Assembly (NCBI RefSeq): GCF_026210795.1
Contig: NC_089431.1
Location: forward strand, 5,580,001 to 5,644,000
Direction of reading: 5' to 3'
DNA: 64,000 bases
DNA from: Rhizophagus irregularis
Lineage: Eukaryota > Glomeromycota > Glomeromycetes > Glomerales > Glomeraceae
Of the stretch, positions 1 through 64,000 are shown one piece after another. The notes below the pieces were generated by a model, which saw nothing but the letters and a program-made list of their open reading frames with translations, ran no database searches and was not told where the DNA came from. The number at the start of each line of letters is the position of its first letter. Position 1 is the first letter of the stretch. Made by a program: the position numbers and the translations under genes.

Positions 1-423
1 AAAATTTTGTAATTTTATAAATAAAGCTTAAAATTCTTTAAATTTTTGATAATTATATATTATTTTTCTGCACGTATATTAATTTAAATTAATACGAAAA
101 AATTACTGTAGGTAATATAAAGATTTTCTTTTCTAAAACTATACATCAAATCACGGAAATAAATTTTTTTTTTAATCAAAAATTTATTCAATATTTCTTT
201 CGGCTCTTCAATTTATTGAATTGAGATATAGAAATCATAATAAATATATAATAGTAAGTAATAGGGGATTTACTATCCCATGTCACATGTTTTGAAAATT
301 GTCACGTTATTTTGATTAACGATCGTTTTTAATCTTTTTTTTACTATCCATAATTCGCGTTCACAACTACTCTTTCCCTTAATTCAAGCTACTAAAATAT
401 ATTTTATTAATATATTTATTTAG
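1..423. other. AT-rich intergenic, no gene seen
   Basis: AT-rich sequence with homopolymer runs. No open frame or repeat that I can support. Confidence 0.5.
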
Positions 424-660
424 ATGAACAATACCCAAGATTTTTCCCATGGCGTATATGACGAAAATGATAATGAACCCAGCGATATTGACAATGAACC
501 CGAAATGAAATGTACAGGAAGAAGCTTTGGATACAAAAAAAACAATGCTCTATTTGTAACTCATAGTATCATGATTCACGAGATTGTCCTGAAAAGAATA
601 TAAAATATGATAAAGAAAATGTTTATCTTGGAGAAAGATATTTAATTATAACACTAAGGT
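424..660 (+). pseudogene. Relic with CCHC zinc-knuckle motif
   Basis: An ATG at 424 opens an acidic 59-codon frame rich in Asp, Glu and Asn. Overlapping it in another frame, from 546 to 587, the codons spell a perfect CX2CX4HX4C zinc knuckle followed by a charged stretch. Knuckles of this kind occur in transposases, gag-like proteins and host RNA-binding proteins, so the source family is open. The piece is short and broken; I treat it as a fossil, not as a working gene. Confidence 0.35.
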
Positions 661-1012
661 TAGAATTAATGCATATGTTATGTTAGGCTAGGTAAAAGTA
701 TATAAATGAAGAAATTTGAGCAATGGAAAATTTATTGTATATTTATGTATTAAATATCGGCAAATTTATAAAAATCTTACGTTTCCATATGTTTATTTAA
801 AAATACTACAAAATGCTTCAAATATTTGTTTTTATTATAAATACAATACGGCTAAAATTTTCTTATTCAAATCATAAGGATTTTATAAAGTAATCCTACA
901 TAACTTGAAATATTTCAATTTCTTCTATTTCACACTCATCACACTCATCTGTGTTTCTGATCGGTTTTTCATAAGATCCTTTGTGGCATAGAATTAATGA
1001 TCCATTGATAGC

Positions 1013-2372
1013 TCAAAGATCAAATGATGGACCCTCGGTGAACCCGTTACAAATGGCATCCTTTTCATTTCTTATACGACTTAAAATAATATCACTATTC
1101 TTAAAAGAAAATATAAAGCTATCATTGGTAATACCATAACTTCCATCAAATTTCCATTCAATCGGATTATATCCTCCGAGAATTTCGTTACTATCTCTTA
1201 CTTTATAAATTGTTACGGTGCGGAATTGGTTCTTACAAGCGTTTTGACACTTCTTATATCTAAATAACGAACCAAAAACCCCAAATTCATTATGAGAATC
1301 ACGATATAATAATTTGAATTCATATGACTTGTCTGTAGTTTCTAATTTATCAATCCATTTTGAGATTAATTCGGCTTGCTGATTTGTAATGATCTTAGAA
1401 TCAATATTTTTTGATTGAATCTCTTTAACAATATGAGGTTCTGATTTTTTGATTGGTTCGTTATCACTATCCAAAAAATATTCTAACAAATCATTATATA
1501 ATTCCTTTGGTAAGATTTTTTTATAAGGTTTTACTTTCTTCAAAAATTCTTTGGAAGTTAAATTACGGAATTTAATAAAAGGAATACATTGTTGTAAGGT
1601 ATTCTTTAAAGTATTGAAATCATCTTTTGAAAAACTTGTAGGATCAGAAGGAAGTTCTGGATTTTGTGCAAGTCCCCATTTAATCACATGTTCCCAAACC
1701 TGAATTTCGTTCATTTGATGATTATCGTTCTTAATAATCGTAACTAAAAGTTTTTCTGGAACCGAAGTGAAACGTGGTGAGTTAAATATCTTATTTGATT
1801 CTTTTGAAATCAAATCAGTACAATATTTTTGAAGTTCTAAAAAAGAATCATTTTCATAAGTTGTTTGATATATCAAATCAAAATTTTGTTTCATACAATG
1901 TTTTTTATTTTCAATCAAAAAGGATTCTAGATAAGGGATTAATTCCTGAAGACCTAGTTCATTAGCAGCTATCAAGATTTTAATGATATCTGAAATATCA
2001 TATTCCTCCAAAAAAAGACTACCTCCATAAATATACCTAAAATAATAATAAAAAATATATAAAAAATAAATATTTATAATGCATGATGAGAGATATTCGT
2101 TTTTTTTTTCATTACCTTAAGATTATCCGGAAAGTATCAGGTAAAATACTTGGTAGTTTAATATTTGTCAAAGTTCCTTCATTTTTCTTTTTATTAGTTG
2201 ATAAAATTCTTCGCAAATAAGGGGAACGATAATTTAAAATAACCATATGAGCCCGAAATATTTTTATGTCCGGGTCATTACCAACTTCAACTGTAATATC
2301 ATAATATTCGTCATCATTTAAAATTTCAAGTAAATTTTGCGTTAATTTTGACAAAAGTTTATTATCAATCAT
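1013..2372 (-). CDS. BTB-BACK-TLDc domain protein (copy A)
   Basis: Two exons: 2116-2372 and 1013-2036, with a 79-nt intron (GTAATG...TTTTAG); the join restores the conserved RYIYGG segment, and the spliced frame is 426 codons plus stop. Residues 1-100 are a BTB fold (DDEYYDITVEVG, FRAHMVIL), then a BACK helical region (about 100-220), then a TLDc domain (about 255-426, with SNEILGGYNPIEW). BTB-BACK proteins usually dimerise and present targets to Cullin-3; TLDc is linked in other eukaryotes to oxidative-stress protection and V-ATPase regulation. The protein ends early: TGA at 1013-1015 falls next to or at the Trp of copy C (DLEIWAHNGS), and the same frame beyond it (896-1012) still encodes the family tail, including SYEKPIR, to a TAG at 896-898. 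Either the C-terminal strand is lost or this is a recent nonsense allele. Two intact paralogues lie at 40.7-45.5 kb. Confidence 0.85.
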
Positions 2373-4160
2373 TATAATTTTTAAATAAGATAAATGAGAG
2401 TGTGAATCCCAAAAAAAAAAAACTAAATTACAAACCTTACTTATACAGCTTGAAGATCACAGCGGATCGCTAGATCGCTTGTAATCATGTTCAAATTAAC
2501 TAATTTTGGTACGTTCGGCGTTCAATAAGTACACGAAGAATCATATAGTAAGAATGCAAATTTATCCTCTTCACTAATCTAAACAACCGAATCATCGAAC
2601 TAATAAATGAAAAAAGTTTTTAAAAACTGTGGCTGCGTTGCTGTAATAATATATCAACCTCGAGTTTTAGAAACTTGTTTTGATTATTTGAATATCTTAT
2701 TTTTAATCGAGATTTTTTACACAAGGATATACAAAACTTGAAAATAACTTTAAATACTTCAAAATCTTCATAATTCAAATCGCTATTTTTTTCTAATCTC
2801 TATCTTTCCATAAGAACTTTTTTATAATAAATTCATAGATGCCTTCAAACGGGATCCGGAACCCGGAAACCCGGACCCGGATCCGGGTTTGAAAATTTCA
2901 CCCGGGCCGGGTCCGGGCCGGCACATGATTTTCAACCCGGATTTTCGTAATTCTGGCCAAAATCGTCTTGATTCCGGCCGAAATTAAACTGGCCAAAATT
3001 AAGTTGGCCGATTTCTTTGTTTTTACAAATTAGAACTTAGATCCGGATTATCCATTGATATTCACTGAATGCAGCCGTTCAAAGATTGCAAATCCGGATA
3101 CCCGGATACCAATCCTAAATGTCAATCCGGATGGTAAAATCCGGATGTTCATAGGATATTCACTGAATTATAACAGAATTCGGGTCACTTGAAGTTTTGG
3201 TTGTCGGGATTGTCGGGTACCCAGGTTACTAGTCGGGTATATATAACACGTGACATATATATATGATGGCGTAGTATATAATACGTTATACGTAATCTTT
3301 TCAACAATATTACTTTATTTGATTTTTATTGAACAAAGCTCCTCCTTTTTAATTAAAAAAAAAACAAAAAAAAAATTGCATATTCTTGAAAATCAAACAT
3401 TAATATTAAACATAAAAAAAAATAAAAGATTTCTCCCTTCCAAATACAATAAAATCTGTAAAATCACGTTTATTTACTTCATTAAACATCCTCTTAATAT
3501 GAGTATCCTCTTAATATGAGTGAAAAAATATGCTAAAAGTTAGGAAAGAAATGACATGAGAAATTTATATTATTTTTTTCTTCTGCTTTATTTATCTAAA
3601 TCCTTATTCTGTTTACCTTGTATAATTCTAAGATAGCGTCATATTTAATTGTTAAGTTTTTTTTTAACGATAAAATAATTTTTTACTTTCTTTTATTAGA
3701 ATAAATTCTCTAAAAATTTTATGTTAAATAAATTTCTCCACATGGATCTGCAATTTTAGCTCAAATATTGGCAAAAATTAAAAATTTCGATAAATGATCT
3801 TACAAAAATTTGACGTTTAATGTTAAAAAAAAAATAGTGTTTTTTTAACATTACAATATGTAATTTATGAGCCGTTGTGCATTTTATTATAAACCTAGAT
3901 ATTTGTTAAATTTCTTATAATTCCGGAAATTAAAAGATCGTATATAATATATATTGCGTAAAAAAATTTATAATTTAACTAGTTCCTGCATCCAAACAAA
4001 AAAATACTATTTATGTTTTGTTGTGTATAAAGAATAATAAATAAATAAATTAATAAAAATGCATTAAAAAAATTTTATTCTTTAATTTGTTCATTCATTC
4101 ATTCCCAGGGTAACTTAATTTTATGAAAACGAACATCAAATATTTCTAAATTTACCATTG
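2373..4160. other. Intergenic; CCGG-rich repeat block
   Basis: No gene seen. From about 2845 to 3240 the base composition changes sharply to runs of CCCGG, CCGGAT and GGCC words, plus TTGGCC-type words that recur near 13.9, 33.55 and 40.6 kb. It is a dispersed degenerate repeat. The rest is AT-rich. Confidence 0.5.
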
Positions 4161-4909
4161 CTATCTTTTCTCCAATAGGTTTTGTACTTCAGGCGTAAAT
4201 TTATCTTTGACATGAATTCTATTTAAATTTTCATGACCTGAAGATTGTGAACTAGTACTTCTATTTATCATTTCTCCTTGAACATGCCCTACAAAATTCA
4301 AAAAAAATATAGTTAGTTACAAAATATAACTAAATAAGATTCCGTTCAGGCTGTAACCTTGGATGCAACTGGACGGATACCATCCGGTCGTAAACCCTGC
4401 AGCGCGCACCATCCCTTCATACTTACTATATATAGTGGCCTCCCTGATATTTTTAGCAGAACTATTTCCATTTATCATTTCTCCTTGCCCTATATCAAAA
4501 AACTGAGATTAGTTACAAAAATAACTAAGTAAGATTCTGTTCAGGCTGTAACCTTGGATGCAACTGAGCGGATACCACCCGGTCGTAAACCCTGCAGCGC
4601 GCACCATCCCTTCATACTTACCATATATAGTGGTTTTCCTAATATTTTTAGCAGTCATTTCTCCTTGAGTATGCCCTATATCAAAAAACTAAGGTTAGTT
4701 ACAAACATAACTAAGTAAGATTCCGTTCAGGCTGTAACCTTGGATGCAACTGAGCGGATACCACCCGGTCGTAAACCCTACAGCGCGCACCATCTCTTCA
4801 TGCTTACCATACATAATGATTTCTCTAATCGTTTGGCAGCCCTTACTTGCCCTCGAATATCATGTTGTGCTTGACTTAGAAATGATTTCTTCCTATAATG
4901 TCTGGTCAT
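4161..4909 (-). CDS. Small gene of tandem exon-intron cassettes, unknown function
   Basis: Four exons on the minus strand: 4808-4909, 4622-4675, 4427-4489 and 4161-4288, each bounded by GTAAG and TAG/GG. Exons 2 to 4 are clear paralogues of one another: each starts with a (H-x-)QGEM segment, and exons 2 and 3 end with AKNIR...TIY. Exon 1 carries a diverged copy (AAKRLEKSL) after an ATG at 4909. Exon 4 ends with a charged tail (KDKFTPEV...) and TAG. Exons 2-4 share phase 1, but exon 1 read from its ATG ends in phase 0, one nucleotide short of a continuous frame. So either exon 1 has lost a base or another first exon is used. I do not recognise the family. Composition is polar and basic. Confidence 0.5.
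4289..4807 (-). repeat. Three near-identical introns in tandem
   Basis: The introns at 4676-4807 (132 nt), 4490-4621 (132 nt) and 4289-4426 (138 nt) match almost base for base, including a GC-rich core (GGTGCGCGCTG, TTGCATCCAAGGTTACAG) unlike the AT-rich surroundings. They are more alike than the exons between them. This fits either recent tandem duplication of an intron-plus-exon cassette or introner-like insertion. Confidence 0.75.
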
Positions 4910-5948
4910 TTTAATATTTTTTTTTTAGATAAGATATAGATAAGATTTAAGATATTAAGAATTATTAAGAAATATTAAAAATATTAAAAAAATAAATTTA
5001 ACGATGAGTAGTTGTAGTTTAACGATATTAAAAAAATAAAATTTAACGATGAAAACTATCTATCAAATTTTTGTCCTCTTTTATATTATTTTTCTCATCA
5101 TGTGATATGAGTCAAATGATGCAAAAAAAAACGTAACTATGACTGTAGCTATAACAGTTTTATTCACATCAATATGTCAATACAAGTCATACTGCCTACA
5201 AATTATAAATCATGAATAATTAAGAGTTTTTATGAATAATTGGTCTTACTCATATACTATAATGACATAGTAATATTTCCTAATAAAGTAAAAGCGTGTA
5301 TATTAGTAGTAATATATACTTACTAAAGTTATATAATTATGACTTCACATTGACTATATATTACAATTTACAAGCCACAATTATATTATTAGCCAGCAAT
5401 GATTTAATTTTTGTCATTTATTAATCCGACCAATTATTACTCTATTAGTTTTGTATTTCAGTCATATGTTATTTGAATTTACTCATCTGATATTATTAAT
5501 GATTAATAGTTTGTTTTGTCATCTTTATATCGAAAACATAATTAGTTTTATGACATATGATTATTATATGTATAAGAAAATTATACTAATAATATTATAG
5601 AAAATCTAATTTATCAAATTTATCATGAAATTAATAAAAGTTTCTTAAATAATCATAAAATAAATTTGTTTTTATAATAATAAAATTTTACATTTGATTA
5701 TTACATATTAAACATTTTTACTAAAAAATATATAATGAATGAATTCTATATTAAAATATCAAAATAATAAAACTTTAAAAATAAAAATGTGGAAACGCAA
5801 TTACATAAAGAATTCTTATCCTGGTCCGGTTTTTGGGTTTCAAAATATAGCCAAATATAACCTCGAACATGATCCGGATGGATGATAATTATAAATTTTT
5901 TATCGATCTATACTTTACGTTATACACTCCTCCTTTTTCACCGACAAA
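4910..5948. other. AT-rich intergenic, no gene seen
   Basis: Very AT-rich sequence with no supported open frame. It probably holds the 5' region of the cassette gene that starts at 4909. Confidence 0.4.
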
Positions 5949-6460
5949 ATGAGGTTTGTAAAGGTTGTATTATTAGAGGAACCACCAAATTTAAATTATT
6001 GGGAAAAAAATGATATTAGAAATCTAAAAAATCGCCAAACTACTGTAACCGAGAATGGTATAGTACATATTGTGGCATATTTTAATAATATTTGTAAAAC
6101 TATTTAAAAATATTGATAACCATTATAGCAAAATGTAATACCTTAATAGTTTATTATAATAAATAATTTTAAGTTTTTCATCACTTTTTTGCATAAGCTA
6201 TGCTCGTATGTTATCTGAAATAATTACGTCCACATGTATAGTATGTTCGAAATAAGATTGATTTTTACAAAAATTTTTTGATAAATTACTTATTTAACAA
6301 GGAGCTTTTTATCCGAACTCAGAAAATCCACTACACCTTGGGAAGTCTTGGAAAGAATGAATTTCCATCAGAAGAAATCACATGCTATAAGACATATTAA
6401 AGCAAGAATGATAACTTCATTTTTAACACTTTTACTACAAGCAACGAGTGATGTTAGTTA
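5949..6460 (+). pseudogene. Fragments of an unknown gene
   Basis: An ATG at 5949 opens a 36-codon exon-like frame (MRFVKVVLLEEPP...) ending at a possible donor, G|GTATAG, near 6057. About 250 bp on, from about 6302, a second open stretch of some 50 codons contains TPWEVLERMNFHQKKSHAIR and ends at TAG/TAA codons near 6460. The phases do not join directly, so an exon is missing or the gene is decayed. Codon use looks coding (charged, few stops) against the background. No family recognised. Confidence 0.3.
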
Positions 6461-6825
6461 AAAAATTGATATTAAACTGCAACTTCTTAAAATGAACAAA
6501 CAATTGTTTCACAAAAAAAAACGATATTATTAAGGACAAACCTTTTTACTTGTCGGAATTATAAGTGTCCTACATTGTGCATGAGAGAATTCTTTAATAT
6601 ACGTTTCAGGTTATTAAATTTTTTCCGTAAGAAAATTCTACGAGAAATTGTGTGTAGAATTTATTACTCAAAATACATTTATAAATGGGATATCATTCTT
6701 AAGTGTCTCAAAAAATAAAAATAATCTAATTTGTTTTCAAAAAAAATTAAATAAAATTGAATCTTTATTATCAGACAACATGTTCTCAAGTCATCAAAAA
6801 CAAGCCAAAGTTAACAAAAAAAAGC

Positions 6826-7080
6826 TATAAATATAAGAAATGTAATGAATGTAATTAAGAAAAGAAAAATTTTATATATGAAAGTCACCATTAGTTACAT
6901 TTATTAAAATATAAAGACAATACTCAAGCCCAATAAATTGGAAACAAAGTTGTTGACGATTTTATTAGGTATACTCAAAGTGATAGTGTTGCTATGACAG
7001 GTAAAATGGAGTTTGTTCTTTATGATCAATTCAAAAAATATAAAATTTATTGCTGAGGGAAGGTTTGGTAAAATTTATAT
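6826..7080 (+). pseudogene. Kinase N-terminal relic
   Basis: Host gene fragment. It contains CNEC, then GNKVVDDFIRYTQ, then GKMEFVLYDQF, and after a one-base shift inside an A-run KNIKFIAEGRFGKIYI. The last segment is a kinase glycine loop (GxFGKIY). This order (Cys pair, DDFI segment, glycine loop) is typical of the expanded kinase family of AM fungi. Stops precede and follow, and no catalytic loop follows, so it is a truncated pseudogene. Confidence 0.55.
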
Positions 7081-7090
7081 TATAGAAAAC

Positions 7091-8928
7091 ATGTATTGTA
7101 CGGTTGATTTTTTCGCATGTATGAATACAATTTTTTTTTAAGAAATGCATGTGTAACGAACGAACATTTATCAATATTTCAAAGTTATTGTAACAAATGA
7201 GCCATATCCTTTTAAAACAATTTTTAATTATATTTGTATATTTTTTTGTTGATTCAATTAATTACGTCAAAAGAAATGAAAATAAAATAATAAAATGTAT
7301 TTGAAATATGATATCTAATAATCTATTATCACATTCTAATTCTTAATCGAGAATTATTATTTATTTCAGGAACAATACTGAGACTTTTTTCTGAAATTAC
7401 TTTGTCTTTCATTTGCCTCATGTCTCCAACAATTCCATCTAAATAAATAATTTGTAGTAAAAGAATAATTGAATCAAAATTACATAATTTATCGTTAAGA
7501 CTTTATAAAGATTGTTAAATTTAGTATTACCGTTTGGATTAGGCTTTTCTCTTATACTATTTAGAATGTTTAATGAGTAAGTTAATTAAATTATTTCGCT
7601 TCTTGTTTCAAATTTGCAAGGTGATAAACTCATAACTTGTTAATTGATAGAAAACTATATAATTATGTCAGATTTCTTTAATTATATATATCTTAGGAAC
7701 CATATAAGAAATTCCTTCGTATTATTGATGCACTAGAATATTAATCAGTTGCTAAAAAAATAAAAGAAATAATTAATATGGTCTGCCGTTTAGAATAACC
7801 TCCACTCTCCAGTCTCTCCATAGTCCATATAAATAATTTGAATTGTGTAACATGAAAACCAGTGCCTGCGTGCCATAATATAAGAACCCGTGACAGGCGT
7901 GACATACTTGCTCCTGATCTATTCCTTATTTATTATTACACTAAATCGTTACGACGTTACGTAATCATTTCTTTTCATTCAACTTATTTTTTATATTAAA
8001 CCATATATTTTTATTTAAACCTATATTTGCGATCCATCATCTTATGACTTTTTTAGTAGAAATAATAAATTGAATGGTTTCTTATAATTTTTCATGTTCA
8101 TTATTTGTCACGTTGTTTATTTAAATAAATTCCGAAATGAAACTCACCCAAGAACCAGAGCCGAAACCTACAAATAGAAAAAAAAATAAAAAAAAAATTT
8201 TTTTTTAAAAAAAAATAAAGCTTCGAAGTGTTATTCAAAATGAAACTCGGCATATCCAATGCCAAAGAACCGAACCTATGAAATAGAAAAAAAAATTTCA
8301 TAAATTATTTTTTTTTTAAGTTTTTTTTGAAGCGAAATGAAACTTTATCTAAAACCTGTATCGAATTAAATAAAAAAAAAGTTTAAAAAAAATTATCACA
8401 TATACACGTGATAATCTTGATATTCGTAAAGTTGTGTCAAAATTTTGGTCGAAGACCGAACTTTGGCTGAAATTTAGCCAAAAGTCACATGACCAAAATT
8501 TCTGGTGCAGAATCTATCGAAAAGCAGCAAATTGAAAAACAAAACAAATTGCCAAATAAATCTTCAAATTCGTATGTATCTTTTAAATGTGTAATAAACA
8601 ATTGATTTATACTGTTAACATTGTTAACATTAGAATATTGACACCGCAGCTAACACTTCGTAGATCATAACGTAAAAAAGACAAATGTTGGAAAACGGTC
8701 TAATTAATAGGAATTTACTATACATAAATTGACCTTATTATGTAATGATTGCATTTCGCATTATGTTTGAACATATTATTTGAACATCATTTGTAGGTTA
8801 AGTTAGTGCTTGTTTATGTTTACAATACAGCTTATGAATATTTAATATTACATAAACAAATAATGATTTTTCGAATAATATATGATCAAATAACATTTTT
8901 TTACATACATTTTATGGAAATAGTGTTT
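7091..8928. other. Intergenic; degenerate triplicated segment at 8130-8360
   Basis: No gene seen. Between about 8130 and 8360 a roughly 100-bp unit recurs three times in degraded form: GAAATGAAACT, then an AACC-type word, then an A- or T-run. The apparent open frame through it on the minus strand is a by-product of the homopolymers. Confidence 0.4.
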
Positions 8929-9147
8929 TCATAGGGTTGGCAAATCGACTCGCCACTTCCTATTATCTTCATCAAATTCTTCAATCTCTTCTTTTGTTGG
9001 AATCACGTTGGAATTATATGGGTGGTATGTCGGAATAACTTTTTCACTCGCAAATTCACATTCCACTAATTGATTTATTAACATGTTCCAAATGTTCCCG
9101 TCATCCTCTTCCTTGATAACCTTGTCACCTTTGAAGATTGAAGCGAA
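8929..9147 (-). CDS. Last exon of an unidentified gene
   Basis: From a probable acceptor (TTCAAAG) near 9129 the minus strand is open for about 66 codons to TGA at 8929-8931. It encodes an acidic peptide (EEDDGNIWNMLINQL, then TKEEIEEFDEDNRKW). Composition and lack of stops look coding. No upstream exon could be found in the 900 bp before the Sel1 kinase gene, so this is a partial gene or a relic. Function unknown. Confidence 0.4.
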   Translation of the reverse strand, partial: FASIFKGDKVIKEEDDGNIWNMLINQLVECEFASEKVIPTYHPYNSNVIPTKEEIEEFDEDNRKWRVDLPTL

Positions 9148-9308
9148 ATTTCAATATTTATTATATTTATTTTACTATATTATGTTATTTACATTACAAA
9201 CATATATTTTTTGGCTTTCTAAGCTTTTTTTAAACTTTTTTTAATATTTTTCCTTATAGAACTAGTAAAAAGTTGAAGGGTACTTTTATTGTATTATTGT
9301 ATAATTAA

Positions 9309-9452
9309 ACCAAATAATAGTCTAATACTGACACCAATTGCCTTTTCTTTTTTAAAAGAATTATTTTTTTTATTATTTATTTATTTTTTCTCTTAGCTTG
9401 GAATTTGGCGAAATGATGCGTGCAGCGTGCCACTATTAAACTATTATTTGGT
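9309..9452. mobile_element. Short inverted-repeat element (MITE-like)
   Basis: The ends carry the inverted repeat ACCAAATAATAGTYTAA, 17 bp with one mismatch, enclosing about 110 bp. Size and structure fit a MITE. No clear target duplication was seen. The rest of the gap up to 10049 shows no gene. Confidence 0.4.
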
Positions 9453-10049
9453 CTACTCATCATACAAATAATATTAAAAAAAAATTTCGTATATTAAACC
9501 CTTCTAATATTGCTGGTATTAGTACTATACCCAAGATGTTTTGTATTATACCTGGATATCTTGTGCAGTGTGGTACGATAGCAGTTAAAATATTAAAAAA
9601 TCAAAGGATTAAAAATATGGTTAAATGCTAACGTTGCTATTATTGTTAATATTATTGTTAATACAGAACTTCATGCTAAATTCCATTGGTAGTTCCCTTG
9701 TTGTATGAAAGAAATGTGTACTTTTTTTTTATTTGCATGATTATACAGTATTTGATTATCTATTAAATTTAAATATATGTATTAATGATCTATTAAACAA
9801 CTGGAATCCCAAGTAACCCTATAAAAAATTTATTTCGTGTTTTTTTTATTCCATGTTATCTCCGTAAATGTATCATATGCACGCGATTTATAGCCTCAAA
9901 ACATGGAAATTATCCAAATTGCTTAGATTTTTAGTTATTTTTCCGTAAATTATTATATTTACAGACATTACGGATATAGGTAATATATGGTAGCAAGATC
10001 TCGGTATTACTAGCTCTACGTTATCGACTCTACATGCTGTTTTGATTCA

Positions 10050-13000
10050 TCATCTGTATTTTCTGTCACTTTTTATTTCATGTAAATTATACATTTCATG
10101 TGCTTTATCAATATTTATTTCGGTTCCTACCCCACGTTCATAACAATATCCAAGATTATTTATTGAACGAATATGTCCCTTTTCAGCTGCTTTTTTATAA
10201 AATTCAAATGCCTTCACTTCATTTATCTCAGTTCCTATTCCACGTTCATAACAATATCCAATATCATATAACGCATTAGTATGACCTTTTTCAGCTACTT
10301 CTTTATACAATTCAAAAGCCTTGATCATATTTTCTTTAGTTCCCAATCCACATTTATAATAATTTCCAAGTTTATTTAATGAATCAATATGTCCCTTTTC
10401 CGCCGCTTCCTTATATAATTCAAGTGCTTTAATCACATTTTCTTCAGTTCCTAATCCATATTGATAACAATTTCCAAGCCTAGATATTGAATCAATATGA
10501 CCTCTCGTGGCTGCTTTTTCATAAAATTCAAATGCTTTATATTCATTCTTTTCGGTTCCTATCCCATATTCATAACTATATCCAATATCATTTATTGCAG
10601 CAATATGTCCCTTCTCTGCTGCGTTTTTATATGACTCAAACGCCCTAGCCTTATCTTTTTTGGTTCCTATTCCACATTCGTAACAATGTCCAAGATTGTA
10701 TATTGATTTAATATCATCTTTCATAGCGGCTATTTCATATAATTTAAATGCCTTCACTTCATTTTTTTCAGGCCCTATTCCATGTTCGTAACAATATCCA
10801 AGATTATATATAGAATCAATCTGACCTTTTTCAGCTGCTTCATTATATAGTTCAATTGCTTTAATTATATTTATTTCAGATCCTATTCCATATTGATAAC
10901 AATATCCAAGACTATTTATTGAAATGATATGGCCCCTTTCAGCCGCTTTTTTATATAATTCAAACGCTTTTAATTCATTTTTTTCAGTTCCTATTCCATA
11001 TTCATAACAATATCCAAGATTATAAATTGAATTAATCAGATCTTTTTTGGCTGCTTCTTCATACAATTCAAATGCCTTGATCTCATTTTTTTCAGTTCCG
11101 ATCCCATGTTGATAACAATATCCGAGATAATTTAATGAATTAATGTGACCTTTTTCAGCTGCTTTTTTATATAATTCAAATGCTTTTGTTTCGTCTTTTT
11201 CAGTGCCTATTCCGTAACGATAACAATATCCAAGGTTAAAGATTAAACTAATGTGACCTTTTTCAGCTGCTTCTTTATATAATTCAAATGTTTTGGTTTC
11301 ATTTTTTTCAGTTCCTATACCATATTCATAACAATATCCAAGATTATTAATTGAATTAATTTGACCCTTCTCAGCAGCATCTTTATATAAGTTAAATGCT
11401 TTTGTTTCATTCTTTTCAGTTCCTATTCCATGTTGATAACAATATCCAAGATTATTTATTGAAGTGAGATGATTATTTTTAGCCGCTTCTTCATACAATT
11501 CAAGTGCTTTAATCACATTTTTTTCAATTCCAATACCATGTTGATAACAATACCCAAGATTATATATTGAATTAATATGACCATTTTCAATTGCTTTTTC
11601 ATATAATTCAAATGCTTTTAATTCATTCTTTTCAGTTCCTATACCATATTGATAACAATAACCAAGTTGAAATATTGATTCAACAGAATCCTTTTCAGAG
11701 GATTCTTTATATAATTCAAATGTTTTAACTTTATCTTCTTTAATACCTATTCCATATTTATAAAAAATTGCTAATAAAAGATTAATATTTTGTAATTTAC
11801 TAGTATCCTTATTATTCAATAAGTAATTAAACATTTCAACCTCATTTTTGTTATTTGATATAATATTTTGTTTAACTATTTGAATATAATTTTCAATATT
11901 AATTTCTTTTTGTATAGAATTTTCATGTAAAAATAATAATTCTTCAATAATCTTTTTATAATTTTCATCATCATCATCATCATCATCATTTGTTATTGAA
12001 ATTTTTTCTGTTAACATATTATCATATTCTTCCATTAATTTATCAATTTTCGCTTGTAATGTAATATTAGTAATACCAGAACTTGATAAACTATTACTTG
12101 ATAAACTATTACTAATACCATTAATACCAAAATTATCACTATCATCAATAGTAAAATCATCATTAATTTCCGATAAAGTTTTAGTTTCACCTATTATATT
12201 CAAATTAATTAATTTTAATTCAGAAAATACTTGTTGCATATCCGGTCTATTATCTGGATTATCTTGCCAACATTCTGAAAAGGGTAACAAATAAAATATT
12301 TATTAGTACAGTATTAACATAATTAAAAAAAAAACAACATAATTTATTACCATTATATATTTTAATATAATCAATTGGTGTATCAGAAGTTGGAGTTTCC
12401 CTTTTTCCATTTAAAATTTCTAACATTAAAGTTGGTTTTTGAAAAGGTTTATCATAAGTTTCAAAAGGTTTTTTTCCTGATGATAACTCCCATAAAAGTA
12501 CTCCTACACTATATACATCAGATTTTTTGTTCGATTTATAATGATTCTTATTATTATCATCATTTTTTTGTTTTTTGAAATGTTGTGGATCAATATAAGG
12601 AATCATTCCAAATATATCTTTTGGTGAATTTGATACTTCAGCTAATCTACGTGAAAGTCCAAAATCTGCCAATTTAATTATATTCTGATGAATCAATATA
12701 TTATTTGAATGCTATTTATTTTGATAAAAATGAAATAATTAAATTAAGTATTAAATTTGAGTAAATTTTAAAATAATAAATAAATAAATTTCTTACTAGG
12801 TCACGATGAATAATATTCTTTTGATGTAAACATAAAACCGCATCAGCAATTTGTATTGCAAATTTTATTTTCATATCCCAATCTAATTTATTAAAATTCT
12901 TTTTTAAATAATTCCTTAATGTACCACTATCAGCGTATTCGAGAATTAGTAAGTAATCTGGATTCAAATCATCTTCATTATCTAAGTAAAAATAAAAAAT

Positions 13001-13560
13001 AAAAAATAAAATAAAATAAAATAAAATAAAATAAATAATAAAATAAATATTATTCGTAATATAACTTATAATTAAACGAAAAAAAAAAAGAAATTTTTTT
13101 AAAAAAAAATAAAAAATAGCTCGATATAAAATGTGTGAATTATCACATTTTTGAGACCATTACTTATATTACTCTTAAATTAATACTTACCGTTACTTTT
13201 TCTTTTAGTAATACCAAAAAATCTAATTATATTTGCATGAAATTGAGTTAAATGTAATAATTGTAACTAAAAAAAAAAGGAATAAGTCAGTCAATTTTTT
13301 TATGAAATATTATTATAAATTTTCTTTACCTCGTTAACAATTTCTATAATACAACTATCAGTTCTAAAAGATTTTAATGCAATAACAGTATTGGAACTTT
13401 CCCAATTTGCTCTATACACATTACTAAAAGCTCCAGAACCTATACGTCTAATATTTTGAAATTCTTTATATTCATAATAATTTATGTAACATTTTGAAAT
13501 TCCATCCTCAATCCATTGAATCCATTTATCCGAATCAGTACTATTATGTTTACTATCCAT
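10050..13560 (-). CDS. Protein kinase fused to 16 Sel1-like repeats
   Basis: Five exons: 13330-13560, 13191-13266, 12797-12981, 12351-12711 and 10050-12274. They total 3078 nt (1025 aa plus stop) with every junction in phase. I chose the ATG at 13560 (MDSKHNS), directly before the kinase lead-in, over an upstream in-frame ATG at 13644. Kinase domain about 35-310: glycine loop GSGAFSNVY (41-49), Lys63, HRDLHSNNIL (catalytic Asp163), DFG at 180-182, DVYSVGVLLWEL and the CWxxxPxxRP motif. All key residues are present. After a Ser/Asn/Asp linker come 16 Sel1 repeats of 36 residues (about 448-1025; core LGYCYxYGIGTEKNExKAFELYKxAAEKGH). Sel1 arrays are protein-binding superhelices, so the kinase is probably scaffolded to partners as in other fungal and amoebal Sel1 kinases; this is inferred. 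Likely cytosolic: no signal peptide or membrane segment. Confidence 0.9.
10053..11786 (-). repeat. 108-bp coding tandem repeats (Sel1 array)
   Basis: Sixteen in-frame units of 108 bp with the same start phase. Neighbouring units are about equally diverged, and the terminal ones are least conserved. Fixed unit length and lack of gaps fit purifying selection on the superhelix together with past unequal crossover. Confidence 0.9.
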
Positions 13561-16500
13561 TATATAAAAAAATGAATGAAATGAAAAAAATATGTTGGGT
13601 GTCGAGTGATGTGCATTTGTCAACATGCGAACAAAATTATTCATAAATGTTTTCGTGTTACGATACGAATGACGATCATTAATTAAAAAATTACGACAAA
13701 TAATAATAATCGGGGTGTAACTAGCGGACTGACAAAAAAAAAAAAAATTTTTTTTGCATTCATATCGTAAAATTTATTTTGAATTCATATCGTAAAATTT
13801 ATTTTGAATTCATCTCGTGAATTTTTTTTTTTTAAATTCGATCTCGTAAAATTTTTTTTTTAAAAAATTCCGACTAGAGGCCGAAATCAATATTTTAACG
13901 ATTTTTTAATTCCGGCCAAAGTATTTTGGCCAGAATTAAGTGACAAAAAAAATTGTTAGATTTAATGCCAGCCCGAATTAAGTTTAATCGGCCGATTAAT
14001 ATTTATTGTTTTAACACAATTTTCAATTTATTATATAAAAAATAAAAAAATTTTTTTTTTTTACGTGACAACTACTATACTGTTATTTAATAATTGGATT
14101 AGTCGGGCAAGTTTATTTTTTACGAATTCTTGAATAATAGAAATGTCTTTATTCAGGTCTGCCGGTACAATGTAAAATTATGACGCGTTCATGAACTAAA
14201 TATATTAGGAATGACGTTATCCTTCACAGGATTAGATTTTGACTTGCGCACAACTTGAAAGTTTCTTATTCAAAGTCAGATTATTAGTAGGGATGAAATC
14301 AATTCGGTTCAAAACCGACGGTTTGAATCTGCAGTTTGAAACTTTAGGATGAATTTATTTAAATGATTTTCAATTAAATTAAGTATTTCAAAATAAACTA
14401 AATTATTTTGCTAAACAATTATGGAAATTATCTAACTTGTTATTCTTAATTCATAATTTATCGTCAATATTCCATTTTAGGAGCAAAGTTCAAATTAAAT
14501 TTTTTATTTTTATACAATCCTAACATTTCATACTAAAACCGTCAATACCCCTTTTTTTAATTTTAAATCGCGCGTTATTACCATAATGAGTTGTTTGTAT
14601 TTTTGTAACTGTTTGTTTATTTTATAAATTTACTATAAATAAACGGTATATTAAAAATACAATTAAAAAATCATATGATATTGTAATAATTAATAAACAT
14701 CGCGAGGTATTTTTTCCAATTATTTAACGCCAAGTGCTAATTTTGCGCACCAATCTTATTAAAGATTTTTGTGTATGGCTATTTATTATTATTTATTATT
14801 ATCACGAAAAAAAAAATAAAAATTATCGAAGGCGCAATCCATACCTAACAAATTCGGGATGGCATAGAAAAACGGGAAATTCTGCTAGTGCAATTATCCG
14901 GAAACCTTAGCCGCAAATGCCCGGTTTAATCGCGGGAATCTCATGAAATATCATGATGACTGATAAAATCCATACGACGACGTATTCGTTTCGTCGGAAA
15001 AATCCTAATGTTAAATTGTATAGTTTAGACGTGATTTTCATCATTGTGTCCTTGATGGTCCCGATCATCATAGGGGGTGGAAAAGGGGAAAGGAAAAAGA
15101 ATTTGTAATTGTATTCAGAGATGGGCTGTCGATGAAAACTGGGCGGGGCTGTCGATGAAAAACTGGGCAGGTTTATCGGGTGTAGTGAAACGAATATTAA
15201 TTGATTTTTTTAACTGGAATTGGATAAAATATTTTAATATATCCCATTACAGTAAAAAAAAAAATAGACTAAAAAATGATTAACAAACTATAAATATTTT
15301 ACCCGCGAACACACAATCACATGATCAACAAAATCTAAGCCAAGCGCTTATCTTTACGAAAAAGAGTACAACTTTAAATTCTGATCGGTATTAAAATATT
15401 ATTGATATGAAACCATAAAATAATTATTAATATTTTACCCGTTTTTTTTAATTACCCGTACCCGTATTATTCAGTATTCCAGGTAATTCACAATTTTAGG
15501 TGCATATAATCAAACTTTCTTTATTTGTTTGTTTTTGGAATATAAAACTTGACTAATACAGCATACCATACAAGAAATACTATACTAATTATTTCAAAAC
15601 CAATCGGTCTAGACTTTTCTTTTGTGTGCTTACGGTTAGCAATTTACGAGGTCATAATTACACAATTAAAAATAATAAATTGTATTTATATCGCCAATTT
15701 TTAGTATTTGTATCTTTCCGTTTATTTTATTATTAGAAACGTTTTTGTAAAATAAAAATGTATTTGCAAATGAAAAAAAAAAATATTCCTAAAAATGTTT
15801 CGAGAAAACAAGCAGACTTTTCTTAATTACTAAAATATTTACCATGACTGCGCCACTACTGCGCTTCACCAATCATATGTTATTATTTGTTGGACAACTA
15901 TAAAATGATTGTCGTAATGATTATTATTGTTTTTTTTTTTTCGGGGGATTTTTTAATCCTTTAATCTTAAATGATTGATTGATTACACATGAAGAATATC
16001 AAGATATTATGTTAAAAAAGGTAAAGCCACTATAATTGTAGATGTATAAAAATAATCAAACTACTGAGGCGTTCGGATCTCGACTTCTCGAAATTTATTT
16101 ATAAATTATAAATGATATAAAATACTTTTTACTCTATAAAGAAATATCAAAGAAAAGCCATCAAATCCAGAACAAGTTTAATAACTTGATTTAAAGGGAT
16201 TCATATTTAGGTATAATTCGAGAAATGTTACGTACTTTTTGCGATATGTTTGCATTTTGTGGTTTCAATTATGATACACTAGGATCATTGTAAATCTTGT
16301 ACTTACCAATTTTGGTATGTTGGCGCTTCAACTTAAGGTTTCTGAGGCGCAATCGCATGGTATTGAATTACATTATAATAAAAATATATACGTACTTGTA
16401 GAACAAAAAAAAATAAGTAAATAAAATCAAAATCAAAAATATAAAAATATTCGAGCATGTTTTTTCCAAAATTATTTTAGTTTACGCTAACGTAAAATTC

Positions 16501-17223
16501 CTCAATCAATATCACATGAGCATAATATAAAAGTAACTTTCCGCCTAATTAATTTCCCAATGAAAAAGTGGGAAGAACGAATATAGTAATAAACTACCTT
16601 AAATTCTTTATTTGAAAAAAAAAAAAGAAATAAGCATTGCGATAATCTTTACCACTTTGGTTTGATCGTTGAGAGAATGATATTTTCTTTTTTAATTATG
16701 AAAATAACGCCAAGTATCTAAATTTTAATTTGAATAAAAAAAAATTCTTTTTTTTTATTATATGTATCATTATCTCATTTATGTATTAAAAAGCGCGAAA
16801 AATATAAAATTACGTTACGAAATAAATTTCTAATTATCATTGTAAAAACCGGCAATCCCATTAAAAATTTAAACATATAAGGTAAAGCTGATTAACAAGA
16901 AAAAAAATAGAACCCCAAAAATACCCCTTTTAATTTTTCTCTTTTTTTCTTTTCTTCTTTTTTTTTATTTTTACAAATATATTATATAAATGATTTATAT
17001 AAACTTTTTCTTAAATTGTCGCCATTTAAAATTGTGATTTATATAACTAAACTATAATAAGGTGTTTGTAACTGTTTATTTTTTTTTAAAAAAAAAATAA
17101 TAATAATATAAACGGAGTAGCATAGTACGAGAGACTTTTTTTGTTTTTTTTTTTTTTTAAAAAACACAAACTTCCTTTATTTTTACTCCCCCCTTTTCTT
17201 CTTTTCTCCTTTTTTAATGCAAA
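13561..17223. other. Intergenic, no gene seen
   Basis: AT-rich with some TTGGCCAGAATT-type dispersed repeat near 13860-14000 and a 27-bp direct duplication at about 15120-15175. A 68-codon frame at 15077 runs through that duplication and looks spurious. The last 300 bp are T-rich pyrimidine tracts, as expected upstream of the Kelch gene. Confidence 0.45.
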
Positions 17224-19027
17224 ATGTTTTATGTTTTTCTTTTACAATTTTTTGTAATATCATTTTCGTTAACGATATTAGTAGAATCAGCAACAAATGC
17301 AAGATATGCACACGTTTCAGCACTAATTAACGATCAATTATTTATAATAGGAGGTCAACCTACTAGTTTTCAATTGAAAGGATCAAATGATGTATTTTAT
17401 TTAGATTTAAAAAAATCATTTAATTTGCAAGATCCATCGTTAGTAGATATAACTAGAACATCGGGAATGCCATTAACAATTTCATGGGCGAGTAGTACTG
17501 TAGTAAATAAAGATGGGATATTAATATATGGAGGTTATACTTGGAGTTTAAATTCTGGTAATTTAGATAATGGTGACAATGCTTTATATTTATTTAATGC
17601 AACTACAAAACAATGGACAATACCAACTGTAAGTGGTGCTCCACCACCTAAAAGGAGGGAAATGAAAATTGTTTCTGATAATAATGAAAACATTTTTATT
17701 TATGGTGGAATTCAATTGGGTGAAAATCCTCAATGGTATACGGATATGAATATTCTAGATGCTCAATCTGAATTCAGATGGGAATTAATTCAAATGAAAA
17801 ATTCTCCAACTTATCCTAGAGCTGATTATACTGCTACTATGTTACCGAATGGTGTGATTGTTTATATTGGTGGTAGAACTCGTGCAGTAAGAGATGCTTC
17901 AATTTTGGAAACTGAATTGAATATAAAACAGGTATTTAATTTAATCGATTATGTTCAAAAAGAATTTATTTTTATTATTATTATTAAGAAAAAAAAATTC
18001 TGATTTTTAGATTACATTATATGATACAAAAGATGCTACCTGGTATCCAATGGTAAATATTATAAATATACATTTATATATATATGTGTATAGTATTTAT
18101 TTATTTAACCTTTGCAATTAATTTACTAGGAAACGAGCGGAGAATTAATAGATAATAGGAATAGTCATTCAGCAGTATTGACACCGGATGGAAAAATAAT
18201 AATATATGGAGGAGCGCAAGGACCTAATTTAATAACAGCATCGCCAAGTTTAGCTATATTGGATACAAGTACTTCAGTATATACGTGGTCAGTACCTACG
18301 ATATCTTCACAGTTTAGTCCTCCCCCATTGATTCTTCACACTGCAGATTTATATGGTGATTACATGATTGTCGCCTTCGGTCAGTAAATTTTGAACACTT
18401 TTTTTTTTTTTTTTTTTTTTCCTTTTATCCTCTAAAGTATTAAATTTTTTTTTATTTCAATTAGGAAATGTAACTAATGGAGCAACATCACCTGTAGAAA
18501 TAAATTCAGGGATATATATGCTAGATACAAAAACATTTTCGTGGATAACATCATATACCCCAAATTCAACTTCTCCATCTGATAAAAACGATCCAATTTC
18601 AATTGGAATAATAATAGGAATAGTATGTGCGATAATAGTATTTTTAGTTGTAGCTAGTATAATAGGATGGATTTTTTATAAAAGATATAGGGAAAATAAT
18701 AATATAGAGCATGCTATTCCTACACCTGGAAGTGGAATGGACAGAGTTGAAAGAGATGAAAGAGATGAAAGAGACGAAAGAGATGAATTTGGTGGTAATA
18801 GAATTAGTAATATTACTAGTGTTACCGACAATAGTAACAACGAAAATGTCAGGAATAGTTCAACCACAGACGTTACTGTTATATCTCATTCTAGACCTAC
18901 TTCTACCTACAAAAGTACTAGTAATTATGGGTCAACCCCTTATGTTCCTTCATATACTCCTCCACCTTATTACACTCCACATGGCGGTTTTACTCCCAAA
19001 AATCCCCCATATAGTACAAGAAATTAA
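17224..19027 (+). CDS. Kelch-repeat type I membrane protein (copy 1)
   Basis: Four exons: 17224-17931, 18011-18052, 18130-18379 and 18465-19027 (520 aa). Exon 2 is only 42 nt; the exon 3 donor is GTCAGT. Residues 1-22 form a signal peptide (FLLQFFVISFSLTILVES). Kelch blades follow (NDQLFIIGGQP, GILIYGGYTW, NIFIYGGIQL, GVIVYIGGRT, KIIIYGGAQG), giving a galactose-oxidase-like propeller outside the cell. A single transmembrane helix lies at about 379-404, then a cytosolic tail with four RDE repeats (about 427-439) and a Pro/Tyr-rich end (YVPSYTPPPYYTPHGG). The design suggests a surface or secretory-pathway adhesion or receptor role; the ligand is unknown. The paralogue at 50.2 kb shares exon borders. 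Confidence 0.88.
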
Positions 19028-22000
19028 TGTAAATTTTTCTTTTTAAATAATTTAATAGAATTTGTAATAATAATAAAAAAAAAAACTAATGAAAATTATT
19101 TAGATTTTCGGTAAAATCTCGGTTCAAACTTATTCCATTTTTAATTTTATTAATTCCAAATACTCCGATACAAAAGTTATTTTAAGTTTGGCTTTTGTTT
19201 TTATTTTCTAAAAATAAGTTATTGTGTAATAAATTTCCATGTTAACCAGCAGAATTGTTTGTATAAAGGTGCATTCGTGTAAAAAAATGAGGCGCAGTCA
19301 ATTTTGTGTAAAAACTTAATTTTAAGTACATGTAATATGTTCCGTTCCGGTTTGATTAGACAACTACGTGATATATTGTCAATCCCCGTATAGTCAGCTA
19401 CCACGCCCGAGAGCAAATACCATGGGCGTTCTTGAATAGACTATATAACGCAACCAGATGAATTCGTCCCAATTGGAAGTCCCGTGTTATGGTCCATCTT
19501 AATCTTTAATTTTGGTTATACGCGGAAATTGAAAATCCTGTTATTTAATCTTACGCTAATATCCGTTTTCTTTGAAAAAAAAAAAAAAGATTGAGAAGTC
19601 TTCGATAATATCGAAGAACAAATTTATGGACAATCAGCATTTTCATTGAAAGGTGATAGTGATAATAATGAAAGCCATCGAATTAAAAAATAAAAAAGTA
19701 AAAGTTTAACGCCCTAAAAGTAGAGTCATTTAGTGTAGCATTCAACATTTTTGTCCGGTGAATTCTCAATTTCGACTACAAACATGCGAAAATTTTAGCA
19801 TTTATAGATTTAAATTCAAACGAGTTTAATATATCATACCTCCACCTATAATTCAATGTGAAAATTTGAAAACTATAAATCTAGAAAGCATTCTTTTACG
19901 GGTCCAATACTGGTCCAATTCCAGCTGAATTGTCCAAATTACAATTAACCGATTTACTATACGTAACTGGAGAAATTTCGATGATATAATTTTAAACAGA
20001 TTGTATGTTGTTTAATAATAATAATATTATTATTATTGTATAATAAATAAATATATACAATTTAATCTTTTCTAGGAGATTGGCTGTTAATGCGTTGACT
20101 GGTTCTATACCGGATAATATCTGCCAAAGGAATCATTCATTTTGTGACCTACGACTAACCCAATTTACGTCCTTTCCTGCAACATGTAACGTGTGTACAC
20201 TTGAATAATTGCATTTTATTTTAATAAATTATGGGGTTCCTTAATGTACAGTGATATTAATGTACGAACTGGCCGGAATTAACGTTAACGCTATCGTGTA
20301 AGTGCATAACTCCCAAATTCGGGCCAGTTCGTACGTTAATATCGTATATCCTTACTGTATGTTAAGGACGTCCATAAATTATATATAATATTAGTGAATA
20401 TCACGTATATGAATATAATTTAGTTAATAAAAATAAAATAGAATAATTAATTAATTAATAAGGATTTACAGAAAAAACTTCGTCGTCGTTTTATTCGATT
20501 GTTTTCAATTATTTTCTTTAAAATTATGATCAAAATAAATTCAATAAAATTTTATATGAATACCTAGTAGATTATTATTAAATTTTGCAATCAGAGATAG
20601 TCTAAAATCATGTTTGTTAAAAATCACGTAAATTAAAAGCCATTAAAGAAGAAATATTTACGCGTCTAGAAAATTTTATTAGTAATACTGTATATTGATA
20701 ACAAATAGGAATCGTCTTATTATAAAATCTTTAAAAATAAAAAATCTCAGAAATCGGAATTATTAATTTTTTCTTTTCGTAAAATACCAAAATTTCAAAA
20801 ATTTCATTGTATAAACAATTTGTTATTGTGAAGCAATTGTATTGACAACCTTTTGAGACATTGTTCAGAAAAAGCTTTTATTTTACCCCAGATCTGTTCC
20901 TTTCGTCCTATTTGTCCTAAAACTATCTATCCTGCAATTCTACGCTTCTAATCAGATTTGTAAGCAAATCTTTTCCGAAAGGATTCTTGAGACTGTAACA
21001 AAAATTATTACAAAAAAAAATTTTATATTTTACAAATTGTTCAAGAAAACCCAATTTTTGAATATATTATAACAAAAATAATGATTATTTTTAAAATGAA
21101 TGAAAAAGGTGGAAACAATCTTTGTAATATCCGTTATAGAATACAAAAAATCATTATTTAAATGACAATATAAGAAAAGCTTAATCAAATAACTAGATTC
21201 TAGGAAGTACTAGGATCGATTAAATATTAATATAATTTATTTATAGTGATTTCGATTAGGGATCATGGACAAAATCAAATATTTTACAATAGCTCATTTT
21301 CTCATTTTTTTTTCACAAATTATTGTTGAGCACTTGGGCTGCAACCGGCGAAAAAGTAGTATCAATAGCAATTTATTGTTAATAATTTTTTATTTTGTCA
21401 TTTTCTTTTTTTATTAAACATATAAACATATAATATATATACTGTATATAGAATTACTCGAACACTATTTACGTGCGTGCGGTCTTGAATAATTCCATCG
21501 GTGGTCGCTATCAGGAAAAGACAAAATATTGCTTATTTTGACAAACATGCGTTGGCAAAGGTATTACGAGGACTTCTTTTTTTACCAGCGTCACTAACTA
21601 GATAATATTTCTTTTTTTTTCTGTTTAAAAAGTTTTCGATGCGATTTTTGCGGCTTTATTGTAGCATTTGTAATAAATCGGAAAATAACTTTAGTTGGTT
21701 TAACGTGTTAAATAATAAAATACTTAATAAATCTAAGATTAATTGGAAAAGAAAGAATTAATACTATTAGGACGTATTAATTTATTATTATTTAATAAGT
21801 TAATTATTAAGCAATACTTTTTAATAATTAAATATATAAGGGGTCTGATCTAGAAAAATCAAGGTAAGAGAATTTTTTGGTAAGTTATTGTATTTTAATC
21901 TAATCATATAAAAAGTATAATGCAATAAAAATCTCAATTTTGGAAAAAAATTCTAACTTGATCTTCCTAGATCAGGAACTATCTTATACGTATCAAATCT

Positions 22001-22059
22001 CACATATATCGATATGTTATGATGATTGGAACTTACAACAGGTTTAACGAACATAATAA
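19028..22059. other. Intergenic with one MITE and a short coding relic
   Basis: No intact gene. Between about 19588 and 19690 (plus) a stretch of some 32 codons reads EVFDNIEEQIYGQSAFSLKG and ends at a stop. It looks like the last exon of a host gene left behind. The rest is AT-rich apart from the MITE listed separately. Confidence 0.4.
20249..20357. mobile_element. 109-bp MITE with TA target duplication
   Basis: The ends are CAGT...ACTG flanked by TA on both sides. Just inside, the arms share ATTAAYGTACGAACTGGCC (19 bp, one mismatch) as an inverted repeat, leaving a small loop. Structure fits a non-autonomous Tc1/mariner-type element that folds as a hairpin. Confidence 0.6.
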
Positions 22060-22310
22060 TTTATAAAATTATTGATGGAGATCGGTCTGAAATTACAAAA
22101 TTTTTTGCTAATTTAATGAAAAGATGTTGAAAGGCCAACTATTGATGAAATCTATATTTATATTATTGGGATGCTTTCAAAGTATAAAAAAGGTTGGTCC
22201 AAATTTAGAGAGAAATCTCATTCAAAGGCAATTTTTACAAGTAGGCCATCAAGTTCTTTGATAAATTTATCTTCAACTATTCATTTAATGTGAGACTAGG
22301 TATGTTAGTA
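22060..22310 (+). pseudogene. Kinase C-lobe relic
   Basis: Host gene fragment. A stretch reading ANLMKRCW and, after a frame change, ERPTIDEIYIYIIGMLSKYK matches kinase subdomain XI (CW...RPTxxEI) and the usual C-terminal extension of this fungal kinase family. There is no catalytic loop upstream, so only the 3' end of a former kinase gene remains. Confidence 0.5.
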
Positions 22311-23884
22311 TATATATTAATAATAACTTGAAATATGAATTAATCTATCAGATAATGACAGGTCAAACTTATTATTATTTCATTAAATTATTATAAGAAC
22401 TTGATACTTTTTTATTATTTATTTTTAAAATACATTGTTGGTATACTATGTAGATAAATCTTTCAATGTCTCAACACTCGAGAACTTTGATATCATTTAA
22501 ATGATTAATATTAGTATTTCTAAATTTATTATACTAAGACACTTATCACATATCTGTAGTTTGATCTGATAGTCCGTGAATAGCGTGATCAAGTAAACTA
22601 GTTAAATAATCAATAAGGTGCAGGAGAATTTTAGAAGATAAACTCTTTAAAAATTCTTAACTTGACCGAGTTTCAGTCAATTTGTGAAACTTATATTCTA
22701 TTATATTTATTGTATTGGAAAAGAAATAAAAGGAAATTTTAAGATAATAAGTGAACTAAAATTTTTCTGTAGTATACGATTACAGTTTCTGTTTCATGAA
22801 AGAAAATGCCCGATTTTTTTTAACCCACAAAAATAATTTTAGGCGAATCAGTTAAAGTCTTATTATAAAAAATTATTTAAAAATTTATTCAGATAAAAAA
22901 AAACTACTAAAAATATAAAAATAAATCATTTTTAAATATAGTAAAGATAATAACAAATTTAAAAATTATCTGTTTGTTTGCTAAGTTTTCTTAATATTTA
23001 ATAGACAAGATTTTCTATCATGTGAGTTCATATCAGAATAATATTGTCTTTGAGTCTTTCTCTATCTTTTGGAATCCCAAATAATTTCGTGGTATAGTAA
23101 AATCGTTGAAAGTAAATTATATAATATTTATATAAATATAATTTTGAATTATGTAACGTGTGGTTGGCTGCGTCCGATCTATTCTACATTATTTATAGTC
23201 AAATTAATTCATTAGTTGTTGGGTTACTAATCATATACTGTATATATGATTGAAGGTCCTGGTATCGAAGGGTTAATCTTTTTTTCGACATCATTCCTTT
23301 TTGATTTAATTTATTAATTTTTTTAATAAATAATTTGTGTAATCTTATTTAATAAATCATCTGACCAATCAATTTTAAGGGATTAAATGTCCTTGTCCCT
23401 ATAAAAAAAATTCAAGAAAAAATTCCGATAAATGATCATTTTTCTCGTTTTTATTCCGAAGAAACTCAGACACGTGATCATTTTTCTGAAAAATTTTTAT
23501 AGGGATTTAAAGCACCTTTTTTAATAAAAGTTTTTTTTTAGATAATTTCTTAATAATTTTTATAAAATATTTTTACAGATTTTTTTTTTTGCAATCATTT
23601 TTTAATAAATCACATGCGCACAATTTTTGAATAAAAATTCTAAAAATGATTTTTCTTAGTAAGAAATTATTTTTAATAGAAAAATGTTATCATAAACGGG
23701 GTTGATAAACATCATCTCACGTGGGTGGCTTGTACTAGAGTATGCTATATCAACCAAATTGTAGTTTTTTAATAGTTTATCATCTAGATCATTTTTCTTT
23801 CCTTTTTCGCTTCTATTTGACTTCTTTCACTCTTTAATTCTAATAAATAACCAAACTATTCCTTCCTTTGACATTTCTCTAATG
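22311..23884. other. Intergenic; duplicated segment and weak inverted repeat
   Basis: No gene seen. About 23053-23345 is a diverged copy of 42637-42915 (best block around TGTAACGTGTGGTTGGCTGC). Around 23377-23525 an imperfect inverted repeat (TCCCTATAAAAA and its complement) may be a decayed MITE. Confidence 0.5.
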
Positions 23885-24872
23885 AATCGTCAGATCGTCT
23901 ACAACAACTGCTATACGCACCGTAACTACGATTATTGTAGATGGCACATCTTTCATCTATTACACGACTCAAAATATAATTTTCTATTCTATCACATTCA
24001 AAAGGATCCAAGAATATCGTTACTGTCTTTTACTTTAACAATTGTTACTGTGCGGGGTTTATTATCACAAATTTGATGAAATTTTTCCCGTAAATGTCCA
24101 TCACGAGATGCGCGAAATAATAATTTGAATTCATATGGAGAACTCAAATTGTCTGTGATTCCTAATCTATCGATCCATTTTAAAATTAATTCAGCATGTT
24201 GATAATTTATAATTTTTGAATCAATAGTTTTTTTACTTTCCCTATTTGGTCATACCATATTCTGATTTATCACTTGGCTTGCTGTTAGGATCAAAAATGT
24301 TACTAAATTTTTATAAAAATCTGGAAATATTTTTTCATAAGGGAACAAAAATTCTTTAGAGGTTAAATTGTAGAATTCGATAAATGGAATAAATCGTTGT
24401 AAGGTAGTATTCTTTAAATTATTAAAATCATCTTGAGAACAAATTACAAGGTCAGAGGGAAGTTCAGGATTTTGAGCAAGACCTGTTCCCAAATTTGAAT
24501 TTCTCTCATTGTAAGGTTATCACTTTGAATAATTGTAACTAAAAGTTTTTCTGGAATTGAAGTTCTAAGAAAGTATCATTCTCAAAACTTGTTTGATATA
24601 TCAAATTAAAATTTTGTTCCATTCAATTTGTATTACTTTCAATCAAATGAATACAATTAACTAGTTCTTGGAGACTAAGTTCGCTAGCAGAAATTAAGAT
24701 TTTAATTATATCCTGAGTATTATATTCCTTTAAAGCATAAGAAAGTATAGTAGAAAGTTTTCTGCCATAAATATACCTAAAATACAAACATACATTATTA
24801 TGAATAATATAAGTTTATAAATTATTATATTAAGATTAGTTGAAATATTTCGGGTGTAATATTTGGTAATTT
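23885..24872 (-). pseudogene. Decayed BTB-BACK-TLDc copy (copy D)
   Basis: Nearly colinear with copies B and C at nucleotide level, closest to B over most of its length. Relative to B it has an internal deletion of about 68 bp at 24011 (loss of the segment ending in NEILGGYNP), a frame break near 24247, and a shortened BACK region near 24555 where the piece between EKLLVTIIQ and the next helix is missing. Most of the BTB exon is lost beyond 24872. It still keeps part of the family tail (reading CCRRSD) at about 23890-23925, which copy B has lost. A single open piece of 80 codons at 24250-24492 is just part of the relic. Confidence 0.8.
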
Positions 24873-25140
24873 ACTTTGCAGAAACTATTAAAATCGAAAC
24901 TATATCGTGACAAAGTCAAAATTTTATCGTAAAACTTATAGCACAATACAGTATTATACTATTACAATAAGTTTAAGTGGATCGTATGTATAAAGTTGAT
25001 GCATATTAAGGAAATCGACACCTGATTTAACCGGATCGTACAAAAATAGTATCAAAATCGTAAAATATAAATTATGGTAAATGCATATATATCCATATCC
25101 AAAAGAGACTAGAGAACTCAAATTAAGTATAAAACAACAC

Positions 25141-25911
25141 CTTAAGCCGCATGTCCAAAGAATCGCCTAAAAAAGAATAAAAACAAATCATTAGTAAAAC
25201 ATTTAGCTAAAGAAATAAATTAATAAGAAAAAAAAATATTTTTTTCGAAAGTCCTTACCGAGACAATACGCGACCAGGGACATAACCGTCTAAAAAAAAG
25301 AGAAAATTGAAATGTTAGTAAAATGTTTCACTAAAGAAATAAATTAAAAAAATATTTTTTTTGGAAGCTCTTACCGAAATAATACGTGCTCAAGGACCGG
25401 CCGTCTAAAAAAAAAAGAGGAAACCGAAACGTTAGTAAAACATTTCATTGCTGTAAATAAAAAGAACAAGAAACTCACTCACAAAATTCAACGCGTCAAA
25501 GGGAAAAAGAACTGTTAGCAAAATTTGTTGAAAAAATTTCATTTTATTTGCTGAAATCCAACCTTTCCGGCCATCCAGAAAATAAGAAAACGAAATTTGA
25601 GAAAATGTTTCGTTAAAGAATTAATTTGAAAAAAAATCTAGTTCACCAAAATTCAAAATATGAAATCCAAGTGTTCAGGCTTGCCTAAATAAAAAAGATA
25701 AAATTTGTTACGTTAACATATATTTAGTTAGGATAAATAAATTAAAATAGTGAAAAACTTGCCAAAAACGAAATCTCATGTTTCCAAAGAGACCCGAAGA
25801 ACCGCCTTAAAAAAAATGAAAATGAACTGTTAGTAGTTGTTCATTAAAATATTAAAGAAAAATAAATTAAAAACTTACAAAATATCGCGTCCTGAAGACT
25901 GAAGGAGCCAC
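25141..25911 (-). repeat. Tandem array of small exon-intron cassettes
   Basis: On the minus strand six exon-like islands of 26-43 nt lie between polypyrimidine-AG and GTAAG/GTG/GCAAG borders: 25879-25911, 25763-25805, 25647-25684, 25375-25404, 25259-25289 and 25141-25166, with degraded copies near 25560 and 25480. The islands resemble each other in pairs (two start ACGG and end TCG; two start GCG and share TTTGGA...ACATG). The spacers are AT-rich, and several carry a TTTACTAAC-type branch site about 30-40 nt before the acceptor. One spacer starts with GC (G|GCAAGT). I could not find one frame open through all islands, so coding status is unproved. Confidence 0.5.
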
Positions 25912-27191
25912 CTAAAAAGGAAAAATAGAAACGTACAAACATTTTAAGGATTTTTTTTTTGTGAGTGTTTTTCAACGCTTTTTTTTAAATAAAATACGAA
26001 AAAGAAAGGATGGAAAGGGGAAAGGAAATAAAGTAAGGGAAATAGCGAGTAAAAGGGGAGAAAAAATAGTTTAGTTTAGACCGAACTGCGGTAGGCTTTT
26101 TCCCGATATGGAATTTTTTTTTTAGAAAATTTTTTTTTTATTACTGAAGTACGTAAATTTAGCATTAGCATTGTTAGCAAAGTAGATAGTTTAATTTCTC
26201 TTATACTTAGTTTCGATAAGTAAATAAATAAATAATAACGATAAAATTTTGAATCATGTCGTCAAATAATATTTTCTACATTGAAAAATCCCTTGGATTA
26301 ATTCTTTAAGTTAGTTTTTGCTAATATTTACCACCTATTTATCACCTATTTAAGATATTTCTTTTAAAGTATTACAACTTCGAAAAAGCGTATCATCAAC
26401 ACCGTCTGATATCACATCGTCACATGTTTTATTCTAAATCGTTGTGATTTAATAACGATCACTTAACTGCATAGTAACAAATCACAGGTTTCTGCAATGT
26501 AATATGTGCTTGCTAAAGCTGGCCAACTAAAGGAATAACATTAAGAAAATTTGCCAGATTATATGACATATCAGTTATTTTTCTTGATAAACCAAACCTA
26601 CTAATATTATGATGTACAAGTACATACCAAAGTATTTAAATAATATTAAAAATAAAAGTTAATTAAAAACAATTAGCTATTGAAATGAGTATAAAATTTT
26701 ACATTATTTAATTTTAATTTTATGCATTGGAAATGGTTTTATATACTTTTATTATTATTTGATAGTTTATATTTAATACTAATTGGAAAAGTTGTAAAAA
26801 AAACAGATTTATTTAAATTACAAACTAAGAAATTTGTAAAATATTTACTACTCTAGCCCTAGTGTTTAAATAATTCTAAGAAGAGAATACATATATTTAA
26901 TATTTGTATAAAGTATAAATAAAGGAATTATTTAAATTACAAACTAAGAATCTTGTAAAATATTTTACTACTCTAGCCTTAGTGTTTAAATAATTTTAAA
27001 AAGAATAAAATGAAAAACAATTTCTGTTGAATGCATGATATCAAATATCACTTATAAAGAAAAAAGATAAATCTTTTTTAAAATAATAAATAATTATCTA
27101 ATTTTCATCTGTTTTAATATTTAAATAATTAAATAAATAAAAATTAATTTCACATAAATAATTTGCAAAATCACTTTTTTTATATACTAAA
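25912..27191. other. Intergenic with a direct repeat
   Basis: No gene seen. A segment of about 75 bp (core ACTACTCTAGCC, TAGTGTTTAAATAATT) occurs at about 26809-26885 and again at 26927-27003, roughly 119 bp apart. The rest is AT-rich. Confidence 0.5.
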
Positions 27192-30100
27192 TTACATACC
27201 TAATGACCCCAGATCTTTAATTATATAATCATTCAAATCTTCAGCTTCACTTACTAGCATTTCATTTGCTTTTACACTAGTTTGTGAATCTTTACTTTCA
27301 AGAATTTCATTCAATTTTTTACTAGTAAAACCAAGTAAGCGACTTGTATAACATGCTTGTGGATGTGATTCAGTAACAAGATTGTTATGTCCAATTGTTG
27401 CATTTACAAATTCCATAACATTGCATTTTAATTCTTCACTAATTGTATTACCATAAGGAAGGAAAATCCATTTTCCAATAATATCTAAAACTTCTTTAGA
27501 AGATGGCCTCTCTAATGGATCCTCATTCCAACATTTTTTCATCAAATCTACATAACATTGTGGAGTATTTTCAATAATTTCAGGACGTTCACCTTTACAA
27601 ATACTTAAACTAAGTTGAATATCATGTGCTCTATTATTAAATGGTGGTACCCCAGATGTAAATTCCCACATAATCATAGAAAAACTATATATATCACTAG
27701 CTGGAGTATAAGGTTTGCCTCTTAAAACTTCAGGAGCCATAAATGGTATAACACCATAAATATCATACTTTTCCACAAACGATTTTACAGGTTGACATAA
27801 TCCTAAATCACTAATATAAATTTTACTTTCATTATGATTTAAAATATTACCATCATGAAAATCACAATGAATAAGGTTTTGTTCATGTATCAAACAAAGT
27901 CCAGACATTATTTGATACAACATATATAACTTTTGATTCCAACCAACTTTGATTATTGTTGTTAAATTTTCTCTTAAATTACCTTCGTTTGAATAATCCA
28001 TTACTGCCAAATATTTCAAAGTATTTGGATCTTCTGTAAATCCATATAAGTTAATAACATTATTTGAACCTAAACAACTTAAATGATATTTCCACTGTAA
28101 AAAATAAAAATAAATATATTAGTATAAATAAATTATAATTTAAACAATTTAAATTAAATAAAATAAATAATATGTATCATACTTCAATTAAATATTCATT
28201 TATATTTTCATTCGAATAATTATGACATTTAAGAATTACTTCTTTATTTCCATTATCACTTAACCAATTAGCTTTGTATATAATACCAAATCCTCCTTTA
28301 TTAAGATTTTTAACATTTTTAAATTTATTATAAGGAATCCATTTTAGATTATTTTCAATAATAAATTCATTCATAATTGCATTTCTACATCTATAATTAA
28401 AATAATTAAGTTGTATGTTTTTTTTTAAAAAAAAAAATATTATTAACACTTACCCTAAATTTAAATAGAAATTTAATAAAATATAAAACTTAGTTTTATA
28501 TGTTAATATGTAGTAATCTATAATTTACAACTTACTGCCATCATTATGATCATTTAATAATCCTTTTGCAGACTTGGTACTATCGTTACCAACTAAATTA
28601 CCAAATAATTTTTTAAATAAAAAAGTCAGTCAATTAAATTGCAAATAAGTATCACAAATAAATATAAAAATAATTTATAACTTACAAGCTTAAACAAATT
28701 ATCAGGTAAATTTTTGAATGAAAAACTTTAGCTAAATTATACATAAATATTATACCAAAGTATAATAATAATAAAATTAAATAAGCAACTTACCCTCTAT
28801 AATATTAAATAAAATTTGATGAATAATTTGATTAGTTTATATTATATATAAATAATATCTGGTATATAATAATTATAACTTACTTCCTATATTATTAAAT
28901 AATTAAATAAAGAATTTAATTAGTCCAAATATATGTCATAAATATATAATCAAATTAAATAAATCACTTACGAACTATATAATTTTTTTAAATGAAAAAT
29001 TTAGTTTAAAATATATGTAAATATGTATACATGTCAACTACCAACTCGTCCAGCAGATGTGTACATTAAAAAAATATGCAAATATCATATGAATAAATTA
29101 AATAAAAACTTACAAACTACATTGTTAAATAATTTTAAATAAACAATTTGATTAGTTCAATATACGTTATAAATATCATATAACTAGGTATACTGGTATA
29201 GTGAAATTAAATAAATAACTTACTTCCTGTATTATTATTAATATTAAACAATTTAGTTTAATTATTGTTTAAATTATATATAATAAAAAAGAATTAAAAA
29301 AATAACTTACTTCCTATATTTTTTTAAAAAAATAATTGGTAGGTTTATAATTAATGTATTATTAAATTTATATAAGTAATAATAAAATAAATTGATAACT
29401 TACGATCTAATTAAATAAAGAATTCAGTTAGTAAATAATATGTAAATATCATATAAATAAATAAAAAACTCGTAGAATTAAATAACTTACTCCCTATATA
29501 TAATATATTATTAAATGATTTGTTTGTTTAAACAAAATATTTAGTTCAAATTATATATAAATAATAATCATAAATGTATAATGATAGATTTAAATAAATA
29601 ATTTATAACTTACGAGCTATATAAATCATTAATTTTTAAATAATGAATTTAGTTTAAATTATATTTAAATATTATATAAAATATGCATATTAGAATTAAA
29701 GTACAAGCTAAAATAAATTATTAAATAATTTTAAAATAAATAATTAGTTAGTTTGAATGTTATAAATATATAATAATAGAATTGAATAAATAACCTATAA
29801 CTTACCAACTAAAATAATTCACATTAAATAATTTAAATTATATATATAAGTATCATCATATAAAATTGTGATAAACTAAAAAAATAATTCATAACTTACA
29901 AACTAAATAAAATAAATTGTCGATTTTTTAATAAAGAATTTAGTTAGATTAAATCAAATGTAAACATTGTATAATAAAATTGAATAAATAACTTACACTC
30001 TATATTATTAAATAAAGAATTTAGTTATTAATATGTAAATATTGTATAAATATATAATAATGAAATTAAATAAATAACTTACCCCCTATATTATTAATAA

Positions 30101-30885
30101 TTTTTTAAATAAAAATTTAGTTAGTTTAAACTATATAAAAATATCATAAATAAACAATAATAGATTAAATAAATGTAACTTACAATCTAAAATAAATTAC
30201 CAAATATTTGTTAATTTATATTATATAAAATAACAAGAAACATAGATGATATATAACTTACGCCCTGTGGTATTATTAATTATTAATTATTAGATGTATA
30301 AAAATATGGTTGTACAAATTAAATATATCACTTACAATCTAATTATTTAAATAAAGAATATAATTATTTTGAATTATATGTTATGTTAAATAAAAATTTA
30401 GTTATCGAATATTAAAATTTAAAATACATTAAAAATAAAAAACTGATAACTTACTAACTATAGCATTTATTAATCATTAAATGAATTATTTAGTTATGTA
30501 AAAATTAAAAAAAAATAAGTAATACATCAAATAATTCAATAAATGTCCAAATTGTCAGGTAGCCTATCAACTTACAAGCTAAATTATTAATTATTAAAAT
30601 ATTTTTAAGTAAACAAGAATAATAATTAGTTAAATTATATATGAATAGTATAATAGAAATTAAGAAACTATTGATTTATAAATGCATTCAAATTATTTAC
30701 AAATATTGTAAATATTATTTAGTAATTAAACAAAATTTCGTCTTGTTTAGAATATTAATATTTACCTCTAAATTTCTTAGTACTACTTGAAACTAGTTTT
30801 ATTAAATTGCAAATTTGCTTAGAATTGAATCTTAAGTTGTATTAAATATTTATGCTATTTTACCTTCATCATTATTATAATCCAT
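27192..30885 (-). CDS. Protein kinase with a 5' array of single-codon microexons
   Basis: The 3' part is secure: exons 28183-28390 and 27192-28094 encode a kinase. It has a lead-in KWIPYNKFKNVKNL, glycine loop GGFGIIY, ILK lysine, HCDFHDGNIL (catalytic Asp kept, HRD Arg replaced), DLG instead of DFG, an APE motif, DIYSFSMIMWEF and a C-terminal helix extension. Upstream, exon 28536-28592 (STKSAKGLLNDHNDG), a one-base exon at 28454, twenty 3-nt exons (28686-30578) and a first exon 30864-30885 (MDYNNDE) can be joined. With these the total is 1251 nt, open for 416 aa. An alternative adds a 2-nt exon (30766-30767) and a later acceptor (exon 28536-28572), giving 410 aa, also open. A simpler transcript starting at ATG 28374 is possible. 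The N-terminus is therefore a prediction; the kinase is not. Confidence 0.7.
28686..30578 (-). repeat. Array of twenty 3-nt microexons
   Basis: On the minus strand the motif [T/C/A]AG, three bases, GTAAGT (one GTACTT, two GTAAGTG) recurs at 30576-30578 CTT, 30455-30457 TTA, 30336-30338 ATT, 30262-30264 GGC, 30184-30186 ATT, 30083-30085 GGG, 29997-29999 AGT, 29900-29902 TTT, 29806-29808 TTG, 29705-29707 CTT, 29614-29616 CTC, 29491-29493 GGA, 29404-29406 ATC, 29311-29313 GAA, 29224-29226 GAA, 29114-29116 TTT, 28972-28974 TTC, 28884-28886 GAA, 28794-28796 AGG and 28686-28688 CTT. The spacers (71-139 nt) share a GTAAGTTATTTATTTAATT start, in most cases an AACTAA branch motif, and an AATAATATAG end. 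The three bases vary while their borders are fixed. Confidence 0.8.
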
Positions 30886-31199
30886 TATACTATGTAATTA
30901 TATCTAAAAGACAGGGTGTATAATGTTTTCTCTATTTATGCAAAATGCAGATGCCAAGTACAGGTTTCAGATGTATTATGCATCATGAGCACTTATTGTA
31001 CGACAAACAAATTTTGATAAAAATGTATACTCTTCTGCTGATCATCATGACCATTTTTCACATGACTTCATAAAACAATATACTTCTTTTCTTCGAAAAA
31101 CTGGTTCAAATACTCTTAATACTGTTTAGTAGAGGGTTCACCAATTGTCAAAATTTTTCAAACTTCATAACGGAATGTTTTAGCTTTCAATATCTTGTT
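30886..31199. other. Upstream region of the microexon kinase, no gene seen
   Basis: About 310 bp of ordinary AT-rich sequence between the predicted first exon and the GC-richer element. It probably includes the promoter, but no clear TATA box was identified. Confidence 0.35.
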
Positions 31200-32833
31200 G
31201 TCTTGAGTAGTTTTGCAACGGGAAACACTTAGAATAGTCCCCAAGTGGCACTGGAGACGGGGTTACTTTGAAACATTGGCCTTTGGAAGTTGGGATGCTA
31301 GCGCTTTGGAGTCAACGTGGGTTTTTGGAGGGAGGTCTGGCGGACGAAGAGGAGCGTAAGCAAGAAGGTATACTTTGGAGTAGTGTGTTGGTGGAAGGGT
31401 TAGGAGGCGGTTAGCTTTTTCTGGTGGTTGTTTTGGTTTGGTGCTTTTTACCCTTTCCTTTTTCTTTTCCTTCGTTTTGTTTTTTTTTCGTCTTCGTTTT
31501 TGGTTTGGCGCAGTCATTTTTTGTGCGCGTGCCCCTTAAGGTGTATGGAAAGCCGTCCTTGACAAAAGGTTGATGTCCAAACATCATGAAATATAATATT
31601 TAGACATCATGATGGTATGTCTAGACATCATGTTTGATATATGTAGGATGATGTTTATGGAAAGCCATCCTTGACAAAAGGTTGATGTCCAAACATCATG
31701 AAATATAATATTTAGACATCATGATGGTATGTCTAAACATCATGTTTGATATATGTAGGATGATGTTTGTACATTATTTAACATGATGTGAAAGACATCA
31801 ACCGACATGATGTCTAGACATCATGCTGATCAAATTACCAAATATAGTATATTTATGAGTTACACAAAATAAAATTTACTATATTTGGTAACATGATGTC
31901 TAAGACATCATGTCGGTTGATGCTTGAGCATCATGTTGAATGATGTACAAACATTATTCTATATATATCAAAAATGATGTCTAGACATCATGCTGATCAA
32001 ATTACCAAATATAGTATATTTATGAGTTACACAAAATAAAATTTACTATATTTGGTAACATGATATCTAAGACATCATGTCGGTTGATGCTTGAGCATCA
32101 TGTTAAATGATATACAAACATTATTCTACATATATAAACATGATGTCTAGACATTATCCAACATGATGTCTGGATATCAACCTTTTGTCAAGGACGGCTT
32201 TCCATAAAGTTGGGGTACAAAAGAGTGACCTATTCGTTTTAGGCAAGACTTTTCAAGCATAGGGTACCAATCAAATTCAATTCTTGCGGATATGCCGATA
32301 TGCCGATCAACATTAGGGAGGCCAATCACACCAAGTCACGTGTAAAAGAAGACCCGATCTGTGGTCGCACAGTACATTGGAAGATGTGGAAACAAGGTTG
32401 AAAGCGAGCGGTATTGGTTTGCAAGAAGCGTAATTAAAGACCGCAGATTTCGCCGATGGAAGGTTTTACCTTGGGTTCATGGGGTATGTACGGAGGGGAT
32501 TAATCTGTCCTTTTAATTAGTTAATAGTCTATATAGATCTCAAATATCCTTGGGTTTTTTAGCGATCTTGCTTTTCCCCGAATTTGTAATCTAAGTAGTT
32601 ATTAATTTAATTTTTTTTTTGTGTAATATAGTGTTAGAGTTGTATATTAGTACGGGGTACTTTATCATTCATCCATGAGTCAGTAATGGGACTACAACTT
32701 CACCGTATGGGGGTAAAGGTTTTGGTATGAGGGGGGCGCTAGACTTTGTCTTTCACCAAACTCTTGATTATTTTATAAACTTTGTATGTTCTTTATCATA
32801 TGAATAATAAAGTATTTCAGTTTACCAAAAAAA
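31200..32833 (+). mobile_element. LINE-like 3' end, interrupted by a MITE
   Basis: The sequence is clearly richer in G and C than its surroundings. After the MITE insertion it continues as a UTR-like stretch to AATAATAAAGTATTTCAG followed by an A-run at 32826-32834. That looks like the 3' end of a non-LTR retrotransposon copy. No reverse-transcriptase frame is present, so the copy is 5'-truncated or only UTR. The basic 84-codon minus-strand frame at 31263-31517 is a by-product of T- and pyrimidine-rich sequence. The family is not identified; the left border is estimated from composition. Confidence 0.4.
31546..32204. mobile_element. 659-bp palindrome-rich MITE
   Basis: The terminal inverted repeats begin TGGAAAGCCGTCCTTGACAA and extend about 30 bp, flanked by TA on both sides. 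Inside, the 112-bp left end is present twice (from 31544 and 31656), a 167-bp unit is present twice (from 31807 and 31974), and the words ACATCATG and CATGATGT recur more than twenty times. It is non-autonomous; the TA target suggests Tc1/mariner-type mobilisation. It lies inside the GC-richer LINE-like segment, so it inserted later. Confidence 0.75.
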
Positions 32834-35800
32834 AACAGCAATCATACACTAAAAAGGGATTTACTACGAAATCCCAGCGATCAGAATCCATTATAACACA
32901 AACCCGACGCTCACAATCCTGACAAATCATAATTCCAAAAATTCAAAATCTCGAAACCAGTTATCTCGACATTATTATTTTTTTTATAAACGTAATAATT
33001 AATCTTTATATTAACTGTGCTAATATGTAATAATTTTTAAAACATATCGCAAAATCAATGCTTTAAAAATTAAATGTTTTTTATTAATATTTAATAATAC
33101 GTCGTAACAATCAAGTAACAATTAAATATGTTTATTAATATGTAATTTTTTTAAAATACTTCGCAAAAATTAATGTTTTTATTTTAAAGGTCAATATCCT
33201 TATTACTAATATTAATAATACATCGCTAACAACTAATATTTTTTATTACCGTAAGTATAAAATCAATGAATCATCTATTTAAAATTCTTTTTGAAGGTCG
33301 GTCTATAGGTAAATTAAAATTATGGTATTTTATTTAATATAATAAAGCGATTTCGGGCTGCATTATGAATTTTACCTGAATTATACAATCAGTTTAGATT
33401 TAATAAATTTTTTGGCAGCTGTACACGACTACTTTTTACAGTGAATGGGACAACCTCAACACGGCTTATTTTCCTTGGCTTTTATTTCACAAGGCATTAA
33501 AAAAAAATTTTTTAAATTTATTAAGTATCTGGATTCCGGGTCAAACCCGGATATATTTTAACCGGGCATTTATCCGGATAAAACCGGAAAAAAGGAATAT
33601 GCGGAAAACTACAAAAAATCAAATTTTTTTTTTACATAGATATTTTTTCGCCAACGGGTTCTTTGGACCTACATTAGGCAGATTATATTTAGGCTGAATA
33701 AAATTAATATCGTAACAATTTGACTTCAACACGATGCGTTTATATCACTTAAGTGATAACAATGTCAAAATACGATTATTGGTTCAATTTCACATGATGA
33801 TCAAAACGCATCGACGATAAAGCTTTGCGCAAAAGAAAAAAAAAATTTTTTTAATTTACAAGCTTAAAATCATAAAACTTTAAATTAGTTAAGAGTAATA
33901 ATTGTAACTACAGTATTATCATAAATTTAAATTAGATTAGTAAGAATTAAATATTATAGAAACTATATAAGTAAATATAATAATGTCGTTTTCTGTTGTT
34001 CATTATTTATTTTTAAATAAAGTCTATAATGGGGAAATACAAGTTAATAATTAACACTTACTCAACAGCTAAAAATTGGTATTTTGAAGGTTTAACTATA
34101 AAAATTTTTAAGGGATGAATCGCCACTCAACAGGAGAAATTTAAATAATTCCGAAGGAACGTAAGATTCCGACCGTAAATTTCCAGCTAATTCAAATTTT
34201 AAATAATTATTTTTGAACCATTTTGACCAAAAAATAAGTTAAACTATAACTAAATAAAGGTTTAAAAACTAAATAAGAACCAAAATAAACTTTTTTTTTG
34301 TTTTTTTTTTATCTTTTATATTTGCATGGTTCTCATCAGTTTTATGCATATATCGAGTTTTTAAAATAATTTCCTTGGCCAAAAGAGTTACTGCATACTA
34401 TTTTTTTTTTGTTCATTAAAAAGTTTGTATAATAAAGAACACGAAATTCCAAAAAGTTTTTTTTTATTAATAACGAAGCCCGTAAAATTAATTTTTTTTT
34501 TCTTCGAATCATCCTGCTGCGATCTCCTGCACCTTTTTCCATTTAACGTTTGTCTTTTAATTGTGTTGCATATACATATTTCATGTTATTCATGTTGTAA
34601 GAGCCACAGTCGTAATTAACTTTGTTAAAGGTTTATATTTATAAAATTAAACTAACAAAGTATTTGAAATTGTGATGAGCGTAAAGAAATGAAAGGGGAT
34701 TAACCCGACTATTTTAATTAAAAAAAAAAGTTTCTCAATTTTTGATTGTATGTATATTATAATAAGTCATGTAATCAAAGTCTTGCTGTTCAATTTTTAA
34801 ATATTTGTCTCGCATAAAATAAAACCGAATATGATTCATTTGGCTTAGGTTTATACACCGAATATTATATATTAACTAATTAGCTGTGATAGGAAACGGT
34901 AGCATTTAAAGTTTGTCAACAATATTTATGTCGATCATGTAAGATGGTGACAAAAAACACTAAAAAGAGAAAAATATATGTATGTAATGTAACGCAGGAT
35001 CACAAAAACCATATATTTTACTGACAAAAATAGTGCGTAAATTACACATTTTTTCTTGTGAAATTTTTTGTGTTTTTGTCATCAGCTTACATGATCAATA
35101 TCAATTCCAACCATTTTGAAAACGGCAATAAATAAATCAGCAGTGTGGTTAAAGTATAAAAAAATTATACAGGGGATGAATAGACAAAATAACACCGGAC
35201 GAAATTTATTCTTATTTATTAATTATTAATTCGTATTAATGGTAACTGGTTTTATTTGTACCAGTACTATTTTAAAGGCTCATATAATTGTGTGAGTATA
35301 TTTCGTATATTTATTAATTTTGGCAAGTTAACAGTATTTAATTCATTTCATACTGTAACGCAGGCTGGATGAAATTAAGAATATCGAGAATACGTTATCT
35401 CAAAATTTTTTAATACTTTCATTTCGTATTTGTGAAAATTTGACGTAAGAAAAAATTAATAAGGTGTCTAATTTTAAAATTATGGTTTATTGATATATAG
35501 AACTAGTGGATTATTAAGCAAATATTGAGTATAACTTTAAAAAAATTCATTTTACATTTATTATAAAGTATCACTACATAAAATCTTGTCATATAAGGTT
35601 AAAAAAAACCTCAATAGCTGTTTTAAAAAAAATTATTTTATATTACTATTTTTAGTTTGATAATTATTTTTTTTTTTTTTTACGCCAACGCTTTATGTCA
35701 ACACGCCTACGTTCCTTTTTAAATCGATGATCATTTCTCGATTAAGTTTTTACAATAAAATTTAATTTTTTTTACAATGAAATTTGATAATAATGTGATT

Positions 35801-35963
35801 TTATTATGCTTATTATACTGTACATAAAAGTATTAAATTAAGCATTCTTTTTATTCCGGCCAGATTTTCACAATGCGGCCTGGGTTGCTTGTAAAACACT
35901 ACTACTTTGTTTATAAATAAGTTTGCGTATTCTACTTTTTTTTTAAAAAAAAAAATTCTAACA
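32834..35963. other. Intergenic with one MITE-like hairpin
   Basis: No gene seen. Around 33530-33600 there is a CCGG-rich degenerate repeat like that at 2.9 kb. At 34933-35097 the ends form an inverted repeat of about 28 bp with mismatches (GATCATGTAAG, TGACAAAAA) and resemble a MITE of 165 bp. Confidence 0.45.
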
Positions 35964-38900
35964 ATGAGTAGCAATTCGATAAAAATAGAAATTGACAATA
36001 ATAATATCAGTAGTATCAAGAAAATTGAAAGTGATGACAATAAAAGTCCACATAATGGTAAACCTATTACTAAAATAGAAATATCGCCAAATGAAGAATA
36101 CCTTGTTACATATAGCGAAGATGATCATTCAATTGTCGTTTGGAATATCAAAGATAAGGATCCACCTAAATCGGAATTGTTTGTCTCCGATAAAAGTTTA
36201 TCCCAAATAGCTATTTCCGATGATAAGAAATTTGCGCATATCAACTATGATGAATATTTGGGTAAGTCATAATAATTATCACCTTTATGAATATTTTGAT
36301 ATTTTGGTATATATCTGATGATGGTTTAATTATATTTTATTAGGAATATACGATATGAAGAATAATCATGAAATTAAATTAGATTGTGACGATAACTATA
36401 AGTATTGTTATTGTACTTTTAACTTAGAAGGTGAATTTATGTCACATGAAGTGAAAGATAACATGATTTATATTTATTCTACGCAAATTAAAAATAACAA
36501 ATGGAACTGTAATAGAATGTACAAAATACCAGAAGATTTTAACATTATTGATATTATAGAATATAATATTTATTTATTTTCAAATAATACCATATATGAA
36601 TATAATCTTATTACAGAAAAAACTGTAAGAATATTTAAAAGTAACGAGAAGATAGTATATACTTCATACGATAAGGTAATAAAAAAAAAACATTAACTGT
36701 TCAAACCTATTTGAAAAGGCTATTCTATAATTAATTATTGTTTATCATTTATTTTACAGAAAATCAGAATTTCTAGTAATGAGAAGCTTATCTGTATAAG
36801 AATCAATTATAAATTTGTTGTTTATTCAATTGAATTTGAAATTCCTTTTACTCCTTTGGATATTGATAATATCAATAATGGTAATTACAGTATTTAGAGT
36901 TAAAAATTATAAATATTATGCAATACTACCGTTATTCATATTAATTATTATTTCCTTTATTTGCATTAGATATTCAACTACGTAATTTTATGTATCGTAG
37001 TGGTTTAATCCCTTTTTTGATTCCTTTATTTAATTACGGTATCATTAAAGAACTTTATTGGAATGAATGTTTAGACCTTTTAAACAAGGAAGTACAATTA
37101 TCAGAAGAATTTCAGACCGAAAGTTTACTAGATAAAATTCGAACTAAAACCAAATATGCATTTGGAATTCAAGGCGGGCATATTTTGAAGATTGAACATA
37201 AGAAAGTTTTAGCAACAATGAATTTAAAATTCGAAATTCCTGATGAAACAGCAATTTCTCATGCAATTATTAATTGGTACCTTAATATTGATGTTAATAA
37301 TGTTAATAATGTTAATATCAACAAGAAAACGTATGAAACACACGATCTCTTAAATATTAATTTCGTTAATTTATATATGGATACTATATATGCATTATTT
37401 CAGGAAATAAATATTAAGAAAAATGTAGAGCTAGAATTGACTCAAAATTTAATTGTATGGAAAATTATCTTTGGTGACGGAATGATTAAACTGAGAGTTT
37501 ATAACAAGGATAAATATGATACATATAAACGTGATACTAAGGAGGATAAGAAGGATCCAATTCCAATTTGTGTAAAAGTTGAAAATATTGGTGCAGACCA
37601 ATATATACTTGGAACTAAGTTATTTAATGACAGTGATAAGTTATTTAATGACAGTGATATTATTGTATTAACAACAAAAGGTCTTTATATTTATAATTTT
37701 AATGAAAATAAACAATCCATTTCTTTAAGCTATTTGTATTCTATGAACATATCCATTTCAGGAAGTCTCGAAATTGACAACAAAGATGATATTGTAAAAC
37801 AATTAAAAGAAGTATTTTCAAAACCCACTTTACCCTTATCAAATTATGATAGTTTAAAAGGCTGTGATGGATGGGTTTCATATATAATAGATAATAAGGA
37901 GAGACTTTTGAAATATGGAGTTGAATTATTAACGTTTGCAATTGTAGAACATAAATTAGATTTGATAGAAGATATCTATAAAAAGTGTATGAATTATTAC
38001 AAAGATGATTTAGAAAATAATAGGATGTTTTTAAGTATTATTACTTCAACCATACCATTATTGAGTAAATGTTATCCAGATTATATTTCAAGATTTTCAT
38101 CAGAAACAACGATGATCACAGATTCTTCTTTTTACAGTATAGAATACTATAACAATAACAATTCACATCTCTATTCTACTTCTGAATATCCTCAAATAAT
38201 TAATTTAACTAAATCTATTTGGTGGTGTAAATATATCCTATTAATAAGTAAATTTGGTGATAAACATACAATAATGTACTTGATGCTAATTTCTATTAAA
38301 ATCTTAATAATTTTTCCCCTTTTACTTATATTTTACATATACTATTTTTTCATTAAAGTTAAAGAAGGTAATATATTTTTATTTATTTTTTATAATTGAA
38401 ACTTTAGTGACATTTTAATGACATTTTTTATCACATTTTCTTCAGAAATTTTTAATCATACAAAAACACCAACAATTATGTTTATGAGTCCATATATTAA
38501 ATTTATTAACTATCCACAAGAATATAATTGGATTAAAGAGTTAATTAAGTCTCAACCTAGTCCATTTGTTGAAACAATAAATCAAGATATTTATAAGACA
38601 TGGGATGGAGAGGCATTAATTGATTTTAAATGGAACAATTATGGAAAATACTATTATACATTAATTTGGATTGTATATATCGTTTTTCTTGGATGCTTTA
38701 CCGCTGCTGCAACAATTCCTCAACAGTACCTTGATGAAGATACTCAAAACCAACTTTTAATTGCTTCAATTATGCTCGGATTTATTCATCTGAGTTTTGA
38801 AATACGTCAGTTTATCTATGATCCTATTAGATGGCTCCGTAATTTTTGGAATATATTTGGTAATATGAAAGTATTTTAATTATTTAACATATTATTGGAA

Positions 38901-40139
38901 AAATTATTAATTATTATTTAATATTACAGATATAATTGCAATCTTACTCCCAATTGGTACTTCTATTTATTGGATTCAAACAAATAATAGAAATATTCAC
39001 TTAATTTCTTTTTCATGCTTATTTTTAGATATAAAGTTTTTGTTATTTTTTAGAGTATTTGAATCTTTTGGTATATATTTTGCAATTATGATTAGTGTTG
39101 GGAAACAAATTGCTTCTTTTTTAGTAGTTTTATTTATTATCATAATTAGTTTTGCACATACATTTTACATTTTGTTATCACCCAAGTCTAATTTTTCTTT
39201 TGAAAAAAATGAAAATAATGATGATCCCAATAACCCTTGGAATATAACACCTGCCTATTATCAAGTATTTGAAAATGGAACTGTTAATCAAAATCAATAT
39301 ATGATTAAACTACCCGACGGAAATACAAACATGTTTGTAGATTTTGGGACTGCTATTTTTGCAATGTATTTATTCTTAACAGGTAAATAGGAATTCTTTC
39401 TAGTATTTGTTAGTTATTTTAATAATTTAACAAAGTAAATATTTTATTATAGGAGATTCAAGTGCACTATCAAATTGGACATATAAAGGCAATCCATCAC
39501 TTGTAATACTAATTGTTATATTTTCATTATTGATTGTTGTATATCTTATGAATTTGCTTATTGGATTACTTAATAATGCAATTGAAAAAGATAATAATAA
39601 GACCTCATACTTAGTACAGAAAGCAGAGGTACAGTATATCATCATTATTACTGTATTTAGTTAAATAATTGTAAAATTACTCAAATTTTTCAATTTTTTC
39701 AAAGATTCTAGCTGAAATTGAATTACTTTATCTATTACCACATCAAAGGCGTTGGCAAAAATGGTTTCCTGATGTGATGTATGTAAATTTTATTATTTTA
39801 TGTTTTTATGAAAAATTATTTTTTTTGTTAAATTTTTATACAAATTTATTTTTAAGATACTATTATGCTGATGCTGATAAAGTTCGACAAAAAATTAAAG
39901 AAATGATTAAAGAAAGTGAATGGAATATAGACGAATTTTTAGAATTAAAGAAGAATTTATTAGACAAACTCAATATTCAACATAATCCTGTTGATGAAGC
40001 TAACTTACAAGATATATCAAAAGAAATACGTGATTTGCGTAGTAAATTACCACAGCATTCAGAAGCTACCTTACAAGATATATTAAATGAAATACGTGAT
40101 TTGCGTAGTAAATTACCACAGCAGCCAGCAGAAAGTTGA
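35964..40139 (+). CDS. Propeller-TRP-like ion channel
   Basis: Nine exons: 35964-36261, 36344-36675, 36760-36880, 36970-38367, 38446-38859, 38930-39382, 39453-39628, 39705-39778 and 39857-40139. They total 3549 nt (1182 aa), all phases consistent. I chose ATG 35964 (MSSNSIKIEID) over an upstream ATG at 35907. Residues 1-480 look like a WD-type beta-propeller (KIEISPNEEYLVTYSEDDHSIVVWNI). Membrane helices follow at about 683-711, 787-807, 820-838, 855-870, 880-910 and 911-937. A pore loop lies at about 989-1010 (FVDFGTAIFAMYLFLTGDSS) and a last helix at 1021-1045 (VVYLMNLLIGLLNNAI), the layout of TRP-type cation channels. The C-terminus is a coiled coil with a duplicated IRDLRSKLPQ unit, probably for tetramer assembly. 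Ion selectivity cannot be read from sequence. Confidence 0.88.
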
Positions 40140-40385
40140 ATTAGTCATAGCTATTATTGCCATTATTGCTTTTTTATCCCTTATACTATAGAAAAATTCT
40201 GAAAATATGACTTTGTAAAATCAACACAATTTGCTGCAAATTTGTCCAGAATTTTTTATTGATATTTATCACTTCATTAATGAATCTAAATGTCTGTAAT
40301 TTATATATTATATGTACTTTGGCTTGTCCTACAACTTTTATTAAGCTCAAATAGTGCGTTTACAAGGCTAATATTGACTTTTATA

Positions 40386-40813
40386 CAGTCGACTCTGGTT
40401 ATAACGAACCTGTTTGTACCGAAACCTCGCTATACCGAATCATAATTTCCAGAACCGATTTTTTATAAATAATTTCACTGGATATAACGAACTTTTATAA
40501 TAAAACACTATATAACGCATCCGAACCAAACTTAACCAGCCCCTATATATCAGCTATATAATAACTTTATACTTTCTATAACGAACGGTCATGTGACTAT
40601 ATAGTAGTCCAGGCCAATTTTATAGTGCTGGCCAGAATTACTAGTAATTTTTTCGAAAATTTATGTTAAAAGAAATTATAATTTTGGCCAGCATTACAAA
40701 TTTGGCCTAAATTACCTATAAAGAAAACTAGTTCGGTATATTATATAACGAATTCACTATATACCGAACTAAACCTCCTGGAACGGAGGGTTCGTTATAT
40801 CCAGAGTTGACTG
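40386..40813. mobile_element. 428-bp pogo/Tigger-like MITE
   Basis: The ends are CAGTCRACTCTGGWTATAACGAACC in inverted orientation (two mismatches) with TA on both sides (40384-40385 and 40814-40815). This is the TIR type and target of pogo-class Tc1/mariner elements. There is no transposase frame. Its right end lies in the 3' part of the TLDc gene copy B, so 40728-40813 is both transposon and coding sequence. Confidence 0.85.
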
Positions 40814-42177
40814 TACTGCTCAATATTTCAAGATCATCAGCACCAAATGATGGACCGTAACTACGATTATTGTAGATGGCATGCTTTTCATCTATCACAC
40901 GACTCAAAATATAATTTTCTATTTTATCACATTCAAAAGAAAATATAAAACTATCTTTAGTAGCTACAAAATCACCACTAGATTTCCATTTAATTGGATT
41001 ATATCCTCCAAGAATTTCGTTACTGTCTTTTACTTTAACAATTGTTACTGTGCGGGGTTTATTATCACAAATTTGATGAAATTTATCCTGTGAATGTCCA
41101 TCACGAGATGCACGTAACAATAATTTGAATTCATATGGAGAACTCAACTTGTCTGTGATTCCTAATCTATCGATCCATTTTAAAATTAATTCAGCATGTT
41201 GATAATTTATTATTTTTGAATCAATAGTTTTTTTACTTTCTTTGGTTATACCATATTCTGATTTATCACTTGGCTTGCTGTTAAGATCTAAAAGACTCAA
41301 AAATGCTCTTACTAAATCTTTATAAAAATCTTCTGGAAATATTTTTTCATAAGGGAATATTTTGTCTAAAAATTCTTTAGAGGTTAAATTGTAGAATTTG
41401 ATAAATGGAATAAATCGTTGTAAAGTATTCTTTAAAGTATTAAAATCATCTTGAGAACAATTTGCAAGGTCAGAGGGAATTTCAGGATTTTGAGCAAGAA
41501 CCCATTTAAGAACATGTTCCCAAATTTGAATTTCTCTCATTTGAAGGTTATCACTTTGAATAATTGTAACTAAAAGTTTTTCTGGAATTGAAGAAAAATT
41601 TAAAGAATTAAATATCTTATCTGGCTCTTTTGTTATCAAATCATTACAATATTTTTGAAGTTCTAAGAAAGTATCATTTTCAAAACTTGTTTGATATACC
41701 AAATTAAAATTTTGTTCCATCCAATTTGTTTTATTTTCAATCAAGTAGAATTGAATGCAAGTAACTAGTTCTTGGAGACTAAGTTCGCTAGCAGAAATTA
41801 AGATTTTAATCATATCCTGGGTATCATATTCCTTCAAAGAAAGCTTTCCGCCATAAATATACCTGAAATACAAAAACACATTATTAAAAAAAAAATGAAT
41901 AACATAAGTTTATAAATTATTACCTTAAGATTGGTTGAAATATTTCGGGTGCAATATTTGGTAATTTGATATGTGCTAAAGCTCCATCATTTTTATTTTT
42001 ATTAGTTGTCAAAAGTCTTTGTAAATAAGGAGAACGATAATGCAAAATGACCATATGCACACGGAAGACCTTTACGTAAGGGTCATTACCAACTTCAATA
42101 GTAATATCATAATATTCTTCATCATTCAAAATTTCGAGTAAATTTTGTGATAATTTTGGTAAAAGTTTATTATCCAT
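40728..42177 (-). CDS. BTB-BACK-TLDc domain protein (copy B)
   Basis: Two exons: 41924-42177 and 40728-41862, 61-nt intron, 462 aa. BTB about 1-105 (EEYYDITIEVG, FRVHMVILHYRSPYL), BACK about 105-225, TLDc about 245-430 (YEFKLLLRASRDGHS, SNEILGGYNPIKW). The family tail expected after GPSFGADDLEIL is absent. The frame runs instead into the inverted repeat of a pogo-like MITE, and the last 28 or so residues (reading VNSGYNEPSVPGG...) and the stop codon come from the transposon. No tail remnant is visible on the far side of the element. The last TLDc strand is thus replaced, and the effect on folding is open. Exon border, intron position and N-terminus match copies A and C, so this is a member of a local tandem pair. 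Confidence 0.87.
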
Positions 42178-43956
42178 TTTTTATAATTTTTATCGCTAGC
42201 GAAAGAAATAAGAAAGAATCAAAAGAATCAACCCAAATTTGTATATTTCTAGCCTTATATAATTGAACTACTACATTCTGTGCAACATAAATTTATTTAA
42301 TGCACGTGATGAAACGCGCAGTATTATTACGAAAATCGATTTATTTTTTTAATTCAATCATTGTATGTTGTCGAATATAACAAACTAAATTACACGACAT
42401 GCGAAATTATCTTTTATGACTAATTAATTTAATAACTAAGGATTTATATTGAAAAACTATCTTTTGTAACGAAAAGATTTATATCTTTTACAGAAACTTG
42501 TGCGTAAAAAACCAAATTTTCAGTATAAATAATAAAAAATTATTTGCTTCTACCGTTCTAACGAGGAAATACGTTGGTACTTTTTTTTTAAAAAAAAATA
42601 ATCGTTTTACCTATAATAGACGAACTTTACTTTTATTGTCTTTCTCTACCCAAATAATTTCGTATTATAGTAAAATAAATTATATAATATCAATATAATG
42701 ATATTTAGATTATTTCATATATATAATTTTGAATTATGTAACGTGTGGTTGGCTGCGTCCGATCTATTCTACATTATTTATAGTCTTGATCGTTTGTTGG
42801 TTACTAATTATATAATTGGTTAGACTGAAGGTCCTGAGATCGAAGGGTTTATTAAACTTGGCGGCGATATCATTCATTAAATTTATTAATTTTTTTAATA
42901 AATAATTTGTTTAGTAATTGTCAATTTTAAGCGTGTAATCTTTTTTAATAAATAATATTTGTTTTTTTAATTTTTGATTAAATGATCCGGTAGATATTGT
43001 ATATAAATTTTTTTTTTTGAATAATTTCTTAATGATTTTTTATATAAAATAATGTTATAGATTTTTTTGTAATCATAAAATTTTTTAATAAATCAAACTA
43101 TATTTCTTAAACTAAAAATAATTTTGTGGGAATTTTCCACCACCCATTAAAAATTTATTTGAAATTCTAGTAGTTCAGATCCTGCTGGACTGGACCGCTT
43201 GGGCCAGCATTATTTTAGATCCAGGTTGGGCTAGATTTCAAAATATGGGTTTCTCTTACTCTCCGCATAATATTGATGGTTTTGTAAACTTTAAATATAT
43301 CTACATAATTGAAAAATTGATATTTATATTACATCTGTATAGGTTAGTTTAATTGTGATATTTTTTTTTTGTTTCTGTTTTTTCTCAGTTCTTTGGTTTA
43401 AAAATATAGTTATCATCTAATTATTTTATTTTTTATTTCTTTCATTAATTTTTTATATACTAATACTATAAAAGTTTCAAATTAAATTACACAGTATGCT
43501 CTCTTTTTCCATATCTTATTTTTAATAATTTTTTTCGTACGTTTATATCTTTTAAAATGAAAATTACGGTATCACTTCTGTTAGTAAATTGCATCTTGCT
43601 CTTGATCTTCAGGTGCACCTTTGTATATCTCTTTCTTGATCTTTACGTGCTTGATCTTTGGGTATTTTTGTTTAATCTTACGCGCTATTTGATCACATTT
43701 CTTTATTCTCTTTTATGGTCAATCTTTATTTGCTTTAAAATTAATAAATTAAACAATAATTATAAATATTAGCCAATTAAAATTCAAAATTGTAGTAAAT
43801 CGCGTGTATTAATATGGGTAACTCAAATATTACAAATTTCATGTTAAACAGAACAATCCGCTAATAACAACTTAGACTCATTAAAAAACTACTGTATACT
43901 TAAAATATTTTTTTTGAAATAGGGAATCTAAAATACTAAAAATTTTGATTAAAGTA
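42178..43956. other. Intergenic between TLDc copies; duplicated segment
   Basis: No gene seen. About 42637-42915 matches 23053-23345, which lies beyond the decayed copy D, so flanks moved with the gene. Around 43160-43230 there are GC-richer words (CTGGACTGGACC, GGGCCAGCAT). A hydrophobic 71-codon frame at 43557 arises from a repeated CTTGATCTT motif and is not a credible gene. Confidence 0.5.
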
Positions 43957-45459
43957 TCAATTACGAACAATCTTAAATACTTCACACTCTTCTATAGTAA
44001 AATCGTTTTCAGTTTTTCTAATCGGTTTTTCATAACATGATTGTTTAGATCGTCTACAATAACTACTACCATTGTGCGCCCATATTTCAAGATCTCCTAT
44101 GCCAAATGATGGACCGTACCATTGACTATTGTAGATAGCCTTCTTTTCATCTTTCACCCGACTTAAAATATGGTTTTCAATTTTATCACAGTCAAAAGAA
44201 AATATAAAACTATCTTTAGTAGCTACCAAATCACCGTAAGATTCACTAGATTCCCATTCAAGTGGATTATATCCTCCAAGAATTTCGTTACTATCTTTCA
44301 CTTTAACAATCGTTACAGTGTGGGATTGATTATTACAAATTTGATGAAATTTATCCCGTGAATGTCTATCACGAGATGCACGAAATAATAATCTGAATTC
44401 ACATAAAGAAATTAACTTATCAGTAATTTCTAATCTATCGATCCATTTTAAAATTAATTCAACATGTTGATGAGTTATAATTTTAGAGTCCACTGTTCTT
44501 TTAATTTCTTTAGTTATATTAGACTTTGATTTGTCGCTTCGTTTACTATTAGGATCCAAAAGACTCAAAAAATCTTTTAGTAATTCTTTATAGAAATCTT
44601 CTGGAAATATTTTTTCATAAGGAAATACTTTTTCTAAAAATTCTTTAGAAGTTAAATCGTGGAATTTAATAAATGGAATAAATCGTTGCAAGGTATTCTT
44701 TAAATTATTAAAATCATCTTGAGAATAGTCTGTAAAATCAGAAGGAAGATCCGGATTTTGAGCGATTCCCCATTTAAGAACATGATCCCAGATTTGGATT
44801 TCACTAATTTGAAGGTTATCACTTTGAATAATCGTAAGTAAAATATTTTCTGAAATTGAAGAAAAATTCATAGAATTAAATAACTTATTTGGTTCCTTGG
44901 AAATTAAATTTGTACAATATTTTTGTAGTTCCAAGAAAGAATTATTCTCAAAGCTTGTTTGATATATCAAATTAAAATTTTGTTCCATCCAATCTGTTTT
45001 ATTTTCAATCAAATAAAATTGTAAATACGTGGTTAATTCTTGAAGACTAAGTTCGCTGGCAGAAACTAATATTTTAATTATATCCTGAGTATCGTATTCT
45101 TTTAAAGAAAGTTTTCCGCCATAAATATAACTAAAATATAAAAATATACACTTTTAATAAAAACAATATAATGAATATAATAATCTGTTTATAAATTATT
45201 ACCTTAAAATTATTTGAAATGTTTCAGGAGATATATTTGATAATTTAATATGTGATAAAGTTCCATCGTTTTTCTTTTTATTAGTTGACAAAATTCTTTG
45301 CAAATAAGGAGAACGATAATGTAATATAACCATATGAGCACGAAAAATTTTTACATGAGGGTCATTACCAACTTCGATAGTAATATCATAATATTCTTCA
45401 TCATTTAAAATTTCAAGTAAATTTTGTGATAATTTTGGTAAAAGTTTATTATCTTCCAT
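43957..45459 (-). CDS. BTB-BACK-TLDc domain protein (copy C)
   Basis: Two exons: 45203-45459 and 43957-45130, 72-nt intron, 476 aa. It has the same architecture as copies A and B and is the only one in the window with the complete C-terminus: after GPSFGIGDLEIW come AHNGSSYCRRSKQSCYEKP and EECEVFKIV. BTB about 1-105, BACK about 105-225, TLDc about 250-470. The exon join differs slightly (S-YIYGG instead of R-YIYGG). By family knowledge it may dimerise and act as a Cullin-3 adaptor or in oxidative-stress response; nothing in the sequence says which. It serves as the reference for judging what copies A, B and D have lost. Confidence 0.9.
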
Positions 45460-46119
45460 GTTTTATAATAATTTTGGCGTTAAAAGAAGGAAAGAAAAAG
45501 AATTAATACAAATTTGTAAATGTTCGGCCTTATATAATTAATCTGTGCAACATTAAAAAAAACTCTAAAAAATTATATATACGTAATTATCCATAATACG
45601 TGACACGAAATTATATAATTAAAGGATGCGTGTTACGACCGTTTAAAATTTTAAAATTTTCTCGGTTTTTGTCCAATCAATTTTCTAATTAGTATTTTAA
45701 TTATACATATTTATTTTTATTAAAATCCATATATCAATCTATTATGGTCAGCTTTCATATGTACTAGTAACTTTTTAATTTAGCGTATATAAATTCAAAT
45801 CTTAGTTCCTACGATTAAAATAATGAAAATTCTTTCGTCAAGTTCAATTCCATTTTCAATTACATTATTACTGCGTCGTTTTGGGCTTTTACTTTACAAA
45901 ATAAATTTAATAAAATATTATTTTTTTTTTAGTTTAACTCTTATTTCTTTGCATTATTTCTAATACATATAATGATTTTCCCAACTTATTTTCTTTAACA
46001 TATTTAATATATTTATCCATCATACTATTATATATAATCTCAATGATAATTTAATTAAGATTTTATTAAATTGATGATCGTAGGAATTGGTAAATTTCTT
46101 AAAAAATTAAAATTTTTTA
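45460..46119. other. AT-rich intergenic, no gene seen
   Basis: Upstream region of TLDc copy C. No feature recognised. Confidence 0.4.
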
Positions 46120-47190
46120 TTTAATTAACTATATTTCTCTCCTTTAGAAATTCTAAAAAAATAATCAAAGCATTTTGATATTCCATCTCCATATTTTCCA
46201 TATTATGTTGATTCTCATAAGTCAACGATTTATTAAAGAAAGTTTTGTACAACATATCTTTATAATTTCTTCTTGCAATCTTTATTTTTACATAATCTAT
46301 ATTTTAATGTTTTATTTCAAATATCTTCTAATTGTTCATGATTTTTGCAATGTTGTAATAAGATTAAAAATGTCGTTCCATCTGGTCCAATTTTCCAATG
46401 CGACATTAATATATCTGTATTCTCTTGTATATTAGCGTCTTTTGATGAAATTTTTATAGAGAACTTGGTTTGAATATGATTTCTTTATATAATATCATGT
46501 TAAAGAGTATTGATTATAATCTTGGATAAATTTTTTGAATTCTTGTTCATTAACAATGGAAAAAGAATATTCTTTAAATATTCTTTTAAGAATCCATCCG
46601 ACATATTGTATAATTTATGATCAGAATTTAATTATAATTGATAAAACGTGTACACAAGACAAATCCCATTATGTGATAGTTCATCATATAAATTTAATAC
46701 TTGTTGATCTGATTTACAAAGATTCAATTTTAAAGAAACTTGAATAAATTGATCACTTAAAATGCCATTTACTTTATTTAATATTGTACGATACAATATT
46801 CTTGTGTTGATATGAATGATTTTTCTTCATTAATTTTTCCATTTTTTAAGAAATTGATAAACTTATTAATATCAAATCCATTAAAACTATCTGAAGATTT
46901 TCCTATTAATGTATCATTTTTGTTATTATTCAAGTCACTTTGTTTTAAAGGTATTTCAATATCCTTTGAAATTTCTGTTGAATATTTTCTCATTAATTTA
47001 TATTATATTTGGTGTTTGTTTAGTACATAGTAACTTCTTATCATTATAGATATTTTTTAAGGTTGTGGAATATTTTAAATTACCACCATCAAATCCTCGT
47101 TTTAAATAATGAAGATGTTTTAATATTTGTTTAAAATGTATTCCTTTCTTTTAATGTAATATTTGCTTGTGATAACATTTTTTTTTCTAA
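46120..47190 (-). pseudogene. Decayed PPR-like gene
   Basis: Coding-like pieces follow each other on the minus strand in changing frames: KQILKHLHYLKRGFDGGNLK (about 47100), FINFLKNGKINEEKSFISTQ (about 46850), LKLNLCKSDQQVLNLYDELS (about 46700) and HWKIGPDGTTFLILLQHCKN (about 46370). The last two look like pentatricopeptide repeat helices (P-D-x-T-T-F...C, and LYDEL). In-frame stops (for example the TGA after QLEDI near 46320) and several frame changes make it a host pseudogene. PPR proteins normally bind organellar RNA. An alternative is a multi-exon gene with unrecognised introns, but the stops are too many. Confidence 0.5.
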
Positions 47191-47798
47191 AATTTCTTTT
47201 ATAGCATTCTTTTTTTTTCACAAGTAAGTTATTACAATAAATAGGAATTATTCTCATTTACAAATACAGGGTGGAAGCTATATAACTATATTTTTTTTTT
47301 GGAAAATCATTCGGGATCGTGAATCGCGAGCAACCCAGCAGGTGTCTTTGTCGACAGATTTATTCAACCAATCATTTGTTACGCTCATATTTTAATTTCC
47401 ATTTCGCTCCGCTATCTTTACCTAGTTGACCTATTTCGATCTGGTACTTCAAATCAAATCTTACTTCTCTTGTGTAAAATCTATAGAAATAAGCTTTTCA
47501 TTACTACTCTTATTGTAAATACAAATCATTAAATACAAAATATGAATAATAATAATATTACTAATAGACAGTAATTACTAGAAATATGATCATAAATTTA
47601 TTATTCATAATCAGTTATTGATTATTAATTTTAACACTGTACGCGTACAACTTTCATTATCACGTGATCATTGCTGGCAATTTGTGTTGCTAGGTTTAAC
47701 AGTCAGTACAGCTACCCAATCTTTCTTTTATACTAAATTTCTATTTTTCATTTTTCAAGTTTAAACGATTATTCTTGGTTAGATAATTTAAAAGAACC
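47191..47798. other. Intergenic, no gene seen
   Basis: AT-rich. Probable promoter region for the frame that starts at 47799. Nothing else recognised. Confidence 0.35.
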
Positions 47799-49330
47799 AT
47801 GGGCGAGGAAGTTGATGAAAATAATCAAAGCATTGAAGGGGTATCATTTGTATGCTGTCCTAACAAAGAACGAATCCGAATTATGAAAGCATCCTTGGGC
47901 GAATTGTGCCGAAATGATTCCTTGGACAGAACTCCGTGGACTGAAATTCCAAAAAAACCATGTAAACTTATACTCCCGGACAATAATGACAGTGAATCAG
48001 AGGATCAAGCCTCCATGTCTCAGGTGCAAATTAGTAGCGAAGATGGTGACTTCTCGACAATCTGAGTAATTCATTAATGTTGGTTGAGATGATCGCATGT
48101 GAAACTGATATTTGCCGTGTTCATCTTCTATCGGTCTTGAAATCAAAACTAAAATACCTCTAGAAGATCTTATTGTTTATATAGAGCGTGTTAAATAGTA
48201 TGGTTTCGACCATATCATTATCATCGGGGAACTTTATTGTGAAATGCTTTTTCTAGACTGTTACGGTCGTTTATTTGGATGGGAACATATGCGATATTTG
48301 TTATTGCCACTTGGGGATTATTTGAAAAAAGATTTTCAGCTTGGTCCAGCAGCAGTGGCATGGGGAACAACAACAGATGGATCTGTATTTGAGTTTAAGA
48401 TCAAAGAAGGTCGATGTTTTATATTCCATATTTTTTCCGTAAAAGGAACATATTTCCGGAATTAATAATAACCTTATATCACGGAACTTATCGAATAATT
48501 TACATTTCCCGTTAATGGATCAGAATTTTTACAGAAATAACGGATAAAATTTTTTACAGGGAATGTGCTTTGACCATTACATTCTCTAGAAAAGTTTTAA
48601 CTCGTTCTAACATTTATTGAAATCCCATATTTTCTAGGAGTTGTAATAATCACTCGTGTTAGGTCACATGAAAAACTTTTGTTTATAATGTACTGGTTGT
48701 GCCGTCGATGCATAGAGACCACGGTAAGAGATCTCTATTTTGATCAATTCTGTTACTTGGTCATCTATTAATGTTATCAGAAGAAAAAAATACATAGTGA
48801 GTCCTGTTGTTATGACTGATGTTAAAGCATTGTGCGACTCCCGTTTGTATCAAAACAAGAGTATCCCGGTTTTGTACAAAAGATCTTTTGCCCACCCCGA
48901 AATTCTGTAAGTTTAAGTGCCGATTTACACATTGTATCTAAACCAATATTTTCCGAGATTTAATCTTTCAGGCCGTTTTCAACATAAAATCGACATATTC
49001 AATAAAGGTCTTTAGCGGTGCATTTTGGAAATGCGCAACATGCAATACATTTAGTTTTCTCATTGAAGTTAGGAATATGATCGGGGATGAAGGACAAAAC
49101 CGTTGGAACCAACTGGATATTGCGCTATTTTTCCATAAACTACTAGCTCTAATAAAAGGATACATCAAAATTAACAAACATTTGAAATCTTTTTATAAGG
49201 AAAGAAACAATCATCTGATACCAATCAAAGGAATCAAGATAATACAAATGTCGTTCAGCATTAAATTTCTCAATTTTTCTATATTTATTGTTTACGTACT
49301 TTTTCAATCTTGGCTATATCTTGATGGGTT
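47799..49330 (+). pseudogene. Fragmentary gene of unknown family
   Basis: The first open part (47799-48065, 88 codons) starts MGEEVDENNQSIEG and ends in an acidic Ser-rich stretch. Further coding-like parts follow: IPLEDLIVYIERVK then, across a TAG near 48197, YGFDHIIIIGELYCEMLFLD and YLLLPLGDYLKKDFQLGPAA (48190-48400). Then come KALCDSRLYQNKSIPVLYKR (about 48830-48900) and, after a clean TTTCAG acceptor at about 48971, FWKCATCNTFSFLIEVRNMI to near 49190. Some breaks could be introns (CT|GTAAGTTTAAG near 48907), but the TAG within a conserved-looking stretch suggests decay. Family not recognised. A protein repeated in AM fungal genomes is my guess. Confidence 0.35.
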
Positions 49331-50178
49331 CGCATCTTACCATAATAGCATTTGACGTGTGGGTTAGGAGCTAGTTTTTCCTCTATTTCTTTTGTATTTT
49401 ATTTTATTTCTTGTATAAATAAACACACATTTTAATAATATTGAAAACCAATCTATGTCTAAAAAAAAAAATTCGTTCATTTTTTTCATTTTTGATAAAA
49501 ATAACAAAATAAATATGTAATGGTATTTTAATTTTGTCGCATTCCTAATGACCGGAATATGAAAATCTGATTTTACTTTTTTAATTTTTACAATGATAAA
49601 AAAAAAATTTTTTCGAGAAAAAAAAAAATAGATATACGTTCGCCTGATATTTATAATTAATATACAATTAAAATAATCACTACACAAGAAATACTTAAAC
49701 CGATTATATAGTACACATATTACTTGTGAGTCATACTGTTAATTTGTACAACAAAATGATATTGACAATTATGGTAATCTTTTCAAAGAATTTACGAGCC
49801 TTTTTAGGGGCGGTAACACATATCTATGAGAGATTCTCTATTAAATCTTATTAGTTGTAGTTATTTTTAAAAATGAAGGTACAACTATTTACTAAATTAG
49901 GCACATCATCAAATATTGTACAATACATTTTCACTTAGTTCGCTGTTAATTTTCTCCGATGTTTGTTCTAAAAAGTTTATATGAATAAAGTTAGTTACGT
50001 GATACAACAATGTGATACAATCATGCCGATTTGGAAAAATCCGACGGGTATAAATCGAAATTCTATTCGGAACTTAATTTTCCCTTAAAAAATATCAGAT
50101 ATTATATTTCTTTCTCAAAAAAAAAAACCCTATATTTTCTTTTTATGATTTTTATTTTGTTATGTAATTAAAAAAAAA
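49331..50178. other. AT-rich intergenic, no gene seen
   Basis: Contains A/T homopolymers and hairpins only. Holds the 5' region of the second Kelch gene. Confidence 0.4.
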
Positions 50179-52568
50179 ATGTTTCGAATATCTAGAATAT
50201 TAAAAATTTTATTTTCATTATTTTCATTTAAATTTATATTAACTTTATGGATTATAATAAACATTTTAAATAAAGTTCAATCCCAATTTACGCTTAAAAG
50301 AAGGTTTACACATAATGCTCATTTAATTGATAATAAATTATGGTTTTTCGGTGGGGGGACTATGATAAATGGAATACTTTCTCCAACTGGAGATGTATTT
50401 TATATAGATTTAACAAAACCATTTGATACGACTAATGTTCCATATGTAGCAAAAGCGGCAAGTCCATTTTCATGTGCGTGGTGTCTAAGTGCTATTGGGG
50501 GAGTTAATCAATCAAAAATATTTTTCTTTGCAGGACTGATGGTTAGACAAGATTTACCTAATGTTTTAACGACTTCAATGATATATTCTTTTGATATTAA
50601 GACTCAAACGTGGTCACCAGCACCGGCAATGAAAGGAATGGCATATACTAGACGTAGAGAATTACAGCCTGTTACTGATAAAGATGGAAAAATTTATATG
50701 TTTGGTGGTGGATCTGATATGTTGTTGGGCTTTCAAACTATTCAAGTCTATAATACTATGAGTATTTTAAATTCTGTTGATAACACTTGGACTGCGGGGC
50801 CTCTAATTAATCCTCCTTTGTCTAAAATTGACTATACTGCTACTTTATTACCAAATGGAGATATTGTCTATATCGGTGGTTCGCAAACTGACGTGAATGC
50901 AATTCATTTTGATGTCATTAGTATGAATAAGGTTAGTTTCAAAATATTTTGCTATCGCTACTACTAAGGTTTGACTAATAAAATTTTATTTTAATACCCT
51001 TTTTTTTAAGATTGATATATACGATACAATTGGAAATACTTGGTCAACAATGGTAATTATATGTAAATAATTATCGATAAATTTAATATTTATTATTAAC
51101 GTATTAAACAATTAATTTAGACAGCAACCGGGGAAACGATTACAGAAAGAACGGGTCATACAGCTGTATTAAGTATGTCAATTCTGATATATATAATTCA
51201 AATAAAAAGGATATTATTTACTTATCATCGCTTTTTTTTTTATCTCAATTTATAGATAAAAAAGGAGAAATAATAATTTTTGGAGGAGTGTATGCGCCAA
51301 CTTTAGTCGCATCTCAACCACAAATTGCTGTATTGGATACTTCAGTTAATCCTTTTCGTTGGTCCATTCCTATTGTAAATTCTAAAGAAATTAATCCACC
51401 ACCTCTCATATTTCATACCGCAAATCTTGTCGAAAATTATATGATTGTTGCTTTCGGTAATTTTTATATATTATTTTTGTAATTAACGTAAATTTGATCA
51501 CTTATATTATACATTTTTTTTCCTAAAATATTAGGAAATATAACCAGAAGCAATGCAAATGAGGGACAAAGCGATCAATTATACGTTTTAGATATAAATA
51601 CTTTCACATGGGTTAAAAATTATAATCCGCTTAATAATTCGATCCCCTTTCAAGAACCACAATCAAGCAAATCTTTGGATAAAACGATGATCATTATAAT
51701 AGTAGTTATAGTGGTTGTTATTTTTATCGGTGTTGCAATTGGCGTAATAATTTATCGTCGTAAAATTAAACAATTAGATGATAAATTAACGGTATATCAA
51801 CCTTACATTGTGGATCAGCAAGTTCCCGCATCTCAAATAGACTCTGAGAGTATTTACACATCAAGTAGTAATGTTCCAGTGACATCAAAAGATATTAATC
51901 AATTTAATAGAGATATCAAGCAACTACCAAGTATACCAAGTAATTCAAGTGGGATTTCATCTGTTAATCATAATTATGCTAGTGCTAATATAACACATGG
52001 TGCTAATGATACTAATCACTATGTCAGTAATGATACAGTACGTCAATATGTGGATAATAATAATAATAATCTGGCTCACCAATATGCTAGTAACAATAAT
52101 ATAACACGTCAATCTTTGGGTAATAAAAACAATGTGGCTCATCAGTATGCTAGTAATAATAATACGATACGCCAAAGTGTGGGCGGTAATAATAACAATG
52201 TGGCCCATCAGTATGCTAGTAATAATAATACAATACGTCAAAGTGTGGGAGGTAATAATAACAATGTGGCTCATCAGTATGCTAGTAATAATAATACAAC
52301 ACGTCGAAGTGTGGGCGGTAATAATAACATGGCACATCAATATGCTAATAATAATAATAACACGACACGCCAATATGCTGGTAATAATAATACAGCACAT
52401 TATAATACTGATACTAATATAGCACCGTCTCATGAAAGGTTTAATTTACCTCCTGATCAACCTTATCGTGTTGTTATGATGAACACTGAATCTGGTGAAA
52501 TGTATATCCCACCAAATGCACAAACCACTTCCAATTATAATAATTTAAATAGATTTTCACAACAATAA
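50179..52568 (+). CDS. Kelch-repeat type I membrane protein (copy 2)
   Basis: Five exons: 50179-50931, 51011-51052, 51121-51172, 51256-51456 and 51535-52568 (693 aa, all phases consistent). Residues 1-36 are a long signal peptide ending KVQS. Kelch blades follow (NKLWFFGGGTM, KIYMFGGGSD, GDIVYIGGSQ, EIIIFGGVYA). One transmembrane helix lies at about 400-422. A cytosolic tail of about 270 residues is dominated by Asn, His, Gln and Tyr with a 22-residue tandem repeat (NNNVAHQYASNNNT type). Compared with copy 1 it has one extra intron (51173-51255) inside what is a single exon there, and a wholly different tail. The 42-nt exon is conserved in both. Likely a surface propeller protein with an intrinsically disordered, possibly aggregation-prone tail. 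Confidence 0.88.
52051..52401 (+). repeat. 66-bp coding minisatellite
   Basis: About five copies of a 66-bp unit (core AATGTGGCTCATCAGTATGC, then AATAAT runs) in frame with the Kelch copy 2 tail. The three central copies are nearly identical, so copy number is probably still changing. An antisense frame (51957-52433) is open only because of the repeat. Confidence 0.85.
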
Positions 52569-55500
52569 AAATAAGGAACGAATTTGGGTCGAGAGGATTA
52601 AAAATATGTTATATAGAGTAATTATATATTAGTCGATTGTATTATATGAACTATTTGTATTTTATTGTTTATATGTAAATTAAGTGTACGACTCCCGTAA
52701 ATTAGCTAATTTATTTATTTGTATTATTAATTTAAATTGAACAATAAAAAGAAAAATATTTAAATTCCTTTAGTTTTTTTTTGTTTAACTAAGCAGAGAG
52801 AGCATTTAAATCAATTATTATAAAGAATTATTTCATTATTTCCCTATACTAAGTAATCACCACTATTAAAACATTTTACATTCTTCAGTCGCCAATGAAA
52901 TTTTTCATTCCAGTCTTAATTTTCGACTTGACCGGAATTAATCAATTGAGCTACTGGTGGTACAGTACGTTAGGTAGGATTTCATTTTCAATGCTAGCAT
53001 ATCTAAAAAAATTTTCCCATAATTTATAGTACATCTATTTTCAAAAATACTTTCCTTTTAGAATTGTGATTATTTTTTTGCTAATAAATAATTACTTAAT
53101 CATCAACTCCTTTCGCGATTTGTCATCTTAGTACTGAAACGAGTTTTTATAATTATTCTCACGACGATGTCCAAAATAATCTTAAATAAAACTTATAAAT
53201 TGTCTAACAATTATAAAATCTCACATTTCCCGAATTACTTCATCCGTCACTTGTCTTAGTCATCAAAATGGCTTAGAATGGTCGAATGGGCTCATTGAGC
53301 AAGATTATGTCGCAACTCGCTATTATGTAATTTCGCCTCTTTAAGTTAAAAGTAAATGTGTACTCTTCTAGTTTTTCACCAATTACGCATGAAAGAAATT
53401 TTATTAACAATCACCTTTTTTTTTTAAAAAAAATATATATATAATTGTATTTATATTCATAAGATCCAGACTATGCTGTGATGTAATAGGTTCAACTCAA
53501 TTATTATACTTTTCGAGTTTAGTCGATAGTTAAATTAATTGTGAAATCCGGCATAACTAAATCTAGATAGTAGACATAAGCTAAAGCTAGCACCAAATAG
53601 TAACAAATAAAATTATTTATCTGTAAAAACTTTATTTTTCCGAAATGACGAAAGGAGATTCATTAGAAAAATTTTATTATATAATCCAAAATATAGCGAT
53701 ATAGAAATTTTATGTTAGAATATATTTATATGGAATCAGTTAAAGAAGAATCTTTAACAAAAGAGAACACGGTTGAAGTTTTTACACTGAAAATTATTTA
53801 TTATTATGTATAAAGTTAATAATACTAATTTTGTTCACTGGAATTATTATTGACTAAAATTGAGGAAATGGTACCATTAACAGATGATAATAATTTACCT
53901 TAATTTTATTGGTTGAACTAGTAGCATCAATTTCATTAAATGATATTGATTGTCTATTAGAGGTTTTCGATATCTTCTATCTTTTACACGGAAATTTGTA
54001 CGAGCGACTATTTATCGTAGTATACAGTATATATAAAAATGTTAATTGCTACCATTTTCAGTGAAACGTTCATTTGGCGAAATGGAATTCGACGAAATGG
54101 AAAAATGCACTTTCGACGAAACGTCCTTTTGGCGAAACGTCCCTTCGGTGAAACTTCCCGTTAATGTATCGAAATTAGCTGACTATTAAAATCATGCATT
54201 ATTGCAACCTTTGAAAAAGTGACGAATACATTATTACATTAATAATACCGTATCGTATCGTTGGGACCCAAATCAATTTACTGATTTAATAATTGAATTA
54301 TAACCAAGGGAATATTTTTGCGTCACTGCATATGGCGAATTAAGATTTTTGGTCATTTTATACCGGATGTTGATTATATATAAGAAGTCATTGCTTTTAT
54401 TATAAAGTATTCACAAACTGGAACACCGCATTTTTCAATATTCATTTTATCTTACGTAAAAAAAATGTGGTGTTTATCGTTATACTTTCTTATATTTTAC
54501 AGAGGAGTTAAGATATCCACATTTCACTCTCGAAATATGATTCAAATCCACCGATCCAAGTAGATCCTCAAACACTTTCTCTTCGCCCTTAGTGTCTAAC
54601 ACCAGTGGCATCACTTCTTGTCGGAATTTTTTACAAGCCTTGATTTGTGAGTTAAAATATACTGTATATAGTCATCAACCATTTAAATTTGGCTTATAAT
54701 CACTCTTAATAGCAAAATCTTAAATAAAGTTATATTGTAAATGACGTGCGGGAAAATAGTGAGGTTTGGGCAAACAAAGGGTTTTCTTGGCGAACATTCA
54801 TAGGAACAGTAGAGAATAACAGATAAAAAGAATTAGAAGGCAACGAAAATACGTGGATTATGCACGGGAGTTGTAGACCAAAAAAAGTTGCTTCAGCTGG
54901 AAAAGAAAATTATAGACTCTCCAAGAAAGATAATTTGTAAGCTTATTTTATTAAAATGAATTTTTTTTTAAAGAATTAATATCAATATTTCATTTTAATT
55001 TTAAATCCAAAAAAATATATGTAATAATATAATTTTTATAACAAAAAAAAATAAATTTATTGTTTTGGTGTTGATCAGTATTCTATTTGTAGTAGTTATG
55101 ATTATTAAAATTTACAAATTTAAGATGATGCCAACAGGTTTTACTAAACATGTTTATATTTTGTATATGTTAAATAAATTTTTAAATATTATTTATTTAT
55201 ACAATTTTGATATTAAATTAAATGATTAAAAGAAAAACTATTTATTTTATCTTCATACCGGTATTTGTTTCTTACTTCTTCGTATATTTAAACAGTTGAC
55301 TTTTTTTATAAGAGTTTCTAGATTTAGATGCTGCAGGTGTCAGCGCGACGACAATTTGGAAATTTTCTATTTATGTTATACACATTTTTTAAAATAATTA
55401 CAAAAATTTTTTTTTTAAAAAAAAAAAAATAAAATTGATTGATTTGGCGAAATCGGAGTCTTTTCATGTCGGTGAAATGGCTACCCGCGAGTTGATTGTT

Positions 55501-55927
55501 AGTCGTACCATAACCGGTGATTTAATAATTTAACCCATGATAAATGAAAATCTGATAAATTTCTGTTTATGTTATTGATTTTAATTATTATCATTGAATA
55601 ATAATAAAAATAACTGATAAATATTTGTAAATGTTATACGTAAAAGGAAGTTGCCCTTGAAATGCGTAGTTTTGTAAATTTTATCTGTAATACAAAGAAA
55701 ACAAGGCGTATTTGCTTAGGAAAGTTAGTATGCCAACAGTTTATATGGCGCATTTGGCGCAGCCGTCCTAAATAATCATCGATCTGTTTCACTATCATGA
55801 GACATAATGTTTGATTGTCATATTACTAAATCCGTCAATAAATGAAACCAATTAGTCAATAAATATGGGATGGTTTTATGTTTTTATTCTTTTTTCTTTT
55901 TAACTCGTTAACACATCTGAAAAAAAA
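52569..55927. other. Long intergenic region, degenerate GGCGAAA repeats
   Basis: No gene seen in 3.3 kb. At about 54060-54160 the word GGCGAAACGTCC or a variant (TTCGACGAAAC) occurs six or so times, with related words at 55443 and 58978. This looks like an old dispersed repeat. Otherwise AT-rich. Confidence 0.4.
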
Positions 55928-57295
55928 ATGATTCTCGACTTTATAAATAACTTAATAAATGAAAATTTTCCGACTAGTTCATCGTCGAACGATGACTGTG
56001 AAAATTTAGAAGCTGGAAAAGTTTACGATGATACTAGCGGAGGAACTTTGAGTGATAGATTTTCGCTTCATGTTGTACCGGTCGATGAAAAGAATAATTT
56101 ATTTATAAATAGAATCTCTTATAATACACAAACTAACGCTTATTATGAGAATGGAATTTTATCTAATAAATATTTAAAGAAATGGGCGGAAGGAACTTAT
56201 CAATGGGATAATATTAAATTAAAAATTGAATATGATTGGAAGAAAATATATTTAGCAAGAGTTCCTGATACCGAAAAAAGAACTCCTATCAATGAAATAA
56301 TGAATGATGATGGTGAAATTTCTTGGAAATTTGATTATCGTATTGGTAGTTACATTATTAATTCTCTTATTTTAAGATTATCATTTGGTACTTTTGATAA
56401 TTCTGCGAGCGTTCAATGGTTTATTAAACCATTACCCACGATGAAAAATCCAGACCCAGGTTGGAAATTAATTCAAGTTAATACATCTGGTCAAAATGTA
56501 AATGAGATAGTTGATGTTAGTCAATTTGTTAAAGATGAATATGGTTTTATATTACAAGTTCGTTTAAGTGGCGGTGACGAATCTCCAATTAAATGGCAAA
56601 AATCTCAATTATTTAGACAAAATTTTAGTGTATTGGATAAAAATTTAGAAGCTGAAAATGATGAAACTTTTGGATTGGACGTTAATGTTGAATTAAAACC
56701 TGATGTTATTGTCGACCCTTTAATAAAATTATCGGGTTTGAATGATTCAACGCGTGATTTTGTTATCCATTATGAATTTTCGGCTGATGATTACCAAATT
56801 ATTTCAAGTTCTAGCTCTCTCGATAAGGAAATCGACAAAGAGGAAACCGATAAGGAAGAAATCGATAAGGAGGAAACCGATAAGGAGGAAATCGATAAGG
56901 AACCTAAGGATCTTCATGTTCACTCAGAGTTATTATCAAATCATTTTAGTAAATTATTGGAATCAAAAATGGGTGAATCACAAGACAAATCAATCACTTT
57001 GAATGATTCTGATATTTCTTATGAATCATTAGAAATTATTCTTAATTATCTTTATACTGGTAAACTTCCAATCATTGAAAGTTATGATAATTGGATCACA
57101 TTATTTTGTGATGCTTCTAAATTTTTTATACCTACTTTAGTTCAAAGATGTGAGATGGAATTAAGAAGTTATTTGAATCATGATAATTTAAATGAGGTTA
57201 AAACCATTGCTAATGAATATGGTGCTGAGCAATTACTACGATATTGTGATAATTTTGAACCACCATTAAGTCAACAGTTGATTGAAATTAGTTAA
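55928..57295 (+). CDS. PAW-like domain fused to BTB (copy E)
   Basis: Single exon, 455 aa. Residues about 45-232 match the order of motifs in the C-terminal PAW domain of peptide:N-glycanase: a YENGxxS segment, W93, DWKKIYLAR (103-111), ISWKFDYRIGSY (131-142), ASVQWFI (160-166), VSQFVKDEYGFILQVRLSGG (197-216) and WQKSQLFRQ (223-231). In PNGase the domain binds high-mannose glycans. Residues 299-326 are a DKEE(I/T) repeat encoded by a 24-bp tandem repeat (56820-56905). Residues 328-430 are a BTB fold (VHSELLSNHF, ILNYLYTGKLP). BTB proteins commonly recruit Cullin-3, so the protein may be a glycan-reading ubiquitin ligase adaptor; that is inferred. There is no transglutaminase core, so it is not itself a glycanase. 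Confidence 0.8.
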   Translation: MILDFINNLINENFPTSSSSNDDCENLEAGKVYDDTSGGTLSDRFSLHVVPVDEKNNLFINRISYNTQTNAYYENGILSNKYLKKWAEGTYQWDNIKLKIEYDWKKIYLARVPDTEKRTPINEIMNDDGEISWKFDYRIGSYIINSLILRLSFGTFDNSASVQWFIKPLPTMKNPDPGWKLIQVNTSGQNVNEIVDVSQFVKDEYGFILQVRLSGGDESPIKWQKSQLFRQNFSVLDKNLEAENDETFGLDVNVELKPDVIVDPLIKLSGLNDSTRDFVIHYEFSADDYQIISSSSSLDKEIDKEETDKEEIDKEETDKEEIDKEPKDLHVHSELLSNHFSKLLESKMGESQDKSITLNDSDISYESLEIILNYLYTGKLPIIESYDNWITLFCDASKFFIPTLVQRCEMELRSYLNHDNLNEVKTIANEYGAEQLLRYCDNFEPPLSQQLIEIS

Positions 57296-58099
57296 AGATT
57301 TAATCTTATTAAAATTTTAAGCATCTTAAGATAGTAACATTATTTTTATTTATTTTATTTTTTTATTTTTATTTTTATTTTTTTTATCTTTCGTTAAAAT
57401 AACAAAATTTATTTATGTTATTATAAACGGACATTTGTAAATTTTCTTTTTCTTTCATTTTTTTTTTCTAAATAGTTTTTTCACATTTCGCGATTTACTT
57501 ATTTTTGAAAAATATTATCATGAGTATTATTATTACTAGCGTATACTCTTTTAGAATGCATGTTTTTAAATAAAATCAAATTTTTTAAAAAATATTCTCG
57601 GCAATGTTGTTATGTGAATGAAGTTGTGGTGATTTTATGGCTAAACTAATAAAATCGACGCTAGCGCCCGTATTATCTATTATCTTTCTACGATTAGATG
57701 ATGTTTTTTAAAACAGACGTAACGCATCAACAAATGGAGGTTTACACGTTTGATATTCTAGCGGAATTTATTATACCAGTGTTTCTGAGAAGTATAGTGA
57801 AATCACGTCATCAATTCTACGTATCATGTGATTCTTATTTTTCTTTATTGTTTATATCTTGTCATCAACTGAAATCTTTCTAATTTACAAACCCAAATAA
57901 AGCTTTACCAGAAAATCCTGAACAGCGAAAAGTGAATACAGAGTGATTCTTCAATATTAATCAAAATTTAGTAATGTATATACAGTATCCTGTATAGGTA
58001 TTCATAATTGTATTGAAGCTCAATCAGGCGTAATATCGCGTAAAATTTACAATCAATCTTCAAATAATTCATTCAATTTGGCTGAAATCAGATTGGATC

Positions 58100-58675
58100 A
58101 GATCGCATAAAAGAGAAGGAAGTCAGCATTGACAAATTACCAAGATTCTTCCTCGAGTATGTAGAGTTTGAATGATCCAGAAGTTACTCTGATACTTTAG
58201 CAACTGAAATCAGTAATGAGGAATTTGATAGTTGATCACTGTTCACTATTGATGAAGCCGAATTGTTAATGCATGTAACGTAGCATTGACAGTAGAAGAT
58301 GATGGACAAGCTCATATATTAGATCATTAGGCAGCTTTTCGGATTTATGGTCGTCAACGACCTCAAATATGGCCTTCTCACGATGTATATTTGAACATGA
58401 TTTTTTTTGTCAGGATGACCAGTAGTTCATCACACTTGAATGTTTGTATTATTATGAAATATATCTATAACTAATCTGACTACACCTAACACTGATGAGG
58501 ATGACAATGATGGGATGATGATGATGATGATGATGGAGATAAAGAGACAACGGCCATCAGGTTCTAGGAGGAGTGCACTTAAGAAGCAATCACTCGAAAC
58601 ATGTCAAGAAAAGCAAAAGAAACATAGTGATGATGAATTTCTCAATAATATGAAAAATTATAGACGTAGCTAAAC
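58100..58675 (+). pseudogene. Broken CRN/kinase-like fossil
   Basis: Coding-like remnants (for example FGFMVVNDLKYGLLTMY and a basic tail SGSRRSALKKQSLETC) recall the kinase-like C-terminal domains linked to Crinkler-type proteins in AM fungi. The copy is clearly broken, with several breaks, and looks old. Family assignment is tentative. Confidence 0.3.
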
Positions 58676-59239
58676 CTTTTTGATGATCGCTGGTAAATAT
58701 AACCATATTTTCTAGTGTATTCTTTTAAAAAGTTGGAAAAGTCCATCATAATTTGTTAATAAGTAGTTTGATGTACTCAAAAACTCAACTTATATAATTA
58801 TTTTATCACCAAATACATTAATTACGCGTATGATCTAACTATTCTTTGTTAGCATGTTTTTATGCATCATAATCTTCTTAGATAATTATAATTTTTTTTA
58901 AAAGACAGATTAAAAGTTTAAATCATAGATGTAAAGGATCCTAGTAAAAAAAAAGCCTCAATTTTTCGCTACTTCCATTTCGACGAAACGTTTAAGGTTC
59001 AGATACCCAAATCAATCAATAAAAACTATGATGAAAAGGACCAGAAGATTCATGATAAGTTCAGTGAGTTTAAAATGCAAATGCATTTACAGCCATAACA
59101 ATAGCTCAGGTATTTTATCGACTTTATTCCGGAAATAAAAAAATCAGCTCACATTATTAGAAATTTCGATTTAGAACTTAAGTCGTCTAGAAATGTCGAT
59201 CGTACGTCATTTATGATGTCATATGTCATTTTGATAAAA

Positions 59240-59247
59240 TATAAATA
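59240..59247 (+). promoter_or_regulatory. Probable TATA box of copy F
   Basis: TATAAATA lies 49 bp before the ATG at 59296, followed by a pyrimidine tract (TTTTTTCTTTTTTTTTT). This is the usual fungal order of TATA element, pyrimidine-rich start region and ATG. Confidence 0.4.
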
Positions 59248-59295
59248 CACGAAAAAAATTTTTTCTTTTTTTTTTTACTGAATCATTTCGTCAAA

Positions 59296-60498
59296 ATGTA
59301 TCTTAATATTATGTATAATATGTTAAAAGAAAATTCTTCAAGTAATAGTTTATCAAATGGAAATTTAAACAACAACTCTAATATATATTATAATAATAAT
59401 GAAAATTCTTTATACGAACCTATAGAAACCGCCGAAGTTTATGATGAAACTAATGGAGGAATATTTTGTGATAAATTTTTACTTCATGTTATACCAATTA
59501 AAATGAATAATAATAATAATTTATATAAGAATAGAATATCATATAATACAAAAACCAATGCTTATTATGAAAATGGTATTTTATCTAATAAATATTTAAA
59601 AAAATGGAAAGAAAGAACTAATGATATAGAATTGATAAATGATGATGATGGAGAAATTTCTTGGAAATTTGATTATCGTATTGGAAATTATATTATCAAT
59701 TCTATTGATTTAAGATTACCACTTGGTATGTTAAATAATTCTGCAAGTATTCAATGGTTTATTAAATCATTACCCACGATGAAAAATCAAAATCCAACAT
59801 GGAATTTAATTCAATTTAATCAAAATATACATCATGTAAAAGAGATCGAAGACGTTACTCGATTTGTTAAAAATGAATATGGTTTTATATTAATGGCGCG
59901 TTTAAGAGATGATGATGAAAAACAAGATTTGAATAAATTAATATTTTTCAGGGACATTGATGATGAATCTTTTGGATTTGATGTTAGGGTGGAATTAAAA
60001 CCTGATATTATTATTGATCCTTTACCAGAATTACTTTTTTCGGATTATGAATCAATAAATGATTTTATTATTCATTATGAATTTTCTACTGAGGATGATC
60101 AAAATATTGGAAGTTCTGGTAATTCTAATAAGAAATCTAGGGAATTTCATGTTAATTCCAAGATATTATCAGAAAGATCAGATTATTTTAATACGTCAAT
60201 TAAATCAAACGATAAAACACTCGTATTAACTAATACTGATATTCCTTATAATTCATTAAAAATTATTATTAATTATCTTTGTACTGGTACACTTCCAAAT
60301 ATTGAAAGTTATGATAAATGGATTACATTACTTCGTTATTCTTCTAAATTTCTTATACCTACTTTAATTCAAAGATGTGAGAAGGCATTAAAAGGTTATT
60401 TGAATCATGATAATTTATGTGAGGTTGAAAATATTGCTAATGAATGTGATGCAAAACAATTATTACGATGTTGTCAGAATTTAAACTGTCTTAATTGA
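59296..60498 (+). CDS. PAW-like/BTB protein, shortened PAW (copy F)
   Basis: Single exon, 400 aa, paralogue of the gene at 55928. After an Asn/Ser-rich start (1-40), the PAW-like part (about 60-235) keeps YENGILSNKYLKKW, ISWKFDYRIGNY and VTRFVKNEYGFIL. It lacks the roughly 32-residue piece with W and DWKKIYLAR, and the WQKSQLFRQ segment is reduced to LNKLIFFRD. BTB about 282-385 (FHVNSKILSERSDYF, IINYLCTGTLP) is intact. The acidic DKEE linker of copy E is absent. The missing PAW pieces are the most conserved in PNGases, so glycan binding is doubtful here even if the BTB works. Both copies read in the same direction 2 kb apart: a tandem pair. Confidence 0.78.
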   Translation: MYLNIMYNMLKENSSSNSLSNGNLNNNSNIYYNNNENSLYEPIETAEVYDETNGGIFCDKFLLHVIPIKMNNNNNLYKNRISYNTKTNAYYENGILSNKYLKKWKERTNDIELINDDDGEISWKFDYRIGNYIINSIDLRLPLGMLNNSASIQWFIKSLPTMKNQNPTWNLIQFNQNIHHVKEIEDVTRFVKNEYGFILMARLRDDDEKQDLNKLIFFRDIDDESFGFDVRVELKPDIIIDPLPELLFSDYESINDFIIHYEFSTEDDQNIGSSGNSNKKSREFHVNSKILSERSDYFNTSIKSNDKTLVLTNTDIPYNSLKIIINYLCTGTLPNIESYDKWITLLRYSSKFLIPTLIQRCEKALKGYLNHDNLCEVENIANECDAKQLLRCCQNLNCLN

Positions 60499-63402
60499 AT
60501 AGATTAAAAAATTGAAATTTTTTATGATGTATTTTTTTTTATATTATAATTACTGTATGTTAAATAAATAGTGTAATGTATGGCGTAATGCTGGAGCGAC
60601 AATAGCGACAAATAACGACAATAGGACAAAAAAGTCGATAGTTCACGCTTGGTATACAGAAAATAAAGTTATGTTCGCGTGACGTGCAAAATACGCCAAC
60701 TTTCGATGTAAATGAACCCGTGACACTGTCGATCAATATGTATCGTTCATAAAGATGTTCGACGTTTTTCATACTTACTTTTCATGGAAAGAACATTTTC
60801 TTATAATTCAATATTCAAAATAAAAAAAATATAGTCATTATATAATAATTTATTATTAAAAAAATATTTTTATTACAATAACTAAACCAAAACTTTAATT
60901 AAATACTGCAACCTATTTGGCATTAAGTTCGGCTAATTTTGAAATCAAGTTATTTATTCGGTTAGAATAACTGATGATAATGAATTTGGTAATGTAATAA
61001 TAATTTGAATGGTTTAAGTTCTTTTTACAAGTGTTGATTAATTTTTTATAATTTAATCTCAATTATATTAATTATATTAAATTTGGTTAATTAAAATTTC
61101 TTGAAATTTCAAAAAATTAGGACGCTCGAGATTCAGGAATTATTTTATTCGGTGGAAATATGAAAGTTATTAGAAATCTATCGTATTATTAATGGTTATG
61201 AATATATGGAGACTGAAGAGTTTAAAGTGTTGAGAAATAACTTACGGAACCAACTTATACCAAAATATTTTATCACAGTTATAGATAAACTCAATGCAAA
61301 CCAGCAAATTAAGTACGCGCATATAAAATGTAATCTTACAAAAGATCTGTAGATAAATGGGAGAAAGGTGTGATGTTTGGTACTGATTATAAGATATTAT
61401 GGAATTATGATGACGGGTTTATAGTCGAAAAATTTTTTAATAAGAACATAACGGCTTTGGATATTTGATTATAGAATATTTGAGCACATTAAAATGTTCA
61501 ACAACAGAATATCATCAAGAACACCATCAATATTGGATTATTTATCACAAGTGATTGATGTTATAGATAATGCAAACCAGCAAATTTAGTACGCACATGT
61601 AGAATGTCTGGTAGGAGAAGTGGTTTGGTATCAATTAAAGGATTTCATAGATTGGTAATGGATTTGTGGACGAAAAATTTTTAAAAGAACGACAACGACT
61701 TTGGATATTTAATTAAAGAATTTTGAGCTCACGCTCACGTAAACTGTTCAACAATTTCAAACAGAATAGCGTCAAGATTGGATTATTCTTGGATTCATCA
61801 CAGATCCTAACGCGAATCCTAACGCGAACCCTAACGCGAACCCTAACGCGAAAGCATAAATAATTATAATGGATCATGCAAAATGTGTTGACCTCCATCA
61901 GCAGATATTTCTCACAGGATTAAATTAATTCATGATGTAGGATTAATTCATCATGACCGTTCAAGGTACGGAAATACAAATCTATTTAAGTAACAAATTT
62001 TGACCGAGCAATTATAATTAATAATAAAATACTGTTACAGGTATTCTTGGATTTTCGTGATTAAAATATACGAAAATATTCAATGATTTAATCTTGGAAT
62101 TATTTTGTGGATAATTTCTTCGTGTCGACTTCCTATTTATGAGATGTAAATTATCTTTAGATATTTTTGATAAGGAATTGCGTCCTCCAAACATTATTGA
62201 AAGAATCACGAAATGTTGTGATTGTGATAAATTGGCGATAAAGAAGTTGAAGCAGACAAGACGGTGATTTAATGAAGGCACTGTCATTCGCATTAATTAC
62301 AACGCCTCAAATTGATTAATTATCGTTCATGATATTATATCAATTTATTGTTGGTGATGAACTCTGTTCAATGGACTTTTCCGGACTTTTCTACCATAAT
62401 CTAAGATCTAAGGGAAGAGAAAGGGATCAAAATGTTAAAAATGTTCAATTTGGTAAAAGTGTTGATCATCTTTATATATTTAACATCCATCTGTTACTTT
62501 TTCGTCTCATCTCAGAAATATTATTTTATATTTCATTGGCGTGTTATGATATGCCAATTTTTGGTATGAATTTACCTAATGTAACGAAGAACTTTCGAAA
62601 GAATCAGAATTTTAATTTACATATCAGAGAATTTTAAATCGGGTATAGATTGTAAGATTGTAAGATTGTAAGTATTTATTATGACCAAATTTTTTTTTGA
62701 ATTAATTTTTTTTTTCAATTAAAGACCATTTATTTTTTTTTTACATCATAATCATAATCACTAGATGTATGGGAATCTGAGTTTTTTAAATCAGGATGAA
62801 TAATACATAACATCTACCGTTATGGTTAAGGATATCTTGTGTCGATGAAATTTTTAGCAATTTTCGTAACGTAAGCGTATTTTAATTGTTTTTAAATTCA
62901 AATTCTTCTGATGTAACTATATTTGATGTACTATATAATAATAACATTGAATTTTAATAAATTTTTTAAATAAAATTCTTTATAAATTTATTTATATCAG
63001 AATCAATTTGATTCAAATAACTTGATCATAATTTAAAATGTTTGCCCATTATTTATAACAAAAGAAATTTATTTCATCCTATCATTATCATTATAATTTT
63101 AATAATTGTAATTCATTATTATAAAAAGACGTTATTGTGTTTATCAATCAACATTTTTATTCCTTAATTTCATACAATTACTGCGTGGTTATTGAACCAC
63201 ATGTGACAAAAAAAATTTCGATGATCTATTAAACTAAATCGGGAAACAAAAGATACAAAAGTAAAGTTATTATCGTACAAGTATGTGAAAAAAAAAAAAT
63301 TTTTTTTTTTTATAAATACGTGTTATCTCAATTTTTTTTTGTTCTTAACGTTCTCAACAACAAAAAAAAAATAAAATTTTTTTCTAATATATACAAAAAA
63401 AA
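60499..63402. other. Intergenic with a duplicated coding relic
   Basis: No intact gene. At about 61125-61790 coding-like pieces appear on the plus strand (INGYEYMETEEFKVLRNNLR, PKYFITVIDKLNANQQIKYA). A degenerate unit (RTCGAAAAATTTTT..., CTTTGGATATTT) occurs twice about 260 bp apart, so a former host gene decayed after internal duplication. Two short frames at 62018-62293 (minus) and 62329-62637 (plus) are not recognised and lack support. A T/A hairpin lies at about 63288-63312. Confidence 0.4.
61804..61851. repeat. 12-bp tandem repeat, four copies
   Basis: ATCCTAACGCGA/ACCCTAACGCGA repeated four times. The CCCTAAC core recalls telomeric CCCTAA, but the CG-containing remainder makes it an ordinary minisatellite. 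Confidence 0.7.
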
Positions 63403-64000
63403 ATGCAATCATTAGATCATCGAGAAAATGGGAATGAAGCAATTAAAAGAGGAGATTATATTTCAGCATGGGAACATTATACTGAAGGACTTAAATTAAC
63501 ACCAAAAGATCCTTACCTTTGGTGTAATAGAGCTTTCGCATGTCTTAAAGCCGGATATCCTGAATTAGCATTACATGATTCAGCAAATTCAGAAAATATT
63601 TTAACAGAATATCCAGAACAAGATTTTAAAGATAATATTGATTTATTTAAATTAAAACTTAAAGGAAAATATCGTATAGGAGAAGCATATGGTGTTTTAG
63701 GATTACCTAAACATGCAGCATTTGAATATAAAGCTTGTATGGATTTAGCTAAAAAAGAAGATCCATCAATGAAATCTTATACTAAAAATGATTTTAATAT
63801 TTGGGAAAAGAAGAAAGAGGATTATTATAAGACTTCATTATTACATGATCAATTTATACAAACTTGTCAAATAACTGAAGCGAAAAAGAGGCATGGATTT
63901 TATAAATTTGAAGGAAAATATCCTTGGGATAAAAGAAATGAAGAACGAACATCTGAAAAAATGATAGAAAAACTTCAACAAAAACTTGATTCTGCTAGTA
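63403..64000 (+). CDS. TPR protein, cut by the window end
   Basis: ATG 63403 follows an A-rich leader, and the frame stays open for 199 codons to the edge. It starts MQSLDHRENGNEAIKRGDYI. TPR units lie at about 5-38 (NGNEAIKRGDYISAWEHYTE), 39-62 (PYLWCNRAFACLKAGYPELA) and 80-112 (RIGEAYGVLGLPKHAAFEYK). This N-terminal TPR layout occurs in Hsp-organising co-chaperones and in TPR-SET methyltransferase-like proteins. The following basic stretch (EAKKRHGFYKFEGKYPWDKR) favours neither clearly. Cytosolic, with no signal peptide. The 3' end is outside the window. Confidence 0.75.
   Translation, partial: MQSLDHRENGNEAIKRGDYISAWEHYTEGLKLTPKDPYLWCNRAFACLKAGYPELALHDSANSENILTEYPEQDFKDNIDLFKLKLKGKYRIGEAYGVLGLPKHAAFEYKACMDLAKKEDPSMKSYTKNDFNIWEKKKEDYYKTSLLHDQFIQTCQITEAKKRHGFYKFEGKYPWDKRNEERTSEKMIEKLQQKLDSAS

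Follow-up and report, generated by a model that had tools for sequence, protein, structure and literature searches.

Kinase genes of Rhizophagus irregularis carry, ahead of the kinase domain, arrays of 14 to 80 consecutive units in which three nucleotides separate a splice acceptor from a splice donor (18 arrays, 655 units). From the distribution of stop codons across unit junctions, we consider it very probable that these triplets are constitutive single-codon exons, spliced together in phase 1 in the order in which they lie in the genome and followed by a 1-nt exon and the kinase exon. On that reading, we would know of no more extreme exon architecture.

The window, that is, the whole stretch of DNA analysed, comprises 64,000 nt of R. 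irregularis (GCF_026210795.1, NC_089431.1, positions 5,580,001–5,644,000, forward strand). On its minus strand, the initial annotation had placed 20 AG-NNN-GT units between 30578 and 28686 at spacings of 74–142 bp, and both the units and their spacings are borne out, with the donor being GTAAGT in 19 units and GTACTT in one. A pattern count gives 19 exact AG-NNN-GTAAGT sites on this strand between 30580 and 28690, and the rest of the window holds a single one, on the plus strand. When AG–GTAAGT offsets of 0–15 were scanned in the array region, only two sites at another offset appeared, both at an offset of 1, where the triplets AGT and AGG themselves supply the AG. The predicted gene is laid out as follows, in window positions.

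30864..30885, minus strand: exon 1, 22 nt, ATG start, left in phase 1; MDYNNDE plus one base
30766..30792, minus strand: exon 2, 27 nt, entered and left in phase 1; VSSSTKKFR
28686..30578, minus strand: array of twenty 3-nt exons with AT-rich introns between them, phase 1 throughout; predicted peptide AFNWHWEFFASRNRRIFRKA
30576..30578, minus strand: microexon 1, CTT
30455..30457, minus strand: microexon 2, TTA
30336..30338, minus strand: microexon 3, ATT
30262..30264, minus strand: microexon 4, GGC
30184..30186, minus strand: microexon 5, ATT
30083..30085, minus strand: microexon 6, GGG
29997..29999, minus strand: microexon 7, AGT
29900..29902, minus strand: microexon 8, TTT
29806..29808, minus strand: microexon 9, TTG
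29705..29707, minus strand: microexon 10, CTT, donor GTACTT rather than GTAAGT
29614..29616, minus strand: microexon 11, CTC
29491..29493, minus strand: microexon 12, GGA
29404..29406, minus strand: microexon 13, ATC
29311..29313, minus strand: microexon 14, GAA
29224..29226, minus strand: microexon 15, GAA
29114..29116, minus strand: microexon 16, TTT
28972..28974, minus strand: microexon 17, TTC
28884..28886, minus strand: microexon 18, GAA
28794..28796, minus strand: microexon 19, AGG
28686..28688, minus strand: microexon 20, CTT
28536..28592, minus strand: 57-nt exon, phase 1 in and out
28454..28454, minus strand: putative 1-nt exon (G), moving phase 1 to phase 2
28183..28390, minus strand: first kinase exon, 208 nt, entered in phase 2
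27192..28094, minus strand: second kinase exon, to the stop codon; protein kinase domain together with the preceding exon

The kinase domain of this gene matches PF07714 (E value 1.8e-40). The annotated product of the gene, P0001, is 100% identical across the aligned part and begins within the kinase exon. The predicted N-terminus ahead of the kinase domain, MDYNNDEVSSSTKK..., appears hydrophilic by eye. By eye, too, the 57-nt exon looks like a former final TTG unit, which would extend to the next GTAAGT because its own donor has changed to GTAACG. The window array by itself contains no junction stops where 1.9 are expected (P 0.06), which is only suggestive, and the case stands on the family.

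The strict unit pattern, AGNNNGTAAGTNATNNNTTNANTT, has 1,860 exact matches in the 146.7-Mb R. irregularis genome compared to 4 for the reversed-pattern control. Versions with a 4-nt or a 2-nt spacer have 10 and 15 matches, with controls of 11 and 2. Extrapolation gives about 7,800 units in total and perhaps two hundred kinase genes with such arrays. The array of 3-nt units first noticed in the window is thus real, and arrays of its kind are spread over the genome in a family of genes that share a conserved 1-nt exon downstream, a recurrence beyond what the initial annotation saw. The exact pattern is without a match in genome_contigs or viral_contigs, as expected for sets of prokaryotes and viruses.

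Across the 18 arrays, AG lies exactly 3 nt 5' of 542 of the 551 GTAAGT donors, and the units fall within the 3–30 nt between acceptor and donor by which microexons are defined. The introns of an array, about 100 nt long, are related repeats; 547 of 615 contain a CTAA-type branch motif, at a median of 33 nt from the acceptor, although DNA so rich in AT may also yield this motif by chance. G+C content is 36% in the triplets compared to 9% in the introns. An exon 1 resembling that of the window was found in 12 arrays, the window's included, with its ends set by eye and a length of either 22 or 13 nt, each of which is 1 mod 3. A phase-blind scan found an exon 2 of length 0 mod 3 in 13 of the 14 loci with a candidate; in the remaining one, L012, it took another site, and the other reading gave 24 nt. 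The kinase exon is entered in phase 2 in 15 of 18 loci, with none found in L012 and with L032 and L036 unsettled. Between the array and the kinase exon, a TTTAG-N-GTAAGT-type site, corresponding to a 1-nt exon, lies 3' of all 12 arrays that were located independently of it, and no array was present at two of eight loci chosen by the 1-nt exon.

We propose that each intron, with its GTAAGT donor, CTAA branch motif and AG acceptor, would be taken out separately, and that the triplets would be joined so that each completes one codon with its first two bases and opens the following codon with its third. The 1-nt exon would then shift the phase to 2 for entry into the kinase exon. Removal would probably proceed stepwise, by intron definition, because a 3-nt exon could hardly be bound on both sides simultaneously. 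The predicted product is a variable peptide (20 residues in the window gene; ...AFNWHWEFFASR... is an example of the phase-1 peptides) between a short N-terminus and the kinase domain, and it may serve the kinase as a diversifying segment for recognition or targeting.

This reading was confronted with the codons formed by consecutive triplets, in the phase fixed by the 5' exons and the conserved 1-nt exon, across the 18 arrays and 655 units. Adjacent units form no phase-1 stop at any of 599 junctions, compared to 28.5 ± 4.1 in shuffled arrays (0 of 1,000 shuffles as low), and none at 637 junctions when long gaps are included; the count is zero in each array separately. Six arrays fetched once the phase was fixed have 0 stops at 157 junctions (7.7 in shuffles, 1 of 2,000 as low). 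Joining triplets across one skipped unit produces 26 stops (26.2 expected), and across two, three, four and five skipped units 29, 30, 22 and 18 (24.3, 22.4, 20.7 and 18.8 expected). As stops are absent between neighbours and occur at the chance rate on skipping, selection therefore sees each triplet joined to its neighbour. Among junction codons expected at least three times, only TAG, TAA, TGA and GCA (expected 3.0) are absent; GTT (19 versus 36.1), GGG (12 versus 26.9) and CAT (19 versus 32.4) are depleted, and AAG, TGG and GAT are enriched. The avoidance of stops suggests that the splice sites of the units work, and this coding constraint speaks indirectly for the presence of the triplets in mature mRNA. 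An array spliced in full and in order, one residue per exon, is the most likely reading.

Stop avoidance is independent of the unit-calling threshold and of intron similarity. Donors other than GTAAGT were admitted once L014 had looked inconsistent with phase 1 when only its GTAAGT units were read; such units were chosen by a splice-context score that excludes the triplet, with the frame ignored. The 442-pair set required GTAAGT, or a score >7, or >2 with GTA, and the 157-pair set a score >8, or GTAAGT with >5; two units of L019 with GTAGTA donors are doubtful. Nine unit-calling rules all gave 0 stops for gaps up to 160 bp, from the strictest (GTAAGT only; 419 pairs, 21.6 stops expected) to the loosest (614 pairs, 29.3 expected). 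With gaps ignored, stops appear only where units were omitted, falling from 11 with GTAAGT only to 0 as weaker-donor units enter. Shuffling restricted to units with similar introns still predicts 30.9, 26.3 and 17.1 stops at 75, 80 and 85% clustering. We left out L011 and L015 (two units and one, no array), L029 and L035 (no units), the neighbouring stretches L025–L028, and L001–L008, which overlap L009/L010; L021, L016 and L019 were extended by L022, L023 and L024, respectively, so that the array ends could be read through.

The same pattern bears on the two views of the array raised in the initial annotation, combinatorial inclusion and removal as one long intron. Since every unit is a multiple of three long, the frame would survive any skipping, and inclusion of any subset could yield very many N-terminal variants, up to 2^20 for the window gene. 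Common skipping isoforms would, however, have faced equal selection at the junctions they create, and stops are as frequent as chance predicts in pairs brought together across one to five skipped units. The constraint is confined to immediate neighbours and there is no sign of selection for skipping, so that such combinatorial use is unsupported and, in our view, very unlikely, although occasional skipping may occur. If the array were a decayed tandem repeat, or were made up of recursive splice points, and were removed as a whole so that its triplets never reached the mRNA, this would agree with the relatedness of introns within an array and with the window gene, whose 5' exons remain in frame with the 1-nt exon and the kinase exon whether or not the array is included. 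Yet stops are avoided between triplets that lie about 100 bp apart in DNA and would be adjacent only in mRNA; neither this, nor the G+C contrast between triplets and introns, nor the strict 3-nt spacing across the genome is expected of removed sequence. The neighbour-only avoidance contradicts a single long intron, which we also regard as very unlikely.

The frame calls for separate consideration, as the window array is indeed stop-free in two frames, phase 1 and phase 0, as had been claimed, and stops in the third, where an early one had been noted, are plentiful in the family (86 in 442 pairs and 20 in 157 in phase 2). Phase 0 is nearly as clean as phase 1, with 0 stop triplets in 442 and 2 in 157, and phase 1 does not by itself explain this near-absence. 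Triplets starting with TA or TG are rare. A phase-0 reading would likewise splice in the triplets, but with a 5-nt exon, AGTAA (with donors such as GTGTTA), after them in place of the 1-nt exon, which is frame-consistent on the 3' side; moreover, the annotated proteins P0002, P0007, P0017, P0023, P0025 and P0042 hold I/L/G/M/R-rich runs ending in SKFGKSGN or similar that resemble this parse and may stem from gene prediction or from RNA. Against it, L033 has TAA and TAG triplets in good splice context and no phase-1 stop, the 5' exons hand over phase 1, the GTAAGT behind the 1-nt exon is conserved in 12 of 12 arrays, and the neighbour effect is left without a reason. In base composition, too, the triplets come closest to kinase codons when read in phase 1 (KL 0.64, versus 1.18 and 1.08). 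On these grounds we rejected phase 0, which we regard as very unlikely, and the phase-1 peptide is the better of the two stop-free translations of the 3-nt exons in the window.

Counting against our reading, searches for the predicted products returned no annotated protein with the phase-1 peptides at E ≤ 10 among 644 word-sharing candidates (joined query, 11 of the 18 arrays). For a processed genomic copy, a contiguous pattern of the common array start gave four matches with three mismatches each, and in the middle 1.4 kb of their loci (L037–L040) none was recognisable as the kinase-array family. An 89-aa predicted peptide found nothing contiguous in the 150 scored of 3,624 candidates, where stop-free matches extend at most eight residues to the left of the kinase exon.

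Recent copies within arrays are duplications of intron-plus-codon blocks whose introns are near copies, and arrays grow by duplication of such entire units. Whole-unit duplication always preserves the frame and therefore allows the peptide to lengthen, shorten and change residue by residue. Units of the same locus with introns >97% identical share their triplet in 85% of 34 pairs. For units from different loci with both flanking introns 90–94% identical, the figure is 9% (376 non-independent pairs), with identities at the three triplet positions of 0.54, 0.64 and 0.25 compared to 0.30, 0.43 and 0.26 at random. Triplets differ to a much greater extent than the introns on either side of them, a contrast that would be consistent with a diversifying peptide. 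It may stem from diversifying selection, from homogenisation of the introns or from their independent insertion.

Several known systems share parts of this architecture. Classical ratchet points leave no exon, introners are intron copies inserted at scattered sites with a target-site signature, and Dscam-like mutually exclusive or combinatorial exon arrays involve an alternative choice among members. Against such a choice speaks the neighbour-only constraint of the R. irregularis arrays; unlike at ratchet points, each step should leave three bases under coding selection, the spacer being 3 nt and AG abutting GTAAGT in only 2 of 551 cases. What is shared with recursive splicing, as presented in parts of PMC6224609 and PMC8605326, is an acceptor beside a donor and the need for stepwise splicing. 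Introners, proliferating introns and stwintrons likewise place many near-identical introns in one fungal genome, whereas, relative to what the relevant part of PMC8469720 describes, the R. irregularis repeats follow one another head to tail within a single gene region, separated by one codon each, and duplication of intron-plus-codon units is the mode of growth seen.

The literature searched, which held no report of such arrays, offers a further parallel in the micro-exon genes (MEG) of Schistosoma mansoni. This expanded family with a variable product has, in the portion of PMC10526429 that covers it, many short exons in series (3–81 bp, with introns up to 5 kbp) encoding secreted proteins varied by alternative splicing. 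Like them, the 18 arrays consist of many short exons in series with lengths in multiples of three; unlike them, as far as that account goes, the exons are nearly all exactly 3 nt, the introns are about 96 nt and interrelated, the encoded peptide lies ahead of a kinase domain, and the stop pattern points to full inclusion. A 1-nt exon in Arabidopsis (PMC4674806), a 3-bp exon in Drosophila homothorax (PMC7392893) and small microexons across plant genes (PMC8831610) similarly illustrate, in the parts of these sources considered, that exons as short as 1 or 3 nt are usable by the spliceosome, and such exons often escape annotation. These are one exon in one gene or plant-wide microexons, whereas genes of the R. 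irregularis family have 14 to 80 in succession, together with a 1-nt exon.

If our reading is true, exons of this gene family, in an ecologically central symbiont, supply protein sequence a codon at a time, as many as about 80 in succession, and current annotation omits or misstates the N-terminal regions of many kinase genes in the genome. The arrays would show how far intron definition reaches without any exon to define, and the handling of 1- and 3-nt exons by the spliceosome would become directly testable in one natural system. They also suggest a route to variable peptides through recombination between introns. More tentatively, and as a possibility that we consider less likely than not, this fungal lineage may have evolved a protein segment evolvable codon by codon. 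Thousands of single-codon exons in perhaps 200 kinase genes (extrapolated) would be put together in order by the spliceosome, near-identical introns would act as recombination cassettes through which residues are added, removed or reordered in frame, and the codons would be under diversifying selection, with a tag on signalling kinases for telling self from non-self or for recognising partners as one example of a role.

On the minus strand of the window (28686..30578), the twenty 3-nt segments between AG and GT that the initial annotation had described are all present at 74–142-bp intervals, with GTAAGT as the donor in 19 and GTACTT in one (microexon 10). This run of units, hereafter the array, stands ahead of kinase exons, and the window kinase matches the annotated R. 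irregularis DAOM 197198 protein P0001 (100% identity over 81% of the predicted product). The gene reads as follows.

Exon 1, 22 nt with ATG, upstream of the array
Exon 2, 27 nt, upstream of the array
57-nt exon, downstream of the array
Putative 1-nt exon, downstream of the array, after the 57-nt exon
Protein kinase domain in two exons, downstream of the 1-nt exon

Just upstream of the kinase gene, a 112-bp unit is repeated head to tail at 31544–31768 (two copies, 98%), and open frames nearby belong to several repeated signalling-type families.

1013–2011, 40728–41879 and 43957–45012, BACK+TLDc
10050–12290, Sel1 repeats
17224–18003 and 50179–50967, Kelch
55928–57295 and 59296–60498, BTB, PAW or PAW-like

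Across the genome (146.7 Mb, 32 contigs), 1,860 places match a strict unit pattern exactly (914 + 946; control 2 + 2), and changing the spacer to 4 or 2 nt gives 10 (control 11) and 15 (control 2). We sampled 18 arrays: the window array, 11 from 20 stretches fetched at or beside clusters among the first 100 matches listed, on two contigs (first set), and six from eight stretches chosen from 91 places with the 1-nt exon pattern (second set), two of which held none. These contain 14 to 80 called units each, short stretches possibly cutting some ends. As the strict pattern recovers only 157 of 655 called units (24%), and 45 of 176 in the six arrays that are neither the window nor pattern-found, roughly 7,800 units are expected genome-wide, an extrapolation from 18 arrays of which 12 are the window or pattern-found.

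The arrays share their gene context. A putative 1-nt exon, [T]AG-N-GTAAGT, lies 78 to 380 nt past the last unit in 11 of 11 first-set loci and likewise in the window, and its pattern has 91 genome matches (control 1). The downstream kinase exon was found by script in nine of these 11 loci and by eye in locus L010; in L012 the DNA where it is expected looks interrupted. Used as a genome query, the kinase exon scored at least 150 places. In all 12 arrays where exon 1 was read by eye, its length is 22 or 13 nt (1 mod 3). A phase-blind scan yielded a candidate exon 2 at 14 loci and none at four; in 13 of the 14 its length is 0 mod 3, the exception being L012, where another site was picked and a separate reading gave 24 nt. 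The kinase exon is entered in phase 2 in 15 of 18 loci, the others being L012 (not found), L032 and L036 (no phase call). The array is therefore entered in phase 1, in which each triplet supplies two positions of one codon and the first of the next, and every 3-nt exon holds this phase until the 1-nt exon turns it into phase 2, matching the kinase exon start. In L017, L019, L020, L021 and L034, exon 2 is made of repeats such as EFEGSSTKEFEGSGSEEF, whose copy number differs between genes. L029 and L035 carry the 1-nt exon motif with no array in the upstream DNA fetched, L035 with a degraded kinase-like stretch downstream, and are possibly family members that have lost the array.

In phase 1, each junction codon combines the final base of a triplet with the opening two bases of its successor, which lie about 100 bp away in the DNA. 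Not one of 442 adjacent pairs in 12 arrays yields a stop (shuffle mean 20.7), nor any of 157 in six later-fetched arrays (shuffle mean 7.7; 1 of 2,000 shuffles as low), giving 0/599 in 18 arrays against 28.5 ± 4.1, and 0/637 once junctions over long gaps are included. When units are skipped (lags 2 to 6), stops return at the chance rate (26, 29, 30, 22 and 18 versus 26.2, 24.3, 22.4, 20.7 and 18.8 expected). Of the junction codons expected 3 times or more, TAG, TAA, TGA and GCA alone are absent (12.7, 9.8, 6.2 and 3.0 expected); GTT, GGG and CAT fall below the shuffle, and AAG, TGG and GAT exceed it. The zero is stable over nine unit-calling rules; calling GTAAGT only and ignoring gaps gives 11 stops versus 28.9 expected, which fall stepwise to none as omitted units are restored, as predicted if every unit counts. 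Because both junction bases flank one intron and introns are duplicated, we also confined the shuffle to groups of similar introns, and 30.9, 26.3 and 17.1 stops are then expected at 75, 80 and 85% identity, again versus none. Any single array is a weak test (the window array has 0 stops, 1.9 expected, P 0.06), and the strength lies in the family. Since stops are missing between neighbours only, selection sees each triplet joined to the next and acts on the product predicted from joining every triplet to its neighbour. The test speaks against both fates that the initial annotation had allowed the array, removal as one long intron and, at least for the main product, free inclusion of any subset of units.

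Reading each triplet itself as a codon (phase 0) draws on the rarity of stop triplets (0/442 in the 12 arrays, 2/157 in the six) and on annotated proteins with seemingly phase-0 arrays, rich in I, L, G, M and R and ending in SKFGKSGN or similar (P0002, P0007, P0017, P0023, P0042 and, from R. diaphanus, P0025). Phase 0, however, offers no cause for the neighbour effect; the 5′ exons hand over phase 1, codon-position composition is closer to phase 1 (KL 0.64 versus 1.18), and L033, free of phase-1 stops, contains TAA and TAG triplets whose splice context is good. We take the annotated runs to be gene-prediction output dodging the 1-nt exon; if P0025 is such a gene model, it hints at arrays in R. 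diaphanus too. Most arrays have few triplets starting TA or TG, fewer than phase 1 alone would demand (L033 and L036 have several), perhaps because the acceptor AG would then overlap a GTR acting as a competing donor.

In L021 (period 15 units) and L014, whole blocks of units have been duplicated, and the copies agree fully in both introns and triplets. Beyond recent copies, triplets diverge much more than introns, and between loci only 9% of 376 pairs with flanking introns 90–94% identical have the triplet in common. This pattern fits diversifying selection, but a similar picture would result from homogenisation of the introns or from introns inserted independently. Intervals in L018, L019 (496 bp, for example), L020 and L021 hold foreign-looking short insertions with intact flanking splice units and no phase-1 stop across them, which is what one would see were every interval an intron.

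Array introns (median 96 nt, any length mod 3) have a donor, a branch-like motif and an acceptor and suit intron definition; they are probably removed stepwise, since simultaneous binding at both ends of a 3-nt exon is scarcely feasible. Among the matches listed for microexons, 1- and 3-nt exons, recursive splicing, introners, intron gain and R. irregularis gene structure (titles and abstract openings, mostly outside subscription journals), we found no report of serial 3-nt exons, and the portion of the DAOM 197198 assembly paper seen (PMC10234402) leaves microexons unmentioned. Of known systems, the Schistosoma micro-exon gene comes closest; the R. irregularis arrays are an extreme and distinct variant. 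The phase-1 peptide predicted for L033 is strongly hydrophobic (AFWISFLSLVVL / GILALMAFFWELV). Variable and placed before the kinase domain, the array peptide suggests a segment that may confer specificity or targeting.
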